NCBI RefSeq assembly: GCF_036670015.1 | Contig: NZ_CP137636.1 | Coordinates: 2,086,501 to 2,150,500 of the forward strand | Direction: 5' to 3' | DNA from: Niallia sp. XMNu-256 | GTDB taxonomy: Bacteria > Bacillota > Bacilli > Bacillales > Cytobacillaceae | DNA length: 64,000 nt | The notes under the pieces: generated by a model | Told to the model about the DNA's origin: nothing | The model's database searches: none | Seen by the model: the letters and a program-made list of their open reading frames with translations, nothing else | Shown here: in pieces, positions 1-64,000 of the stretch | Layout of the letters: each line of letters opens with the position of its first letter | How positions within the stretch are numbered: position 1 is the first letter of the stretch | Translations under genes and position numbers: made by a program

Positions 1-944
1 TTGTAGCAATGAGTACGGAATTAAAAAATGCATCTCCTTCTAAAACGATGACGTTTTCGCAATTTCAGAAAATAAGAGATCGGGAGGCGGCCATTCGTAA
101 ATTGGAAAGGATCGCTCTTTCAAATTTACATAATACGTTAAGACTTCTTCGACATTGCGCAGCCTATGATATTCATTTTTATCGGTTAACCTCACGACTC
201 ATTCCTTTGGCCAATCATGAGGAACTTCTTGACTGGAACTATATGAAACCTTTAAAAGAAGATCTTAAAGTGATCGGTGATTTTGCTTTAAAACATAAAA
301 TTAGAATTGATTTTCATCCGGATCATTTTGTTCTCCTCAATTCACAAAAAAAGGATGTTTTAAAGAATTCCCTCCACACACTCAAACTTCATTATTTATT
401 ATTGAAGGGGATGGGAATTGATGTCACTCATCGATGTGTGATGCATGTAGGTGGAAACTATAAAGAAACCGATCAATCGCTTGAACGATTCGTAGATAAT
501 TGGATGGTTGTACCCCGCTCCATTCAAAAAATGATCATGCTAGAAAATGATGATACTTCTTTCACTGTAGAAGATACGTTGTATTTATGTGAAAAGTTGG
601 GAATTCCGCTCGTATTTGATTACCATCACCATCTCGCCCATCATCACGATATGAATTGGCAGGTTCATTGGGAGCGAATTTTAACAACTTGGAAAGATTC
701 CCCTTTACCGATCAAAATGCATATTTCAAGCCCAAAAAGTGAGAAAGAATTTCGTCATCATTCAGATTTCATTGATTCTCATATGTTTTTTGATTTTCTT
801 CAAGAAATAAAGGGAAGCGTAGCGGAAATTTATTGTATGATTGAGGCAAAAAGAAAAGATGAGGCACTTTTTCAATTGATGAAAGAGATTGAAAATAGAG
901 AGGATATAGACATTATTGATGGGGCATCGTTTTATTTAAAATAA
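1..944 (+). CDS. uvsE: UV damage endonuclease UvsE/UvdE, 5' end outside window
   Basis: This is a TIM-barrel, AP-endonuclease-2-like enzyme that nicks DNA 5' of UV photoproducts (alternative excision repair). Visible family marks are NASPSKTMTF near the N-terminus, DFHPDHFVLLNS, MHVGGNYK, LENDD, FDYHHHLAHH and HISSPKSEKEFR, which supply the His/Asp/Glu metal ligands. The first in-frame ATG at 9 is probably internal: the codons before it read Val-Ala, and the paralogue at 1956 starts with FGYVA at this point, so about six or seven N-terminal residues lie upstream of the window. It is followed 65 bp later by an HprK paralogue and then by a second UvsE, all on the same strand. Family assignment is firm; the gene is incomplete only because of the window edge. 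Confidence 0.9.
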   Translation, partial: VAMSTELKNASPSKTMTFSQFQKIRDREAAIRKLERIALSNLHNTLRLLRHCAAYDIHFYRLTSRLIPLANHEELLDWNYMKPLKEDLKVIGDFALKHKIRIDFHPDHFVLLNSQKKDVLKNSLHTLKLHYLLLKGMGIDVTHRCVMHVGGNYKETDQSLERFVDNWMVVPRSIQKMIMLENDDTSFTVEDTLYLCEKLGIPLVFDYHHHLAHHHDMNWQVHWERILTTWKDSPLPIKMHISSPKSEKEFRHHSDFIDSHMFFDFLQEIKGSVAEIYCMIEAKRKDEALFQLMKEIENREDIDIIDGASFYLK

Positions 945-1009
945 TTTTACTGAAATAGTATGATAGATATAAGAAGAAATAAAAGGGATTTAAAGGTAGG
1001 GAGTTTTTT

Positions 1010-1936
1010 ATGAATAGGATTACTGTAAAACAATTAGCTAAAAAATTAAAGTTAGAAGTGATTGCAGGTGAAGAAGGGCTGGATTACATCATAACGACGG
1101 ATGAAATTCATCGTCCCGGATTGCCGTTAACCGGATATTTCGTTCATTTTCCAAATGAACGCATTCAATTATTGGGTAAATCAGAAATTACCTATTTACA
1201 TTCGTTAACCGAGGAAGAACGGAATAAAAGAATTGGCAATGTCATTAAAAAACGACCGCCTTGTATTATTATTACGCACAATCAAGAAGGATTGACATAT
1301 CTCATTAAGCATTGTAATAAGCATGGGGTTGCCTTACTTCGAGCAAAAGAGCATACAACACGAGTCATTAGTCGTTTGAGTAATTATTTAGAGAAGGAAT
1401 TAGCGCAAAGTATTGGTATTCATGGAGTTTGTATGAACGTTTTTGGGGTTGGTATTTTAATTCGAGGAGAGAGCGCAATCGGGAAAAGTGAAACGGCCTT
1501 GTCTTTGATTGAAAAAGGTCATCGACTCATATCAGACGATTTAGTGATTTTGAAGAATATTGATAATGAGACGCTAATTGGAACACACAATGGAACCAAT
1601 CGTGATTTCTTGTCCCTCCGTGGAATTGGGATGGTGAATGTTCCTAGGCTATACGGTTCAGGTGCCTTTCAAGAAGAAACAATTATAAATTTAGATATTG
1701 TTTTATCAGCATGGGATCAGAATAAATATTATGATGCAATCCATCATTCAAAGGAATACGTGGAGTATTTAGATGTTTCCGTCCCGCATATTGAAATTCC
1801 CGTGCGACCAGGAAGAGATATTGCCGCTTTAATTGAAGTAGCAGCGAAAAATTGGAGATTAGAACAACAAGGATATACGGCATTTAATGAATTCAATCAA
1901 AGAATCCAAGATACAATCCAGGAAAGTTCCTCGTAA
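1010..1936 (+). CDS. HPr kinase/phosphorylase paralogue (HprK-like)
   Basis: 308 residues, the usual HprK length. HprK phosphorylates and dephosphorylates Ser46 of HPr/Crh and so controls CcpA-mediated catabolite repression. Visible: N-terminal HprK_N domain (about 1-128), His138 in IHGV, P-loop GESAIGKS at 153-160, the Asp pair at 176-177 (LISDD), the family signature RGIGMVNV, and PVRPGRDIAALIEVAA near the C-terminus. The P-loop departs from the usual GxSGxGKS form: Ala replaces the glycine after Ser. The canonical gene normally sits beside lgt; this one lies between two uvsE genes, so I infer a second copy rather than the housekeeping enzyme. Start ATG 1010 follows GGTAGGGAG. Whether it acts on HPr or on another target cannot be told from sequence. 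Confidence 0.8.
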   Translation: MNRITVKQLAKKLKLEVIAGEEGLDYIITTDEIHRPGLPLTGYFVHFPNERIQLLGKSEITYLHSLTEEERNKRIGNVIKKRPPCIIITHNQEGLTYLIKHCNKHGVALLRAKEHTTRVISRLSNYLEKELAQSIGIHGVCMNVFGVGILIRGESAIGKSETALSLIEKGHRLISDDLVILKNIDNETLIGTHNGTNRDFLSLRGIGMVNVPRLYGSGAFQEETIINLDIVLSAWDQNKYYDAIHHSKEYVEYLDVSVPHIEIPVRPGRDIAALIEVAAKNWRLEQQGYTAFNEFNQRIQDTIQESSS

Positions 1937-1955
1937 TGTATAGGGGGGCATCCGG

Positions 1956-2909
1956 ATGAAGATTCGATTTGGTTATGTGGCTAACGCGCTCGGACTATGG
2001 GATGCAAGTCCTTCCAAAACGTTAACATTCACTCGATATTCGGCACTGCCTGAAGAAGAGCGCATGAATAAGCTTAAAGAAGTGACAGCGCTAAACTTAT
2101 CCCATACGAAAAGAATTTTGCATTATAACATCGCACATGAAATAAAACTTTATCGATTGTCGAGCTCACTTGTCCCATTAGCTACACATCCAGAGGTGAG
2201 TTGGGACTTTATTACACCTTTTAAAGAAGAGTGGCAGGAGTTAGGAGAATTAGTAAAAAAGTTTCGTTTACGAACTAGTTTTCATCCCAATCAATTCACG
2301 CTTTTCACAAGTCCAAGGAAAGATGTGACCGCTAACGCTGTTAAGGATATGGAATATCATTATGCAATGCTTGAAGCGATGGGAATAGAAGATCAATCCA
2401 TTATTAATATTCATATTGGTGGAGCCTATGGAGATAAAAAGGCGACACTGGAAAGATTTCATGAGAACTTTAAGAGTCTGCCAGCCCATATTAAAAAGAG
2501 GACGACTCTTGAAAACGATGATAAAACATATAATATAGAAGAAACACTCTTAACTTGTGAAAAGGAAAAGGTGCCGATGATGCTTGATTATCATCATCAT
2601 TTAGCCAATGATGGCGGGCACGATTTAGCGTCTTTTCTCGAAAGGATTTTTGCTACTTGGAAGGTTACAAATCTAATCCCAAAAGTCCATCTTTCTTCTC
2701 CAAAATCAGAGAAGGCCTTTCGCTCCCATGCTGATTATGTTGCATTAGACTTTATTCAGCCTTTTTTAGCGATGACAAAGGAATTAAATCAAGATTTTGA
2801 TATCATGATTGAAGCCAAACAAAAGGACCTAGCTATGCAAAAGCTAATTGAGGAAATCTCAGCCATTCGGGGTGTAAAACGTATTGCTAGTTCGACGATA
2901 GAATGGTGA
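1956..2909 (+). CDS. uvsE: UV damage endonuclease UvsE, second copy
   Basis: 317 residues with the full UvsE motif series: [10 protein letters not shown] and [10 protein letters not shown] at the N-terminus, [40 protein letters not shown] and [12 protein letters not shown]. It is clearly homologous to the truncated gene at the window start, though the two have diverged considerably, so this is an old duplication or a separate acquisition rather than a recent copy. Start ATG 1956 is preceded by a G-rich ribosome-binding site (GGGGGG) only 19 bp after the HprK-like stop, so the two are probably cotranscribed. A terminator follows at once. Predicted role: strand incision at cyclobutane dimers and 6-4 products, useful to a spore former exposed to UV. 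Confidence 0.92.
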
Positions 2910-2912
2910 AAA

Positions 2913-2964
2913 AGGAGTGCCAGACGCTTTCTGTTATGGAAAGAATCAGGCACTCCTATTTTTT
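2913..2964 (+). terminator. Rho-independent terminator after uvsE
   Basis: Arms AGGAGTGCC (2913-2921) and GGCACTCCT (2949-2957) pair, followed by ATTTTTTG. It closes the uvsE-hprK-uvsE unit. Confidence 0.8.
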
Positions 2965-2973
2965 GAATGTTTT

Positions 2974-3025
2974 TGATTGATTTTGAAAGAAAATGATTGA
3001 TTTATGTAATCGTTTGCAGTAAACT
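2974..3025 (+). promoter_or_regulatory. fru promoter with cre box and direct repeats
   Basis: A sigma-A-like promoter reads TTGATT (2997-3002), 17 bp, TAAACT (3020-3025). Its spacer holds TGTAATCGTTTGCA (3005-3018), which fits the CcpA cre consensus (TGNAANCGNTNNCA). TGATTGATTT occurs twice, at 2974-2983 and 2994-3003, exactly 20 bp apart; the second copy overlaps the -35 box. I infer CcpA repression through the cre and binding of the DeoR-type FruR at the direct repeats. The positions are read directly; the protein-site pairings are inference. Confidence 0.7.
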
Positions 3026-3067
3026 CTAGTTAGACAAAGTGATTAAAAAGGAGAGAGAACCAAAACC

Positions 3068-3820
3068 ATGTTGACTCCTGAGCGTCATGCACTCATCTTA
3101 CACTTATTAAAAGAAAAAAATATTGTTAAATTACAAGAACTTGTTGATGCAACAAATACATCAGAATCAACCATACGCAGGGATTTAATTCAACTTGAAG
3201 AAGAAAAAAAGCTAAAACGAATTCATGGCGGGGCTTCAAGACTTCAAGGGAAACTACAAGAACCAAGCATGAAAGAGAAATCATCCAAAAACCTTCAAAC
3301 AAAACAGAAAATCGCTCACTATGCAGCAAGTCTCATTGAAGAAGGGGATTCCATTTATATAGACGCCGGTTCAACAACGACTGAAATGATTAATTTCTTC
3401 CCTTCGAAAGAAATTGTTGTCGTTACAAATGGACTGATGCATCTTAATCAATTATTGGATAAGGGCATACCAACCTATGTGATTGGTGGGTTTGCTAAAG
3501 CAAAAACAAAAGCGGTGATTGGCAGAGGAGCCATTGAAAGTTTAGAGCAATATCGATTTGATAAATGCTTTATCGGTGTAAATGGAATTCATCCACAATA
3601 TGGATACACGACACCGGATCAAGAGGAAGCAATCCTAAAAGAAAAGGCGATTTCACTATCAAGAGAAGCATATGTGGTAAGTGACAACAGCAAATTTTCG
3701 GAAGTATCTTTTGCTAAAATTGCCGATCTATCAAAAGCAGTCATTATTACAAATGAAATCGAACAGGAACTCGAACAGACATATTCAAGTCTAACAAACA
3801 TAAAGGTTGTGACATTATGA
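3068..3820 (+). CDS. fruR: DeoR-family fructose operon repressor FruR
   Basis: 250 residues. The N-terminal winged helix contains LQELVDATNTSESTIRRDL and the DeoR signature RIHGGA. The C-terminal DeoRC sugar-phosphate sensor domain shows IYIDAGSTTTEM and VVTNG. It is the first gene of fruR-fruK-fruA, and its stop overlaps fruK by 4 bp (ATGA), so translation is likely coupled. Known for this family: fructose-1-phosphate, the PTS product, relieves repression. Candidate operators are the TGATTGATTT repeats upstream. The start at 3068 follows GGAGAGAG at good spacing. Confidence 0.93.
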   Translation: MLTPERHALILHLLKEKNIVKLQELVDATNTSESTIRRDLIQLEEEKKLKRIHGGASRLQGKLQEPSMKEKSSKNLQTKQKIAHYAASLIEEGDSIYIDAGSTTTEMINFFPSKEIVVVTNGLMHLNQLLDKGIPTYVIGGFAKAKTKAVIGRGAIESLEQYRFDKCFIGVNGIHPQYGYTTPDQEEAILKEKAISLSREAYVVSDNSKFSEVSFAKIADLSKAVIITNEIEQELEQTYSSLTNIKVVTL

Positions 3821-4734
3821 TCTATACCCTGACGTTAAATCCTTCAATTGACTATATCGTCCAACTAGATACCGAACTAAAGATCGGTGAATTGAATCGT
3901 TCCCAAAGAGAGATGAAATTCCCAGGTGGAAAAGGCATTAATGTGTCAAGAGTATTGCAGAGAATGGGCCTAGAAAGTAAAGCTTTAGGATTTATTGGGG
4001 GATTTACAGGCCAGTATATTGAAAACTATTTAGCTATTGAAAAAATTGGAATTGATTTTGTTCAAATTTCAGATGATACGAGAATCAATATTAAACTAAA
4101 AGATGGTCAAGAAACTGAAATCAATGGGAATGGACCTACGATTCATGAAGAAGCGATTAATGAGTTACTGAATAAAATTAAGAAATTAACTAAAGAAGAT
4201 CTCATTATCCTTTCCGGCAGCATTCCCTCCTCACTACCAACCAATATTTATGAGGAGATTATCAACAATTGTATGGAAACAGGGACCGAATTTATTGTCG
4301 ATGTTGGCGGAGAGTTGCTGAAAAATGTGATTTCATTTCGTCCATTTTTAGTAAAACCGAATCATCATGAGTTAGGTGACTTATTTCAGAAAAAGCTTCA
4401 TACGGCAGAAGAAGTGCTTCCTTATGCGAAAGAGCTAGTAAAGATGGGCGCTCAAAACGTCATTGTTTCATTAGCTGGGGAAGGGGCTGTTTTTGTAAAT
4501 AAAACTAGCGCGTACAAAGCAACCGTTCCGAAAGGGGAAGTAAAAAGCTCTGTTGGAGCAGGAGATTCTATGGTAGCCGGATTTCTTGCGAAGTATGTAC
4601 AAACAAATGACGTAGAAAAATCCTTTAAATACAGTGTGGCAAGCGGAAGTGCGACCGCTTTTTCTCTTGACCTTTGTACAAAGGAGTCCGTTGAAAACTT
4701 ATTAAACGAAGTTGTCATCACCACTTTTAAGTGA
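3817..4734 (+). CDS. fruK: 1-phosphofructokinase FruK
   Basis: 305-residue PfkB/ribokinase-family enzyme that phosphorylates fructose 1-phosphate to fructose 1,6-bisphosphate. Visible: N-terminal TLNPSIDYIV, substrate-site GGKGINVSRVLQRMG, and the C-terminal PfkB motif GAGDSMVAGF with the catalytic Asp. It overlaps fruR by 4 bp and its stop overlaps the upstream-extended frame of fruA, so the three genes form one message. It links the PTS product of FruA to glycolysis. Length and motifs are standard. Confidence 0.95.
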   Translation: MIYTLTLNPSIDYIVQLDTELKIGELNRSQREMKFPGGKGINVSRVLQRMGLESKALGFIGGFTGQYIENYLAIEKIGIDFVQISDDTRINIKLKDGQETEINGNGPTIHEEAINELLNKIKKLTKEDLIILSGSIPSSLPTNIYEEIINNCMETGTEFIVDVGGELLKNVISFRPFLVKPNHHELGDLFQKKLHTAEEVLPYAKELVKMGAQNVIVSLAGEGAVFVNKTSAYKATVPKGEVKSSVGAGDSMVAGFLAKYVQTNDVEKSFKYSVASGSATAFSLDLCTKESVENLLNEVVITTFK

Positions 4735-4757
4735 TGGCTTTAAAGGAGGAGAACATC

Positions 4758-6629
4758 GTGAAAATTACCGAGTTACTGACAGAGGAAACCGTCTTATTAA
4801 ATATAAATAATAGAGATAAAAACAATGTCATTGACGAACTAGTGAATGTTTTAGACCGGGCAGGCAGATTGTCAAATCGTGACCAATTTAAAACAGCAAT
4901 TTTAAATCGAGAAGCACAAAGCACAACGGGGATTGGAGACGGAATTGCGATCCCCCATGCAAAAGACGCTTCAGTCGCTAAACCATCGATTGCTTTTGGA
5001 AGATCGCAGAATGGCGTCGATTATGAATCTTTAGATGGCCAACCCTCACACCTCTTTTTCATGATTGCTGCCCCCGAGGGCGCAAATAATACCCATTTAG
5101 AAGCCTTATCCCGGTTGGCAACCATTTTAATGCAGGAGGAAGTTAGACAAGAGTTAATGGGAGCAGCGACCGAAAAAGCGGTCATTAGCATTATCAATCG
5201 GTATGACCAAGAAGATAAAGAGGAAGAAGTTTCGATTGCTGATAAGCAGAACTTTATTGTCGCTGTAACGGCGTGTCCAACAGGGATTGCTCATACGTAT
5301 ATGGCAGCTGATGCATTAAAAGCGAAAGCGGAAGAGTTGGGCGTAGCTATTAAAGTCGAAACAAATGGTTCAAGCGGTGCTAAAAATGTAATTACCAATG
5401 AGGAAATTGAGAATGCAGTGGCTGTCATCGTAGCGGCTGATACGAAGGTCAACATGGCACGTTTTAAAGGGAAGCATGTTCTTCAAACCGCAGTTGCCGA
5501 TGGGATTCGCAAGCCAGAAGAACTCATTCATAAAGCAGTCAATCAGGATGCACCAATTTATCAAGGAGGAGAGAGAGACGCTTCTCCAACCCCATCCGAA
5601 AAAGAGAAAAAAGGGGTAATTAGTACAGTCTATAAGCACTTGATGAATGGGGTTTCCAATATGCTGCCATTTGTCGTAGGTGGTGGAATCTTAATCGCGA
5701 TTTCCTTCATGTTCGGATACAATTCAGCGGATCCAAATGATCCTTCCTACAATGCGTTTGCTGCAGTATTAAATGAAATTGGCGGAGGGAATGCCTTTAC
5801 CCTCATGGTACCTGTGTTGGCTGGTTTTATCGCAATGAGTATTGCTGACCGTCCGGGATTTGCCCCAGGTATGGTTGCAGGCTTAATGGCCGCTACAGGT
5901 GGTGCAGGGTTTCTAGGCGGATTAGTTGGCGGTTTTCTTGCTGGTTATTTAGTGCAAGGTCTAAAGAAAGCGTTTAAAAATCTACCACCTTCATTAGAGG
6001 GCATTAAAACCATTATGCTCTATCCGTTATTAGGAATAGCTTTAACAGGTTTTGCTATGAAATATATTATTAACGTTCCGGTGGGAGCTCTTAACAATGC
6101 CATCACAGAATGGCTAACCGGATTAGGTACGGGAAATGCGATATTCCTAGGCATTATTTTAGGATTAATGATGGCCTTTGATATGGGTGGTCCGGTTAAT
6201 AAGTCAGCTTATGTTTTTGGAACAGGACTATTAGCAAGTGGTGTTTATGAACCAATGGCAGCGATTATGGCAGCGGGAATGGTGCCTCCATTAGCCATTG
6301 CGCTTGCAACAACATTTTTTAAAAATCGTTTTACAAAACAACAACGAGATGCTGGAAAAGCGAATTATGTGATGGGGTTATCTTTTATTACGGAAGGCGC
6401 GATTCCTTTTGCGGCGGCTGATCCATTAAGAGTGATTCCTTCGCTAATGGTTGGAGCGGCGATTGCGGGTGGGATTTCAATGGTCGCAAATATTGGGTTA
6501 CAAGCGCCACACGGTGGAATTTTTGTCATCTTCCTAGTTTCAGGAAATCCACTTGTGTATCTTGTTGGAATTATTATGGGCTCCATTGTTTCAGCAGTCC
6601 TTTTAGGATTATTGAAAAAACCGGTCTAA
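4758..6629 (+). CDS. fruA: PTS fructose-specific transporter EIIABC (FruA)
   Basis: 623 residues from GTG 4758. The frame opens at ATG 4731, but AAAGGAGGA at 4742-4750 lies inside that extension and is correctly spaced for GTG 4758, giving MKITELL as in the family. Domain order is A-B-C. EIIA: phospho-His67 in GIAIPHAKD. EIIB-fru: Cys in VTACPTGIAHTYMAA. A charged linker follows, then EIIC-fru with about nine hydrophobic segments, starting at GVSNMLPFVVGGG and including FDMGGPVNKSAY. It imports fructose with concomitant phosphorylation to fructose 1-phosphate, the substrate of FruK. Last gene of the operon, with a terminator downstream. Confidence 0.95.
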   Translation: MKITELLTEETVLLNINNRDKNNVIDELVNVLDRAGRLSNRDQFKTAILNREAQSTTGIGDGIAIPHAKDASVAKPSIAFGRSQNGVDYESLDGQPSHLFFMIAAPEGANNTHLEALSRLATILMQEEVRQELMGAATEKAVISIINRYDQEDKEEEVSIADKQNFIVAVTACPTGIAHTYMAADALKAKAEELGVAIKVETNGSSGAKNVITNEEIENAVAVIVAADTKVNMARFKGKHVLQTAVADGIRKPEELIHKAVNQDAPIYQGGERDASPTPSEKEKKGVISTVYKHLMNGVSNMLPFVVGGGILIAISFMFGYNSADPNDPSYNAFAAVLNEIGGGNAFTLMVPVLAGFIAMSIADRPGFAPGMVAGLMAATGGAGFLGGLVGGFLAGYLVQGLKKAFKNLPPSLEGIKTIMLYPLLGIALTGFAMKYIINVPVGALNNAITEWLTGLGTGNAIFLGIILGLMMAFDMGGPVNKSAYVFGTGLLASGVYEPMAAIMAAGMVPPLAIALATTFFKNRFTKQQRDAGKANYVMGLSFITEGAIPFAAADPLRVIPSLMVGAAIAGGISMVANIGLQAPHGGIFVIFLVSGNPLVYLVGIIMGSIVSAVLLGLLKKPV

Positions 6630-6679
6630 TGGTAAAGTGAACGTTTTGTTACTTGTACTTTTAATTTTAATATAATTAC

Positions 6680-6717
6680 AACAAACATCGCATTGAATGT
6701 CCAATGCGATGTTTGTT
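6680..6717. terminator. Bidirectional terminator between fruA and MFS gene
   Basis: A 16-bp stem, AACAAACATCGCATTG (6680-6695) with its complement at 6702-6717 and a 6-nt loop, lies between converging genes. The right arm is T-rich and touches the stop codon of the MFS gene. Confidence 0.75.
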
Positions 6718-7985
6718 TATTTCGCGGTATCTTTTTCATCTGGTTTAATCGCCATAAACGTGAGCAAGGCGGATAATACACTAAAACCACATAAAATATA
6801 AAACAATAATTTTCCTGTATGCCCCATCAAAATGGCGAGAACTGGAGGCCCAGCCGCTACCCCAATAAACCGCATCGAATTATAGATGGATGTAATGGTC
6901 CCCCTATGTTCCTTTTCGATCCCTGAGGTTATTAAGGCATCTAAACAAGGTAAAACAGCCCCAATTCCAATGCCACAGAATAAAAATAGGGCAATTAAAA
7001 ACCATTGACGGTTAGAGAAGCTTAGTACAGCGACAGAAAGGGATAAAAGGACACTTCCAGAAAAAATAATCCATTTCATTAGAACCTTATTTTCTTTAAT
7101 AAGTCTCCCGGTAAAATAGGACGTCAAACATAAGGCACCCAATGGAATGGCTAAATAAAGTCCTTTTTTCACACCGTCAATGTGGTACTGGGTTTCAAGG
7201 GTTTCGGTTAAATAAAAAAGAACACCGAACAAGACAAACATCATAATGGCACCAATAAGAAAGATGGCATTCAGCCATTTTCCATTATGGGCAAACGTCT
7301 TTTTTATATTTTTAAAAAATTGTTTAAATGGAATCGGCTTTTCTCTTTTATTTGGTGTCTTAACGAGAAACCACACTAAAACAGTTGAAATCAGACAAAA
7401 AACCGGGATGGCAAAAAAGGGAAGAAACCAAACAATACCTGCTATAATGGAACCGAGTATCGGGCTAAGCACTTTTCCAAATGTATTCGATGTTTCAATG
7501 ATTCCTAAGGTACTACTCACTTCTTCTTCGCTTTTAAACATATCACCAACTAACGGCATCACAATAGGGGAGGCCCCTGCTGCACCAACTCCCTGTAAAG
7601 CTCGCCCCATTAAAATAACCCAATATGCATCGGCCAATTTCCAGGCTGCCCATCCAGAAACGAGACCACCTAGCCCAGTTATAATTAAACTAGGGATAAT
7701 CACCTTTTTCCGACCGATATGATCAGATAAATATCCCGCTAAAGGGATGAGGATGATGGCGACAATGGAATAAACGGTAATAATCATACTCGATTGAAAA
7801 GAAGAGATATTCAACCGCTCCTGCATTTGGGTTAGAACGGGTATGAACATGGAATTGCCCAAAGTCATGATCAGTGGGATAGATGCCATGGATAAAATGG
7901 CCCATTTCTTATTATGGGTATCATGCCTTTTCTTTTTAACGGCTTTGCTTATTTTAAACGATTTCAGTTCTTCAACATGATCCAA
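6717..7985 (-). CDS. MFS multidrug-type efflux transporter
   Basis: Major facilitator of about 12 transmembrane segments, DHA1 drug:H+ antiporter type. Marks: motif A between TM2 and TM3 (GYLSDHIGRKKV), motif C-like GALQGVGAAGASP in the first half, and an internal repeat pattern in the second half. The frame stays open to 8048 but has no ribosome-binding site there; AAAGGCGG lies 8 nt before a TTG codon at 7985 (MDHVEELKSF), which I take as the start (422 aa). The N-terminal 30 or so residues are charged and cytoplasmic (KAVKKKRHDTHNKK). The substrate cannot be inferred. It converges with fruA over a shared terminator. Confidence 0.8.
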   Translation of the reverse strand: MDHVEELKSFKISKAVKKKRHDTHNKKWAILSMASIPLIMTLGNSMFIPVLTQMQERLNISSFQSSMIITVYSIVAIILIPLAGYLSDHIGRKKVIIPSLIITGLGGLVSGWAAWKLADAYWVILMGRALQGVGAAGASPIVMPLVGDMFKSEEEVSSTLGIIETSNTFGKVLSPILGSIIAGIVWFLPFFAIPVFCLISTVLVWFLVKTPNKREKPIPFKQFFKNIKKTFAHNGKWLNAIFLIGAIMMFVLFGVLFYLTETLETQYHIDGVKKGLYLAIPLGALCLTSYFTGRLIKENKVLMKWIIFSGSVLLSLSVAVLSFSNRQWFLIALFLFCGIGIGAVLPCLDALITSGIEKEHRGTITSIYNSMRFIGVAAGPPVLAILMGHTGKLLFYILCGFSVLSALLTFMAIKPDEKDTAK

Positions 7986-8111
7986 TTGACTAACCGCCTT
8001 TGCATGAAGTAACATTTTTATCATTACCAAAAACAACGAAACTAACATGGAAAAAAACGTCTATCTTTTATAGAGCTTTAGCCCTTTTTTTAAAAAAGTT
8101 TAACTTTAGTG

Positions 8112-8140
8112 TTGACGAATTGAAAATTAGATATTATGAT
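8112..8140 (+). promoter_or_regulatory. Promoter of trp T-box leader
   Basis: TTGACG (8112-8117), 17 bp, TATGAT (8135-8140): a near-consensus sigma-A promoter immediately upstream of the first Trp T-box. Confidence 0.8.
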
Positions 8141-8149
8141 AATAATCAA

Positions 8150-8418
8150 ATAAATGAACGGCAGTGATGAAGAGTAGTACCTTTTCGTGAACACTTTAGA
8201 GAGCTGATGGTTGGTGAGAATCAGTGTGGGATGAAAAGCGAATGGACTTCTGAGCCCCAAACCGAACCGTATGAATGAGTAGGCTTTGGCGAATGTCTCA
8301 TCGTTAAAAGAGACTCGTATTCGAACAATTTGTTCCAATACGATAAAGTGAGCTTTTATTAGCTAATCAAGGTGGCACCACGGGTTTCTCGTCCTTATTT
8401 CGACGGGAAACCCTTTTT
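8150..8418 (+). promoter_or_regulatory. T-box leader 1, Trp (UGG) specifier
   Basis: T-box riboswitch sensing uncharged tRNA. Visible: conserved stem I elements (AGTAGTACC, AGAGAGC, GGTTGGTGAGAA), a specifier loop GAATGGACTT with codon TGG at 8243-8245, the T-box sequence AAGGTGGCACCACGGG (8369-8384), and a terminator pairing GGGTTTCTCGTC (8382-8393) with GACGGGAAACCC (8402-8413) followed by T5. UGG is the Trp codon and the downstream operon is trp. No gene lies between this leader and the second T-box, so the two act in series. Confidence 0.92.
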
Positions 8419-8419
8419 G

Positions 8420-8584
8420 TGTTTTTTTAAAAAGTCTAGTTTATCCATTTTATTACTACTATATTGGTTGGTTTTTGTTTTTCCTAACCAACTAACTGCT
8501 AACCAACTAAATCAATGAACACAGGCTAAATACGCTACAATCTGTAGTAACGCCTGCGTGACCCACATCCTGTGGGTCCAAATC
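8420..8584 (+). repeat. Inter-T-box spacer with partial copy of intergenic repeat
   Basis: The spacer between the two T-boxes first holds a T-rich hairpin (TTGGTTGG pairing with CTAACCAA). From about 8513 it carries a stretch resembling the central part of the repeats at 21983 and 39932: GAACACAGGCTAAATACGC, then AACGCCTGCGTGACC and CATCCTGTGG. I read it as a degenerate, 5'- and 3'-truncated copy. No ORF is supported here. Confidence 0.55.
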
Positions 8585-8589
8585 ATGTA

Positions 8590-8913
8590 AATCGCTTGAG
8601 TAAGAGGAGTACACGAAGAATCTTCGTTACAGAGAGCCGGAATTGGTGTGAACCGGTACAAAGACTTCGCTGGAATGGACTTACGAGAGATAGCCTGAAA
8701 ATTGCAGTACGGCTATACGGAATTCCACCGTTAAAAGGATAGGGTATACATAAAAGCGGAAAGTTAACTAGGAACAAAAATTCCATTTAACTTTGAAAAG
8801 CTTAATTTGTACCCGAAAGAGAGAGTTCATTTCCGAACTCTAAAAGAGGTGGCACCGCGGTACATAATCGTCCTCTATTCACAAGGTTTCTCTTGTGAAT
8901 AGGGGACTTTTTT
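8590..8913 (+). promoter_or_regulatory. T-box leader 2, Trp (UGG) specifier
   Basis: A second complete T-box: AGAGAGCCGGAATTGGTGTG region, specifier loop GAATGGACTT with TGG at 8676-8678, T-box GAGGTGGCACCGCGG (8846-8860), and a terminator stem TCCTCTATTCACAAG (8871-8885) with CTTGTGAATAGGGGA (8892-8906) followed by T6. The trpE ribosome-binding site AAAGGAGGT comes directly after. With T-box 1 it forms a tandem switch that would need two uncharged tRNA-Trp for readthrough. Confidence 0.93.
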
Positions 8914-8934
8914 ATTTTCAAAGGAGGTCAGGGG

Positions 8935-10344
8935 ATGGAACCAATAAGTACTGAGACCAACCTAATCATTGTTGAAATACAGGGAGATACGTTAACACCC
9001 ATTACGGTTTATCAAAGATTACAGGGGAAAAAGAAATTTCTTCTTGAAAGTTCTCATAAGCATGAAAACTCCGGACGATTTTCATTCATCGGTGCTGAGC
9101 CGTTTAAGGAATTAATTGGATATGGCGACCAAAGTCAAATCGTTACTAAAGATAGGGTAGAGGCAATAACCGAAAAACCATTAGAAGTCCTGAAGGGAAT
9201 GATGGCTTCAAGGAATATAACAGCAGAACCTTTATTTCCATTTGTAGGGGGTGCAGTTGGATATGCTGGTTATGATGCGATTAGACAATATGAAAACATT
9301 GGGAATGTCCCAAAAGATGAGATGAACGTACCGGATGTGCATTTTCTCTTTTTTGAAGTCATTGTTGTTTTTGATCATCTGGAACAAAAAATTTACCTAG
9401 TCGGGGCACCTCATGTTAATGGGTCAACAAAAGACGAACTGATGGAAAAAATTCAAACCATCCAAAATGAAATTCAAAGAAATAGTGAAACGGTAGAAAA
9501 GGAAGCAAAACTGACTGCTTTTCAAGCTTCAATAGCAAAACATGAATTTATCAATCATGTTGCAAAAGCAAAAAAATATATTGAAGAGGGAGATATTTTT
9601 CAAGTCGTTCTATCGCAGAGATTAAAGGCAAAGATTGAAGGGGATCCATTTTCACTGTATCGAAAGCTGAGAATTAAAAATCCATCTCCTTACATGTATT
9701 ATTTCGACTTCTCTGATTACTATATCGCTGGAGTTTCACCCGAAAGTTTAATCAAAGTGAAAGGGAAAACGGTGATTACCAATCCGATTGCAGGAACAAG
9801 ACCAAGGGGAAAAGATGTAGAAGAAGATCAGTACCTTGCTGAAGATTTACTTTCTGATGAAAAGGAATTAGCTGAACATAAAATGCTCGTAGACTTGGGA
9901 CGAAACGATCTTGGGCGTGTGTGTGAGTTCGGAAGTGTTCAATTGAAAAAGTATTTGGAGATTGAAAAATTTAAACATGTTATTCATCTCGTGTCAGAAG
10001 TGGAAGGACAGTTGAAAGACGAAACCAGCCCAATTGATGCATTAATTTCAACCCTACCGGCTGGAACTGTATCAGGGGCACCAAAAATTCGTGCAATGGA
10101 AATCATCAATGAAATGGAAAATTGTAAGAGGGGCATCTATTCAGGAGCAATTGGATATGTTTCCGTCAATGGCAATTTAGATTTCGCTCTTGCAATAAGA
10201 ACCATGGTGATTAAAGGAAATGAGGCATTTATCCAGGCAGGTGCAGGGATCGTCTATGATTCAATTCCGGAGAAGGAATACGAAGAAACGCTTCATAAAT
10301 TAAAAATGTTTTTGGAGGAGAATGTCGATGATTTTATTAATTGA
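8935..10344 (+). CDS. trpE: Anthranilate synthase component I (TrpE)
   Basis: 469-residue chorismate-binding enzyme. With the TrpG amidotransferase it converts chorismate and glutamine to anthranilate, the first step of tryptophan synthesis. Visible: N-terminal domain with the ESSHKHENSGRFSF Trp-binding region (the LLES feedback motif is LLESSHKHE), and the C-terminal chorismate-binding core with NPSPYMYY, NPIAGTRPRG, DEKELAEHKMLVDLGRND and PAGTVSGAPKIRAMEII. Start ATG 8935 follows AAAGGAGGT. The 3' end overlaps trpG. Expression is governed by the tandem Trp T-boxes. Confidence 0.96.
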   Translation: MEPISTETNLIIVEIQGDTLTPITVYQRLQGKKKFLLESSHKHENSGRFSFIGAEPFKELIGYGDQSQIVTKDRVEAITEKPLEVLKGMMASRNITAEPLFPFVGGAVGYAGYDAIRQYENIGNVPKDEMNVPDVHFLFFEVIVVFDHLEQKIYLVGAPHVNGSTKDELMEKIQTIQNEIQRNSETVEKEAKLTAFQASIAKHEFINHVAKAKKYIEEGDIFQVVLSQRLKAKIEGDPFSLYRKLRIKNPSPYMYYFDFSDYYIAGVSPESLIKVKGKTVITNPIAGTRPRGKDVEEDQYLAEDLLSDEKELAEHKMLVDLGRNDLGRVCEFGSVQLKKYLEIEKFKHVIHLVSEVEGQLKDETSPIDALISTLPAGTVSGAPKIRAMEIINEMENCKRGIYSGAIGYVSVNGNLDFALAIRTMVIKGNEAFIQAGAGIVYDSIPEKEYEETLHKLKMFLEENVDDFIN

Positions 10345-10915
10345 TAATTATGACTCCTTTACTTATAACCTATATCAATATCTAGGTGAACTCGGAGAAG
10401 AAGTGATTGTTAAGAGAAACGATGAACTAACGATTGCAGATGTACAGCAACTAAATCCTGAAGTCATTGTGATTTCTCCGGGTCCTGGACGACCGGAACA
10501 AGCGGGGATTTGTACAGATGTCATTAAAACACTGCATAAGGAGTATCCAATTTTAGGAATCTGTTTAGGCCATCAAGCGGTCGGATATAGCTTTGGAGCA
10601 ACCATTACGAAGGCAGACAAGATTATGCATGGAAAAGTTTCAAAAATACAACACGATGAAAACAGTATCTTTTCCCAATTTCCGCAAGGACTCGAGGTAA
10701 TGAGATATCATTCGCTCGTAATCAATAAGGACACACTCCCAGACGAATTGGAAGTATTGGCGACATCGATGGATGATGAAGAGATTATGGCGATTAAACA
10801 TCGAGATTATCCGCTTTATGGGATGCAATTTCATCCCGAATCGATTGGCACAAAGTTAGGAATGCAGTTAGTAGAGAAATGTTTAGACGAGATGAGAGAG
10901 GAAGTGGCAATATGA
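10328..10915 (+). CDS. trpG: Anthranilate synthase glutamine amidotransferase (TrpG/PabA)
   Basis: Class I glutamine amidotransferase of 195 residues. It supplies ammonia to TrpE, and in bacilli the same protein often also serves PabB in folate synthesis. Visible: N-terminal LLIDNYDSFTYNLYQYLGE, nucleophile elbow GICLGHQAVG with the catalytic Cys, and the QFHPESIGT His/Glu pair. Two in-frame ATGs exist, at 10322 and 10328; GGAGG at 10314-10318 is only 3 nt from the first but 9 nt from the second, so 10328 is preferred. The gene overlaps trpE by 17 bp and trpD by 4 bp, indicating tight translational coupling. Its place inside the trp operon differs from B. subtilis, where it is in the folate operon. 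Confidence 0.93.
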   Translation: MILLIDNYDSFTYNLYQYLGELGEEVIVKRNDELTIADVQQLNPEVIVISPGPGRPEQAGICTDVIKTLHKEYPILGICLGHQAVGYSFGATITKADKIMHGKVSKIQHDENSIFSQFPQGLEVMRYHSLVINKDTLPDELEVLATSMDDEEIMAIKHRDYPLYGMQFHPESIGTKLGMQLVEKCLDEMREEVAI

Positions 10916-11934
10916 AGGAAATATTAGCACGCTTAACAACAAGGGAAGAATTATCAAAGGAAGAAATCGGGTCAGCTGTACAATATCTATTTTCAGAAGA
11001 TATTACGGATAGTGAAATTTCAGCTTTTTTAATTGGCTTAAAGGCGAAAGGAGAAACGGTTGCAGAAATTGCCGCTTTAGTGAATGGAATTCGTTCACAT
11101 GCCTTATCTTTTAAGAAGACCATTCCAAATGTAATGGATAATTGTGGAACAGGTGGCGATGGGCTCAAAACGTTCAATATTAGTTCTACTTCCGCCTTTG
11201 TGATTGCTGCGGCTGGGATCCCTGTTGCGAAACACGGCAACCGCAGTGTTTCGAGTAAAACGGGCAGTGCCGATGTTCTAGAGGAGTTAGGGATTGAATT
11301 TAACTTACCTGCAGAAAAAATTGAAGAGATTATTGAAGAGGTTGGGATCGCATTTTTGTATGCGCCGAATGTTCATCCAAATATTAAACGAATCCAAAAA
11401 GTTCGCCGCGATCTAGGCATTCCAACTGTCTTTAATTTATTAGGGCCGTTAATGAATCCTGTTAATTTAGATACTCAATTTTTAGGGGTTTACCGCCGTG
11501 ATTTAGCGCCGATGTTTGCCCAAGTTCTTCATGAGTTGGGAAGAAAGCGGGCGGTTGTCTTAAATGGAGCAGGTTCAATGGATGAAGCTTCCCTTCAAGG
11601 TGAAAACTTTCTGGTTGTTTTAGAAAATGGAAAAATCACAGAAAAAACATTACATCCGGAAGAAGTTGGGCTGCCTGTCTATCCGAATGAAGCGATTGTC
11701 GGTGGTTTTGCCAATAAAAATGCCGAAATACTACGAAATGTACTTAAAGGGAAAAAAGGTGCCCATCGTGATACCGTATTATTGAATGCTGGCATTGGAA
11801 TTTATGTCGGTGGGAAAGCAGACAGCATTGAAGACGGAGTGAAGGTAGCAACAGAAATGATTGATAGCGGTGCAGCCTATGAGAAACTACAACATTTAAT
11901 CGAAGCAAGTAATATAAAAAGTGAGGTGGTCTAA
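10912..11934 (+). CDS. trpD: Anthranilate phosphoribosyltransferase (TrpD)
   Basis: 340 residues from ATG 10912, which overlaps the trpG stop as ATGA; the frame is open to 10879 but that extension lies within trpG. It transfers phosphoribose from PRPP to anthranilate. Visible: N-terminal helical domain (LTTREELSKEEIGSAV), PRPP/Mg motif DNCGTGGDGLKTFNIS, AKHGNRSVSSKTGSADVLEELG, and RRDLGIPTVFNLLGPLMNP. Standard length and all conserved motifs present. Confidence 0.96.
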   Translation: MKEILARLTTREELSKEEIGSAVQYLFSEDITDSEISAFLIGLKAKGETVAEIAALVNGIRSHALSFKKTIPNVMDNCGTGGDGLKTFNISSTSAFVIAAAGIPVAKHGNRSVSSKTGSADVLEELGIEFNLPAEKIEEIIEEVGIAFLYAPNVHPNIKRIQKVRRDLGIPTVFNLLGPLMNPVNLDTQFLGVYRRDLAPMFAQVLHELGRKRAVVLNGAGSMDEASLQGENFLVVLENGKITEKTLHPEEVGLPVYPNEAIVGGFANKNAEILRNVLKGKKGAHRDTVLLNAGIGIYVGGKADSIEDGVKVATEMIDSGAAYEKLQHLIEASNIKSEVV

Positions 11935-11935
11935 A

Positions 11936-12727
11936 ATGGCAACCATTTTAGATGCAATTATTGCAGAGAAAAAAGTAGAAGTTGAATTATTAAAGAAGAA
12001 CCCCGTTTTATTAAATAAGGAAAATCCACATCCGCATTATTCATTACGATCTATTCTTGAAAAGGCTGAAAACTTAACGATTATTGCCGAATTTAAACGG
12101 GCAAGTCCCTCAAAAGGCGAAATAAATCCAAATGTAAGTCCAGCCGAACAAACAAGCTCTTACATTCGATACGGAGCGGATGCTTGTTCCGTATTAACGG
12201 ACAAAAAATTCTTTAAAGGAGAATTCTCTGATTTAGAAGAAGTGCGACAAACGATCCAAGCGCCGATTCTATGCAAAGATTTTGTTATTGATCCTGTTCA
12301 AATCGACATTGCTAAAAATGTCGGTGCCAATGTAATCTTACTCATTGTTGCTGCATTAAGTGAAGAAAAGTTAAACGCCCTCTATCGTTATGCAACTGAA
12401 CAAAAGCTTGATGTATTAATGGAAGTTCATAACGAAGAAGAATTAGAAATGGCTTTAAAAACAGGGGCAAAAATCATTGGCGTTAATAATCGGAATTTAA
12501 AAGACTTCCATGTCGATTTAGCGGTTACAGAAAGACTTGCACCAATCGTAAAGCAAAGTGGGGCCTATTTAATCAGTGAAAGCGGCATTAAAGACCTTGA
12601 AGATGTTAAAAGGGTAGTAAAAGCCGGTGCTAATGGGATTTTAGTGGGGGAAACATTAATGTTAGCGGAAAATATCGAGCAAACATTAAAAAGCATGAAA
12701 CTGCCTATCCAAAAGGTGACCCAATGA
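11936..12727 (+). CDS. trpC: Indole-3-glycerol phosphate synthase (TrpC)
   Basis: 263-residue TIM barrel that cyclises CdRP to indole-3-glycerol phosphate. Visible: N-terminal ILDAIIAEKKVEVE, catalytic-loop IIAEFKRASPSKGEI, LCKDFVIDP, IGVNNRNLKDF and LISESGI, with GANGILVGETLM for phosphate binding. Start ATG 11936 is chosen because GAGGTGG (11923-11929) precedes it; the frame itself opens at 11921 within trpD. The stop overlaps trpF by 4 bp. Confidence 0.95.
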   Translation: MATILDAIIAEKKVEVELLKKNPVLLNKENPHPHYSLRSILEKAENLTIIAEFKRASPSKGEINPNVSPAEQTSSYIRYGADACSVLTDKKFFKGEFSDLEEVRQTIQAPILCKDFVIDPVQIDIAKNVGANVILLIVAALSEEKLNALYRYATEQKLDVLMEVHNEEELEMALKTGAKIIGVNNRNLKDFHVDLAVTERLAPIVKQSGAYLISESGIKDLEDVKRVVKAGANGILVGETLMLAENIEQTLKSMKLPIQKVTQ

Positions 12728-13344
12728 TGAAGGTAAAAATATGTGGAATAACGAATGAAGAAACTGCCCAGTTTGCTGTAAAAACGGGTGCAGATGCCAT
12801 CGGATTTGTCTTTGCTGAAAGCAAGCGAAAAGTCTCCCTTCCGAACGCAAAGAGGATTATTTCTACATTGCCAGAAGAAATAAAAAAGGTTGGGGTTTTT
12901 GTTAATCCAAGTAGAGAGACCATTGAAGAAACGGTTTTGACAACAGGAATTGACACGGTACAGCTCCATGGAAATGAAACGCCTGAATTTTGTGATTCCC
13001 TACCATATTCCATAATCAAGGCATTTAGTATCGAATCTAAGGAAGACTTAGAAAAAATCCATGATTATACATGTGAATATGTCCTTTTAGACGGTCCAAA
13101 AGGAAAATACTATGGCGGGAATGGAATTGCTTTTGATTGGGAGCTGTTATCCTCCTTTGATTTTAAAGACAAAAAGGTCATCCTTGCTGGAGGGTTAACG
13201 ATCGATAATGTACACGAAGCAATGATTCAGAAGAATGTGCATATGTTAGATGTGAGCAGTGGGGTTGAGACAAACGGTGAGAAAGATTTGTCCAAAATAA
13301 CGAAATTTATATCGGCTGTTAAAGGGGTTAAATCCATTTCATAA
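12724..13344 (+). CDS. trpF: Phosphoribosylanthranilate isomerase (TrpF)
   Basis: 206-residue TIM barrel that converts PRA to CdRP. Visible: VKICGITNEETA with the catalytic Cys, GFVFAESKRKVS, VGVFVNPS, VQLHGNE, LLDGPKGKYYGGNGIAFDW with the catalytic Asp, LAGGLTIDNV and DVSSGVETNGEKD. The second ATG (12727) also fits. It is the last gene of the cluster: trpB and trpA, which normally follow, are absent, and the next gene downstream is a small unrelated ORF. The order of use is TrpE/G, D, F, C. Confidence 0.95.
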   Translation: MMKVKICGITNEETAQFAVKTGADAIGFVFAESKRKVSLPNAKRIISTLPEEIKKVGVFVNPSRETIEETVLTTGIDTVQLHGNETPEFCDSLPYSIIKAFSIESKEDLEKIHDYTCEYVLLDGPKGKYYGGNGIAFDWELLSSFDFKDKKVILAGGLTIDNVHEAMIQKNVHMLDVSSGVETNGEKDLSKITKFISAVKGVKSIS

Positions 13345-13421
13345 TCTTACAGTAGATAAAAGAATATTTCCTCTTTACTTGTTAATAATGATAATAATTA
13401 TTTATACGAAATAGGAGGAAA

Positions 13422-13637
13422 ATGGATCGTCAACAATTTGAACAGCTCGGTGAAGAATTGAGAAAAATCGGTCATAGAAGAAGACAGCTTGCAGAGCAAA
13501 TCTTCGAAGAGGTAAAAGAGGGGGATGACATCACATCAAAACAGCTTTACCAAGAATTAAGTGATGTATCTGACCAGGCAATGAACATTATGATGCGTCA
13601 AAAAGAAATGTTCGATCAAGAAGTACAAAGGCTATAG
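13422..13637 (+). CDS. Small charged helical protein, unknown function
   Basis: 71 residues, strongly charged and predicted all-helical (EELRKIGHRRRQLAEQI, QAMNIMMRQKEMFDQEV); no Cys and no membrane segment. ATG 13422 follows AGGAGGAAA, an excellent ribosome-binding site, and a terminator follows the stop directly, so it is a real gene. I do not recognise a family. It sits between trpF and a convergent AI-2E-type transporter; the 77 bp upstream are AT-rich (ATAATGATAATAATTATT) and may hold its own promoter. Confidence 0.7.
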   Translation: MDRQQFEQLGEELRKIGHRRRQLAEQIFEEVKEGDDITSKQLYQELSDVSDQAMNIMMRQKEMFDQEVQRL

Positions 13638-13666
13638 AAAAAAGGACCTGTCTAGGTCCTTTTTTT
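13638..13666. terminator. Bidirectional terminator
   Basis: AAAAAAGGACC and GGTCCTTTTTTT flank a short loop between the convergent small gene and the AI-2E-type transporter gene. Confidence 0.85.
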
Positions 13667-14798
13667 ATGAATCATTATGAATCGTTAAATTCCGTAATTG
13701 GAGAAAGCGGACAAAATTCAATATGATCGTTTTCGTTACCGCATAAAAAGGTACAGCTAAAATCATGCCGAGTAGGCCGGCTAAATTTCCAGCAACAAGG
13801 AGAATGACGATGATTGTGACTGGATGGGTATCTAATTTCTTTCCTAAAATAAGCGGAGATAAGACATTTCCCTCCAACTGTTGTGCGATTGTAATCACAA
13901 CAATGACTAAAATGGCTTTCGTTGGTGAATCAAATAAAGCAATTAGCACAGCTGGAGCTCCACCTAATATCGGACCGACATATGGAATGATATTCGTGAC
14001 AGCGACAATAAGAGCCATTACTAAAGCATAAGGTAAATCAATGATTAAATAACCAATAAAAGCGAGCGTACCCACAAATAAAGCGACGGTTACTTGACCA
14101 TTAATATAGGCAGCAAGGGTTTCACCGGTATCTTTTAATGTTTTTAACCCTTCGTTTCGATAGGATGCGGGAAAAAATTTACCAACCATTCCTGGAAACT
14201 TATCTCCATCCTTAAACATGTAAAAAAGTAAGAAAGGCACCGTAATTATCGTAACAGCGATATTAGCTACCATACTAAATATCCCAGAAATGCTATCTGT
14301 AATCCGATTTGGAAGCGTTGCTGCATAGTCATTTAATTCTTTAACAATATTACTAATGGATACATAATCTTGTGTCATCACCCATTTAAACTGTTCGGTT
14401 TCAGACAATTGATTAATAAATTTCATAGTCTGGTTGTAATAGAACGGGACGTCATTTGCAAAAGCCATGATCTGCTTTGAAATCATCGGGATTAGATTAC
14501 CAACAAGAAGGGAAATAATCCCAATAATTACGACATATACAACAAGAATCGCTAAAATTCTTGGAAGTTTCATTTTTTGCAAAAGACCAATTAAGGGATT
14601 AAGTAAAAAATATAAGAAACCAGATATAATGATTGGAAAGAAAAGTGTTGAGAAGAAAATACCAATCGGTTCAAATAAGAATGTTATTTTTGTTGATAGG
14701 TAAATGATGCTTACAATAATTAGAATTTGTAATGCCCAATATTGAAAATTTTTCTTTTTTGTCAAACGTTTCACCTTTTTCATTCTAGATATCAACAT
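13665..14798 (-). CDS. AI-2E family transporter (PF01594-type membrane protein)
   Basis: 377-residue polytopic membrane protein of the AI-2 exporter (TqsA/YdiK/YueF) family. About seven or eight hydrophobic segments; visible family marks are IVVSIIYLSTKI near the N-terminus, a paired-helix region around FFPIIISGFLYFLLNPLI, YVGPILGGAPAVLIALF and QQLEGNVLSPLILGKKL, which is the characteristic conserved block, followed by HPVTIIVILL. No strong ribosome-binding site precedes ATG 14798; a TTG at 14765 behind AAAAAGGTGA is a possible start. Family members transport diverse solutes, sometimes Na+/Li+ or an autoinducer, so no substrate is claimed. Confidence 0.85.
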   Translation of the reverse strand: MLISRMKKVKRLTKKKNFQYWALQILIIVSIIYLSTKITFLFEPIGIFFSTLFFPIIISGFLYFLLNPLIGLLQKMKLPRILAILVVYVVIIGIISLLVGNLIPMISKQIMAFANDVPFYYNQTMKFINQLSETEQFKWVMTQDYVSISNIVKELNDYAATLPNRITDSISGIFSMVANIAVTIITVPFLLFYMFKDGDKFPGMVGKFFPASYRNEGLKTLKDTGETLAAYINGQVTVALFVGTLAFIGYLIIDLPYALVMALIVAVTNIIPYVGPILGGAPAVLIALFDSPTKAILVIVVITIAQQLEGNVLSPLILGKKLDTHPVTIIVILLVAGNLAGLLGMILAVPFYAVTKTIILNFVRFLQLRNLTIHNDS

Positions 14799-14875
14799 TA
14801 TAACAAAATTACCAGATTATAGCTCAACTTAACCTTAAAAATTAATTTATAAATTTGGTAAGCCTCATGGCTCCC

Positions 14876-15170
14876 TTGACATAAATTATTTTCATAGGCA
14901 TAATAATCATAATAATAGAAATTGAACGTTTGAAGATGGACTAGTATGAGAACCTTGATGTGCCAGAGAGTGGGGTTTATAAGCTGAAAGACTTCATCAC
15001 AAGAAAGCCTCAGAACCTACCATCTTAGTCCTATGTGAAAAACATAGGCGCTTTCACAGCGTTATCATGCCTAAGTGGGATACAATTGAATTGTGTCCAA
15101 TAAAGGTGGTACCACGGAAAACATGAGCCCTTTTCGTCCTTTTTATTACAGGATGAAAGGGCTCTTTATT
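14876..15170 (+). promoter_or_regulatory. Promoter and proline T-box leader of proBA
   Basis: TTGACA (14876-14881), 17 bp, CATAAT (14899-14904) is followed by a T-box leader. Its specifier loop reads CAGAACCTACC with the codon CCT (Pro) at 15016-15018. The T-box AAAGGTGGTACCACGG is at 15102-15117. The terminator pairs GAGCCCTTTTCGTCCT (from 15125) with AGGATGAAAGGGCTC (to 15164), followed by a T-rich tail. Uncharged tRNA-Pro should allow readthrough into proB. The Pro specifier and proBA agree with each other. Confidence 0.92.
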
Positions 15171-15260
15171 TATATTAAATTTGTATGATAAATTGTGAAA
15201 TTAGTTATACAAACTGAAAATTAAAAATAGATTTGATAAAATAAAAAATGAGGTTGTAAA

Positions 15261-16370
15261 ATGGAGAAAAAGCGTATTGTTGTAAAAATTGGTAGTAGTT
15301 CATTGACAAATTCAAAAGGAGAGATTGATCAAGAAAAGTTTATCGATCATGTTGAAGCCCTAGCTTTGCTAAGACAAGAAGGACATGAGGTTCTCTTAGT
15401 TTCTTCTGGAGCTGTCGCTGCTGGTTTTTCGCGCTTAGGTTATCCATCAAGACCTGTTACATTAAAGGGGAATCAAGCAGCAGCAGCTGTCGGTCAAAGC
15501 ATTCTCATTCAATCCTACTTTGAACAATTTAATCAATTTCAAATCACTCCTGCTCAAATTTTGTTAACAAGAAACGATTTCTCTAAAAAGGATCGTTACC
15601 GAAATGCCTTTGCAACGATATCCGAATTATTGGAAAGAGGAATTCTTCCGATTATTAATGAGAATGATACCGTCTCTGTAAAAGAGTTAACCTTTGGTGA
15701 CAATGATATGCTTTCAGCACTGGTAAGCGGACTCGTCCATGCTGACAAACTGATTATTTTGACAGATATTAATGGTCTCTATGATTCAAATCCATTTGAA
15801 AATCCAGCGGCTAAAAGATGGACTCATCTCCAAGAGGTTACAGATGACACGTTAAAAATGGCTGGCGGATCAGGGTCAAAAGTAGGAACAGGAGGCATGA
15901 GATCTAAATTATTAGCAGCCAAAACTGCACTTGCATTAGGGGTAAAGGTGTTTATTGGCAAAGGAGCTGGCAAAGAAAAGCTTCTTCATATTCTTCAGGG
16001 AAAAGGAGATGGGACCTATATTGGAAGTGATTACCTCGAATCTGTAAACAATCCAAAGCAATGGATTGCCTTACACTCTGAATCCTCTGGAAAAATTTAT
16101 ATCGATGAAGGGGCTGAGTTAGCAATGACCTATAATGGCAGTAGTTTATTGCCAGCTGGGGTTTATGGGGTTGAGGGAATTTTTAATAAAGGTGATGTCG
16201 TAGAAGTCTATGGTAAAAAAGGAATGCTTGGAAAAGGCGAGGTCCATTTTTCATCAGAGGAATTGGAACAGATCATGGGTAAAAACACTCAAGATGTTTC
16301 ACGAGAGTTAGAAAAGGATACATCCGTCGTGATTCATCGTAATCAATGGGTTCAATTAAATAATCATTAG
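15261..16370 (+). CDS. proB: Glutamate 5-kinase (ProB)
   Basis: 369 residues. Catalyses the first step of proline synthesis, glutamate to gamma-glutamyl phosphate. Amino-acid-kinase domain: [56 protein letters not shown] and [15 protein letters not shown]-terminal PUA domain (about residues 275-360) is present, as in full-length ProB. It starts at ATG 15261 behind a weak TGAGGT site and is followed after 12 bp by proA. Proline-starvation control by the T-box suggests the anabolic pathway rather than an osmostress-only proHJ system. Confidence 0.95.
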
Positions 16371-16382
16371 GGGGATTAGCAC

Positions 16383-17630
16383 ATGAGCGAAATTAAACAA
16401 AAAGCAAAAGCAGCAAAAAAGGTAAGTTTTGAGTTAGTTAATAAAACAACAGAGGAGAAAAATGAGGCTTTAGCACAAATAGCGAAGCAATTAATCATTG
16501 ATAAAGATGAAATATTAAAAGAAAATGAGAAAGACCTGCAAAAGGGAAAAGAGAAGGGACTTTCTGAAGCGGTTTTAGATCGGATTATGTTAAATGAAAA
16601 AAGAATTATTGATATGTCAGAAGCGATTCAACAACTAATTGGTTTAGAGGATCCAGTTGGCGAAGTTTTGGAATCCATCAAAAAGGAAAATGGGTTAAAT
16701 ATTGTGAGTAAAAGGGTTCCAATTGGAGTAATTGGGATGATTTATGAAGCTAGACCCAATGTTACAGTTGATGCAGCAACCTTATCTTTAAAAACGGGGA
16801 ATGCCATGATCTTAAGAGGAAGCTCATCGGCAGCTCACTCCAATCAGGTTTTAACAAAAACGATTCATCGGGCGCTTGAAAAAACATCCATTCCGGTAGA
16901 CGCTGTTCAGTCAATTGAAGATACGAGTCGTGAAGCTGCTAAAGAATTATTCCATCTAAAAGAGTATCTAGATGTGTTAATTCCACGTGGAGGGAAAAAG
17001 CTAATTGATACGGTTATAAATGAAGCATCTGTTCCAGTATTGGAAACAGGAGCAGGGAATTGCCATATTTTTATCGATGAAAGTGCAAAAGCGGACATGG
17101 CAATTCAAATTGCGATCAATGGAAAAACGCAACGTCCATCTGTTTGTAATGCAATTGAAACGATCCTTGTTCATGAGAATTGGTTTGATCAACATGGAGT
17201 CGAATTGTTGAAAGCCTTACAGGAAAAAGATGTGAAAATTAGCGGAGATGGAAAAATTTGCCAAGTTTATCCAGATGCAACATTAGCAACAGAAGAAGAC
17301 TGGAATACAGAGTATCTAGGCTTAGCTGTTGGTGTGAAGGTAGTATCAAATGTGACAGAAGCGATTCAACATATTAATCAATATGGAACGAAGCATTCTG
17401 AAGCAATTATTACTGAAAACGAAGGAAATGCTTCTTCCTTCTTAACTTTAGTTGATGCGGCTGCTGTTTACCATAACGCGTCAACAAGATTTACAGACGG
17501 ATTCGAATTCGGATTTGGCGCAGAAATTGGCATTAGCACCCAAAAACTTCATGCTAGAGGTCCTATGGGGTTAAAAGCACTTACCTCCAGCAAGTACTTT
17601 ATTTATGGAGAGGGCCAAACAAGAAATTAA
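16383..17630 (+). CDS. proA: Gamma-glutamyl phosphate reductase (ProA)
   Basis: 415-residue NADPH-dependent aldehyde-dehydrogenase-like enzyme; reduces gamma-glutamyl phosphate to glutamate semialdehyde. Visible: [53 protein letters not shown] with [11 protein letters not shown] (the catalytic Cys in PSVCNAIE), and [27 protein letters not shown]. Second gene of proBA, 12 bp after proB with GGGGGATTAGC as ribosome-binding site. A terminator follows at 17638. Confidence 0.96.
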
Positions 17631-17637
17631 AAAATGA

Positions 17638-17668
17638 AAAGCAGGATCGCTTGAAGCGGTCCTGCTTT
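17638..17668. terminator. Terminator after proA
   Basis: AAAGCAGGA...CGC pairs with GCG...TCCTGCTTT around a 5-nt loop, then TTA; shared with the convergent cupin gene. Confidence 0.8.
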
Positions 17669-17673
17669 TATGG

Positions 17674-18015
17674 TTAGATGTCCTTTGCAAAATTGTCGTT
17701 AGGAATATTGCATAAGGTAACATACAGGCTAACCGGTTCATTGCTTGTGTTTTTAAAAGCAAATTCTTCGTCACCCTCTGCATAAATAGCATCATTCATC
17801 GTGATTTCGGTTTCTTGTCCATTAATGACCAAGGTTCCTTTTCCTTTAATAACGGTTAAAAATAAATCGGAGCCAGGGTGTGTATGAGTCGGTAACTCTT
17901 GTCCCGGTTGAAAATTAAGAACAAATGCTGTATTCTTCCCCTTTTTAAAAAGGATTCGTTTTGTGAATCTTTCATCACTATACTCGATACTATCAAGGAT
18001 TGACCTTTTTTCCAT
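17674..18015 (-). CDS. Small cupin-domain protein
   Basis: 113 residues from ATG 18015, chosen because AGGTGG lies 5-6 nt upstream; the GTG at 18024 overlaps that site. Single double-stranded beta-helix (cupin_2): PGQELPTHTHPGSDLFLTVIKG gives the metal-binding His-x-His plus later ligands, and GKGTLVINGQETEITMNDAIYAEGDEEFAF the second cupin half. Such stand-alone cupins bind small ligands or act as minor enzymes; no specific role can be given. It is convergent with proA. Confidence 0.8.
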   Translation of the reverse strand: MEKRSILDSIEYSDERFTKRILFKKGKNTAFVLNFQPGQELPTHTHPGSDLFLTVIKGKGTLVINGQETEITMNDAIYAEGDEEFAFKNTSNEPVSLYVTLCNIPNDNFAKDI

Positions 18016-18377
18016 CTCTTCCACCTCATTTAATAATAATCATTTAAATGTCCCTTAAATAAGAAATACATAAAAAACTCGTCACCATTGATTTTCCCTA
18101 CCTATTAAAAAAATAACAGTATTTTGTTATTATTTCTCGGGAAAGCGCAAAAATAGACATTTCCCAAAAGTTCTATGTCATATTTTGGATAAATAGATAA
18201 CAATCAGAGTAACTTTGTCTAATTAAGTTGTAACTTATGTCACTCTGTTTACAATAGACGAAGTTTTTCAGGGAAATAGATAGAATGATAAGTACTATTA
18301 ATTGTACGTATAAAGTGGTAAGCTAAAATAAATATCAATTTTTCTCCTAAAAAAAGGAATAATGGGGGAGTTTTATC
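18016..18377. other. Intergenic region, no gene seen
   Basis: 362 bp, AT-rich. It holds the upstream regions of the divergent cupin gene and the gene at 18378. I find no T-box, riboswitch core, repeat copy or supported small ORF. Ribosome-binding sites lie at the two edges (AGGTGG on the minus strand, GGGGGAG before 18378). Confidence 0.5.
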
Positions 18378-18791
18378 ATGTTAAAAACCACAAAAAAATT
18401 AGTAAATGAAGAGAAGGTTGTAAGAATCCTAACCGACATTGTCAAAAAATCGTATGAGGAAATAATAGATGACCCTGTTTTACTTTGTTTAGAATGCACA
18501 GATGTTGATTTAGATGTTGCAACGGCCAATCACTTTGAATTTCAAGAGGCCATAAAGGAGAATTTTGAATTGGACGAGTACGGAGATGTGATTCACTATG
18601 AAGAATACCAGCTATTAATGAAGGAATTATTTGACTTCTTCATAGAATTGCATATTCATAGCGAATGGTTTGACTATTTCCCAGAGGGAGAGTACATCGT
18701 AAATGGGGAAGGGCTTTTGTCAGATTCTGAAGTCATTGCTCCGAAAGGAACCTTTTATGCCCCCTTTGAAGAAGCAACGATCGAATCTTAA
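18378..18791 (+). CDS. Acidic hypothetical protein
   Basis: 137 residues, very acidic (many Glu/Asp, e.g. ELDEYGDVIHYEEYQ), with no membrane segment or signal peptide. It starts at ATG 18378 behind GGGGGAG. The gene at 18811 begins 19 bp after its stop, so the two are probably cotranscribed. I do not recognise the family; a cytoplasmic soluble protein is all that can be inferred. Confidence 0.7.
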   Translation: MLKTTKKLVNEEKVVRILTDIVKKSYEEIIDDPVLLCLECTDVDLDVATANHFEFQEAIKENFELDEYGDVIHYEEYQLLMKELFDFFIELHIHSEWFDYFPEGEYIVNGEGLLSDSEVIAPKGTFYAPFEEATIES

Positions 18792-18810
18792 AGCAATGGG
18801 AGTGTAAAAT

Positions 18811-19470
18811 ATGGAAGCTCAAGAGAACATACAAAAGCCGAATTTAATGAAAATATTATGGAAACCAACGAAGGAAATGCAAAACATAAGACAAAATCCA
18901 ATCATTGCCTTTCCGCTTATCATGATTACTATTCTTGTTGTACTCGCTCATACGTTAAAGGCTTTGTCAATTAGTATAGAAGATATCCGTTTGCCTGGTA
19001 TGTCGATACAAGAAGCAGAAATGGTAGCCGCCAATACAAAGGCATTTACGGCGATGACAGGGTTTATTTCTCCTGTGATAACAATAACCGCTGCGACCAT
19101 TCTTTATTACATCATGATGAAAATTGCTAGAAAAGAAGTTACATTCAAGCAGCTATTTTCAATGAATACATTTATTTCTTTTATAGGAGCAATTGGATTA
19201 CTCGCTAATTCTTTGTTATGGAATGTGATAGATGGTAGTCAAACAGGAGTCATGTTAACGAGCCTCGGAGAACTATTCAATCAAGAAGATATTTTGTTGA
19301 ATTCCATTGAATTATTTACTATCTGGCAGTTGATTGTTACGGCTATTGGTTTTCAAATCGTTGGTCGACTATCTAGACTAACTTCAATTATTTTAGTCTT
19401 CTTCTTCTTTCTTATTAGAATAAGTTTATCCGTTTTAGGGGAAGGGCTCTTTAATATATTTATTTCATAA
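18811..19470 (+). CDS. Yip1-domain family membrane protein
   Basis: 219 residues with five hydrophobic segments: IIAFPLIMITILVVLA, GFISPVITITAATILYYIM, FISFIGAIGLLANSLLW, FTIWQLIVTAIGFQIVG and IILVFFFFLIRISLSVL. The N-terminal part (LMKILWKPTKEMQNIRQNP) matches the usual start of bacterial Yip1/YIPF-domain proteins, where a short cytoplasmic segment precedes TM1. Function of the bacterial family is unknown. It lies directly after the acidic gene at 18378 and is followed by an imperfect terminator-like hairpin near 19480. Confidence 0.7.
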   Translation: MEAQENIQKPNLMKILWKPTKEMQNIRQNPIIAFPLIMITILVVLAHTLKALSISIEDIRLPGMSIQEAEMVAANTKAFTAMTGFISPVITITAATILYYIMMKIARKEVTFKQLFSMNTFISFIGAIGLLANSLLWNVIDGSQTGVMLTSLGELFNQEDILLNSIELFTIWQLIVTAIGFQIVGRLSRLTSIILVFFFFLIRISLSVLGEGLFNIFIS

Positions 19471-19552
19471 TGACAACAAAAACAGGTTCACAATCGGTGA
19501 GTCTGTTTTTTTGTTTAATAATTAGTGACTATTCTCTTATTAAAATGATGAA

Positions 19553-19578
19553 ACTCAGGGATATGTAACGCATATGAT
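19553..19578 (+). promoter_or_regulatory. Candidate sigma-K promoter of cwlC
   Basis: AC (19553-19554), 16 bp, CATATGAT (19571-19578) fits the sigma-K pattern AC-N16/17-CATANNNT. B. subtilis cwlC is a late mother-cell gene, which makes this match plausible. Confidence 0.55.
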
Positions 19579-19636
19579 TAAAAGGATACAGTCATTTCTG
19601 CCAATTTTTGCATATAAAAGAAGTGGAGGTGATTTT

Positions 19637-20440
19637 ATGGTGAAAATTTTTATTGATCCAGGTCACGGAGGCACAGATCCAGGTGCCGTAGGAAACGGTT
19701 TGCGGGAAAAGGATCTAAACTTAAGCATTGCAAACCGTGTGCGAGAAATCCTGAGTTCCGAATATGAAAATGTATCTATTCGTATGAGTAGGACAGAAGA
19801 TCAAAGCATAAGTTTAATATCCCGGACAAATGCAGCTAACCGATGGGGTGCTGATTTTTATTTATCTGTCCATATTAACTCTGGTGGTGGAACGGGTTTT
19901 GAGAGTTTTCGTTATCCAAGTGCTGGAAGACCGACTTCTACTTATCAACAAGTCATTCACGAAAACATTATGACACAGATTAACCTTAAGGACAGGGGAA
20001 TGAAGCAAGCCAATTTTCATGTTCTTCGCGAAACAAATATGCCTGCTCTTCTTACCGAAAATGGATTTATTGACAATGCAAACGATGCAGCCCAATTAGA
20101 AAACGGCAGCTTTATTGAACATTTAGCACGGGGGCATGCAACTGGGGTTGCAGCAGCTTTAAATCTACAAAAAAAACAAGCAAATATGCCACCACCATCA
20201 AATCCATTGAAACCTTCAACAAATGAATTATTTAGAGTTCAAATTGGTGCATTTAGGAATAGAGGAAATGCTGATGGATTAGCTAATGATGCAAAAGCAA
20301 AAGGTTTTCAAACCTTTGTTAAACAAGATGGGGTTCTATATAAGGTTCAATTAGGTGCATTCTCCAATAGAGAAAATGCAGAAGACTTAGTGAGGAGAGC
20401 ACAAAATGCTGGGTTCGATGCTACAATCATTATTGATTGA
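19637..20440 (+). CDS. cwlC: N-acetylmuramoyl-L-alanine amidase CwlC-like with two SPOR repeats
   Basis: 267 residues from ATG 19637, which follows GTGGAGGTG; the frame opens at 19574 but that part is unlike the family. Amidase_3 domain: MVKIFIDPGHGGTDPGA with Zn ligand His10, Glu24 (LREKDLN), SVHINSGGGTGFE with His79, and the catalytic Glu in ALLTENGFIDNANDA. A Pro-rich linker follows, then two SPOR repeats beginning FRVQIGAFRNR and YKVQLGAFSNR that bind denuded glycan. There is no signal peptide, as in CwlC. In B. subtilis CwlC lyses the mother-cell wall late in sporulation; domain layout and the candidate sigma-K promoter agree. Confidence 0.92.
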   Translation: MVKIFIDPGHGGTDPGAVGNGLREKDLNLSIANRVREILSSEYENVSIRMSRTEDQSISLISRTNAANRWGADFYLSVHINSGGGTGFESFRYPSAGRPTSTYQQVIHENIMTQINLKDRGMKQANFHVLRETNMPALLTENGFIDNANDAAQLENGSFIEHLARGHATGVAAALNLQKKQANMPPPSNPLKPSTNELFRVQIGAFRNRGNADGLANDAKAKGFQTFVKQDGVLYKVQLGAFSNRENAEDLVRRAQNAGFDATIIID

Positions 20441-20486
20441 AGGAATAAGAAAGAGGCAACGTCTCGTTGTCTTTTTTCTTATTCCT
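20441..20486. terminator. Bidirectional terminator between cwlC and spo0E-like gene
   Basis: Arms of about 21 nt, 20441-20461 (AGGAATAAGAAA...GGCAACG) and 20465-20486, pair almost fully; a T6 run lies in the right arm. Confidence 0.85.
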
Positions 20487-20494
20487 AAATATAT

Positions 20495-20677
20495 TTATGA
20501 TTGCTTTTCATAGGATTGATATAAATATATAAACTCATCTAATTGTTGACTTAGTTGGAGGGTTTTTTCATGATTTATTCCTTCATTCATTCCAGTATTT
20601 ATTAATTGTTCTCTAAGGGATTGGATATGATGCATTAAAATGATTTTTAATGGACGGTCAGTGAGGGGGAATTTCAT
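20495..20677 (-). CDS. Spo0E-family aspartyl-phosphate phosphatase
   Basis: 60 residues from ATG 20677. The longer frame starts at 20695, but GGAGGT lies inside it, correctly spaced for 20677. The Spo0E family signature is clear: a first helix (HHIQSLREQLINTGMN), a short loop, and a second helix with S43QQLD47, the conserved SxxLD motif. Family members dephosphorylate Spo0A~P and delay sporulation; sequence cannot separate Spo0E, YisI and YnzD types. It is convergent with cwlC, but the two act at opposite ends of sporulation. Confidence 0.88.
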   Translation of the reverse strand: MKFPLTDRPLKIILMHHIQSLREQLINTGMNEGINHEKTLQLSQQLDEFIYLYQSYEKQS

Positions 20678-20824
20678 TTGATTTACCTCCATCATTCAAT
20701 AATAATTTGAATATTAGTATTAATTATAACAATTTTTGATTTTTTAAAGTGTGACCATTGACACACAAATAATAGTTTACCCAAATTTCAACTTACTTAT
20801 TTGTGTTTGACCATATCATTCAAT

Positions 20825-20865
20825 AAAAAAGGAGCAGGACTTCGAAAAAGTCTGCTCCTTTTTTA
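20825..20865. terminator. Terminator of the 50-residue minus-strand gene
   Basis: AAAAAAGGAGCAGGACTT and AAGTCTGCTCCTTTTTT pair, with A and T tails on both sides, just past the stop codon at 20879. This arrangement supports the small ORF being transcribed. Confidence 0.8.
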
Positions 20866-20878
20866 TGTTTCAGCAACC

Positions 20879-21031
20879 TTACCAACGGTGGGCTTTCGCA
20901 TTACTCCTCAAAATTGCTACGGATAGAGAAGGTTGTGTTTCACCGTTAATTTGAGACTTAGTGTGCTTTCGCCTAGTGTTTGGGTGGTGAAAAAGCTCCG
21001 ATCTGCGATCTAAATGATCTCTGTAACTCAT
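20879..21031 (-). CDS. 50-residue basic protein, YpzG-like
   Basis: Too short for routine ORF calling, but well supported: ATG 21031 follows AGAGGTGATTCG on the minus strand, the 50-codon frame begins MSYRDHLDRRSELFHHPNT and includes KSQINGETQ, and a strong terminator follows the stop. The pattern of an N-terminal YRDHLD, a FHH segment and SQxNGET resembles the small YpzG-like proteins of bacilli; I give this from memory and with modest confidence. Basic, soluble, function unknown; similar small proteins are often made in spores. Confidence 0.65.
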   Translation of the reverse strand: MSYRDHLDRRSELFHHPNTRRKHTKSQINGETQPSLSVAILRSNAKAHRW

Positions 21032-21270
21032 CGAATCACCTCTTCATTAGGATTGCTGAAGCTTGATATCCACTAATGGTATATCACTTATAGCATGTGT
21101 TTCTTTCCTATTTTTATACGTGGATAATAAACTCATTTGTCTATCGTAAGAAAAGATAATCAAACATCGGCTAAGAGTGTTAATTGTTACAGATTTAAAA
21201 TGTAATTTTTTATATACTTAGTTCATAATCAACACGCTGAAAAAAGCCTCCAAGTAAAAAAGGGGGAATA

Positions 21271-21897
21271 ATGATGGGAAAAACATCGGAGGAACGGAAA
21301 GGTATGAACTTGGATGTATTGATTTATTCAATTATTGATGAACTTGGACCAATTAGTATTCCTTCGATTTATAGACAAATTAACCAGCAACCCCTTATAA
21401 ATCGAGGAATGAAACCAGTACAATTAGAACAAATTCAGTCTGTTATTAAACACTATCATGATATATATAAAGTTCAAGACGGGATTGTTTTTTTGCAGCC
21501 AAATCGAATTTTTCATACATTAACTGCTGAAATGGGTACATGCCGTGGTCCATGGTTCAAAGTAAAGGTCGATTTTGTTAAAAAGACGTTTATTGTCTTT
21601 GAGATGAACTTAGAACCTGAGATGAACTTAGAACCAGAGCCAATATTACCTGAACATGATTATCCATTACTTGCGGGAAGTACAGATGCATTTAAACAGG
21701 AAATGTATAGATTAAGACTTTGGAATTGGCAGCCTTGTTATGAGCGTCAAGAAGTCGTATTAGATGGCATCTGTTGGTCAGTAACGTTGAACTCAATTGC
21801 GAAAAGTTATAAAAGTAAGGGGTTAGATTTATTTCCTAAAGAGTGGGCTACATTTTATGAGGCATTAACAAAGTTAACAGGAAAAAAACTGTGCTAA
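21271..21897 (+). CDS. Hypothetical protein with internal tandem repeat
   Basis: 208 residues. The first 80 or so (NLDVLIYSIIDELGPISIPSIYRQIN) look like a winged-helix or HTH-type fold, but I cannot assign a family. In the middle an 18-bp exact or near-exact tandem duplication encodes EMNLEP twice in succession (about 21603-21638), a likely slippage site. The C-terminal half is rich in Trp (WNWQPCYE, CWSVTL). Start ATG 21271 or 21274 follows AAGGGGGAA. Upstream gap 21032-21270 holds no other feature that I can see. Confidence 0.6.
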   Translation: MMGKTSEERKGMNLDVLIYSIIDELGPISIPSIYRQINQQPLINRGMKPVQLEQIQSVIKHYHDIYKVQDGIVFLQPNRIFHTLTAEMGTCRGPWFKVKVDFVKKTFIVFEMNLEPEMNLEPEPILPEHDYPLLAGSTDAFKQEMYRLRLWNWQPCYERQEVVLDGICWSVTLNSIAKSYKSKGLDLFPKEWATFYEALTKLTGKKLC

Positions 21898-21982
21898 ATC
21901 ATTTGATATAACTTGAATGAGTATGGTCATACGTGTTAAATATATTAAGTAAGACTAATACTTTTTATACAGTTTTCAGGGG

Positions 21983-22178
21983 TAACGGCTGTAATCCTTT
22001 CACCTTAATTTTTTAAAGTACTATTAGAAGAGGGGGGAGGGATCGACTCCTGTATAGCTCCAAAAGTTGAAATACAGGCTAAATACGTTGACGGCAACAT
22101 TTACGTGACATGCAGGGGCTTAAGATTTTTTATCCAATGGGATGAAAGAGAGCTCCCATTGTTGAAGTATCACTTTAT
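21983..22178 (+). repeat. Intergenic two-hairpin repeat, copy A
   Basis: Copy in plus orientation just before mnmH. Shared blocks with the copy at 39932: TAACGGC.GTAATCC at the start, GTTGAA..ACAG.CTA.ATAC, CGGCAAC, TGAC, ATGAAAGA, and CACTTTAT at the end. The right half can fold as a hairpin around GGGATGAAAGAGAGCTCCCA. Diverged from the other copies. Confidence 0.65.
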
Positions 22179-22215
22179 TTTTATTTTTTCGTAACATTAC
22201 TGGAGGAAACAGATT

Positions 22216-23295
22216 TTGAAAGAGATTACCGTTCAAGAATTAATAAATATGAAAGACGCTGCTGTATTGGTGGATGTTCGTTCACCTTTTGAATTCTCAG
22301 AAGCTCATATACCTGGTGCAATCAACATCCCCATTTTTACAAATAAAGAAAGAAAAGAAGTGGGTACCATTTATAAAAAAGAAGGTGGCAATCAAGCTAA
22401 ATGGCGTGCAATGGAAATTGTCTCTCCCAAATTGCCACATATCTTAAAAGAAATCAAGACAATAACGGATAATCATCAATATCCCATCTTATATTGTGCA
22501 AGAGGGGGAATGAGAAGTGGTTCAATCGCTACATTTGTAGAGTTTTCGGGATTGCCTTCGGTTCGCTTGGCTGGTGGCTACCGGGCATATCGTCAATATA
22601 TTTTAGAAATGATTGCTAAATTAATCCCAAATCAAGCGATTGTCCTTCATGGAATGACAGGTACGGGAAAAACAGAAATATTATTAAAGTTAAAGGAAAT
22701 GGGTTATCCGGTAGTAGACTTAGAAGGAATGGCAGGACATCGGGGATCGCTCTTTGGTACGGTCGGTTATCATCATGAAGGTTATAATCAAAAGATGTTT
22801 GATAGTTTATTATATAAAGGGCTAAAAGAGTTACAAGGCTCACCTTATTTTATTGTTGAGGCAGAGAGTAAAAGAATTGGGAAAGCGGTACAACCAGATG
22901 AATTATATAAAAGTAAATTAAACGGAATGAATATTTATTTAACCGCATCGATCGAGACAAGAGTAATGAGAATCATGAAGGAATATGTTGAGCCAAACAG
23001 GAGTTCCGAATGGTTTCATGATGCCATTATCGAAAAAGTGAGGTTGTTAGAGAAACGTTTTAAAGATAAAGAGATCTTTGAGACTTTGTTAGAACATGTC
23101 AATCATAAGTGCTATCAAGAAGTCATACGAATCTTACTAAGTGATTACTACGATCCTCGTTACGGCTTCAAAATAAAAGAATATAAAAATGAGTTTTTAA
23201 CGATTGATGCAAATAGTTTGGAAAGTGCCATTAAAGAGATACAAGCATATATAGGCAAGCAATCTTTAACGAAAAAGGAATCCATGTCAAACTAA
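22216..23295 (+). CDS. mnmH: tRNA 2-selenouridine/geranyl-2-thiouridine synthase (MnmH/SelU)
   Basis: 359 residues from TTG 22216, with GGAGG 9 nt upstream. N-terminal rhodanese domain with the catalytic Cys94 in YCARGGMRSG, followed by a P-loop domain with GMTGTGKT at 146-153 and LEGMAGHRGSLFG, the family signature. It replaces sulfur by selenium in 2-thiouridine at the tRNA wobble position (via a geranyl intermediate), using selenophosphate from SelD. No selD or selenocysteine gene is in this window, so the selenium supply must be encoded elsewhere or only the geranylation step occurs. Stands alone, with a shared terminator before metC. Confidence 0.93.
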   Translation: MKEITVQELINMKDAAVLVDVRSPFEFSEAHIPGAINIPIFTNKERKEVGTIYKKEGGNQAKWRAMEIVSPKLPHILKEIKTITDNHQYPILYCARGGMRSGSIATFVEFSGLPSVRLAGGYRAYRQYILEMIAKLIPNQAIVLHGMTGTGKTEILLKLKEMGYPVVDLEGMAGHRGSLFGTVGYHHEGYNQKMFDSLLYKGLKELQGSPYFIVEAESKRIGKAVQPDELYKSKLNGMNIYLTASIETRVMRIMKEYVEPNRSSEWFHDAIIEKVRLLEKRFKDKEIFETLLEHVNHKCYQEVIRILLSDYYDPRYGFKIKEYKNEFLTIDANSLESAIKEIQAYIGKQSLTKKESMSN

Positions 23296-23296
23296 C

Positions 23297-23336
23297 AAAC
23301 AACCTATCACTCGTCTCGTGAATAGGTTGTTTGTTT
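23297..23336. terminator. Bidirectional terminator between mnmH and metC
   Basis: ACAAACAACCTAT and ATAGGTTGTTTGT form a 13-bp stem between the two convergent genes. Confidence 0.85.
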
Positions 23337-23355
23337 AGAGTCTTCTTACTCCATA

Positions 23356-24537
23356 TCAGCCTTGACTTTGAATGGAGTGGATTTGGTCAGCCTTTTCTAG
23401 TGCATCACTGAAGTCCTTTATTAAATCATCGACATTTTCAAGGCCAACAGATAAACGGAGTAAGCTATTTGTAATTCCTCTTTGCGTTCTCTCTTCCTCA
23501 GGCATTGCCGCATGGGACATTTTGGCAGGGTAGGAAAGAATGGATTCAACCGCTCCGAGACTTACTGCAAATACAGGAATTTTAACATGATTGACGAACG
23601 TTCTCATGATCTCCTCATTATGTAAGTCAAAGGAGAGAACCGCACCAGCAGAAGTTGCTTGCTTTTGTTGGATATCATATTGCGGATGACTTTCAAGTCC
23701 TGGGTAATATACCTTTCTAACTAACGGTTGCTGTTCGAAAAACTTCGCTAGTTTTATAGCTGATTCGACTGATTGCTTCATACGAACATGCAACGTTTTG
23801 AGTCCGCGAAGAACGAGCCATGAATCTTGAGGACCTAGCACAGAGCCGAATGAATTTTGTAGAAAGTAAAATTTTTCCGCAAGTTCAGGATCTTTAACAA
23901 CAGCTAGACCCGCGACCACATCACTATGTCCACCTAAAAATTTAGTTGCACTGTGTAGGACAATGTCTGCGCCAAGAGCTAAAGGCTTTTGAAACTCGGG
24001 CGTTAAAAAAGTATTGTCTACAAATGTTAAAGCATCATGCTCTTTAGCTATGTCACAAATGGCTTTAATGTCAGTAACTTTTAAAGTAGGGTTAGAAGGT
24101 GTCTCGACATAAAATAACTTTGTATTCGGTTGAATCGCATTTTTAACAGCCTCAAGGTCTGTCATATCGACGAAGGTGTGACTAATTCCAAACCGGATAA
24201 GAACTTGGGAAACCATGCGAAATGTTCCGCCATATACATCCTCAGTAATTACCACATGGTCACCTTTTGATAACAGCATAAAGGCGGTTGAGATCGCCGC
24301 CATTCCTGTAGCAAAAGCAAATCCTCTTGAACCTTCCTCTAACTCGGCAATAACATCTTCTAAAGCTTCTCTTGTTGGATTGCCACTTCTTGCATAATCA
24401 TATTTGCCAAATGTATCAATATCATATTGATGAAAAGTGGAAGCGTGTTGAATCGGAACGCTAACCGCACCTGTTTCCGGATCGATTTTGTGTTTGTTAT
24501 GTAGCAAATTGGTTTGAAATGTAAATGAATCACTCAT
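23356..24537 (-). CDS. metC: Cystathionine beta-lyase (MetC)
   Basis: 393-residue PLP enzyme of the Cys/Met metabolism family; cleaves cystathionine to homocysteine. Visible: YARSGNPTREALE, AFATGMAAIS, YVETPSNPTLKV, FVDNTFLTPEFQKP, PLP-lysine 199 in LHSATKFLGGHSD, and the C-terminal SLGAVESILSYPAKMSHA and LLRLSVGLEN. It is the downstream gene of metI-metC and overlaps metI by 8 bp, so translation is coupled; the pair mirrors B. subtilis metIC. Substrate assignment as beta-lyase rather than gamma-synthase rests on this arrangement. Confidence 0.9.
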   Translation of the reverse strand: MSDSFTFQTNLLHNKHKIDPETGAVSVPIQHASTFHQYDIDTFGKYDYARSGNPTREALEDVIAELEEGSRGFAFATGMAAISTAFMLLSKGDHVVITEDVYGGTFRMVSQVLIRFGISHTFVDMTDLEAVKNAIQPNTKLFYVETPSNPTLKVTDIKAICDIAKEHDALTFVDNTFLTPEFQKPLALGADIVLHSATKFLGGHSDVVAGLAVVKDPELAEKFYFLQNSFGSVLGPQDSWLVLRGLKTLHVRMKQSVESAIKLAKFFEQQPLVRKVYYPGLESHPQYDIQQKQATSAGAVLSFDLHNEEIMRTFVNHVKIPVFAVSLGAVESILSYPAKMSHAAMPEEERTQRGITNSLLRLSVGLENVDDLIKDFSDALEKADQIHSIQSQG

Positions 24538-25648
24538 TTATTGATGCCTCCTCTTTTACTTTTGCTAACGCTTGTGTCAAGTCACTAATTAAATCTTCGG
24601 GATCCTCAATTCCGACTGAAAAACGCAGCAATGTATCATCCACGCCTGTTTCAATACGAACTTCATAAGGAATATCCATATGTGTTTGTGTGGCAGGGTA
24701 GGTGATAAAGCTCTCCACTCCGCCAAGACTTTCAGCAAAACTGATTAAATTCAATTTCTGTAAGAAAGGATTGACCCAAGATTTGTCGATAATCCGGAAT
24801 GATAGCATTCCACCGTGACCTGGATAAAGAACCTCTGTGATTGATTCATGGCCTTGTAAAAAATGAACCATTTCCTTCGCGTTTTTTTCATGGCGTTCCA
24901 TTCTTAGCGACAGGGTTTTCATGCCACGCATTAATAACCATGAATCAAAGGCACCTAAAACTGCACCAGCTGCATTATGGAATTTTGCTAGTTTTTCACA
25001 TAGCTCATCGCCTTTTGCAACAATTAATCCAGCCAAAACATCATTGTGACCACCTAAGTATTTGGTCGCACTATGAACAACGATATCAGCTCCTGACTTA
25101 ATGGGCTGCTGTAGGATGGGTGTATAAAATGTGTTATCTACAATCAGAAGGATATTGTGTTTTTTGGCTAGTTTTGCAACTTCAGCAATATCTGTAATCT
25201 CCATTAATGGATTGGTTGGAGTTTCAAGAAATATTGCTTTTGTATTTTCGTTAATTTCTTTTTCAATGTTTTGAACGTCTGATGTATTAACATAAGTGCT
25301 CTTTAAGCCCCATTGCTTAAACCCTTCTTCAAGGAGTCGGTATGTTCCACCGTATAAATCTTTTGATACAATCCACTCATCACCTGATTGGAATAGAGTT
25401 AGAATCGTTAGAATTGCTGCCATGCCAGAGCTACAGGCAAAACCTTGATCACCAAACTCCAAATCTGCGATTGTTTGTTCAAGTACTTGTCTTGTCGGAT
25501 TCCCTGTACGGGTATAATCAAATCCTGTAGATTGTCCAATTCCTTCATGCCGATAGGCCGTTGATAAATAGATTGGGACATTCACCGTTCCAGTTATATT
25601 TTCACTACGATTTCCAATTTGTGCTAGCTTTGTATCAATTTTATGCAT
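24530..25648 (-). CDS. metI: Cystathionine gamma-synthase/O-acetylhomoserine thiolyase (MetI)
   Basis: Cys/Met metabolism PLP enzyme of 372 residues from ATG 25648 (MHKIDTKLAQIGNRSE, like B. subtilis MetI). The frame opens at GTG 25663, but that codon overlaps the AAGGAGTG site. Visible: FDYTRTGNPTRQVLE, ETPTNPLMEITD, VDNTFYTPILQQP, PLP-lysine 196 in VHSATKYLGGHND, and SLGGVESFITYPATQTH. It condenses O-acylhomoserine with cysteine (or sulfide). First gene of metIC, directly behind the SAM riboswitch, so it is expressed when SAM is low. Confidence 0.92.
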   Translation of the reverse strand: MHKIDTKLAQIGNRSENITGTVNVPIYLSTAYRHEGIGQSTGFDYTRTGNPTRQVLEQTIADLEFGDQGFACSSGMAAILTILTLFQSGDEWIVSKDLYGGTYRLLEEGFKQWGLKSTYVNTSDVQNIEKEINENTKAIFLETPTNPLMEITDIAEVAKLAKKHNILLIVDNTFYTPILQQPIKSGADIVVHSATKYLGGHNDVLAGLIVAKGDELCEKLAKFHNAAGAVLGAFDSWLLMRGMKTLSLRMERHEKNAKEMVHFLQGHESITEVLYPGHGGMLSFRIIDKSWVNPFLQKLNLISFAESLGGVESFITYPATQTHMDIPYEVRIETGVDDTLLRFSVGIEDPEDLISDLTQALAKVKEEASINE

Positions 25649-25751
25649 TTTATCTATACACACTCCTTAAAGTAATTCACTTAGATGAATAGAAAAGAAA
25701 AAGGGATGGCTTATAATGTTTATTTTTCATAGCTGTGTACTGGGTATAAAA

Positions 25752-25925
25752 TGTATTTAAAAAAGTCTTCTAAAAGAAGAAGACTTTTGTTTGTACACAT
25801 CCCGCTTCTTCTTATCTCTCAAGTTAATAAACTTGCTGGAATTAGCACCTTTTCAATCATTGAATCGTTGATGGTTGCTGAGGTGTCATCGGGCCATCCC
25901 CTCTGCCTCTCTTGATAAGAAATAA
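25752..25925 (-). promoter_or_regulatory. SAM-I riboswitch (S-box) of metIC
   Basis: Read on the minus strand, the S-box core is complete: CTTATCAAGAGAGGCAGAGG, GATGGCCCGATGACACC, TCAGCAACC, AAGGTGCTAATTCCAGCAA and closing GAGATAAG (P1 between 25914-25919 and 25811-25816). A terminator AAAAGTCTTCT...AGAAGACTTTTTT follows at about 25757-25788. SAM binding terminates transcription. A plausible promoter (TTGAAT, 17 bp, TAAGGT) lies just upstream at about 25945-25975. Confidence 0.95.
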
Positions 25926-26117
25926 ATGAATTATTTCCTAAACCTTACTACAATATTAGACAAGATTCAATTCTTTTTTATTGTTTTCCATAATTAAAAA
26001 TTTTGCTAAAAAAAGATACTGTCGTCAAGATTCATAAAATTGTAATAAAGGATTCATATTGGTTGAAAAGTTATTTAATTATTACCTTTATAATAGAGTT
26101 AGGGAGGGATATAGTCA

Positions 26118-26294
26118 ATGATAGAAAAAAGCAGCTATTGTCATCAGCGTTATTCGAATAAAGTAGAAAACGTAGCTTTTACAAAACAAATAGAAATGGA
26201 AGTCCTTGTTTCAAAGGGAATAATCCTGAGATGGTCTTTGTACGGGCACTTTGATTATCCACTCGAACCAATCGAATCTCATGAGAAAAAATAA
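26118..26294 (+). CDS. 58-residue hypothetical protein
   Basis: Small ORF with a strong ribosome-binding site (AGGGAGGGA at 26101-26109) 8 nt before ATG 26118. It encodes MIEKSSYCHQRYSNKVENVA and onward for 58 residues, soluble, with one Cys and a Trp/Tyr-rich middle. A terminator-like hairpin (AAACTAGG...CCTGGTTTTTT) lies at about 26331-26361. I do not recognise the family. The 190 bp between the S-box region and this gene hold nothing else that I can support. Confidence 0.55.
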   Translation: MIEKSSYCHQRYSNKVENVAFTKQIEMEVLVSKGIILRWSLYGHFDYPLEPIESHEKK

Positions 26295-26403
26295 CATCGA
26301 TTGTAAATGTATTATCTATTTAAATATGAGAAAACAAACTAGGGAAAGCCTGGTTTTTTAGTGCTGGAAACCATCGATTTTTTTGGGTGGATACCTGGCA
26401 TAT

Positions 26404-26437
26404 AAAAGGGGGCAAAGAAATGTTCTTTGCCCCTTTT
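26404..26437. terminator. Bidirectional terminator before sda
   Basis: AAAAGGGGGCAAAGAA and TTCTTTGCCCCTTTT pair immediately past the sda stop codon. Confidence 0.8.
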
Positions 26438-26439
26438 GA

Positions 26440-26571
26440 TTAGCATTTGTTTGGGTTTAATCCACGACGCTTTATTTCACCTTGTAAAAAATGAATCCAA
26501 TCCTTATCAATACCTGTTTTTAATGCATCACGATACGAGACGATCAATTGTTCATTACTCATAATCTTCAT
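26440..26571 (-). CDS. sda: Sporulation histidine kinase inhibitor Sda
   Basis: 43 residues, too short for most ORF calls. ATG 26571 has GGAGG 9 nt upstream; a second ATG at 26579 is too close to it. The sequence pattern matches Sda: an N-terminal (M)SNEQLIVSYRDAL helix, a loop, then KDWIHFLQGEIKRRGL; B. subtilis Sda has the same LSxExLIxSYxxA...DxIxxxxxEIxRRxL pattern. Sda is a helical hairpin that binds KinA/KinB and blocks the phosphorelay when DNA replication is perturbed. I see no clear DnaA boxes upstream, unlike B. subtilis; instead TAGAATAATTAATATTATTCTA, a near-perfect palindrome, lies at 26591-26612. Confidence 0.85.
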   Translation of the reverse strand: MKIMSNEQLIVSYRDALKTGIDKDWIHFLQGEIKRRGLNPNKC

Positions 26572-26773
26572 TTGTGCATACCTCCAAGTATAGAATAATT
26601 AATATTATTCTATTTTACTTGTTTTATGAGTAATTGAATACCATTTATTTAAATATTTATTAAATTGTCATATCTTTTTTCTAAATTCATATATTCACTA
26701 TTTATCAAAGAAGTTGCCCTTGAAAGAAGTTCCTTATATACTAATGGAAGGAAGAAAAAGGAGTGAAAATGGA

Positions 26774-26977
26774 ATGATTCATTTAGAATGGAATAATCGA
26801 AAAACAATAAAAAAGGTTAAATGTATACATACAAATGCAAATAAATATATTGTTAATCATGTCCTGTCAGTTGACAAAGTATATGATGTAAAGAATGAAA
26901 CAGAAGAGTTTTATTTTATTGTAGACAATACGGGAAGAGTCGGCGGTTTTTATAAGGATTATTTTGAGGTTCAATAA
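26774..26977 (+). CDS. Small conserved Bacillus protein (DUF6501-like)
   Basis: 67 residues from ATG 26774, which lies 10 nt after AAGGAG; the frame is open to a TTG at 26714 without a usable site. Sequence runs MIHLEWNNRKTIKKVKCIHT, then KYIVNHVLSVDKVYDVKNETEEFYFIVDNTGRVGGFYKDYF: a small beta-rich soluble protein. I match this from memory to a conserved uncharacterised Bacillus family (DUF6501). Function unknown; monocistronic, with its own terminator. Confidence 0.7.
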   Translation: MIHLEWNNRKTIKKVKCIHTNANKYIVNHVLSVDKVYDVKNETEEFYFIVDNTGRVGGFYKDYFEVQ

Positions 26978-26993
26978 CAATATAAAGAGTGTC

Positions 26994-27028
26994 TAAATAC
27001 CAACATTGGTTTTTAGGCACTCTTTTTT
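26994..27028. terminator. Terminator
   Basis: AAAGAGTGTCTAAA and TTTAGGCACTCTTTTTT pair between convergent genes. Confidence 0.8.
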
Positions 27029-27033
27029 AATGG

Positions 27034-27657
27034 TTACCTTTGGTTTGGAAACACTCGCCTGACTGTTTCGCCAAATTCGTCCATAAAACCTTCGACTGGA
27101 CGTCCATTTCGAATGTCATTTGAATAAGTTGTCATTCTATTTACAAAGTTGGGATCCTGTGACACATAAACATTTTCGATATTTTGAACGGTTGAGTTTA
27201 CGATTCGTGAAATCTTTTCCTCCATATTTCTTGCTACTTTGTTACTTGTCGGATTTTCCAAATTGACAGCAACGTATGCATTATGGTCTGTTATAATGAC
27301 GTTGGCGCTGTCAACTTCTTTTAAGTCGGCAATTTTCCTGGCTGCGTGATCTGCAACTTTAAAGCGACTTTGATTTTGATTTCCATTATTTGTAGTTTGT
27401 GTCGTGTTTAATCGTGACATTGCATAGTTTCGGCGGAAATTTTGATCGTCGACATTTATTTGCTCTTGATAACGATGATCTCCTACGAAGTCATTTTTAT
27501 TTTGTTGTTCATTTGTCGTCTGTGGTGTATGGAAGGCGACATCTCTGGTAGGCTGATTGATATTATTTGTATCGTCCATTGCATTATTGTTGATCCCACA
27601 AGCAGCAAGCAAGAGAGCTGATAACGAGAGTGTGGATAAAAATGGTTTCCATTTCAT
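27034..27657 (-). CDS. YhcN/YlaJ-family sporulation lipoprotein
   Basis: 207 residues from ATG 27657, 9 nt after AAAGGAG. Lipoprotein signal: MKWKPFLSTLSLSALLLAACG with the lipobox Cys at residue 20. After an Asn/Gln-rich low-complexity linker (residues about 25-100) comes the YhcN/YlaJ domain: HAARKIADLKEVDSANVIIT, AYVAVNL, EEKISRIVNSTVQNIENVYVS and DPNFVNRMTTYSNDI. In B. subtilis YhcN is a forespore lipoprotein of the inner spore membrane, and YlaJ/CoxA are relatives; which one this is cannot be decided. Confidence 0.85.
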   Translation of the reverse strand: MKWKPFLSTLSLSALLLAACGINNNAMDDTNNINQPTRDVAFHTPQTTNEQQNKNDFVGDHRYQEQINVDDQNFRRNYAMSRLNTTQTTNNGNQNQSRFKVADHAARKIADLKEVDSANVIITDHNAYVAVNLENPTSNKVARNMEEKISRIVNSTVQNIENVYVSQDPNFVNRMTTYSNDIRNGRPVEGFMDEFGETVRRVFPNQR

Positions 27658-27800
27658 CTTTATAAACTCCTTTAAAGTTTTTATTCCCACTTATTTTGAC
27701 TTGAACGGTAGATTATTATTAAAAGATAACTTCCCAAATTCTAACAGTATTTTCAGTTCAATAAAAAAACCTGTCAATTCTATTTGAGAGGTATAAATCA

Positions 27801-28577
27801 TTAGTTACTTGACAGTGTATTTGATTGAGGTATTCCATAGATTTTTCGTCCGATATAGCTTTGAAGGATGATAAAAATCCCTCCTACCACCCAGTATAGT
27901 GGAAGAGCTGCGGGTGCACTAAAGGATATAAACATGATCATTAGTGGGGATATAAGACCCATGAATTTCATTTGTTGTTGAGAAGCCTCTGGCAGGCTAG
28001 ATTGTGATAGTTTAAATTGAGCATAATAAACAATACCTGCAAGTCCAGTTAACCAAATATCAGGTTGACCAAGGTCAAACCATAAAAAAGAATGGGTTGC
28101 AATCTCGTGTGAGTCACGAATTGCATAATAAAAGGCCATTAATATCGGCATTTGTATGAGTAATGGTAAACACCCCGTGTTCAATGGATTAACCCCGTGT
28201 TTTTGGTACAGTCCCATTAATTCTTTTTGAAGTTTCTGTTGTTCTAAAGGTTCTTTCGTTTGTTTAAGCTTGTTTTGAATGTTTTCCATCTCTGGTTTTA
28301 ACAGATCCATTTTTACTTTCATATCGACTTGTGTTTTATACTGTTTAAGCATGAATGGCAATAGAGCAGATCGGATCAGAAGCGTAACAATAATGATTCC
28401 CAATCCATAATTATCATTAAAAAGATGGGCAGTCCATACGATCAAAAAAGTAAAAGGTTTGACAAAATACAAAGTAAAAAGTTCACTACTTTGCCCGTTA
28501 TCTAATGAACAAGCCGATAAAAATAAAACAATGAACGTAAGCAATAACAGAAATAAAGTATTTTTCTTATTAACCAT
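27801..28577 (-). CDS. yidC: Membrane protein insertase YidC (YqjG/YidC2-type)
   Basis: 258 residues. Lipoprotein-type N-terminus with FLSACS (Cys23), then five transmembrane segments of the 60KD_IMP core: FTFLIVWTAHL, YGLGIIIVTLLIR (the conserved groove Arg is residue 69), PLNTGCLPLLIQMPILMAFYYAI, WLTGLAGIVYY and PAALPLYWVVGGIFIILQSYI. A charged cytoplasmic hairpin carries the coiled-coil region (KPEMENIQNKLKQTKEPLEQQKLQKE). It is not beside rnpA, so it is the second YidC (YqjG/MisCB), which in B. subtilis is induced through MifM. The upstream region here carries a MifM-like ORF and a hairpin masking its ribosome-binding site. Confidence 0.92.
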   Translation of the reverse strand: MVNKKNTLFLLLLTFIVLFLSACSLDNGQSSELFTLYFVKPFTFLIVWTAHLFNDNYGLGIIIVTLLIRSALLPFMLKQYKTQVDMKVKMDLLKPEMENIQNKLKQTKEPLEQQKLQKELMGLYQKHGVNPLNTGCLPLLIQMPILMAFYYAIRDSHEIATHSFLWFDLGQPDIWLTGLAGIVYYAQFKLSQSSLPEASQQQMKFMGLISPLMIMFISFSAPAALPLYWVVGGIFIILQSYIGRKIYGIPQSNTLSSN

Positions 28578-28585
28578 CGTGTATT

Positions 28586-28628
28586 ATTTCCCCCAATATT
28601 TTATTTGAAATTATTTTTGGTGGGAAAT
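28586..28628 (-). promoter_or_regulatory. Hairpin masking the yidC ribosome-binding site
   Basis: On the minus strand ATTTCCCACCAA (28628-28617) pairs with TTGGGGGAAAT (28596-28586): 11 bp with one bulged A and a 20-nt loop. The right arm contains the G-run that serves as the yidC ribosome-binding site; the left arm lies in the last codons of the MifM-like reading frame, so a ribosome stalled there would open the hairpin. This matches the known B. subtilis mifM-yqjG logic. Confidence 0.75.
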
Positions 28629-28898
28629 AGATGATGTGGTTCCTCATCTCGATTATCTTTTCTACGGATTGTTTTAATCATCCAGAGGATTCTTTTATCG
28701 ATATCGATCCGTATATTTGACTTCAGTGTTGGATTTTTAAAAATCTGCTTGTCTGAGGCGATCTGATTGTTTTTTTTGGGACCATTTCAATTCAGTTTTA
28801 TATACCCATAGGAATTGAAATGTTAAGCTGATCATCAGTCCAAGAACGAAAGAATAATCAACTTGTCCGTTTAAAACATCAATCAATATTTCAAACAA
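28601..28898 (-). CDS. mifM: MifM-like membrane sensor peptide, frameshifted in an A8 run
   Basis: TTG 28898 follows GGAGG by 8 nt. Frame 0 encodes 53 residues with one membrane segment (YSFVLGLMISLTFQFLWVY) and stops at 28737. Dropping one A from the A8 run at 28770-28777 gives an uninterrupted 98-codon frame ending at 28601, close to the 95 residues of B. subtilis MifM. Its basic-then-acidic tail KRILWMIKTIRRKDNRDEE resembles the MifM arrest region (RITTWIRKVFRMN... DEED). In B. subtilis MifM stalls on the ribosome when membrane insertion fails and so opens yqjG translation. Position, size, membrane segment, tail and the hairpin at 28586 agree. The frameshift may be a sequencing error, slippage or true decay. 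Confidence 0.65.
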
Positions 28899-29111
28899 TA
28901 CATTCACCTCCGGAATATTCCGATTCTAATTAGGTGCTTTTGAAGTATATAAGTTTTTCTGTTAATACTCAATAGAAAACAATAGAAGTTCATGAAAGTT
29001 TCTCACTTTATAAGTATTAGACAAATATTGAATTAAGGCTATAATATTAAGGGAACATTATCATTAATTGGGCGAATTTGTTTGTTTGAGGATATTAGGG
29101 AGGTCTTGCAA

Positions 29112-30608
29112 TTGGTCGATTATTATAAAGATGACAGTTTAACATTACATACAGATTTATATCAGATAAATATGATTGAAACTTACTGGGAAGACGGAAT
29201 ACATAATCGAAAAGCAGTTTTTGAAGTATCTTTCCGCCAATTGCCTTTTGGGAACGGATATGCGATTTTTGCAGGGTTGGAAAAGGTAATTCATTACTTA
29301 CAAAGTTTACGTTTTACAGAAAGTGATATCGGGTATTTACGTAATGAACTTGGTTATGATGAAGACTTTCTTTCTTACTTGAAAGATCTTCGTTTTACTG
29401 GCACTGTACGTTCGGTTGTAGAGGGAGAAATTGTATTCGGATATGAACCATTGATGCGGATAGAAGCGCCGCTTGCGGAAGCTCAATTAATTGAGACGGC
29501 CATTTTAAATATCATTAATTTTCAAACTTTGATAGCAACAAAAGCTGCAAGAATTAAGTATGTTATTGGGAATAATGAAGCAGCTGCAGAGTTTGGAACG
29601 AGAAGGGCCCAAGAGATGGATGCCGCCATTTGGGGTACACGGGCAGCTTATATTGGCGGGTTTAGTTCAACATCCAATGTACGCGCTGGAAAAATGTTTG
29701 GGATTCCGGTTTCAGGAACACATGCTCATTCTCTTATTCAAGCATACATTGATGAATATACGGCTTTTCATAAATACGCTCGCCGTCATAAAGACTGTGT
29801 TTTCTTGGTGGATACATATGATACTTTACGTTCTGGGGTTCCGAATGCCATTAGAGTTGCTAAAGAACTAAGCGATAAAATCAATTTCATAGGTATTCGT
29901 TTAGACAGTGGAGATCTTGCATATCTATCAAAGGAAGCAAGATTGATGCTTGATGAGGCTGGTTTCCCAGATGCCAAAATTATCGCGTCTAATGACCTTG
30001 ATGAGTATACGATTATCAACTTGAAGCAGCAAGGAGCAAGAATCGATGGTTGGGGAGTAGGAACCAAACTCATAACTGCCTTTGATCAGCCTGCGTTAGG
30101 GGCTGTTTATAAGATTGTATCAATTGAAGATGACAACGGAGATATGGTTGACACCATTAAAATCAGTGCAAATCCAGAAAAAGTTTCCACACCTGGACTA
30201 AAAAGGGTCTATCGAATCATCAATTTAGCCAATCAAAAGTCAGAAGGGGATTATATTACGCTTGAACACGAAGATCCCAATAAGGAAAAAAAGCTGCATA
30301 TGTTTCATCCAACCCATACTTATTTAAAGAAGTATGTAACGAATTTTGAAGCTAAAGAACTTCATCAGGATATTTTTGTGAATGGAAAATTAGTTTATGA
30401 TCTGCCAACCATTCACGACATTCAAAGGTTCTGTCATCATAATTTAAATTATCTCTGGGATGAATACAAACGCTCATTAAATCCAGCCGAATATCCGGTT
30501 GATCTAAGTCCTTTATGCTGGGAAAATAAACGCCGAAATATCGAAACAGTAAGTGAAAGAGTTCGGGAAATGGTAAATAAAGTGAAAAATGAAAAGGGAG
30601 AGCAGTAA
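29112..30608 (+). CDS. pncB: Nicotinate phosphoribosyltransferase (PncB)
   Basis: 498 residues from TTG 29112; GGGAGG lies 8 nt upstream, whereas the TTG at 29082 has no site. It forms NaMN from nicotinate and PRPP, the salvage entry to NAD. Visible: [123 protein letters not shown] and [17 protein letters not shown]. It is followed after 2 bp by nadE, forming a compact NAD-salvage operon. Confidence 0.95.
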
Positions 30609-30610
30609 AA

Positions 30611-31435
30611 TTGAATATGCAAAAAAGAATTATGCAAGAGTTACATATTCAAGCAGTCATTGAACCGAAAGAAGAAATTAAAAAGCGAGTCCAATTTTTA
30701 AAAGATTATCTAGTTAAAACAAATGCAAAGGGTTATGTTTTAGGGATAAGTGGGGGACAAGATTCAACGTTGGCAGGTCGGCTTGCTCAGCTTGCTGTCG
30801 AAGAATTAAGAAATGAAGGTCGTCAAGCTAAATTTATTGCGGTTCGTCTTCCTCATGGAGAACAAAAAGATGAAGATGATGCAAAGCTGGCCTTAAATTT
30901 TATTAAAGCGGATCAAGAAATGATTTTTAATATTGAGAAGGCTGTTAATGCAGTTAAAGAAGAGTATGATAAACAAACGAATGGAGCAGCTCTAGCCGAT
31001 TATCATAAAGGCAATGTGAAGGCCAGAATGCGGATGATTGTTCAGTACGCGATTGGGGGGCAAGAAGGCTTACTCGTGATCGGAACGGATCATGCAGCTG
31101 AAGCGGTTACTGGTTTTTATACAAAATATGGCGATGGGGGAGCAGATGTAACTCCGTTAACTGGCTTAACAAAGCGACAGGGAAAGGCGTTATTGCAAGA
31201 GTTAGGTGCAGAAGAAAGACTTTATTTAAAAGTACCAACTGCAGATTTGCTTGATGAGAAACCAGGTCAGGCAGATGAAACCGAACTTGGTGTAACATAT
31301 GATGAACTTGATGATTATTTAGAGGGCAAAGCGGTAGATCCAATCGTTGCGGAAAAGATTGAAAAGCGTTATTTTGTCTCACAACATAAACGGGAAATGC
31401 CAGCTACACTGTTTGACGAATGGTGGAGAAAATAA
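30611..31435 (+). CDS. nadE: Ammonia-dependent NAD synthetase (NadE)
   Basis: 274 residues, starting TTG-AAT-ATG ([13 protein letters not shown]), which matches B. subtilis NadE and is spaced 10 nt from AGGGAG. Adenylates and amidates NaAD to NAD. Visible: the ATP-pyrophosphatase motif [67 protein letters not shown] and [31 protein letters not shown]. There is no glutaminase domain, so it uses free ammonia. Completes the salvage route begun by PncB. Confidence 0.96.
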
Positions 31436-31472
31436 GAAATGAGGGTGCACGAATTGGGCACCCTCATTTCTT
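31434..31472. terminator. Bidirectional terminator between nadE and pflA
   Basis: AAGAAATGAGGGTGC (31434-31448) and GCACCCTCATTTCTT (31458-31472) form a perfect 15-bp stem reaching both stop codons. Confidence 0.9.
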
Positions 31473-32220
31473 ATTTTTGGCTAGCAAAGACAACGGCCTT
31501 TGTTAAAATTTGATAAGCATTTTGCACACGTTCTTCACTAGGAGACTCGATGTCGGCTAGTGGATAATCCAAGCCAAGTGCCTCCCATTTATATACACCT
31601 AATTTGTGATAGGGTAAAACCTCAACTTTTCGTACATTTTGTAAAGTACTAATAAAGTCACCTAGTTCGTGTAAATCTTCGTCATGATCCGTAATCGTTG
31701 GGACAAGAACATGGCGAATCCAAATAGGAATCTGCTTTTTTGACAGTAATTTTGCAAATTGTAGAATATGATCATTAGCCATTCCAGTTAAGCTGATATG
31801 CTTTTTACGGTTCATTTGTTTTAAATCTAATAAAATTAAATCCGTATATTGAAGCAGCTCCTGTAATTGTTCTTGAAATAGTGGAGCTGTAGAATAACAA
31901 CCACCTGAGGAATCGATAGCTGTATGGATACCAAACTTTTTACATTCCTTAAATAATTCAATAAGAAATGGGATTTGTAATAAGGGTTCTCCGCCGCTAA
32001 CGGTGATTCCTCCGCCAGAAGCTTCAATAAAGGGGAGGTAAGAAGTTAAATCTTGGATAATTTCATCTACTGACATTTGCTTTCCTGTCCCAATTTCCCA
32101 AGTATCTGCATTATGGCAGAATTGACAGCGAAGAAGACAACCTTGTGTAAAAATGACATATCTTATGCCAGGGCCATCAACTGTCCCAAATGTTTCAATA
32201 GAATGAATGTTTCCGTTCAT
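31471..32220 (-). CDS. pflA: Pyruvate formate-lyase activating enzyme (PflA)
   Basis: 249-residue radical-SAM enzyme that installs the glycyl radical on PflB using SAM and reduced flavodoxin. Visible: YVIFTQGCLLRCQFCHN with the CxxxCxxC [4Fe-4S] cluster, SGGEPLLQ, DSSGGC, DLILLDLKQMN, IRHVLVPTITD and VLPYHKLGVYKW. Start ATG 32220 follows AAGGGGGAG. It lies 109 bp downstream of pflB with a hairpin in between, so it is probably expressed at a lower level from the pflB promoter. Confidence 0.95.
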   Translation of the reverse strand: MNGNIHSIETFGTVDGPGIRYVIFTQGCLLRCQFCHNADTWEIGTGKQMSVDEIIQDLTSYLPFIEASGGGITVSGGEPLLQIPFLIELFKECKKFGIHTAIDSSGGCYSTAPLFQEQLQELLQYTDLILLDLKQMNRKKHISLTGMANDHILQFAKLLSKKQIPIWIRHVLVPTITDHDEDLHELGDFISTLQNVRKVEVLPYHKLGVYKWEALGLDYPLADIESPSEERVQNAYQILTKAVVFASQK

Positions 32221-32286
32221 AAAAAATCTCCCCCTTAATGAATGTGCTAGAACAAACGAAGTAATCTGTTTGCAGCGAATTTGAAG

Positions 32287-32324
32287 TTGAAAACCAGAGA
32301 GGAACCATCCTTCCTGGTTTTCAA
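32287..32324 (-). terminator. Intercistronic hairpin between pflB and pflA
   Basis: TTGAAAACCAG (32287-32297) and CTGGTTTTCAA (32314-32324) pair over 11 bp with inner pairing. No good T-run follows on the minus strand, so it is more likely an attenuator or mRNA-stabilising hairpin than a full terminator. Confidence 0.55.
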
Positions 32325-32329
32325 GCTTT

Positions 32330-34588
32330 TTAGGCTAAAACTGTTTCTTTAGGTGAACCCGCTACACTTTCATGGAATGTACGGTTGATCACATCGATTT
32401 GTTGTTCGCGAGTAAGTTTAATAAAGTTAACTGCATATCCAGAAACTCGAATCGTTAATTGTGGATATAATTCAGGATGTTCCATCGCCTCTAATAAAGT
32501 ATCACGATTTAATACGTTAACATTGATATGATGTCCGTGTTTTGTCATATAGCCATCAAGCATAGCAACTAAATTGTTGACTTGAGACTCATCCTCACGT
32601 CCAAGTGCATTCGGAGTGATCGTGAATGTATTAGAAATTCCATCTAATGAAGATTCGTAAGGCAATTTAGCAACAGATGTTAAAGAAGCTAGAGCCCCTT
32701 TCGTGTCACGGCCATGCATTGGGTTCGCACCAGGTGCAAATGGTTTACCAGCTTCACGTCCATCAGGAGTTGCACCCGTTTTCTTCCCATATACGACGTT
32801 AGATGTAATTGTTAATACGGATTGAGTTGGTACGGCATTACGATAAGTTTTGTGTTTTCTAATCTTGTTCATAATGTCTTCAACAAGTTTAACAGCAATC
32901 GAATCGACGCGTTCATCATTATTCCCGTATTTAGGGTAGTCGCCTTCCATTTCATAATCAACCACTAAACCATTTTCATCGCGAATGGTTTTTACTTTTG
33001 CATATTTAATCGCACTTAATGAGTCTGCTGCAACTGAAAGTCCTGCAATCCCACATGCCATGGTTCTTAAAACTTCACGGTCATGAAGGGCCATTTCAAT
33101 TCTTTCGTAGGCATATTTATCATGCATATAGTGAATAACATTAAGGGTATTCACATATAATCCACATAACCAATCAAGCATTTTATCATATTTAGCAATT
33201 ACTTCGTCATAATCTAAATATTCAGAAGTGATGGATTGATAGGATGGACCCACTTGTTTTTTCAGTTTTTCATCAACCCCACCGTTGATTGCATACAATA
33301 GCGCTTTGGCCATGTTGACACGAGCACCGAAGAATTGCATTTGTTTACCAATTCTCATAGCAGAAACACAGCAAGCAATTCCATAGTCGTCGCCCCAATG
33401 TTCTCTCATGATGTCATCGTTTTCGTATTGGATTGCACTTGATTTAATCGACATTTTTGCTGCATATTGTTTAAATGCTTCTGGAAGCTTAGTAGACCAT
33501 AGAATCGTTAAGTTTGGTTCTGGAGCAGGTCCTAAATTATCTAATGTGTGTAAGAAACGGAAAGAGTTTTTCGTTACTAACGGACGTCCGTCAAGAGCCA
33601 TACCAGCAATTGATTCAGTTACCCATGTTGGATCTCCACTATATAATTCATTGTATTCAGGCGTTCTTGCAAATTTAACAAGACGAAGCTTCATTACAAA
33701 ATGATCGACTAATTCTTGAGCTTCTTTTTCTGTTAATGTACCATTCTGTAAATCTCTTTCAATATATATATCTAAGAAAGTAGATGTACGTCCAAGACTC
33801 ATTGCCGCACCATTTTGTTCTTTTATCGCAGCTAAATAACCAAAGTATAACCATTGGATCGCTTCTTTTGCATTTGATGCTGGCTTAGAAAGATCATAAC
33901 CATAAGAAGCAGCCATTTCCTTAAGTTCTTTTAATGCGCGGTACTGTTCACTGTATTCTTCACGGTCACGAATGACATCAGAAGACATGGATCCGTCACC
34001 GATATATTGATACTCTCTTAACTTTTCTTGCATTAAGAAATCTACACCGTAGAGGGCAACACGACGGTAGTCACCGATAATCCGGCCGCGTCCATAAGCA
34101 TCAGGTAGACCAGTAATGACACCGGCAGATCGTGCAGCTCTCATTTCAGGTGTATAAACATCAAATACACCTTGATTATGTGTTTTACGATATTCGGTAA
34201 AAGTGTGTTCAACTTCCTTATCTAATTCAAAGCCGTATGATTCTAAAGCAGTTTTCGCCATTCTAATTCCACCGAAAGGCATTAATGAACGTTTAAAAGG
34301 TTTATCCGTTTGAAAACCGACAATTTGTTCTAGCTCTTTATCTAAATAACCAGGACCATGTGAAGTAATCGATGATACAATTTTTGTATCCGCATCTAAA
34401 ACTCCACCAGCTTCACGTTCCCTTTTTGATAAATCCATTACTTGATCCCAAAGCTTAGTTGTTGCTTCTGTAGGGCCTTCTAAAAATTTCTCATCACCCG
34501 TATAAGGAGTGAAGTTTTTTAGAATAAAATCTCGAACATTAACCTCTTTTTGCCAAACTCCATTAGTAAAACATTTCCATTGTTCCAT
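32330..34588 (-). CDS. pflB: Formate C-acetyltransferase / pyruvate formate-lyase (PflB)
   Basis: 752-residue glycyl-radical enzyme converting pyruvate and CoA to acetyl-CoA and formate under anaerobiosis. Visible: the catalytic Cys pair in [14 protein letters not shown], the substrate region around [27 protein letters not shown], and the glycyl-radical site RVSGYAVNF with Gly at about 717, 35 residues from the C-terminus. Start ATG 34588 follows GAGGTGA. With pflA it gives this organism mixed-acid fermentation, a trait that some Bacillus species, including B. subtilis, lack. Confidence 0.96.
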
Positions 34589-34660
34589 ATGTGGTCACCT
34601 CATCTAATTTATTAAGGTTCGTAATTTCATGTCATCAGTTGTGTTTGTTTCTATATGGTT

Positions 34661-34688
34661 AGTATAACAGACTAATCTAGAAGTGAAA
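34661..34688 (-). promoter_or_regulatory. Candidate pflB promoter
   Basis: On the minus strand TTTCAC (34688-34683), 16 bp, TATACT (34666-34661) with an extended TG motif upstream of the -10. No clear Fnr or Rex operator is recognised. Confidence 0.5.
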
Positions 34689-35039
34689 CACATAATAAAT
34701 GAACACTTTGTGAAGGTTTTAATAATCCAATATTATCAACGTTTAAGGTAATTTGTTTTATAAAAAACAAATTATTTCTAAAAACTGTACTATAATGTAA
34801 TTGAATCTGTGTACCTGTTATATAAACAGATTACAAATGATGTGAAGGGTAATAACTTCGTATTTGTATTATTATTTTGTTTACGCTTATGGTAAAGTAA
34901 TGAAACAGGGAAAATATAGGTAAGGCATGATTTCATTCAGCAAATTCGGCACGAATTTTATTGAAGAAATGTAATCAAGATAAAGATGGAACTTACTTAT
35001 AGATTTACATACAAAATGACTAGAAGAGGTGGAGTTGGA
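34689..35039. other. Intergenic region between pflB and nrnB
   Basis: AT-rich spacer serving divergent genes. It contains an imperfect palindrome CTGTT-ATATA-AACAG at 34815-34829. The open frame upstream of nrnB (34986-35039) has no ribosome-binding site at its ATG. No small ORF, riboswitch or repeat copy is supported. Confidence 0.45.
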
Positions 35040-36227
35040 TTGATTCATTTATATACCCATAATGATTTAGATGGACTTGGTTGCGGAATATTGGCAAAGT
35101 TGGCATTTGGTGAGGAGATTGAGGTTCATTATAATTCAGTAGCGCGATTAAATCCCCAAGTAGAACGTTTTTTTGACAAACAAGGCGCAGGGGAAAAGGA
35201 TGTCTTGTGGATTACCGATTTAACGGTTAATGAGTCGAATAGTAAAAAAATTGATCAATTTGTAAAGGCAGGTGGAAAGGCACAATTTTTAGATCATCAT
35301 AAAACTGCATTACACTTAAATGAATATAGTTGGGCCAAAGTTTTAGTTTCTTATGATGATGGGAAGTTAACGTCTGCAACAACCTTATTTTATGACTATT
35401 TACTTGAAAATGAATTCATAAAATCGAGTGAGTCTTTGAATGAGTTTGTGGAGTTAATTCGCCAATATGATACATGGGATTGGGAAAAAAACGATAATAT
35501 AAAAGCTAAACAATTAAATGATTTATTTTCATTGTTATCATTAGATGATTTCGAAACAAGGATGATTGACCGATTAAAAAATGAAGAGACCTTTTCTTTT
35601 AATGAGTTTGAGCAACAAATTTTGAAGATGGAAGAGGATAAAATTAATCGTTATATCCGTAAAAAAAATCGCGAGCTTGTCCAAACTTTTATTGGTGATC
35701 AATGTGCTGGGGTTGTTCATGCAGAAATGTATCATTCTGAGTTAGGGAATGAATTAGGGAAAGAAAATAGTCACTTAGATTACATTGCCATTTTAAATAT
35801 GGGTGGGAAAAAGGTTAGTTTCCGAACGATCCATGATCACATTGATGTTTCGGAAGTAGCCGGTCGTTTTGGTGGAGGAGGCCATGTAAAAGCCTCAGGT
35901 TGTACGATGACAGACCAAGCATTTGAATTATTTGTAAAAGAAGTGTTTCCTTTAGAATCATCAAAATTGGATGCACCAAAAAATCAACACAATCTTAAAA
36001 ATAACCCATCAGGTTGTTTATATGAGAACGTAAAAAAAGAAAAATGGTTTATTAAGCAAAACGACAATAAGAATTGGGTAATTGAGCATGAGCATAAGTT
36101 ATTGCCAATCAGTTTTCCTTCCTTTATAGAAGCTGAGCAATTTGTCAAAAGACAGTATACAGCTGCTTTAACTAGAGATGATCAATATATCGAGTATATT
36201 AAAAATAACAAAAAGAATCATTCTTAA
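35040..36227 (+). CDS. nrnB: Oligoribonuclease NrnB (DHH/DHHA1 phosphoesterase)
   Basis: 395 residues from TTG 35040, preceded by AGAGGTGGAG; this gives MIHLYTHNDLDGLGCG, matching the B. subtilis NrnB N-terminus, whereas ATG 34986 does not. DHH domain: THNDLDG, ITDLTVNE, DHHKTALHLNE and RQYDTWDWE. DHHA1 domain: AILNMGGKKVSFRTI, SEVAGRFGGGGHVKASGC. It degrades short RNA (nano-RNA), and in Bacillus also participates in pGpG-type turnover. The C-terminal 80 residues (YENVKKEKWFIKQ) are a less conserved extension also present in the B. subtilis protein. Confidence 0.93.
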   Translation: MIHLYTHNDLDGLGCGILAKLAFGEEIEVHYNSVARLNPQVERFFDKQGAGEKDVLWITDLTVNESNSKKIDQFVKAGGKAQFLDHHKTALHLNEYSWAKVLVSYDDGKLTSATTLFYDYLLENEFIKSSESLNEFVELIRQYDTWDWEKNDNIKAKQLNDLFSLLSLDDFETRMIDRLKNEETFSFNEFEQQILKMEEDKINRYIRKKNRELVQTFIGDQCAGVVHAEMYHSELGNELGKENSHLDYIAILNMGGKKVSFRTIHDHIDVSEVAGRFGGGGHVKASGCTMTDQAFELFVKEVFPLESSKLDAPKNQHNLKNNPSGCLYENVKKEKWFIKQNDNKNWVIEHEHKLLPISFPSFIEAEQFVKRQYTAALTRDDQYIEYIKNNKKNHS

Positions 36228-36288
36228 TTCATTCTTCTAATGCATAATGGCGCTCTTGGATTGGGATTATAAAGGTGGAGGTGTTGAA

Positions 36289-36420
36289 ATGTCGAAACGC
36301 AAAAAAGATCCATCTAAAATTGGGTTAAATTCTCCACAAGTTGAGGGACAGGGAACAACGACAACGGAAACTGGTTCTGTTAAAGCTCCATCTTCTCGTA
36401 ACAAACAAAAGCGCTATTAA
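36289..36420 (+). CDS. 43-residue basic protein, YuzL-like
   Basis: Too short for routine calling. ATG 36289 is preceded by AAAGGTGGAGG, and a terminator follows the stop. It encodes MSKRKKDPSKIGLNSPQVEG, a Thr-rich stretch, then a basic tail ending NKQKRY: hydrophilic and unstructured, like the small basic YuzL and minor SASP-type proteins of bacilli. The YuzL link is from memory and tentative. Confidence 0.65.
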   Translation: MSKRKKDPSKIGLNSPQVEGQGTTTTETGSVKAPSSRNKQKRY

Positions 36421-36426
36421 ATAATA

Positions 36427-36472
36427 AAGGAAGGTGCTACTAAATATAAATTGCAGCACCTTCCTATTTTTT
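36427..36472. terminator. Terminator after the YuzL-like gene
   Basis: AAGGAAGGTGCT and AGCACCTTCCT pair, followed by ATTTTTTT; convergent with the ABC-F gene. Confidence 0.85.
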
Positions 36473-36475
36473 TCA

Positions 36476-38143
<1,668 letters not shown>

Positions 38144-38367
38144 TTATATGAAGAAGGGCGAATATTATTCTATAGAAAAAACGGTGTCGCTTTTTGTTCA
38201 AATGAAGGGGAAATATTGAATAAAATATAAATTTTGTGAAAGTTTTAAATTATTGCAGGAAAATAGTGGTTAAAAATCGTATTATAAGAATATAGATAGA
38301 ATGTAGCGAATGTTTAGTCATAATTTTGAGGTGTATATAAAAAGGTGACTATAAAGGAGTAGGTGTT

Positions 38368-38553
38368 ATGCCTAGCAAACAACTTGTTGACCTTGTAACA
38401 AGGTTAAAAAAGTCGGGAGTCCAGATTAGCTTTACAAAGCCACGGTCAAAAATGTCGTTGCATCTTTATAACGATATTGTACCATCTACAGATAAAAATG
38501 ATTACTCATCACATGAAAAGACGAAGGAACGTACATTACTGGAGTATATATAG
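38368..38553 (+). CDS. 61-residue hypothetical protein
   Basis: ATG 38368 follows AAAGGAG at good spacing and a terminator follows the stop, so this is a likely gene. Product MPSKQLVDLVTRLKKSGVQI plus a basic-polar tail; no membrane segment. No recognised family. The 270 bp between it and the ABC-F gene start show only AT-rich promoter-like DNA. Confidence 0.6.
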   Translation: MPSKQLVDLVTRLKKSGVQISFTKPRSKMSLHLYNDIVPSTDKNDYSSHEKTKERTLLEYI

Positions 38554-38565
38554 CTCAGGGGCAAG

Positions 38566-38597
38566 ATGGAGGACATCATTGCCCTTTGTTTTTATGA
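38566..38597 (+). terminator. Terminator
   Basis: GGGGCAA (from 38567) and TTGCCC pair around a loop, followed by TTTGTTTTT. Confidence 0.7.
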
Positions 38598-38754
38598 TCA
38601 GATTAAAATTATACTTACATAATTTTCTATTATTTGTCTATACTATTTAAAGATGAAAATAATTACTTCTCATTGTATTCCAAATCTCTAATGAAAATTG
38701 GGGGATAGTGGAACAGGAACATTGCTTTAATACGCATTATAAAAATATATAGGG

Positions 38755-38949
38755 GTGATTAACATATTTTTTAACAGAAAAAACCAAGAGGATAAGCTAG
38801 AAAATATTTTGGAGGATGTAGAGGTTTATTCTTGCAATGACACTGGATGTAACGGGTGGATGAGAAAGGATTTCGCATCAGAAGATTTAAAATGCCCATT
38901 ATGTGGAGATGAAATGACAATTGAGATACGGGAACTACCAAAAATATAA
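38755..38949 (+). CDS. YdjO-type zinc-ribbon (cold-inducible) protein
   Basis: About 61-64 residues with four Cys in two pairs: SCNDTGCNGWMRKDFASED then KCPLCGDEM, closely matching the B. subtilis YdjO pattern (CxxxxCxGWxRKxFAS...CPLC). It is a probable zinc-ribbon protein; YdjO is noted as cold-inducible, function unknown. The start is unusual. GTG 38755 has no ribosome-binding site and itself overlaps AGGGGTGA; that site is correctly placed for an ATA codon at 38764, which would give an FFNRKN-type N-terminus. A non-standard start codon is therefore possible. Confidence 0.8.
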   Translation: MINIFFNRKNQEDKLENILEDVEVYSCNDTGCNGWMRKDFASEDLKCPLCGDEMTIEIRELPKI

Positions 38950-38982
38950 ACTACACTTTTACAGTGTAGTTTTATATTTTTA
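38948..38982. terminator. Terminator after YdjO-like gene
   Basis: AACTACAC (38949-38956) and GTGTAGTT (38964-38971) pair, followed by a T-rich tail. Confidence 0.75.
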
Positions 38983-39037
38983 GTTCTTATTGTAAAAGAT
39001 TAAAATTAAATTTAACAGAATATTCATATTTAAGGCG

Positions 39038-39064
39038 TTTACAATTGAAAAAATGATATATAAT
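39038..39064 (+). promoter_or_regulatory. Promoter of candidate large ncRNA
   Basis: TTTACA at 39038-39043 and TATAAT at 39059-39064 (15-bp spacer), or TAATAA at 39061-39066 with a 17-bp spacer. Expected start near 39071. No ORF with a ribosome-binding site follows for 1.1 kb. Confidence 0.6.
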
Positions 39065-39070
39065 AAAGGT

Positions 39071-39870
39071 GTAGAAAAGAAACAAAGAAAAAAGCTCCAA
39101 CCAAATACTTAACACTTTTGGAGGCTCAACCATATAGTGTTCGTTTCGTATAAGTAAGCGAAAACCTATATTACCTTCAATCTTAAGAGAAACATTGGGT
39201 AAGGTTGAACGAGGTGAGCTCAATAATTTAATATAAGGGAGGAATTCAACCGGGACATAGTGAAAAATTAAGCCTATAACGTTTGTAATATTAAGCAAAA
39301 TACAATGTCACGAAAAAAAATTATTATAACAAAGAAAAGATCCTTTATAAGATCATTGCAAAAGTTATGACTGACTGAAACCATAAAAATTAAGTAACAA
39401 GTTTTGAAACGTTGAAAATCAAAAGGTTCAATAACAAGTAATTAATTGAAAGTTAGAAAGGATAACAGTCACAAATAATAATACACTTAAAAATTGTATA
39501 AGTAAGGTAAGTGTAAGGTTATAAAAATTAACTGACATTTGTGTATGCAAACAATGTTATGCGCAATACGCTTAATAAAATAACTCTTGAACCAAAAATC
39601 ATTTTCACCATAATTAGTGAAAGGGTGTTTCACTAAGGAAAAATGATAGGAATTCTATTTAAGCCCATAACCAAGCAATTATCGAAAGGGAAAATCGATA
39701 ATTATCTTTTAATAAAGAATTGCGAAACAAACACATATTAGCTGAATAGCTAAAGGAAAATGAGATTACTCATTGGAAATGAATGAATGTGTTCGCAATC
39801 AGCTGATGATGGTTGGGTCTCCAAAAGTGTTAATAATTTAAAAAGCTCTTATCCAAGGGGCTTTTTTATT
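39071..39870 (+). ncRNA. Candidate large structured non-coding RNA, about 800 nt
   Basis: Between the promoter and a terminator there is no ORF, yet pairing is extensive. The ends close with 24 contiguous pairs (two G-U): 39110-39133 with 39809-39832. An outer helix can join 39088-39098 to 39857-39867. Inside: 39176-39182/39203-39209; an 8-bp hairpin 39482-39489/39508-39515; 39541-39549/39560-39571; 39598-39605/39640-39647 enclosing a 9-bp hairpin 39614-39622/39628-39636 whose loop GGGTG can pair with CACC at 39606-39609 (pseudoknot); a 9-bp hairpin 39677-39685/39695-39703; a 13-bp interrupted stem 39719-39736/39787-39799 holding two 6-bp tetraloop hairpins (39738-39753 and 39759-39774). Size and layout recall large ornate RNAs (OLE, ROOL, GOLLD), but I cannot assign it to one. 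Confidence 0.7.
39841..39870 (+). terminator. Terminator of the candidate ncRNA
   Basis: AAAAGCTCTT (39841-39850) pairs with AAGGGGCTTTT (39855-39865), then TTATTTTG. The right arm could instead pair with 39088-39098. Confidence 0.7.
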
Positions 39871-39931
39871 TTGTTTTGATTCAGCTTCATTATTCAATAA
39901 ACTCAACCTCTATATAGATACTTTATCGGGT

Positions 39932-40124
39932 TTAACGGCAGTAATCCCCACCTCTTGATTCTAAGAATAGTGAAAGAATATAGCGAATGTACATAAAAAG
40001 CCGTTAGTTGAACACAGACTATATACACCGGCGGCAACGTCTGCATGACCAGCATCCGGTGACCTAAGGCTTTCCATTACTAGGGATGAAAGAAAACCCC
40101 TTACTGATAGAAGGTTCACTTTAT
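39932..40124 (+). repeat. Intergenic two-hairpin repeat, copy B
   Basis: Plus-orientation copy before the PBP gene. Left hairpin TAACGGC (39933-39939) with GCCGTTA (40010-40016). The middle has GTTGAACACAGACTA, CGGCAAC, TGACCAGCATCC and CCTAAGGCTTTCCAT. The right end ACTGATAGAAGGTTCACTTT matches the reverse complement of the copy at 62521. Confidence 0.75.
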
Positions 40125-40193
40125 GTTAAAATCAATTTGGTTTTAAAAAATGTTTATTCATGTAAGTTTGATGCCTAGATGATGAGGAGATGA

Positions 40194-42368
40194 ATGAGAA
40201 GCTTAATGGAAAGAGTAAAACCAATTTTGGATATGTTTAAAAGAAGTTGGAATAAATATAGTCCTCCCGTTAGTAACTGGTTACAAAAGGTGCTCGAAAA
40301 ATTAAGACATTATTGGAAAAAGACCCATATTACACAAATTGTTATTTTAACAGGTTTAGTGTTCCTCCTGTCTGTAATTGTATTTTTTGCCTATACGGCT
40401 TCACAAGCAAATGTGCAATCATTGCAAGAAGGGTTGTCACAAACAACCATTATTCATGATAAAGACGGGGCTGAAGCGACAAAAGTAAATGTTAATCGAA
40501 CAGAGGGAATCGATGTTAAACAATTGCCTGAACATGTGTCAAACGCTGTGATTGCTATAGAAGATCGTCGCTTCGCGGAACATAATGGATTTGACCTTAT
40601 GGGCATTTCAAGAGCATTCTTCAAAAATTTTCTGGCCGGTAAAATTACAGGTGGAGGAAGCACCATCACCCAACAATTAGCTAAAAATGCCCTTCTTACC
40701 CATGAGCAAACCATTAGAAGAAAAGTGGAGGAGTTATTTTTAGCTGTTGAGATCGAAAAACACTACACAAAAGATGAAATATTGAGTATGTATTTAAACC
40801 AAGTTTACTTTGGCAGTGGGGCTTGGGGAATTGACCATGCTTCCATGAAATATTTTAACAAAGAGATTACCGAAGTTACGATTAGTGAAGCAGCCCTTTT
40901 GGCCGGCCTGCTGCAGTCACCATCTGCGCTAAATCCATACAAACATTATGAGAGGGCGATGAATCGAAGAAATGTTGTTCTTGGTACAATGAAGGAACTT
41001 AACATGATTTCTAACGAACAATATTCGCAAGCTGTAAATGAAAAAAATGTATTAGAAGATGGCGGGGAAAATCGTATTAAACGTGAATATCCTTATTATG
41101 TTGATGCGGTAATCGATGAGGCGATCTCACGTTACGGATTAACGCAAGAAGAGATCATGACACGTGGCTATCGAATCTATACAGAAATGGATCAAGATAT
41201 TCAAGCATCATTAGAAAACGTCTATCAGAAAAGAGCGAACTTCCCAACTGGAAAAGGAAATGCTTTAGTCCAAAGCGGTGCAGTATTGCTTGACCCGCAA
41301 ACAGGGGGTGTTCGAGCGTTAGTAGGTGGGCGTGGGGATTATGTGTTTAGAGGATATAACCGAGCCACCCATATTAAGGTACAACCTGGTTCAACGTTAA
41401 AGCCACTTGTCGTTTATACGCCAGCATTAGAGGAAGGGTATCAACCAACCTCCCTTCTAAAAGACGAGAAAATGGGGTTCGGGGATTATGCACCGACTAA
41501 TGTTTCCGGCATCTATCAAGGTGAAGTCCCGATGTATAAAGCCTTAGAACAGTCGATTAATTTATCGGCCGTTTGGTTGCTTAATGAGATCGGTTTAGAC
41601 AAAGGAATTTCCTCTTTAGAAAAGTTTGGAATTTCGATTGAAAAGGAAGACCGTTATTTAGGAATTGCATTAGGTGGGATGAGTAAAGGGGTTTCACCTT
41701 TACAATTAGCAGAAGCTTATTCCACATTTGCAAATAACGGTAAAAGGGAAGGTGCCCATTTAATCACAAGAATTGAAGGGCCAACAGGGAATGTAATGGC
41801 CGAACATAAAGCGAAAACGGTAAAGGTTACATCTAAGAAAGTAGCTAATCAGATGACTTCAATGCTACTTGGGGTAGTTGAAGAGGGAACAGGAAAAGCA
41901 GCGAACATCCCTGGTGTTCAATTAGCAGGAAAAACAGGTTCAACTCAATTACCTTATAATGATATTAAAGGGACGAAAGATCAGTGGTTTGTAGGATATA
42001 CTCCTAATTTAGTTGGGGCAGTATGGCTTGGATATGATAAAACGGATCGAGACCATTACTTAGCTTCAAATAGTACGGAAACAGTCGTCCCATTATTTAG
42101 GACAATCATGGAGCAAGCCGTTCCATTTATTGAAAAAGAAGAGTTTCCAGTTCAATCCATCCAATCTACTATAAGGGAAGAAGAGGCAGAGAAAGAGAAG
42201 GAAAAAGAGAAAGAATCACTTAAGGATCAAACAGAGCGATTGAGAGAAAAAGTGTTAGAAGAATTCCCAAAATGGAAAGAAAGAATTGAGAAAGGTACAG
42301 GAGAGTTAGAGGATTTTGGGAAGAAATTGAAAGACAAATTAGAAGATATGGTCGAAACGCAACATTAA
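40194..42368 (+). CDS. Class A penicillin-binding protein (PBP1A family)
   Basis: 724 residues: cytoplasmic N-terminus rich in Lys/Trp, one membrane anchor (about 47-68), GT51 transglycosylase domain with EDRRFAEHNGFD (Glu123) and GGSTITQQLAKNALL, and a transpeptidase domain with SxxK at Ser400-Lys403 (QPGSTLKPL), SxN at Ser454-Asn456 (SINLSAVW) and KTG at 580-582. The C-terminal 60 residues are a highly charged, probably coiled-coil extension (EEEAEKEKEKEKE). It polymerises and crosslinks peptidoglycan at the outer face of the membrane. The length is near B. subtilis PbpF/PbpG (PBP2c/2d), both sporulation-related, but I cannot choose between them. Confidence 0.92.
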   Translation: MRSLMERVKPILDMFKRSWNKYSPPVSNWLQKVLEKLRHYWKKTHITQIVILTGLVFLLSVIVFFAYTASQANVQSLQEGLSQTTIIHDKDGAEATKVNVNRTEGIDVKQLPEHVSNAVIAIEDRRFAEHNGFDLMGISRAFFKNFLAGKITGGGSTITQQLAKNALLTHEQTIRRKVEELFLAVEIEKHYTKDEILSMYLNQVYFGSGAWGIDHASMKYFNKEITEVTISEAALLAGLLQSPSALNPYKHYERAMNRRNVVLGTMKELNMISNEQYSQAVNEKNVLEDGGENRIKREYPYYVDAVIDEAISRYGLTQEEIMTRGYRIYTEMDQDIQASLENVYQKRANFPTGKGNALVQSGAVLLDPQTGGVRALVGGRGDYVFRGYNRATHIKVQPGSTLKPLVVYTPALEEGYQPTSLLKDEKMGFGDYAPTNVSGIYQGEVPMYKALEQSINLSAVWLLNEIGLDKGISSLEKFGISIEKEDRYLGIALGGMSKGVSPLQLAEAYSTFANNGKREGAHLITRIEGPTGNVMAEHKAKTVKVTSKKVANQMTSMLLGVVEEGTGKAANIPGVQLAGKTGSTQLPYNDIKGTKDQWFVGYTPNLVGAVWLGYDKTDRDHYLASNSTETVVPLFRTIMEQAVPFIEKEEFPVQSIQSTIREEEAEKEKEKEKESLKDQTERLREKVLEEFPKWKERIEKGTGELEDFGKKLKDKLEDMVETQH

Positions 42369-42370
42369 AT

Positions 42371-42468
42371 TTACTTCATTCAGCAGAAGAACTTTACTTC
42401 TAAAGTTAAGGGATGAATGCAAGTAGCTCTGCGATTCAGTGATTGTTCACCCCCGTGCTGAATGAAGT
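42371..42468. repeat. Structured inverted-repeat element after the PBP gene
   Basis: Perfect 13-bp inverted repeat ACTTCATTCAGCA (42373-42385) and TGCTGAATGAAGT (42456-42468). It encloses AACTTTACTTCTAAAGTT (a small hairpin) and a GGG/CCC-bounded middle. It resembles a small non-autonomous intergenic element rather than a simple terminator; no second copy was noticed in this window. Confidence 0.55.
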
Positions 42469-42488
42469 TAAGCCTCCGGCGGATGTTA

Positions 42489-42525
42489 CGGATTTTTTAT
42501 CGAGCGAGCTCGATAAAAAAATCCG
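42489..42525. repeat. Long near-perfect palindrome
   Basis: CGGATTTTTTATCGAGC (42489-42505) pairs with 42508-42525 over 17 bp, with one bulged A and a 2-nt spacer. It would extrude a cruciform or form a tight RNA hairpin. It lies 114 bp before ilvE and may act as a terminator for the PBP message or as a recombination hot spot. Confidence 0.6.
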
Positions 42526-42639
42526 AACGCAAATTCGAGGGAGAATTTGATTAAATATCTTTAAAAATCTATATTTTGTGATAAAGTATTACTAATAGAA
42601 TTTCATATTAGTCTGATATTTAGATAGGAGAAGAAGATC

Positions 42640-43734
42640 ATGTCAAACGAAAAATTAACGATTACTAGAGCAACTACTCACAAACCTAAACCTGATTCTG
42701 AACACCTTGAATTTGGTAAAGTCTTTACAGATCATATGTTTGTGATGGATTATACAACAGTTCGAGGATGGCATGATGCGCAAATCATACCTTATCAACC
42801 ATTGTCAATTGATCCTTCAGCCATGATTTTTCATTATGGACAAACTGTTTTTGAAGGTTTAAAAGCCTATTATACAGAAGAGGGTAAAATTCTTCTTTTT
42901 AGACCTGATAAAAATATGCAACGTTTAAACCAATCAAATGACCGTTTATGTATCCCAGAAATCGATGAAGCTTTAGCATTAGATGCATTGAAAGAGCTTA
43001 TTAAAATAGATTATGAATGGGTACCTAAAGCAGAAGGAACTTCCCTTTATATTCGTCCATTTATTATTGCAACACAACCTTCGCTTGGTGTACATCCTTC
43101 TGAATCATATAAATTTATTATCATCATGTCACCAGTTGGTTCTTATTATAAGGAAGGAATTAAGCCGATTAAGATTGCAGTTGAAAGCAAGTATGTACGC
43201 GCAGTAGCGGGTGGAACTGGACAAGCAAAAACCGCTGGAAACTATGCTTCGAGTTTAAAAGCACAGGAAGTTGCTGATGCAGAAGGGTATTCTCAAGTAC
43301 TTTGGTTAGATGGAGTAGAAAGAAAATATATTGAAGAAGTTGGAAGTATGAATATTTTCTTCAAAATCAATGGTGAAGTGATAACTCCTGCTTTAAACGG
43401 AAGTATTCTGCCAGGTATTACAAGAGACTCGATTTTACATGTATTAAAGCATTGGAATGTACCTGTTGTTGAACGTAAAATTTCAATGGAAGAAGTATTC
43501 CAAGCATATGAAGACGGGCTATTAGAAGAAGTATTCGGAACTGGAACGGCAGCCGTTATTTCTCCAGTAGGTGAACTATATTGGGATGATAAACATTTAA
43601 ATATAAACAATGGCGAAATTGGGGATCTATCATTGAAGTTATATCATACATTAACTTCAATTCAACTTGGAAAAGAAGAAGATCCATTCGGTTGGACCGT
43701 CGAAGTGGAACAAGAGGTAACAAAAAATAAGTAA
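42640..43734 (+). CDS. ilvE: Branched-chain amino acid aminotransferase (IlvE)
   Basis: 364-residue class IV PLP aminotransferase for the last step of Leu/Ile/Val synthesis (or first of degradation). Visible: FGKVFTDHMFVMDYTT, the Tyr/Arg region FHYGQTVFEGLKAY, PLP-lysine in GGTGQAKTAGNYASSLKAQEVA, EEVGSMNIFF, and C-terminal FGTGTAAVISPVG. Start ATG 42640 follows TAGGAGAAG. It is monogenic here, not within an ilv-leu operon, and has no T-box in its leader. Confidence 0.95.
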   Translation: MSNEKLTITRATTHKPKPDSEHLEFGKVFTDHMFVMDYTTVRGWHDAQIIPYQPLSIDPSAMIFHYGQTVFEGLKAYYTEEGKILLFRPDKNMQRLNQSNDRLCIPEIDEALALDALKELIKIDYEWVPKAEGTSLYIRPFIIATQPSLGVHPSESYKFIIIMSPVGSYYKEGIKPIKIAVESKYVRAVAGGTGQAKTAGNYASSLKAQEVADAEGYSQVLWLDGVERKYIEEVGSMNIFFKINGEVITPALNGSILPGITRDSILHVLKHWNVPVVERKISMEEVFQAYEDGLLEEVFGTGTAAVISPVGELYWDDKHLNINNGEIGDLSLKLYHTLTSIQLGKEEDPFGWTVEVEQEVTKNK

Positions 43735-43774
43735 ATAGATATACGAGCGAACGATAAGGGGAGAGGGATTTTAA

Positions 43775-44557
43775 ATGATACAAGCCATATTTTTTGATCT
43801 TGATGACACATTGTTATGGGATCAAAGAAGTGTTAAGGAAGCTTTTACATCTACGTGTTTAATCGCTTCTGAAAAATATCAGATTGATCCAGAGAGATTA
43901 GAAGAATCGGTTCGTGAAGAGGCTAGAAAGCTTTATAGTAGTTATGAGACCTATCCATTTACTCAAATGATCGGGATCAACCCATTTGAAGGACTATGGG
44001 GAAATTTTTTAGATGATCATGATGAGTTTCGCAAAATGAAAGAGATCGTGCCACAATATCGTAAAGACGCATGGACAAATGGATTAAAAGCTTGTGGAAT
44101 TGACGATAAGGAATATGGAGCGTTTTTAGCAGAGAAATTCCCCGAACAGAGGCGCAAGAAACCATTTGTATATGAAGATAGTTTTCAAGTGTTGGATGAA
44201 TTAAAGGGCAACTATAAGTTATTGCTTTTAACAAATGGTTCACCCGATCTTCAAAATACGAAATTAACAATTACTCCAGAATTAGTCCCTTACTTTGATG
44301 AAATTGTGATTTCAGGTGCATTTGGAAGAGGGAAACCTGATGCCTCAATCTTTGAACATGCACTTTCACTATTTAATATTGAGAAAGAACATGTAATTAT
44401 GGTCGGGGATAATTTAATGACGGATATACTAGGGGCAAAACGGGCAGGGATTAAGTCGGTTTGGATTAACCGTCATAACCAATCAACGAATGAAGTAGTT
44501 CCTGATTATGAAATTAGTAGCTTAAGTGAGCTATTAGATTTATTAAAGCAATTGTAA
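43775..44557 (+). CDS. HAD-superfamily hydrolase (YfnB/YjjG-like)
   Basis: 260 residues. HAD motif [10 protein letters not shown] with Asp8 and Asp10, a helical cap (about 20-110), motif [10 protein letters not shown], motif III lysine in [10 protein letters not shown], and motif [19 protein letters not shown]. Small-molecule phosphatase of the nucleotidase-like subgroup; B. subtilis YfnB and E. coli YjjG are similar in layout. Start ATG 43775 follows GGGGAGAGGG. No substrate can be inferred from its neighbours (ilvE upstream, a HesB-like gene downstream). Confidence 0.85.
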
Positions 44558-44643
44558 GAATATAGGTAACCCCAAAGTCTATTTGCAAACAAATAAAGAA
44601 AATGAGATGATCTTGTTACACTTCTATGTTAGGGGTTATGTTT

Positions 44644-44954
44644 ATGAAATGTAAAATTAATCGTCATGCTGCAAAGGTTCTGCAGGAAATGGTTGCAAAC
44701 GAAGGGGATACAGGAAAAAAATACTCCGTGTGTATATTACTCATATGCATGGGGATCATGCTCATTATGATCTTCGTTTTGATCTTCCAACAGAATTTGA
44801 TGAAATTGTTAAAACAGACAAAGACATTGATATTCTTTTAGATACAAGAGAAGATTTTCTAGATGGAGTCTGGATTCAATACTATTATGTTCCTCAAGAG
44901 GGCTTTGTGATTACAAACCCAGTCAAGGATCGTGAAGGTCATGGTCATCATTAA
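44644..44954 (+). pseudogene. YneR/HesB-like protein gene, frameshifted
   Basis: The first frame encodes MKCKINRHAAKVLQEMVANE and DTGKK, then runs out of family likeness. The conserved continuation YITHMHGDHAHYDLRFDL, ..DFLDGVWIQYYYVPQEGFVITNP, ending GHGHH, lies in another frame from about 44715. Adding one A to the A7 run at 44715-44721 joins them without a break (GKKILRVYITHMHGDHAHY). The product would be about 104 residues, similar to the HesB/FeS-biogenesis-like YneR family. With an intact second half and no other damage, a sequencing indel is as likely as a real pseudogene. Confidence 0.75.
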
Positions 44955-44957
44955 TAA

Positions 44958-45073
44958 TAAAGTGAAACTACCATCAACGGGGGGCTTTCATCCCCCACTG
45001 ATGGTTAGTCACGCAGAACCTGATTGATTTATCTAAGGGCTAAAGCCCAAAGATAAATCTTATTGCCCGTTAA
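44958..45073 (-). repeat. Intergenic two-hairpin repeat, copy F (short)
   Basis: Reverse-orientation copy that begins with TAAAGTGAAAC just after the YneR-like stop. It has hairpin ACCATCA..GGGGGG/CCCCC..TGATGGT, then AGTCACGCAGAACCTGATTG, the block ATTTATCTAAGGGCTAAAGC, and GCCCGTTAA at the end. It shares the last two blocks with the copy at 63549 and lacks the left-hairpin interior. Confidence 0.75.
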
Positions 45074-45080
45074 GCCTGAT

Positions 45081-45108
45081 AAAAGTCTCGGTATTTGCCG
45101 AGACTTTT
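45081..45108. terminator. Terminator
   Basis: AAAAGTCTCGG (45081-45091) and CCGAGACTTTT (45098-45108) pair around a 6-nt loop, with AT-rich flanks. Confidence 0.75.
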
Positions 45109-45236
45109 ATTATATTATAAATCTAGTAGACTAGAAAAATATTATGTAAACTAAGAGGACGAAAATATAAAAAGTTCTATAAAAATTAGAAAAAATGTGT
45201 GAAAATGGAAATAATAATGAATGAAGGAGATAACCA

Positions 45237-46049
45237 ATGGGAAAAGGGTTAACAGGTAAACATGTAGTGCTAGGTGCAACACGAAAAACAGACGAAATGA
45301 TCACATTGATTCAAAAACAGGGCGGTACAGCTATTGTTCGTTCATTACAAGGAACCGTTATTAAAGCAGGCAAAGAAATTGAACAGGGGATTGTAAATTT
45401 CGCTCAAAATGGTGCAGACTGGGTGATTTTAACCACTGGAATCGGGTTAGACACATTGCTCGATCAGGCCGATCAATTACAATTAAAAGAAACCTTTATT
45501 GAAAAATTAAAAATAGCAAAGGTGGCCTCAAGAGGTTACAAAACGGCTAACGCATTAAAACGATTGAGTATTAATGCTGTCATTTCTGATGATGATGGAA
45601 CAACTCAAAGCTTGATCCGTCAAATGCAGGATATTGATTTATCTGGAAAAAGAGTGATTGTCCAGTTGCACGGAGAAAAAGCACCATCTCTTATTCATTT
45701 TTTAGAAACAAAGGGTGCAGAAATATCATTGTTACTGCCATACCAGCATATCGCCCCTGATCAAGAAACCCTTGAAACGCTTTGTAAAGAGATTTTAAAT
45801 AAAGAAGTAGATGCTATATGCTTTACAACTGCGGTTCAAGTACATGGGTTATTTGAATATGTAAATGAGAAAGAAATTTTAGAGGACATTAAAAAGATCT
45901 TTAATGAGGGAAAAACGGTTGCGACAGCGGTTGGAAAAGTAACTGCCGCCGCATTAAAAGAAGAAGGCATAAATAGAATCGTTGTTCCAGCTCACGAGAG
46001 AATGGGGGCCATGATCATTGAATTAGCGAGATATTATGAAGAAAATTAA
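45237..46049 (+). CDS. Uroporphyrinogen-III synthase-like protein (HemD domain)
   Basis: 270 residues matching the two-domain HemD fold: VVLGATRKTDEMITLIQKQGG, WVILTTGIGLDTLL, VASRGYKTANAL, IVQLHGEKAPSLIHFLETKGAEI, VDAICFTTAVQVHGLFEY, TVATAVGKVTAAALKEEGI and PAHERMGAMIIELARYY. Its sequence suits a second, stand-alone HemD-like protein more than the hem-operon enzyme, because no other haem gene is near. Such paralogues accompany sirohaem or nitrite-reduction genes elsewhere, but none is seen here. Start ATG 45237 follows GAAGGAGAT. Confidence 0.8.
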   Translation: MGKGLTGKHVVLGATRKTDEMITLIQKQGGTAIVRSLQGTVIKAGKEIEQGIVNFAQNGADWVILTTGIGLDTLLDQADQLQLKETFIEKLKIAKVASRGYKTANALKRLSINAVISDDDGTTQSLIRQMQDIDLSGKRVIVQLHGEKAPSLIHFLETKGAEISLLLPYQHIAPDQETLETLCKEILNKEVDAICFTTAVQVHGLFEYVNEKEILEDIKKIFNEGKTVATAVGKVTAAALKEEGINRIVVPAHERMGAMIIELARYYEEN

Positions 46050-46142
46050 ATGTTATAATAAATAAGCTGTAATATTTTGTATAATGATATAAATAGTGGT
46101 ATGATTAAACGTGGTTTTATTTATAAAAAGGAGATGAATGAA

Positions 46143-46580
46143 ATGGCTAAAAAAGGATACATATTAATGCAAAATGGAGACAAAATCGAATTTGAGCTAT
46201 ATCCAAATGAAGCACCTGGCACAGTAGCAAACTTTGAGAAACTCGTGAATGAAGGTTTTTATAATGGTTTAACTTTCCACCGTGTGATCCCAGGCTTCGT
46301 AAGTCAAGGCGGTTGCCCTCATGGAATTGGAACAGGTGGTCCAGGATATACAATTAAATGTGAAACAGAAGGCAATCCACATACACATGAAGTTGGATCA
46401 TTATCAATGGCGCATGCAGGAAGAGATACAGGTGGAAGCCAATTCTTTATCGTACATGAGCCACAGCCACATCTAAATGGTGTACATACTGTTTTTGGAA
46501 AAGTAACTTCAGGAATGGATACTGTGCTAGCTATGAAAAATGGCGATGTAATGGAAAAAGTAGAAGTAATGGATGCTTAA
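46143..46580 (+). CDS. ppiB: Peptidyl-prolyl cis-trans isomerase B (cyclophilin)
   Basis: 145 residues from ATG 46143, 9 nt after AAAAAGGAG; the frame opens at 46077 in untranslated sequence. Single cyclophilin domain: [74 protein letters not shown]. The catalytic Arg in FHRV and the Gln in GSQFFI are present. No signal peptide, so cytoplasmic. It closely follows B. subtilis PpiB. A terminator follows. Confidence 0.95.
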
Positions 46581-46589
46581 AAAAGATTG

Positions 46590-46635
46590 AGGTGCTCGGC
46601 ACCTTCCGATTTGGAAGGGATCGAGCACCTTTTTA
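46590..46635 (+). terminator. Terminator after ppiB
   Basis: AGGTGCTCG (46590-46598) and CGAGCACCT (46622-46630) pair with an inner CCTTCC/GGAAGG stem, then TTTTT. Confidence 0.85.
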
Positions 46636-46743
46636 AATTTTTACATATTTATAATTATACATTTTTATGATTAAATATTGACTTTTTATAAAAAACAAGT
46701 ATGATTAAACCATTATAGAAAATCCGTAAAGTGGGGACGAGAT

Positions 46744-47217
46744 ATGGTTAAGATCAGAAGGGCAAAAATTTCCGATATAGACAGCCTATATGAATTAATT
46801 AATATTTATTCAAAAAAAGGAATTGTGTTACCAAGAACAAAAAAGTCTTTGAGTCAAAATATTTTTTCGATTTTTGTAGCGATCGTAGACAATGAGGTTG
46901 TAGGTACAGCAAGTTTGGCTATACTAGATACAGATTTGGCAGAAGTTCGTTCTCTTGTTGTTGATGAATCTAAGATGAAGTTGGGAATCGGTAAAATGCT
47001 TGTGGAAAAGATAAAGGAAGAAACAGATCGCATCGGAATTGAAAAATTGATTTCCTTAACCTATCAAGTAGATTTCTTTAAAAAATGTGGGTTTGAAGTG
47101 ACTGTTAAGGATAAGATGCCGCAAAAAGTGTGGCAGGATTGTATTAATTGTCCAAAGTTGCACAACTGTGATGAAATAGCCATGATCTATTATGTTAAAA
47201 ATAAAGTGTGTATCTAA
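46744..47217 (+). CDS. GNAT N-acetyltransferase, ArgA-like with Cys tail
   Basis: 157 residues. GNAT core: IRRAKISDIDSLYELINIYS, AEVRSLVVDESKMKLGIGKMLVEKI (acetyl-CoA motif; the usual RGxG is MKLGIG) and LTYQVDFFKKCGFEVT. The C-terminus carries DCINCPKLHNCDEIAMIY, a three-Cys segment found in short N-acetylglutamate-synthase-like enzymes, so arginine-pathway acetylation is one option; the tail may bind metal. The gene stands alone, and no arg genes are near, so the substrate is open. Confidence 0.75.
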   Translation: MVKIRRAKISDIDSLYELINIYSKKGIVLPRTKKSLSQNIFSIFVAIVDNEVVGTASLAILDTDLAEVRSLVVDESKMKLGIGKMLVEKIKEETDRIGIEKLISLTYQVDFFKKCGFEVTVKDKMPQKVWQDCINCPKLHNCDEIAMIYYVKNKVCI

Positions 47218-47238
47218 TAAATACTGTAATAGCAATAA

Positions 47239-47279
47239 AAAAGGTTTTAGGAAATTTAATCCTAAAACCTTTTTTATTA
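47239..47279. terminator. Bidirectional terminator
   Basis: AAAAAAGGTTTTAGGA and TCCTAAAACCTTTTTT pair between the convergent GNAT and ppaC genes. Confidence 0.9.
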
Positions 47280-48209
47280 TAATGCTTTTAATGTATCTGT
47301 TAGGACAGGTACAATTTGTTTTTTACGAGAAACTACACCTTTAAGGGTAGCAGTATGATTGTCTAATTCAATATTGAATGCTGATTCAACGGCATTTGTC
47401 ATTTTACCAAGAGCTAAACTAATCGAATCATTTGTTAAAATATCTGTTACAACAAATAAGAACAAATCAAGGTTCTCTTTTGCAATTACCGCTTGGATAG
47501 CTTCTTCAATTTCCTTTTGACGTGAAAGGACATCATTTGTATCAACTGCATTTACTTGTGCAATTTTTACTTTATATTCGCCCATGTCAAAGCCTTTTGC
47601 ATCAAGCGTAATCAATTGTTCTATCGTCTTATCACTTAAATCTGCACCCGCTTTTAGCATTTCTAGACCATAGCTTTCTGCATCAACTCCAGCAATCTCG
47701 GCTAATTCACGAGCAGCTGCTACATCTTGTTCTGTACATGTTGGGGATTTAAATAATAATGAATCAGAAATAATTGCCGAAAGCATTAAGCCAGCGATTT
47801 CTTTTCTTACTTTTACACCATTTTCCTTATACAGCTTATTTAAAATGGTAGCCGTACAACCTACAGGTTCTGCTCGATAATAAAGCGGGTCGCTCGTTTG
47901 AAAATTAGCGATGCGATGGTGGTCAATAACTTCTAAAATTCTCACATCATCAATATCATCTGCACTCTGTTGTCTCTCATTATGATCCACTAAAATGACT
48001 TGGCTCGCTTCCTCCGAAACCTTTTCAACTAAACGAGGTACATTTACTTGAAAATACTCAAGTGCATATTTTGTTTCACTGTTAATCTCACCAAGACGGA
48101 TTGGTTCAGCATTGACACCCAATTCAGACTTAAGATTGGCATAGGCAATAGCCGAGCAAATGGTGTCAGTGTCCGGGTTTTTATGTCCAAATACTAGTAC
48201 TTTTTTCAT
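47277..48209 (-). CDS. ppaC: Manganese-dependent inorganic pyrophosphatase (PpaC)
   Basis: 310-residue family II pyrophosphatase, DHH/DHHA2. Visible: [19 protein letters not shown] (His and Asp metal ligands), [21 protein letters not shown] with the DHH motif, [11 protein letters not shown], and C-terminal DHHA2 [12 protein letters not shown]. It hydrolyses pyrophosphate, driving biosynthesis. Start ATG 48209 follows AAGGAGTAC. Length and motifs match B. subtilis PpaC. The 294 bp upstream (48210-48503) hold no other feature that I can see. Confidence 0.96.
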
Positions 48210-48503
48210 TTTTTGTACTCCTTATATGTAGTTATTCCCTTCATCCATCTTTAGATGAAAGTTTATTCAAACAATATCTTACCATATAAAAAGTGAATTT
48301 TTAACCATATTTTTCGCAAAGTCAGATATTTTGTCAAGTTTGCACGAAGTGGATGAACTATTCTCCAATGATTAAATATGATATTACAAAACAAATTAGT
48401 TGAATCGGTGTACAAACTTAGAGTAGTATAGAAAAAATTACCTTAAGAACGAATTGCTGGATAAATATTTGCATGAATACTAACTTATTAGGAGGGAAAT
48501 GGG

Positions 48504-49025
48504 ATGAGAGATGTAACATTAGTAAAAATTTTTAATCACCATATAGCCCAAAAATATGTTAATCGATCTGGCTTAGTTCATGCGATAGCGGTTGCTTATC
48601 ATGCTTTTCATCTCGCCAAAAATCGAGGGGTTGATACAGATAGTGCGGCTAAAGCTGGATTTTTGCATGATATCGGGCATTTTACTTGGTATCAGAACGG
48701 AAAGTGGGATTATGAATTATATCGAAAAAATGACATTCATGCGATAAAGGGAGCAGAAAGGGCTCATAAACTCTTAGTTCGTTTAGGGGAAAATCCAGTG
48801 AAAGCAAAGGAAATTGCCTTAGCGATTTTATTTCATACAGATTCTTATTTTCCAGGTGGGGATATCATTCGAACACCACTTCAGGAAATTGTCAAACTAG
48901 CCGATGAGAAAGATGAGGAGCCTGGTGGCCAGCACCATTATCGAAAAATCGATCATGAGAAAGCAATTAAGTTGTTACAGAAATTAGATGAAAAAATAGA
49001 CCAAGCTTTAAATGAAGAATCTTGA
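48504..49025 (+). CDS. HD-domain phosphohydrolase
   Basis: 173 residues. HD motif: LVHAIAVAYHAFHLAKNRG, then AAKAGFLHDIGHF (His-Asp metal pair), HAIKGAERAHKLL, and AILFHTDSYFPGG, VKLADEKDEEPGG, matching the H...HD...D arrangement. The specific substrate (nucleotide or phosphate ester) is unknown. Start ATG 48504 follows AGGAGGGAAA. The SRPBCC gene lies 76 bp downstream, so cotranscription is possible. Confidence 0.8.
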   Translation: MRDVTLVKIFNHHIAQKYVNRSGLVHAIAVAYHAFHLAKNRGVDTDSAAKAGFLHDIGHFTWYQNGKWDYELYRKNDIHAIKGAERAHKLLVRLGENPVKAKEIALAILFHTDSYFPGGDIIRTPLQEIVKLADEKDEEPGGQHHYRKIDHEKAIKLLQKLDEKIDQALNEES

Positions 49026-49101
49026 AATGCTGTAACATATTTTATCCCTTACCAGAATAAGTCTCAATAATGGAGATATTGTTCTAAAAGGGGGATTACC
49101 T

Positions 49102-49554
49102 ATGTCTTCACATATGTTTAAAACAGTTGTTAACATTCCGATCGAGACGGTATGGAAATTCCTACATTCAATAGAAGAGTGGCCTGGCGTAATTCCAGGA
49201 TATATTTCACATGAAATCTTATCTGATCAAATTTCAACGTGGCAAATTAAAAGTGATTTTGGGCTTATTAAGAAGAAGCTTCACTTTAAAGCAGAAATAA
49301 TCGAGTGGAAGAAATATGAAAAAATTACCTTTCGGATTACGGGAATAAGTGATAAGTTTCATGGGCATGGTCGGGTTGAAACAATTAAATTATCAAATCA
49401 TAAAACAAGCATTCTAGCTAATTTCCATATTACTGCAGAAGGCTCAATTGCTAAATTAATTAAACCGTTTTTGAAAAGTTCCCTTCCTGAAATGTCTAAA
49501 GAAAAGAAATATGAGCTTGAACAACAAATTAAGAAAATTGCAGGAGGGAAATAA
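49102..49554 (+). CDS. SRPBCC/CoxG-like ligand-binding protein
   Basis: 150 residues, START/polyketide-cyclase-like fold: N-terminal FKTVVNIPIETVWKFLHSIEEWPGVIPGY, a beta-rich middle, and a long C-terminal helix (SKEKKYELEQQIKKIAGG). Similar CoxG-like proteins bind hydrophobic ligands or membranes (one carbon monoxide dehydrogenase accessory family), but no partner is encoded here. Start ATG 49102 follows AAAGGGGG. A hairpin AGATAGATAT...ATATCTATCT with T-run follows at 49563-49603. Confidence 0.7.
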   Translation: MSSHMFKTVVNIPIETVWKFLHSIEEWPGVIPGYISHEILSDQISTWQIKSDFGLIKKKLHFKAEIIEWKKYEKITFRITGISDKFHGHGRVETIKLSNHKTSILANFHITAEGSIAKLIKPFLKSSLPEMSKEKKYELEQQIKKIAGGK

Positions 49555-49560
49555 TTTTTT

Positions 49561-49603
49561 TGAGATAGATATGCGACTGACTGGGTCTATATCTATCTTT
49601 TTT
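49561..49603 (+). terminator. Terminator after SRPBCC gene
   Basis: AGATAGATAT and ATATCTATCT arms with loop, then T8. The 210 bp beyond it, before 49816, hold only promoter-like AT-rich sequence. Confidence 0.75.
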
Positions 49604-49815
49604 TTATTATACAAACAAAAATATACATGTTTTTACAAAAAAATATAAAATTTATCATGAAAATAGTACACGAATAATTTTAAATGTGTTATTCTATATT
49701 CATAAAAAGTATGACATATTTAAAACGCTTTAAAAATGATGGGGTTGATACTAGCAAAGATACTTTTTCATATGCATTCTTTCGTATATTTTAGATTTCA
49801 ATTGAAGAAAAGGTT

Positions 49816-50640
49816 GTGAACATCATTAAATCTGAAGAAGTTGTTTATGTAGTTTCAGACTCAGTTGGTGAAACGGCTGAATTTGTAGTCAAAGCGGTGG
49901 CCGCACAATTTAACGGGGGAACGGTTGGCATTCATCGATATGCTTTTGCTGAAGCGACTGAGGATATTGATGAGGTAATCAATAGCGCAAAGGATAGCAA
50001 CTCGATTATAGCCTATACATTGGCTATTCCAGAACTGAAGAAGTATTTGGATCAGCGTGCTGCCGAAGAAGGGATTATGGCTGTCGATATTATGCAACCA
50101 CTTATTGAAGTCTTTATGAGAAAGTTTAATAAACAGCCTAATCATCAACCGAAATTATTAAGACAACTTGATGATGAATATTTTAGAAGAGTGGAAGCTG
50201 TTGAATTTGCTGTTAAATATGACGATGGTAGGGATCCCCGGGGGGTTACACGGGCGGATATTGTTTTGATAGGTGTTTCACGAACATCGAAAACCCCTCT
50301 ATCAATGTATTTAGCACATCAGGGCTTTAAAGTTGCAAATGTTCCGTTAGTTCCCGAAGTATCTCCTCCCGATGAATTATTTCAAATTCCACGGAATAAA
50401 TGTGTCGGCCTAATTATTACACCAGATAAATTAAATGAAATCCGTAGAGAACGTTTAAAGGCGTTAGGACTTAGATCTGAAGCCAATTATGCTAGCTTTG
50501 AACGTATTCTTGAGGAACTAGATTATGCTGAAAAAATTATGAAGCGTGTTGGCTGTCCAGTCATTAACGTGGCAAATAAAGCTGTTGAAGAAACGGCAGG
50601 TTTAATTATCGATATTTTAAAGAAAAGAGGCTCAAAGTAG
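49816..50640 (+). CDS. ppsR: PPDK regulatory protein (bifunctional kinase/phosphorylase, DUF299)
   Basis: 274 residues from GTG 49816 behind GAAAAGGTT. Pyruvate,phosphate dikinase regulatory protein (YqfL-type). Visible: VYVVSDSVGETAEFVVKAVAAQF, P-loop-like GVSRTSKTPLSMYLA at about 153-160, KVANVPLVPEVSPPDELF and C-terminal RVGCPVINVANKAVEETA. It inactivates PPDK by ADP-dependent phosphorylation of the Thr beside the catalytic His and reactivates it by phosphorolysis. Its gene sits only 2 bp before ppdK, confirming the partner. Confidence 0.93.
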   Translation: MNIIKSEEVVYVVSDSVGETAEFVVKAVAAQFNGGTVGIHRYAFAEATEDIDEVINSAKDSNSIIAYTLAIPELKKYLDQRAAEEGIMAVDIMQPLIEVFMRKFNKQPNHQPKLLRQLDDEYFRRVEAVEFAVKYDDGRDPRGVTRADIVLIGVSRTSKTPLSMYLAHQGFKVANVPLVPEVSPPDELFQIPRNKCVGLIITPDKLNEIRRERLKALGLRSEANYASFERILEELDYAEKIMKRVGCPVINVANKAVEETAGLIIDILKKRGSK

Positions 50641-50642
50641 TT

Positions 50643-53315
50643 ATGACAAAATTTGTTTACTTATTTAATGAAGGAAATAGTAAAATGAAAGATTTACTCG
50701 GAGGTAAAGGGGCAAACTTAGCAGAAATGACGAATATAGGTCTTCCTGTACCATTCGGGTTTACGATATCTACTCAAGCTTGTAATGATTATTACGAAGC
50801 AGGAAAGAAAATATCCGATGAAGTAAAGGCACAAATTGATGCTGCTTTGATTGCGTTAGAAGAAAAAGCTGGTAAGAAACTAGGAGACTCTTCCAATCCT
50901 TTACTTGTTTCCGTTCGTTCAGGGTCTGTTTTTTCAATGCCCGGAATGATGGACACGGTATTAAACTTAGGAATGAACGATGAAACGGTTGAAGCAGTTG
51001 CCAAATTAACGGAAAATCCACGTTTTGCCTATGATTCATACCGTCGTTTTATCCAAATGTTCAGTAATGTAGTACTAGAAATTGATGTGTTTTACTTTGA
51101 ACAATATCTTGAAGAAATAAGAGAAAGAAAAGGATATAACTCAGATCCTGAATTAACAGCTGAAGATTGGAAAGAAGTCATCGCAGGATATAAAGAAATT
51201 GTTAAAAAACATACAAAGCAAGACTTTCCACAGGATCCAAAACAACAATTAATCTTAGCGATTAATGCAGTTTTTGATTCTTGGAATAACCAAAGAGCCA
51301 TTTTATACCGTCGTTTGAATAAAATCCCTGATCATTTAGGAACAGCTGTAAATATTCAAAGCATGGTATTCGGAAATATGGGGAATGATTCTGGAACGGG
51401 TGTTGCGTTCACACGAGATCCTTCTACTGGGGAAAATGTTTTATATGGGGAATACCTAATCAATGCTCAAGGAGAAGATGTTGTAGCAGGTATTCGTACC
51501 CCACAAGAAATCAAAGTATTAAAACAAGATATGTCAGAAGTGTATGACAAGTTTGTGGCAACATGTGAATTACTTGAAAACCATTATAAAGATATGATGG
51601 ATATAGAATTTACTGTTGAACGCGGAGTCCTTTATATTTTACAATGCCGGGTTGGGAAGCGTACAGCACAAGCGGCAATCCGAATGGCAGTTGAGATGGT
51701 AAAAGAAGGTATTATTGATCAAAAGACGGCAATCCTTCGTGTGGACCCAGATCAATTAAATCAGTTGCTTCACAGCCGAATTGATGAAAAATCAGAACGT
51801 GTCGTATTAGCAAAAGGTTTACCTGCTTCACCTGGTGCCGCTACTGGTACAGTTGTATTTGATGCAGATGAAGCTGAGAAGTTAGGAAATGATGGCAAGA
51901 AGGTAATCCTTGTACGTCCTGAAACGACTCCGGATGATCTTCATGGAATGGTTTATGCACAAGGGATTGTAACAAGTCGTGGGGGAATGACAAGCCATGC
52001 TGCTGTAGTTGCACGTGGAATGGGAAAAGCATGTATTTGTGGCTGTGAAGCATTAAAAATCGATGTAAAAGCACAACAAATTACGGTTGGCGATAAGGTT
52101 GTTAATTATGGCGATACGATTACAATCGATGGCTCAACAGGAGAAGTTATGCTTGGTGAAATTCCAATGATTGATCCAGAGCTCTCTGATGAATTCCAAC
52201 AATTATTATCTTGGGCTGATGAAGCAAGATATTTAGGTGTACGCGCAAACGCAGATAATCCTGAAGATGCGAAAAAAGCACTTGAATTTGGTGCAGGTGG
52301 AATTGGTCTATGCCGTACAGAGCATATGTTTACTGATCCAAAACGAACTCCAATTGTTCAAGAGATGATTTTGGCGGATAATCTCGAGGATCGAATGACA
52401 GCTCTCGAAAAACTATTGCCAATGCAACAAAGTGACTTTGAAGGAATCTTTGAAGCGATGCAAGGGCATCCTGTTACGATTCGTTTATTAGATCCTCCAA
52501 TGCATGAGTTCTTACCGGATAAAGAAGAATTATTAGTTGAAGTGACAAAACTGCAAATAACAGCACCAGATTCAGAAGAATTGAAGGAAAAAGAATTCTT
52601 GTTGAAAAAGGTGAATCAGTTAGCTGAAACAAACCCAATGCTAGGACATCGTGGTTGTCGTTTAGGTGTAATCTTCCCAGAAATTTATGAAATGCAAGCA
52701 GAGGCTATTTTCAATGCGGTGATTACCTTAACTGAAAAAGGCATTCCGGTTAAACCAGAAATCATGATTCCACTTGTGGGCCATGTGAATGAATTAAAAC
52801 TGATGAGAAAAGTGGTTGTTGAAACAGCTGAAAAGGTTAAAGATGAAGCAGGCATCGGATTCGATTATTTAGTAGGTACGATGATTGAGATCCCTCGTGC
52901 AGCTTTAACTGCTGACCAAATTGCTGAGGAAGCTGATTTCTTCTCCTTCGGAACAAACGATTTAACTCAAACGACTTTTGGTTACAGTCGTGATGATGCA
53001 GAAGGGAAATTCTTGCAATCATATATTGAACAAAAAGTATTACCTGAAAACCCATTTGCCGTCCTTGATCAACAAGGAGTTGGTAAATTAGTTGAAACAG
53101 GTGTTAAACTTGGTCGTTCAGTTAAGCTTGAGTTAAAAACGGGTATCTGTGGTGAGCATGGCGGCGAAAAGAGTTCAATTGAATTTTGCTACAAAGCAGG
53201 TTTAGATTATGTTAGCTGTTCACCATTCCGTGTTCCGTTAGCTCGTCTAGCTGCCGCTCAAGCATCTATTCGCCATGAACAAAATGAAACTAAAGTTCCT
53301 GAGCTATCAAAATAA
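50643..53315 (+). CDS. ppdK: Pyruvate, phosphate dikinase (PpdK)
   Basis: 890 residues, three domains: N-terminal ATP-grasp-like nucleotide domain (LGGKGANLAEMTNIGLPVPFGFTIS, SVRSGSVFSMPGMMDTVLNLG), central swivelling phosphohistidine domain with His452 in GGMTSHAAVVARGMGK, and C-terminal PEP/pyruvate TIM barrel (GLCRTEHMF, SFGTNDLTQTTFG, TGICGEHGG with the general acid Cys). Reversibly interconverts pyruvate, ATP and Pi with PEP, AMP and PPi. Thr450, two residues before His452, is the expected target of the regulator encoded just upstream. Confidence 0.97.
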   Translation: MTKFVYLFNEGNSKMKDLLGGKGANLAEMTNIGLPVPFGFTISTQACNDYYEAGKKISDEVKAQIDAALIALEEKAGKKLGDSSNPLLVSVRSGSVFSMPGMMDTVLNLGMNDETVEAVAKLTENPRFAYDSYRRFIQMFSNVVLEIDVFYFEQYLEEIRERKGYNSDPELTAEDWKEVIAGYKEIVKKHTKQDFPQDPKQQLILAINAVFDSWNNQRAILYRRLNKIPDHLGTAVNIQSMVFGNMGNDSGTGVAFTRDPSTGENVLYGEYLINAQGEDVVAGIRTPQEIKVLKQDMSEVYDKFVATCELLENHYKDMMDIEFTVERGVLYILQCRVGKRTAQAAIRMAVEMVKEGIIDQKTAILRVDPDQLNQLLHSRIDEKSERVVLAKGLPASPGAATGTVVFDADEAEKLGNDGKKVILVRPETTPDDLHGMVYAQGIVTSRGGMTSHAAVVARGMGKACICGCEALKIDVKAQQITVGDKVVNYGDTITIDGSTGEVMLGEIPMIDPELSDEFQQLLSWADEARYLGVRANADNPEDAKKALEFGAGGIGLCRTEHMFTDPKRTPIVQEMILADNLEDRMTALEKLLPMQQSDFEGIFEAMQGHPVTIRLLDPPMHEFLPDKEELLVEVTKLQITAPDSEELKEKEFLLKKVNQLAETNPMLGHRGCRLGVIFPEIYEMQAEAIFNAVITLTEKGIPVKPEIMIPLVGHVNELKLMRKVVVETAEKVKDEAGIGFDYLVGTMIEIPRAALTADQIAEEADFFSFGTNDLTQTTFGYSRDDAEGKFLQSYIEQKVLPENPFAVLDQQGVGKLVETGVKLGRSVKLELKTGICGEHGGEKSSIEFCYKAGLDYVSCSPFRVPLARLAAAQASIRHEQNETKVPELSK

Positions 53316-53322
53316 AGTCATA

Positions 53323-53357
53323 GAGAAAAGAGCACCTGAAGCTGGTGCTCTTTTCTC
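53323..53357 (+). terminator. Terminator after ppdK
   Basis: GAGAAAAGAGCACC (53323-53336) and GGTGCTCTTTTCTC (53344-53357) form a perfect 14-bp stem. Confidence 0.85.
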
Positions 53358-53407
53358 GCTTTTCCATGTTACAATAAGAAGAAATAACGTTTAAGAGGAG
53401 GGCTCAT

Positions 53408-54403
53408 ATGAAGGCTCAAGTTGTACGTCAGTTCGGAGATGCGACTGTTTTTCAATTGGAGGATATACCAGTACCAACCATTTTGCCAGGACATGTGCTC
53501 ATTGAGGTAAAAGCAACCAGCGTAAACCCAATTGATACAAAAGTGAGAAGTGGAGCGGTTCCTGCTGTATCTCCTGATTTTCCTGCAATCCTCCATGGCG
53601 ATGTCGCGGGAATTGTTAAAGAAGTTGGGGCAGGGGTAACTGATTTTAAAACAGGCGATGAAGTTTATGGGCTTGCAGGTGGATTTAAAGGGATGAGCGG
53701 CGCTCTAGCTCAATATATGCTTGTAGATACAAGACTTATCTCGCATAAACCAAAAAATTTAACCTTTGCCGAAGCCGCAGCGATTCCACTCGTAACTCTT
53801 ACAGCATGGCAGGCTTTATTTCAACGTGCCAATATTAGGGAGCATGATGAAATTTTAATTCACGGAGCAGCAGGTGGAGTCGGTCATGTAGCTGTTCAAT
53901 TAGCAAAGTGGAAAGGTGCAAAGGTTTATACTACCGCTTCTAATGCTGAAAAAATACAAATCGCCAAGGACTTCGGTGCGGATGTTGTAATTAATTACAA
54001 AGAAATCTCCGTGGAAAAGTATGTAGATACTTATACAAATGGGAAAGGATTTTCAGTTATTTTCGATACAGTAGGCGGTCAAAATTTAGATCGATCATTT
54101 GAAGCTGCAGGAAAACAAGGAAAGGTTGTTACGATTGCAGCTAGGTCCACTCATGATTTATCGCCAATGCATTCAAAGGGTCTCTCTTTCCATGTTGTCT
54201 TTCTTTTATTAGATGTTTTAAATGAGTCTCATCGAAGTGAATTAGGAAAAATCTTAAAAACAATAACAGATATAATCGAAAATGAAGAGTTAAAGCCGCT
54301 CATTGATTCAAATACCTTTACATTTGATGAAGTCATTGATGCTCATCAGCATCTAGAATCAGGAGAGGCTGTTGGTAAAGTTGTATTAGTAAATCAATGG
54401 TAA
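53408..54403 (+). CDS. Medium-chain dehydrogenase/reductase, quinone-oxidoreductase-like
   Basis: 331 residues. GroES-like N-terminal domain (VLIEVKATSVNPIDTKVRSG, LHGDVAGIVKEVGAGVTDF, DEVYGLAGG) and Rossmann domain with IHGAAGGVGHVAVQLAKWKGAKVYTTAS. The catalytic-zinc and structural-zinc Cys sets of alcohol dehydrogenases are missing, so it belongs to the zinc-independent quinone oxidoreductase/enoyl reductase group using NADPH. Start ATG 53408 follows AAGAGGAGGG. Monogenic; substrate unknown. Confidence 0.8.
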   Translation: MKAQVVRQFGDATVFQLEDIPVPTILPGHVLIEVKATSVNPIDTKVRSGAVPAVSPDFPAILHGDVAGIVKEVGAGVTDFKTGDEVYGLAGGFKGMSGALAQYMLVDTRLISHKPKNLTFAEAAAIPLVTLTAWQALFQRANIREHDEILIHGAAGGVGHVAVQLAKWKGAKVYTTASNAEKIQIAKDFGADVVINYKEISVEKYVDTYTNGKGFSVIFDTVGGQNLDRSFEAAGKQGKVVTIAARSTHDLSPMHSKGLSFHVVFLLLDVLNESHRSELGKILKTITDIIENEELKPLIDSNTFTFDEVIDAHQHLESGEAVGKVVLVNQW

Positions 54404-54480
54404 GACCTTTTATCATTCAACGTTTTTTGATATTATCACTATGAAAATAGATTGAGAGTTTTAAATAGAGGATGAATTAA

Positions 54481-54990
54481 ATGAATGTAAAAAAGTTATG
54501 TGAAATGCAAGAGGTACTTGATAACCGTATTATTCAAGAGCATCGATTGGAAGGGCAGAATCTAGAAAATAATAAAATCTTGGCACTCTTAGTTGAGATT
54601 TGCGAGTTAGCGAATGAAACTCGTTGTTTTAAGCATTGGAGTAATAAAGGACCAAGTGAAAATAATATATTAATTGAGGAATATGTCGACTCTTTACACT
54701 TTTTCTTAAGTATTGCAAATGATCGACAATATGATGTGGAACATTTATATAAAGTCTATGTGAGTGATTTTGAGGTGCAGCAACAAGAAACCTCACTCGT
54801 AACAGCATTTAAAGAGGTCATGGCAAAAATATTAACCATGGAACAAAATCAAGATCCGTTCCATTATATCCAGGCTTTTGCGGCCTATTTAAATTTGGGA
54901 AAAATGCTTGGTTTCACATGGGAGCAGATTGAACAAGCCTATATTAAAAAAAATGAAATCAATCACAAACGGCAAGATAACGGCTATTAA
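54481..54990 (+). CDS. Dimeric (all-alpha) dUTP diphosphatase
   Basis: 169 residues of the dUTPase_2/MazG-like superfamily. Motif ILALLVEICELANETRCFKHWSNKGP and IEEYVDSLHFFLSIAND supply the ExxE...ExxxD metal ligands; the C-terminal half is helical (QAFAAYLNLGKMLGFTWEQIEQAYIKKN). It would hydrolyse dUTP to dUMP, protecting DNA from uracil and feeding thymidylate synthesis. It is followed 40 bp later by exoA, a base-excision repair nuclease, giving a plausible joint repair context. Confidence 0.88.
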   Translation: MNVKKLCEMQEVLDNRIIQEHRLEGQNLENNKILALLVEICELANETRCFKHWSNKGPSENNILIEEYVDSLHFFLSIANDRQYDVEHLYKVYVSDFEVQQQETSLVTAFKEVMAKILTMEQNQDPFHYIQAFAAYLNLGKMLGFTWEQIEQAYIKKNEINHKRQDNGY

Positions 54991-55030
54991 AGGAATTAGT
55001 TTGATTGTTTGATAAGCAAGGAGAACTGAC

Positions 55031-55783
55031 ATGAAATTCGTAACATGGAATGTAAATGGCATCAGAGCCTGTGTAAAGAAAGGCTTTTTAGATTATTTTC
55101 AACAAGTAGACGCAGATATTTTTTGTATTCAAGAAACAAAACTTCAAGAAAATCAGATTTCGCTAGAACTGGACGGGTATCATCAATTCTGGAATTATGC
55201 GGAGCGGAAGGGTTACTCAGGAACTGCCGTTTTTACTAAACAAAAACCGCTATCTGTTCAGTATGGAATAGAGTTAGATGAACCGGATAATGAGGGTAGA
55301 GTCATTACATTGGAGTTTGATGATTTCTACTTAGTAAATGTGTATACACCTAATTCAAAGCGAGATTTAACCCGATTAACCTATCGATTAACTTGGGAAG
55401 ATGCAATGAAAGTTCATTTATTAAAATTAAATCAACATAAACCTGTTATTTTTTGTGGAGATCTAAATGTTGCCCATCAAGAAATCGATTTGAAAAACCC
55501 TAAACCGAATATTGGAAATTCTGGTTTTACAGATGAAGAAAGAAGAAAGTTTACTAGTTTACTAGAAGCAGGGTTTATCGATAGTTTTCGGTATCGTTAT
55601 CCGGAACGTACTGATTCTTATACTTGGTGGAGTTATATGAATAAGGTCCGGGAACGGAATATCGGATGGCGAATTGATTACTTTGTTGTTTCAGAAAATC
55701 TTGCCTCATCGATAAAAGATGTGACCATCCACCATGAAGTACTAGGCAGCGATCATTGCCCGGTTATGTTAGAAATAAAATAG
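55031..55783 (+). CDS. exoA: Exodeoxyribonuclease III / AP endonuclease (ExoA)
   Basis: 250 residues, EEP-family nuclease. Visible: MKFVTWNVNGIRACVKKGF, FCIQETKLQE (Glu metal ligand), YSGTAVFTK, VNVYTPNSKRDLTRLTYRL, FCGDLNVAHQEIDLKNPK, WWSYMNKVRERNIGWRIDYF and LGSDHCPV with the catalytic His. Incises abasic sites and trims 3' blocks. Start ATG 55031 follows AAGGAGAA. Confidence 0.96.
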   Translation: MKFVTWNVNGIRACVKKGFLDYFQQVDADIFCIQETKLQENQISLELDGYHQFWNYAERKGYSGTAVFTKQKPLSVQYGIELDEPDNEGRVITLEFDDFYLVNVYTPNSKRDLTRLTYRLTWEDAMKVHLLKLNQHKPVIFCGDLNVAHQEIDLKNPKPNIGNSGFTDEERRKFTSLLEAGFIDSFRYRYPERTDSYTWWSYMNKVRERNIGWRIDYFVVSENLASSIKDVTIHHEVLGSDHCPVMLEIK

Positions 55784-55788
55784 AGTAT

Positions 55789-55874
55789 GAAGAGTCCGTT
55801 AAGTATAGATTTCTAAAAGTTAGATTAATTACCTATCCTAACTTTTAAGGGTCGCAACCTAAAGGGACTCTTTT
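55789..55874 (+). terminator. Extended terminator after exoA
   Basis: An outer stem AAGAGTCC/GGGACTCTT with T8 encloses an inner hairpin AAAAGTTAG...CTAACTTTT. The inner stem makes this longer than a usual terminator. Confidence 0.75.
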
Positions 55875-55984
55875 TTTTATGTAGTTATTCAGTCTCAATT
55901 AGGTGATAATAAAAATAAATAAATCGACAAATGAGAACAAATGTTCCATAGTAAATATATACTAAATAAAAAAGGGGTAATTTT

Positions 55985-58534
55985 ATGAAAAAGCTTATCG
56001 CTATTTACCCAGATGCAGTACAGCGAACGAAGGAAAAAGTTCATGATGACATTATTCAATTTTTAAAAACAGAGAAAGAGTTGCCAAGCTTTGATGAGTA
56101 TATGAATAAGCGTAAACATTATGTTGAACAAATTTGGACGAATATTTGGATCAATAAGGCCACAAGTAGTACACCACGCCACGAAAAAAAGCAGTACTTA
56201 CAGCAAAAAGGCTTTGAAACAGAAGGTGTCGATAAAAAGATTATTAATCGCTTATTTAGACAAGAAATCAAAGCTTATCAACCTTTTCCAATTGTGGAAT
56301 GGTTAATTGAAACCTATGCACATAATCATGCAACTTGGCATGACCTATACATACAGGCAAGAAAACTTCATGAACAAGAGTTAGAAAAACAAGCGTTTGA
56401 CAAGGAAAAACAAGGATTGATCCAAGAATTGAGCGAGTCTGTAGAAAAAATCATGATTGAATTGAAGAGTCTATTTTATTTACAAATTAGAAAGTTGGTT
56501 GCTGATAAACTGAAGCTGGATTTCCATACGAATATAAAATATCAGTGGGTCGATCCAAGTCAGATTGAAGAACGGTTAATACCGATCGGGTCATTTCAGC
56601 CTATTAAATATGAAACAATTGGTGAGTTTTTTCAAGAGTTAACAGGCCAAGTTATTCTTAGTGATGCCTGGAGGGGATATGAATATGAGGCCTATTTTGA
56701 TGATTATCAAGATTATATTTATGAAAGTGTCTATCGAATTGTAATAAAAAGTTTAAAAGAGAGGCTACAGGGGGATGTTTTCGTAAAATATGATCCAAAA
56801 GTAGTCGACACTGCGTTAGGCGAATATATTCCAGGTGAGAGTAATTTATTAAGCGAGGAGTTATTTTCCCTTATATACGAAGAAAGAGTAATGGATTTAT
56901 TAAATTTAGCAGAGCTTCCGTTTAATAAACAAAAACATGAAAGAATTTGGATAGAAGATATTAAATTGCGTGAGCGACGGAAGGCAGAAGCAAAGGCGGA
57001 AATTCAGCGGAAGAAAGAAGAAGAGTTGCGCATCATCCATGAAATTTTTCACGTTGAATATAATCCACCTACTGAAAGGAATGTTCGCTACATTCTACAT
57101 ATAGGGGAAACGAATACAGGAAAAACCTACCATGCCTTACAAAAAATGATGAAGGCTGACAGTGGAATTTATTTGGCACCTTTGCGATTATTGGCGTTAG
57201 AGGTTTATGATTACTTAAATACTCATGGAATTTCATGCTCATTAAAGACAGGTGAAGAGGAAAAAATCCAAGCAGATGCTAAACATATATCTTGCACGGT
57301 TGAAATGTTCCATGAGAGAGATCGTTATCAAGTAGTAGTGATTGACGAAGCGCAAATGATTTCAGATAAAGATCGCGGATTTTCATGGTATAAAGCCATT
57401 ACAAAAGCGCAGGCAGAGGAAGTGCATATCATTGCAAGTCGAAATGCAAAAGAGATGTTAGTCGGACTCTTAGGGGATTCTGAGATTGAAATTCATGAAT
57501 ATAAACGAGACATTCCCTTAAAGGTTGAAAAAAAGGAATTTAAATTAAATCAAGTTAAAAAAGGGGATGCACTCATCTGCTTCTCAAGAAAAAGGGTTCT
57601 TGAAACCGCATCAAGATTACAAAATAATGGACATACTGTAAGTATGATATATGGCAGTATGCCTCCTGAAACCCGAAAAAAGCAAGTTGAAAGATTTTTT
57701 AAGGGCGAAACCAAAGTGATCGTAGCTACAGATGCCATTGGGATGGGATTAAATTTGCCGATACAACGAATCGTTTTTTTGGAAAATCAAAAGTTTGATG
57801 GAACCTCAAGGCGGGTATTAAAATCTCAAGAAGTGAAACAAATTGCTGGACGTGCAGGCCGAAAAGGAATTTATGATATTGGAAAAGTTGCTTTTACCGA
57901 AAACATCGGCTTAATGAAAAAATTATTACAGCAAGAGGACGAGCCCATTCATACCTTTACGATTGCTCCAACAAACAATATTTTTGAACGGTTTCAAAAA
58001 TATTATCGAGACCTTGGAACTTTTTTTGAGCTTTGGGATAAATTTAAAAGTCCTAAAGGAACGAAGAAAGCAACTTTAGCTGAGGAAAAGGAATTATATA
58101 AACTCATTCGTGGTTCAGAATTAGAAGCAAGATTATCATTGATCGATCTATATGGTTTATTGCATTTGCCTTTTTCAACAAGAGAACCTGAGTTAATAAA
58201 ACAGTGGCAAAAGACGGTTGAAGCAATCGTTGAAAAACGAGAATTGCCTGAGCCAAAAATCAAAAAACGTACATTGGAAGATCTAGAATTAACTTATAAG
58301 GCGATTGGTCTTCATTTATTATTTTTATACCGCTTAAATGAGCGGACAGAGGGCTATTATTGGGAAAGGCAGCGTTTGGAAATCAGTGACTTAGTTCATG
58401 AAAAATTAAAAACCGAGGTAAAAAAGATCCAAAAAAGATGTCGAAATTGTAATAGAACCCTGCCGTGGGAACATCGCTTTCAAATTTGTAATGACTGTTA
58501 TGAACAAAAATATAGCAATTACTATGAGTATTAA
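55985..58534 (+). CDS. SUV3-like superfamily 2 RNA/DNA helicase with Zn ribbon tail
   Basis: 849 residues. A large N-terminal region (about 1-365) is unlike known domains, ending in a charged helix (KLRERRKAEAKAEIQRKKEEELR). The helicase core follows: Walker A GETNTGKT at 374-381, YLAPLRLLALEVYD (motif Ia), motif II DEAQ at 454-457, ICFSRKRV, ATDAIGMGLNLP and motif VI QIAGRAGRKG from 619. GETNTGKT, DEAQ and this motif VI are typical of SUV3. The C-terminus CRNCNRTLPWEHRFQICNDC is a Cys4 zinc ribbon. SUV3 acts with an exonuclease in mitochondrial RNA decay; the bacterial substrate is unknown. Start ATG 55985 follows AAAGGGG. Confidence 0.85.
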   Translation: MKKLIAIYPDAVQRTKEKVHDDIIQFLKTEKELPSFDEYMNKRKHYVEQIWTNIWINKATSSTPRHEKKQYLQQKGFETEGVDKKIINRLFRQEIKAYQPFPIVEWLIETYAHNHATWHDLYIQARKLHEQELEKQAFDKEKQGLIQELSESVEKIMIELKSLFYLQIRKLVADKLKLDFHTNIKYQWVDPSQIEERLIPIGSFQPIKYETIGEFFQELTGQVILSDAWRGYEYEAYFDDYQDYIYESVYRIVIKSLKERLQGDVFVKYDPKVVDTALGEYIPGESNLLSEELFSLIYEERVMDLLNLAELPFNKQKHERIWIEDIKLRERRKAEAKAEIQRKKEEELRIIHEIFHVEYNPPTERNVRYILHIGETNTGKTYHALQKMMKADSGIYLAPLRLLALEVYDYLNTHGISCSLKTGEEEKIQADAKHISCTVEMFHERDRYQVVVIDEAQMISDKDRGFSWYKAITKAQAEEVHIIASRNAKEMLVGLLGDSEIEIHEYKRDIPLKVEKKEFKLNQVKKGDALICFSRKRVLETASRLQNNGHTVSMIYGSMPPETRKKQVERFFKGETKVIVATDAIGMGLNLPIQRIVFLENQKFDGTSRRVLKSQEVKQIAGRAGRKGIYDIGKVAFTENIGLMKKLLQQEDEPIHTFTIAPTNNIFERFQKYYRDLGTFFELWDKFKSPKGTKKATLAEEKELYKLIRGSELEARLSLIDLYGLLHLPFSTREPELIKQWQKTVEAIVEKRELPEPKIKKRTLEDLELTYKAIGLHLLFLYRLNERTEGYYWERQRLEISDLVHEKLKTEVKKIQKRCRNCNRTLPWEHRFQICNDCYEQKYSNYYEY

Positions 58535-58686
58535 TCCCTTTTTACAAGCGAAAAGTAAAATGACAGGAATGAACATTTAAGATGATTTAAATCCATTTAA
58601 TATTGTTCCTATATGGTACATTAAATGAGAAATATTATCGCTAGTAAATATTTTATCAAGTAACTAATAAACTAGAGGTGAATTCT

Positions 58687-59001
58687 GTGAGCAAAGAATT
58701 GGTAGATCGAATATATGAAGTACTTGAAGAAGTAATGGATCCTGAGTTAGGGATAGATATTGTCAACTTAGGACTGGTTTATGAAGTGGAAGTAAACGAA
58801 GAAAAACAAGCATTCATAAAAATGACGATGACCTCAATGGGATGTCCAATGGCTGGACAAATCTTAGCAGATGCGAAAATGAAAGTTTCTATGAATATAA
58901 AGGAATTAACGGATATTCAAATCGATATTGTTTGGAATCCGCCATGGGGAAAAGAGCGAATGTCTCGATATGCGAAAATCGCTCTTGGTGTACCAGAATA
59001 A
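58687..59001 (+). CDS. DUF59/PaaD-like metal-sulfur cluster assembly factor
   Basis: 104 residues from GTG 58687, 6 nt after AGAGGTG; the GTG at 58678 is part of that site. MIP18/DUF59 fold: VMDPELGIDIVNLGLVYEVEV, MTMTSMGCPMAGQILADA with the conserved Cys, and VWNPPWGKERMSRYAKIALG. Relatives (SufT, PaaD, YitW) help load Fe-S clusters or mature phenylacetyl-CoA oxygenase. It could be the stand-alone YitW type. Its position next to an aromatic catabolism cluster may be chance. Confidence 0.88.
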   Translation: MSKELVDRIYEVLEEVMDPELGIDIVNLGLVYEVEVNEEKQAFIKMTMTSMGCPMAGQILADAKMKVSMNIKELTDIQIDIVWNPPWGKERMSRYAKIALGVPE

Positions 59002-59007
59002 TAAAAA

Positions 59008-59040
59008 GAGACACTTGGCAGCTTGCTAAGTGTCGTTTTT
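59008..59040. terminator. Terminator
   Basis: GACACTTGGCA and TGCTAAGTGTC-type arms (59010-59034) with TTTTT; shared by convergent DUF59 and iclR genes. Confidence 0.75.
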
Positions 59041-59041
59041 G

Positions 59042-59818
59042 TTATTCTCTGTAACCTAAGTTCTCAGAGATTTCTTTACATGCATGTTTAATTTTTCTTG
59101 CAATGGTCGGAATTTTACTGCGTTGAATTCTTTGAATCGGACCAACGATTGAAAGGGCACTAACTACTTTACCAGTATAATCATAGATCGGTGCTGCAAT
59201 TGTAATGACACCTTCGGAAAACTCCTCAATACTATATGCATAACCATCTTTTCGAATTTCATCTAAATGCTGCCGTAAAACAGTTGGGTTTGTAATCGTA
59301 TTTTTTGTATATTGCTTAAGTCCATTATCGATAATTTTATCAACCATATAGTCACTACCATATGCCATTAGTACTTTTCCAGAGCTTGTACAATAAGCCG
59401 GGTTTCGTTTACCAATATGCGTTAAAAACCTTACAGGGTGAGAACATTCTACTTTTTGTAAATACACAATATCTAAATGATCAAATATTGAAATGTGAGC
59501 AGTTTCCCCAATCTGCTCTACTAGTTTATTAAGAATCGGCTGTGATTCTCGATAAACATCTATATTGCTATTCAGCACACCGCTTAATGTTAAAATTGAC
59601 AAACCTAGTCGATATTTTTTCGTTTCGGAATCTTTATCAACAAATCCCTCACTAGCAAGCGTGGCCATTGTCCGGCTAACCGTACTTTTATTTAAATCTA
59701 ATTGTCTAGCAATATCGGTTACTTTTTTTTCGGGTTCGTCCATTGTAAAGCTATTTAATATCCTTAAAGCATTTTTAACAGAAGAAAGGTAATTTTCTTC
59801 TGTACTTTTTTGTCCCAT
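59042..59818 (-). CDS. IclR-family transcriptional regulator
   Basis: 258 residues. N-terminal winged helix (ALRILNSFTMDEPEKKVTDIARQLDLNKSTVSRTMATLASEGFV) and C-terminal IclR ligand domain (GETAHISIFDHLDIVYLQKVE, LMAYGSDYMVDKI, YAYSIEEFSEGVITIAAPIYD). Start ATG 59818 follows AGGAGGAATA. It is divergent from the catechol-pathway genes, the usual arrangement for a local regulator; aromatic acids or pathway intermediates are likely ligands. Matching TATATGAAA half-sites occur at 59879-59887 and 60041-60049, with an inverted one at 60014-60022, between the two genes. Confidence 0.88.
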   Translation of the reverse strand: MGQKSTEENYLSSVKNALRILNSFTMDEPEKKVTDIARQLDLNKSTVSRTMATLASEGFVDKDSETKKYRLGLSILTLSGVLNSNIDVYRESQPILNKLVEQIGETAHISIFDHLDIVYLQKVECSHPVRFLTHIGKRNPAYCTSSGKVLMAYGSDYMVDKIIDNGLKQYTKNTITNPTVLRQHLDEIRKDGYAYSIEEFSEGVITIAAPIYDYTGKVVSALSIVGPIQRIQRSKIPTIARKIKHACKEISENLGYRE

Positions 59819-60013
59819 TATTATTCCTCCTGTATTAAATCTCTCCCATAATTTCGTATAGCCAAACGAATGTTGTTCTATATGAAAATATATCAGAAAT
59901 TTTTTAAAAAAGAAAGAATAATAAATTCTAAAAATTTAATATATTAGTATATTTGTATTTTATGTATTATAATGAATTTAATGAAAAAATAATTTATTGA
60001 AAATATATTTATT

Positions 60014-60050
60014 GTTTCATATGGAGCAACAAAGGAGTTGTATATGAAAC
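60014..60050 (+). promoter_or_regulatory. Palindrome before the semialdehyde dehydrogenase gene
   Basis: GTTTCATAT (60014-60022) and ATATGAAAC (60042-60050) are a perfect 9-bp inverted repeat with inner CAAC/GTTG. A sigma-A-like -10 box TATAAT lies at 59968-59973. As DNA it is a candidate IclR operator; as RNA it would place the ribosome-binding site AAAGGAG of the leader ORF in the loop and its ATG in the stem. Confidence 0.55.
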
Positions 60051-60097
60051 GCGCAAGCGTTATCATAAGAACAGTTAAAGAATTCAATATTGTTTAA
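60044..60097 (+). CDS. Possible 17-residue leader peptide
   Basis: ATG 60044 follows AAAGGAG by 6 nt and encodes MKRASVIIRTVKEFNIV, ending 21 nt before the dehydrogenase start. A strong ribosome-binding site and close placement suggest a translated leader, perhaps coupling translation to the hairpin at 60014. It may instead be a chance ORF. Confidence 0.4.
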   Translation: MKRASVIIRTVKEFNIV

Positions 60098-60118
60098 AAA
60101 TAAGGAGGAGTTAGAAAA

Positions 60119-61606
60119 ATGGCAGTTGAAACTAAGAGCTCTATTGTTGAACGTATTGTAGAACCGTTTGATTGTTTACATTTTATTGATGGTAAGTTTG
60201 TAGAATCAGTAGATAAAAAGACTTTTAATAATGTTAACCCTGTAACAGAAGAAGTATATGGTACGGTTGCAGAAGGAAGCGCAGCTGATATTGATTTAGC
60301 AGTTGCAGCGGCAAAACGTGCGTTTGAAGAAGGACCATGGGGGAAAATGAGCACACAAGAACGCTCAAAGATTATCCGCAAAGTTGGCGATATTCTAGAG
60401 GAAAGACAAGAAGAGATCGCCCAACTTGAATCATTAGATACAGGTAAACATCTTAAATTCTCACGTCACGTTGATGCTCCACGTGCAGCAGCAAACTTTC
60501 ATTTCTTTGCTGACTATATGATTTCTGTTGGTACAGAATCATATCAAGATGAAGTGAATAATGCACTTAACTATGGCTACCGTCGCCCAATTGGAGTAGT
60601 TGGTTTAATCCAACCGTGGAATCTACCACTATTTTTATTAACTTGGAAATTGGCTCCAGCTCTAGCAGCGGGATGTACAGTTGTTATTAAACCATCTGAA
60701 TTAACACCAATGACTGCTACAAAATTAATGGAAATTCTTAAAGAAGCTGGTGTTCCAGACGGAGTTGTTAACTTAGTTCACGGGTTTGGACAAGGTGCTG
60801 GAAGCGCGATTAACAAACACCCTGATATCGCAGGTATTGGTTTTATCGGGCAAGTTGCAACTGGGGCTAAGATTATGGAAGAAGCTGCTCCAACATTGAA
60901 GAAACTTTCCTTTGAATTAGGCGGTAAAAACCCTAATATCATTTTTGAAGATGTAGATATTGATGAAGTGGTTGCTACTACGATTCGATCAAGTTTTACA
61001 AACCAAGGTGAAGTTTGTGTCTGCGGTGAAAACATTTTTGTTCAACGTTCCATCTATGATGAATTTGTTGAAAAATTAGCAGCTAAAACAAGAGAATTAA
61101 AAGTTGGTAACCCATTTGATTTGGATTATGACCAAGGGGCATTAGTTGCAAAAGTACATTACGATAAAGTAATGAGTTACTTTAAACTTGCAGAAGAAGA
61201 AGGCGGAACTTTCGTTACAGGCGGAAAGCGTCCTGAAGGATTAGATAAAGGATATTTCGTTGAGCCAACAATTATTACGGGCTTAGAATATGGCGCTCGT
61301 TGTACGCGTGAGGAAATTTTTGGACCAGTTGTTTCAATCATTCCATTTGATACTGAAGAAGAAGTTATTGCGATGGCAAACGATAGTCGTGTTGGATTAA
61401 GTAATACAATCTGGACTAACGATATCCGTCGTGCGCACCGTGTAGCACAATCAGTCGAATCTGGATTATCTTATATCAACTGCTGGTTCGTTCGTGATTT
61501 CAGAACTCCATTTGGCGGTACAAAAGACAGTGGACTTGGCCGTGTTGGAGGCGTTCATAGCTGGGAGTTCTACACAGAGTTAACGAATATTTGTGTGAAA
61601 TTATAA
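60119..61606 (+). CDS. 2-hydroxymuconate-semialdehyde dehydrogenase
   Basis: 495-residue NAD-dependent aldehyde dehydrogenase. Visible: PIGVVGLIQPWNLPLFLLTWKLAPALAAGC, IKPSELTP, GFIGQVATGAKIM, LSFELGGKNPNIIFEDVDID, catalytic Cys300 in NQGEVCVCGE, EEIFGPVVSI and GLSYINCWFVRDFRTPFGGTKDSGLGRVGG. This group includes XylG/DmpC and 2-aminomuconate-semialdehyde dehydrogenase (AmnC); hydratase, decarboxylase and tautomerase genes downstream fit the oxidative branch of catechol meta-cleavage. The ring-cleaving dioxygenase is not in the window, and the aminomuconate role cannot be excluded. Start follows AAGGAGGAG. Confidence 0.88.
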   Translation: MAVETKSSIVERIVEPFDCLHFIDGKFVESVDKKTFNNVNPVTEEVYGTVAEGSAADIDLAVAAAKRAFEEGPWGKMSTQERSKIIRKVGDILEERQEEIAQLESLDTGKHLKFSRHVDAPRAAANFHFFADYMISVGTESYQDEVNNALNYGYRRPIGVVGLIQPWNLPLFLLTWKLAPALAAGCTVVIKPSELTPMTATKLMEILKEAGVPDGVVNLVHGFGQGAGSAINKHPDIAGIGFIGQVATGAKIMEEAAPTLKKLSFELGGKNPNIIFEDVDIDEVVATTIRSSFTNQGEVCVCGENIFVQRSIYDEFVEKLAAKTRELKVGNPFDLDYDQGALVAKVHYDKVMSYFKLAEEEGGTFVTGGKRPEGLDKGYFVEPTIITGLEYGARCTREEIFGPVVSIIPFDTEEEVIAMANDSRVGLSNTIWTNDIRRAHRVAQSVESGLSYINCWFVRDFRTPFGGTKDSGLGRVGGVHSWEFYTELTNICVKL

Positions 61607-61648
61607 TTTCGCTCCGCCGAACGAGTTTGATTGTATACAATAACGCTC

Positions 61649-61686
61649 ACTGTTGCACGGTTCCATGATGAGTACCGTGCAACAGT
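61649..61686 (+). other. 13-bp hairpin between dehydrogenase and hydratase genes
   Basis: ACTGTTGCACGGT (61649-61661) and ACCGTGCAACAGT (61674-61686) pair perfectly with a 12-nt loop. No T-run follows, so it is more likely to stabilise or process the message than to terminate it. Confidence 0.65.
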
Positions 61687-61746
61687 TGTAACTAATAAAT
61701 AGGCATGGTGTTTAACTATACATATTGATAGAAAGGGTGTATTAGA

Positions 61747-62523
61747 TTGTCTAAAATTCAGGAATTTGCAGCACAATTGCTGAAAGCTGAAGAAACAAAA
61801 GTCGGCATCGATCCGATCATCGCATCTGACCCGGAAATTACTGTTGATGATGCATATTATATTCAATTAGAAAATATTAACAAGAAAGTATCAGAAGGCC
61901 AAAAAATTGTTGGTAAGAAAATTGGGCTGACTTCAGTAGCTGTTCAAAAAATGTTAGGTGTTGATGAGCCTGATTATGGTCATCTATTAGACACGATGGT
62001 AGTCGAAAACGGTGGAACGATTGATGTTAAAGACATGCTTCAACCAAAAGTAGAAGGTGAAATTGCATTTATTTTGAAGGAAGATTTAAAGGGACCTAAT
62101 GTGACAGCGGTTGATGTTATACAGGCGACTGATTATGTGGTTCCTGCTTTAGAAATCGTAGACAGCCGTGTCCAAGATTGGAAGATTTCCTTACGTGATA
62201 CAGTTGCCGATAATGCATCTTCTGGGCTTTATGTCTTAGGTGGAAAACCAACAAAACTTGAGGATGTTGATCTTGAAACTGTTGGAATGGTGCTATACCA
62301 AAATGGTGAGGTTGCTAATACAGGCGTAGGTGCAGCTGTACTTGGAAGCCCAGCAACATCTGTTGCATGGCTAGCAAACCGTTTAGCAGATTATGATATT
62401 TCATTAAAAGCTGGAGAAGTTATTTTATCTGGAGCACTTTCTGGAATGGTCGTAGCAAACTCTGGAGATAACTTTGTTGCTAGATTTGCTCACTTAGGTC
62501 AAGTAAGCGTTAACTTTAAATAA
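61747..62523 (+). CDS. 2-oxopent-4-enoate hydratase (XylJ/DmpE-like)
   Basis: 258 residues from TTG 61747 behind GAAAGGGTG. Fumarylacetoacetase-like hydratase fold: KIVGKKIGLTSVAVQKMLGVDEPDYGHLLDTM, QPKVEGEIAFILKEDL (the metal-binding E-x-E), VVPALEIVDSRVQDW, ADNASSGLYVLGG and EVILSGALSGMV. Adds water to 2-oxopent-4-enoate to give 4-hydroxy-2-oxovalerate. Assigned as hydratase rather than decarboxylase from its pairing with the gene at 62769; the two are paralogues. Confidence 0.85.
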   Translation: MSKIQEFAAQLLKAEETKVGIDPIIASDPEITVDDAYYIQLENINKKVSEGQKIVGKKIGLTSVAVQKMLGVDEPDYGHLLDTMVVENGGTIDVKDMLQPKVEGEIAFILKEDLKGPNVTAVDVIQATDYVVPALEIVDSRVQDWKISLRDTVADNASSGLYVLGGKPTKLEDVDLETVGMVLYQNGEVANTGVGAAVLGSPATSVAWLANRLADYDISLKAGEVILSGALSGMVVANSGDNFVARFAHLGQVSVNFK

Positions 62524-62710
62524 AGTGAAACTTCCATCAATAAGAGGTTTTTCCTCACTGATGGAAAGCCTTAGGCAACAACGTTCTGGTCACGAAAAGT
62601 TGCCAAAGGTGTAATTTAGTCTGAATTCAAGCAGGAAATTTTACGGCAATTGGTCCCCACTTATTTTTTGTAATATACTAAGAATTTTTTGGGGGCATAC
62701 TGCCCGTTAA
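62521..62710 (-). repeat. Intergenic two-hairpin repeat, copy D
   Basis: Reverse-orientation copy. Its first TAA is the stop codon of the hydratase gene. Hairpin TTCCATCA/TGATGGAA with GAGG/CCTC inside (62532-62556 region), AAGCCTTAGGCAAC, TGGTCACG, TAATTTAGTCTGAATTC, and a left hairpin ending TGCCCGTTAA at 62701-62710. Its reverse complement aligns along its length with the copy at 39932. Confidence 0.8.
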
Positions 62711-62768
62711 GAATGGAATAAGCGAGTGTAACAGTTTAATAGATATGTTTTACAAGGAGGAAGTATAA

Positions 62769-63551
62769 ATGTCGAGTGAAATCATTAAGCAAATTGCAGA
62801 TTATTTAGTATCGGCAGAAGTCGAAAAACGTGAAGTGGTGAAAGTTACGTCAACTATTAAGCCGGACTTAACAGTAGAGGAAGCTTATCAAGCACAAGAA
62901 TTACTTGTACAGAAAAAATTAGACGAAGGCCATAAAATTGTTGGTCCAAAAATGGGCTTAACAAGTAAAGCAAAATGGGACCAAATGGGTGTTGAAGAAC
63001 CGATTTACGGTTATGTTTTTGATTATATGTTAGTTGATAATGGTGGAGTTGTTCCATATCAAATTCATCCAAAAGTAGAAGCTGAAATTGCTTTCCTAAT
63101 TGGTGAAGATATTGAGGGACCTGGGATTACTGGTGCGCAAGTGCTAGCGAAGACAGAATATGTCTTACCTGCCCTTGAAATTATTGATAGCCGTTATGAA
63201 AACTTTAATTTCACCTTAACTGATGTTATTGCTGATAATGCGTCAACATCAAGAGTTGTGTTCGGAAACACATTAAGAAAACCAAGCGAATTTGATTTAG
63301 AATTAGTAGGATCAACTTTATCAATCAATGGTCAAATTAAAGAATTGGGTGCTGGTGCAGCTGTATTAGGTCACCCTGCAAATGCGATTGCAGTTCTTGC
63401 TAATATGCTTGCAAGAAAAGGAGAAAAGATTAAAAAAGGTGACCTCATTTTATCTGGTGCTTTAACTAGTGCTGTGTTGTTAAATGTAGGGGACTTTGTA
63501 AGTGCAAAATTTGATGGCCTAGGTGAAGTAACTTTTACTGTTGGTGAATAA
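62769..63551 (+). CDS. 4-oxalocrotonate decarboxylase (XylI/DmpH-like)
   Basis: 260 residues, paralogue of the preceding hydratase. Visible: HKIVGPKMGLTSKAKWDQMGVEEPIYGYVFDYM, HPKVEAEIAFLIGEDI, YVLPALEIIDSRYENFNF, ADNASTSRVVFG, LGAGAAVLGHPANAIAVLANML and DLILSGALTSAV. The SKAKxxQMGV segment is typical of the decarboxylase subgroup. It decarboxylates 4-oxalocrotonate to 2-oxopent-4-enoate and normally forms a complex with the hydratase to channel the unstable product. Start ATG 62769 follows AAGGAGGAAG. Confidence 0.85.
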   Translation: MSSEIIKQIADYLVSAEVEKREVVKVTSTIKPDLTVEEAYQAQELLVQKKLDEGHKIVGPKMGLTSKAKWDQMGVEEPIYGYVFDYMLVDNGGVVPYQIHPKVEAEIAFLIGEDIEGPGITGAQVLAKTEYVLPALEIIDSRYENFNFTLTDVIADNASTSRVVFGNTLRKPSEFDLELVGSTLSINGQIKELGAGAAVLGHPANAIAVLANMLARKGEKIKKGDLILSGALTSAVLLNVGDFVSAKFDGLGEVTFTVGE

Positions 63552-63739
63552 AGTGAGCTTCCATCAGTGGATGGTTCTTTTCCCTGATGGTTAGTCACGC
63601 AGAGCCTGATTGATTTATCTAAGGGCTAAAGCCTAAAGATAAACCTTATTTCACCAATTGAACCTTTACTGGCAGTTGATCCCTTCCTACAATTAATTAT
63701 TTCTTAGTATCTTGGAGTAGGGATTTTACTGCCAGTTAA
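63549..63739 (-). repeat. Intergenic two-hairpin repeat, copy E
   Basis: Reverse-orientation copy starting in the decarboxylase stop codon (TAAAGTGAGCTTCCATCA). Shares AGTCACGCAGAGCCTGATTG and ATTTATCTAAGGGCTAAAGC with the copy at 44958, and an ACTGGCAGT...ACTGCCAGT left hairpin at its far end. Confidence 0.8.
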
Positions 63740-63771
63740 GAGTGGGATAATCAAACGAAAGGATGTTCAAT

Positions 63772-63963
63772 ATGCCATTAATTCAAATCAATATAATGGA
63801 AGGCAGACCGCCTGAAAAAGTAACAGAATTGATTGCTAATGTAACAGACACTGTGTCTGAAACCTTGAATGCTCCAAAGGAAAATGTTCGTGTTCTTGTA
63901 ACTGAAATGCCCAAAACTCACTGGGGAATTGCAGGACGACCAGCTTCCGAAGTCAGAAAATAA
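63772..63963 (+). CDS. 4-oxalocrotonate tautomerase (2-hydroxymuconate tautomerase)
   Basis: 63 codons from ATG 63772 behind GAAAGGATG; the frame opens at 63763 but the enzyme needs Pro directly after Met. The mature protein starts PLIQINIMEGR: Pro1 is the catalytic base, and Arg11 and Arg39 (NVRVLVTEM) bind substrate; position 50 is Trp. It isomerises 2-hydroxymuconate to 4-oxalocrotonate, linking the dehydrogenase to the decarboxylase. Last gene before the window end; an aldolase and acylating aldehyde dehydrogenase would be expected further on. Confidence 0.9.
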   Translation: MPLIQINIMEGRPPEKVTELIANVTDTVSETLNAPKENVRVLVTEMPKTHWGIAGRPASEVRK

Positions 63964-64000
63964 TCTATCAATTATACCTGTATGGACAAATTCATTTAAA

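Follow-up and report, generated by a model that had tools for sequence, protein, structure and literature searches.

To our knowledge, few classes of large structured RNA have been described in bacteria, several of them without a function. OLE is a membrane ribonucleoprotein (RNP) with Oap proteins, and 6S RNA, tmRNA, RNase P RNA and SRP RNA are stable stand-alone RNAs whose ends pair. OLE (RF01071) is described as a large structured RNA of the Bacillota, near 600 nt, whose biochemical function is not established, and the large ornate bacterial RNAs ROOL and GOLLD are reported as homo-oligomeric cages (PMC12286853). The raiA motif, or ModT RNA, is likewise a conserved structured RNA of the Bacillota. 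Here we describe a locus in a 64,000-nt stretch of a Niallia genome (the window, to which coordinates refer) whose product is very probably a stand-alone, folded RNA some 760 bases long. We are nearly certain that it belongs to a real, conserved structured RNA class that is missing from Rfam.

None of the described RNAs is matched at the locus. Rfam 15 (4,227 families) contains no family that reaches its gathering score in the stretch 39071–39870. Extending the cmscan to 38500–40400 at E ≤ 10 returned only four weak matches, all below gathering scores; the single one inside the stretch is Plastid-rpl20 (19.8 bits, E 9.9, 39733–39799). The loci of 20 relatives, scanned at E ≤ 0.5, gave only rRNA genes in one flank and a weak MicX match. 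At these thresholds no known Rfam family is found at this locus or at those of the 20 relatives, OLE, ROOL and GOLLD included (the latter two models presumably belong to the scanned release); the raiA/ModT model is unmatched here, and 6S RNA, tmRNA, RNase P RNA and SRP RNA are unmatched in the region. The OLE model also found no match in the whole genome, a result of little weight since the same search was blank in control genomes. The present RNA resembles ROOL and GOLLD in being large, but has no copy in our phage, plasmid and viral-contig searches.

Among papers on large bacterial RNAs, none was found that names such an RNA in its accessible text, and literature searches with the letters of the closing helix turned up, in the accessible text, only papers on unrelated subjects. 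The accessible passages of PMC8632094 and PMC11109978 do not name it either. One of the 24 intergenic small RNAs reported in B. methanolicus (PMC4342826) could be the present RNA. The initial annotation had left the choice between an undescribed class and an unrecognised member of a known one; within reach of Rfam and this literature the former is favoured, and the latter finds no Rfam match. A class can escape Rfam when its conservation is mainly limited to its ends.

Layout of the RNA unit

The proposal of a large structured non-coding RNA at 39071–39870 is borne out by homologues, covariation of the closing helix and the lack of a widely shared reading frame. Folding the stretch gives a minimum free energy (MFE) of −181.2 kcal/mol; relative to 20 dinucleotide shuffles, z is −7.25. 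All features lie on the forward strand, and the letters of the first and of H5 were checked. A −10-like element, TATAAT (39059–39064), marks the RNA's own putative promoter, with a start predicted near 39071. The 24-nt 5′ strand of helix P1 (39110–39133, inner and largely invariant half GGAGGCUCAACCAU) faces the P1 3′ strand AUGGUUGGGUCUCCAAAAGUGUUA (39809–39832). Inside it, the P2 5′ strand (39137–39150; GUGUU, a bulged C and GUUUCGUA) is joined in the MFE fold to the P2 3′ strand (39721–39734; UGCGAAAC, A and AACAC), and P2 encloses a variable domain (39151–39720). The same 5′ strand can form a local hairpin, H5 (39140–39162), in which UUCGUUU (39140–39146) pairs with AAGCGAA (39156–39162) and which excludes P2. 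Hairpin P3 (39736–39808; 39736–39745 with 39799–39808 in the MFE fold) sits between P2 and P1, with a hairpin at the matching place in relatives. A terminator-like hairpin and T-run, AAAAAGCUC..GGGGCUUUUUU, follow at 39840–39867.

Relatives across the Bacillales

When the 800 nt were searched as DNA, 18 of 61 genomes, the own genome among them, showed matches, mostly near both ends, so the homologues that were asked for exist. Pieces of a second, diverged copy lie in the same genome (C1:2575131–2575792, minus strand). A pattern for the 5′ end then retrieved 79 stretches from the genome collection. Fifty-seven have a 3′ strand with at least 19 of 23 pairs, and nine more carry a typical P1 5′ strand in records that end before the 3′ part. 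The other 13, without a 3′ strand or a typical P1, belong to unrelated groups such as Chloroflexota and Pseudomonadota, as chance predicts. The 66 typical stretches belong to Neobacillus, Mesobacillus, Robertmurraya, Pseudoneobacillus, Niallia, Cytobacillus, Fervidibacillus and Bacillus species; one record bears the label Paenibacillus and another the label Chryseobacterium. The last, a contig of Chryseobacterium sp. ISL-80 (L066), has a typical 5′ end in a record that stops short of the 3′ part, and is probably mislabelled or contaminated.

Spread was measured with two models, R1 (44 5′ ends) and R2 (64 diverse 5′ ends). The resulting genome counts are lower bounds, weak matches being lost when more than 40 genomes are searched together. 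R1 matched 106 of 193 genomes of the RNA's own family, a family of Bacillaceae-type bacteria in which it is common. It also matched 56 of 397 genomes of the order (11 of the own family and 45 in 15 other families) and 6 of 398 of the class (four of the own order, including the weakest, G055, and two of family f64). At class level R2 matched 6 of 398 genomes: three from the own family, two from f64, and G646, whose match is weak and partial. At phylum level it matched 2 of 398, namely the own genome and one of its family. Leaving the partial G646 aside, matches of either model outside the order are confined to f64. The two f64 genomes appear to carry two copies each, and at three of the four places a forward and a reverse hit lie about 270–350 nt apart. 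Many Bacillus-like bacteria carry relatives in which the ends are conserved and the middle varies. For later counts we assembled 134 copies, 133 of them distinct (L165 and L192 are identical): 105 rows minus nine on the reverse strand, giving 96, plus 38 of 39 test copies described below. L222 was left out, probably being a short copy read on the wrong strand.

The RNA was found here in genome records alone. There was no match in 72,556 plasmid records; 50,697 phage records gave only one 61-nt AT-rich interior match in one phage (two records), and the three pattern hits in viral contigs all lack the 3′ motif, so a phage or plasmid origin finds no support in these records. The plasmid and phage results also speak against a mobile element bounded by terminal inverted repeats, or an RNA of the retron type, readings to which we give hardly any credence. 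The ends of the RNA are indeed inverted repeats, with two copies in the own genome and three in tandem in two others, but the two arms diverge as DNA wherever a G–U pair joins them in the RNA, and no transposase or reverse transcriptase is among the named neighbour families (most neighbour clusters are unnamed).

Helix P1 is conserved and covaries

The closing helix was predicted as 24 unbroken base pairs, and this is exact: 24 of 24 pairs are standard, two of them G–U. Among helices whose arms lie 100 nt or more apart, the longest has 25 pairs, against a maximum of 16 in 60 mononucleotide shuffles. The pairing holds in relatives chosen without regard to it. R1 covers the 5′ strand alone, and with it we retrieved 40 further regions, of which L194 was left out; two of the 39 hits tested (G308 and G055) were already known. 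A complementary 3′ strand lies 155–1,000 nt downstream in 39 of 39 tested hits, with 19–23 of 23 pairs; shuffled 5′ strands gave 13–19 pairs over 1,950 trials, five of which reached 19.

Covariation, the check suggested for this helix, was assessed against a custom-written tree-based null in the manner of R-scape, first on 67 distinct cores and later on 80 distinct P1s from 130 copies (4 of the 134, namely L184, L186, L206 and L227, lack a placeable anchor). In the P1 alignment 1,757 of 1,840 cells are paired, a count that leans towards pairing because the initial 3′ strands had to reach 20 of 23 pairs to be taken in; the 38 copies from the 5′-model test entered without that filter. The seven top-ranked of 903 column pairs are all P1 pairs. 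Six of the 23 P1 pairs covary at E < 0.05 (best 6 × 10^−5) when the 23 alone are considered, and two do so over all 903 (0.0025, the floor of the procedure, and 0.022).

This covariation lies mainly in the outer half of P1, and most of the inner half is nearly invariant. On the 5′ strand, counted from 0, positions 10, 12 and 14–21 hardly vary and position 13 is a purine. One U–G wobble is kept in 68 of the 80 distinct P1s and one G–U in 52. At position 11 an A–C opposition occurs in 26 of 80, flanked by nearly invariant pairs, and appears to be a tolerated mismatch. A double-stranded element that varies so little points to a specific partner; the conserved half could also serve tertiary contacts or base pairing rather than a protein.

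Two other readings of P1 can be judged here. P1 might be a mere processing stalk at which RNase III or Mini-III trims the ends and leaves the interior as the product. Ribosomal RNA precursors carry long end-to-end helices of this kind. We consider this improbable, as the inner half is conserved in sequence beyond what pairing needs and the interior, the supposed product, is the most variable part. Somewhat less doubtful, if still unlikely, is a base-pairing regulatory RNA whose interior single strands or unclosed P1 strands pair with mRNAs. Its appearance as a stand-alone unit by sequence would suit this, as would a GGAGG, like a ribosome-binding site, in the inner P1 5′ strand of this copy. 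The P1 motif GGAGRCYCAACCA has 17 matches in the own genome, and the one-mismatch sites outnumber those of the reversed pattern (13 versus 6). Against it, the four exact matches are the strands of the two RNA copies only, with no exact target site elsewhere in that genome, and both P1 strands are conserved and paired. Core segments compared with one rRNA operon matched or paired no better than shuffles (p ≥ 0.11), so rRNA mimicry or pairing, tried as a separate candidate, gave no signal.

Promoter-like and terminator-like flanks, and changing neighbours

The promoter and terminator read in this stretch recur as patterns in most of the 134 copies. TATAAT, TATACT or TATAAA stands within 90 nt before P1 in 116 of 134, compared with 60 of 134 in shuffled upstream stretches of 120 nt, which are longer than the real ones. 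A TGTA occupies fixed places downstream of the −10-like element in about seven-tenths of 132 scored copies. On the 3′ side, 120 of 134 copies have a hairpin and T-run no more than 75 nt from P1, compared with 3 of 134 after shuffling. By sequence pattern, most copies would have their own promoter and terminator.

An outer helix, 39088–39098 with 39857–39867, had been noted as a competitor of the terminator hairpin that might link folding to termination. The helix is present, with 11 of 11 pairs. Leader–terminator pairing of at least nine pairs is hardly enriched in the family (80 of 129 copies, versus 68 of 129 with shuffled leaders), and we take the helix as probably private to this copy. The link to termination is not supported, and the outer helix was dropped as an antiterminator on the same count.

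Neighbouring genes differ by genus: YdjO (PF14169) and a class A penicillin-binding protein (PBP) here, YitT (PF02588) in Neobacillus and SplA (PF11132) in Mesobacillus. The scan was extended to partial sequences of ten further neighbour clusters. Three are without a family; those named include CsgA, MHYT, the erythromycin-esterase family, a methyltransferase, an EmrE-type protein and a molybdopterin oxidoreductase, the last cluster being common to Mesobacillus-type copies and the own genome's second copy. One neighbour cluster has a peptidase M3 N-terminal match slightly below cut-off. Two genomes of family f7 carry three tandem copies each (L173, 5560–7908; L174, 4536–6853). The genus-dependent neighbours, the RNA's own promoter-like and terminator-like flanks and the tandem copies together give the look of a trans-acting RNA rather than an untranslated region. 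All three argue against a cis element of the YdjO-like gene upstream or the class A PBP gene downstream. A YdjO-type gene does lie near eight copies in the own genus, Niallia, Robertmurraya and Pseudoneobacillus, but we regard such an element as very improbable. In a separate arrangement, one copy (L188, 4489–5344) comes shortly after the 5S rRNA gene of an rRNA operon.

A variable interior without a shared reading frame

P1 spans 213–1,008 nt from end to end (median 562; 134 copies), and the interior about 170 to 960 nt. The short members, at 213 nt, suit structure work. Both the sequence and the helices of the interior are mostly lineage-specific. Folding was gauged in single copies: for 19 interiors of at most 700 nt, sampled as every seventh of 130 copies, z against mononucleotide shuffles runs from −1.2 to −9.6. 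A few elements recur. The word AATGAGTC occurs in 28 of 134 interiors from several genera (permuted words: mean 1.4, maximum 17), located 153–406 nt from the P1 3′ end, and many copies have a GGAATTTGAATTCC-type hairpin before P2.

The lack of a credible open reading frame, remarked on at the outset, holds up. Forward-strand frames of at least 30 amino acids (aa) that overlap the stretch measure 30, 31 and 32 aa; those on the reverse strand measure 36, 40, 48 and 103 aa, the longest (38987–39298) extending past the stretch. Among frames of at least 20 aa in homologous copies, none of the peptides, grouped into 60 clusters of copies, is seen again in more than one further cluster, which weighs against the RNA being a short-protein messenger or having a dual function. 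The best case for such a messenger is GTG/ATG/TTG-TTC-GTT-CCG, placed 10–12 nt after GGAGG in many own-family copies. Its stops differ in place and its start is lost in other lineages; the mini-ORF GTG-TTC-GTT-CCG is not conserved, and a coding role seems highly unlikely.

Competing pairings in the core

P2 consists in the MFE fold of 39137–39141/39730–39734 and 39143–39150/39721–39728, and joins GUGUU-C-GUUCCG on the 5′ side to CGGAAC-A-AACAC on the 3′ side. Some copies change both sides (AUGUU/AGCAU, UUGUU/AGCAA and GUAUU/AAUAC), and the first pair varies between GC, AT and TA. Many far relatives have different sequences that still pair at a similar position, such as GAGUUCGUUUCC/GGAAACGAAUUC or GUUAGUUCCGU/ACGGAGCUGAC. 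Others among the far relatives have a best distal helix that is short or lies at a different position, and in several copies the P2 3′ strand was missed by the motif or matched only with three errors.

Single-sequence tests were run on 129 copies, with 6.5 expected by chance at p ≤ 0.05. P2 reached this level in 43 (86 fall short), H5 in 50 (79 fall short) and both together in only 16. An H5 partner with seven of seven pairs, taken as the best of a 32-nt window, is found in 79 of 92 scored copies. When the first 75 nt are folded alone, the P2 5′ strand pairs locally in 130 of 130 copies; in full-length MFE folds its partner is distal in 78 of 130 and local in 52. Over all pairs of the 67 distinct cores, the best P2 pair has E = 1.7 and the best H5 pair 7.4, neither significant, and an unproposed pair, 24–34 (E = 7.3), ranks fifth in the same run. 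Scaled to the 41 proposed pairs, the best values become about 0.03 for P2 and 0.11 for H5.

P2, P3 and, as a maintained alternative, H5 are supported but more weakly, and the evidence that two mutually exclusive folds, H5 or P2, recur in the family is likewise weaker. We read H5/P2 as a strand exchange that is probably maintained; an element that only guides folding would give the same picture. Should the conservation of the 5′ strand have some other cause, either pairing could be incidental. The two competing folds are testable by mutation. On the 3′ side of P3, GUGUUCGC (39789–39796) is a partial repeat of the P2 5′ strand that also occurs in own-genus copies, and its pairing with the P2 3′ strand could provide a third alternative.

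A proposed mode of action

We infer the following course of events. Transcription would begin at the RNA's own promoter and stop at its own terminator. During synthesis the P2 5′ strand would first fold locally as H5. Once the 3′ end exists, the strand could swap from H5 to P2 and P1 could close, the two RNA ends pairing as P1 and the helices P1, P2 and P3 meeting in a three-way junction, with P2 enclosing the large, mostly lineage-specific domain. A protein or other partner may then dock on the closed core, chiefly at the nearly invariant inner P1, and the RNA would act in trans, scaffolding an RNP that changes state with the H5/P2 exchange. That the locus represents an undescribed stand-alone RNA class of the Bacilli, working as a P1-docked RNP scaffold with an H5/P2 change of state, strikes us as about an even proposition, tilting slightly towards true. 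More tentatively, and short of an even chance, it may be a bistable class of large RNA in which a protein recognises P1 sequence-specifically as double-stranded RNA, the H5/P2 exchange sets the state across families of the Bacilli and the fast-evolving interior carries a lineage-specific task.

The window contains further structured RNAs. A SAM riboswitch lies on the reverse strand at 25809–25921. On the forward strand, a Bacillaceae-1 RNA (RF01690, 67.4 bits; 8510–8576) sits between T-box leaders at 8155–8399 and 8586–8878, and a weak second Bacillaceae-1-like match (40003–40062, 28.3 bits against a gathering score of 35) falls between the terminator of the present RNA and the class A PBP gene.
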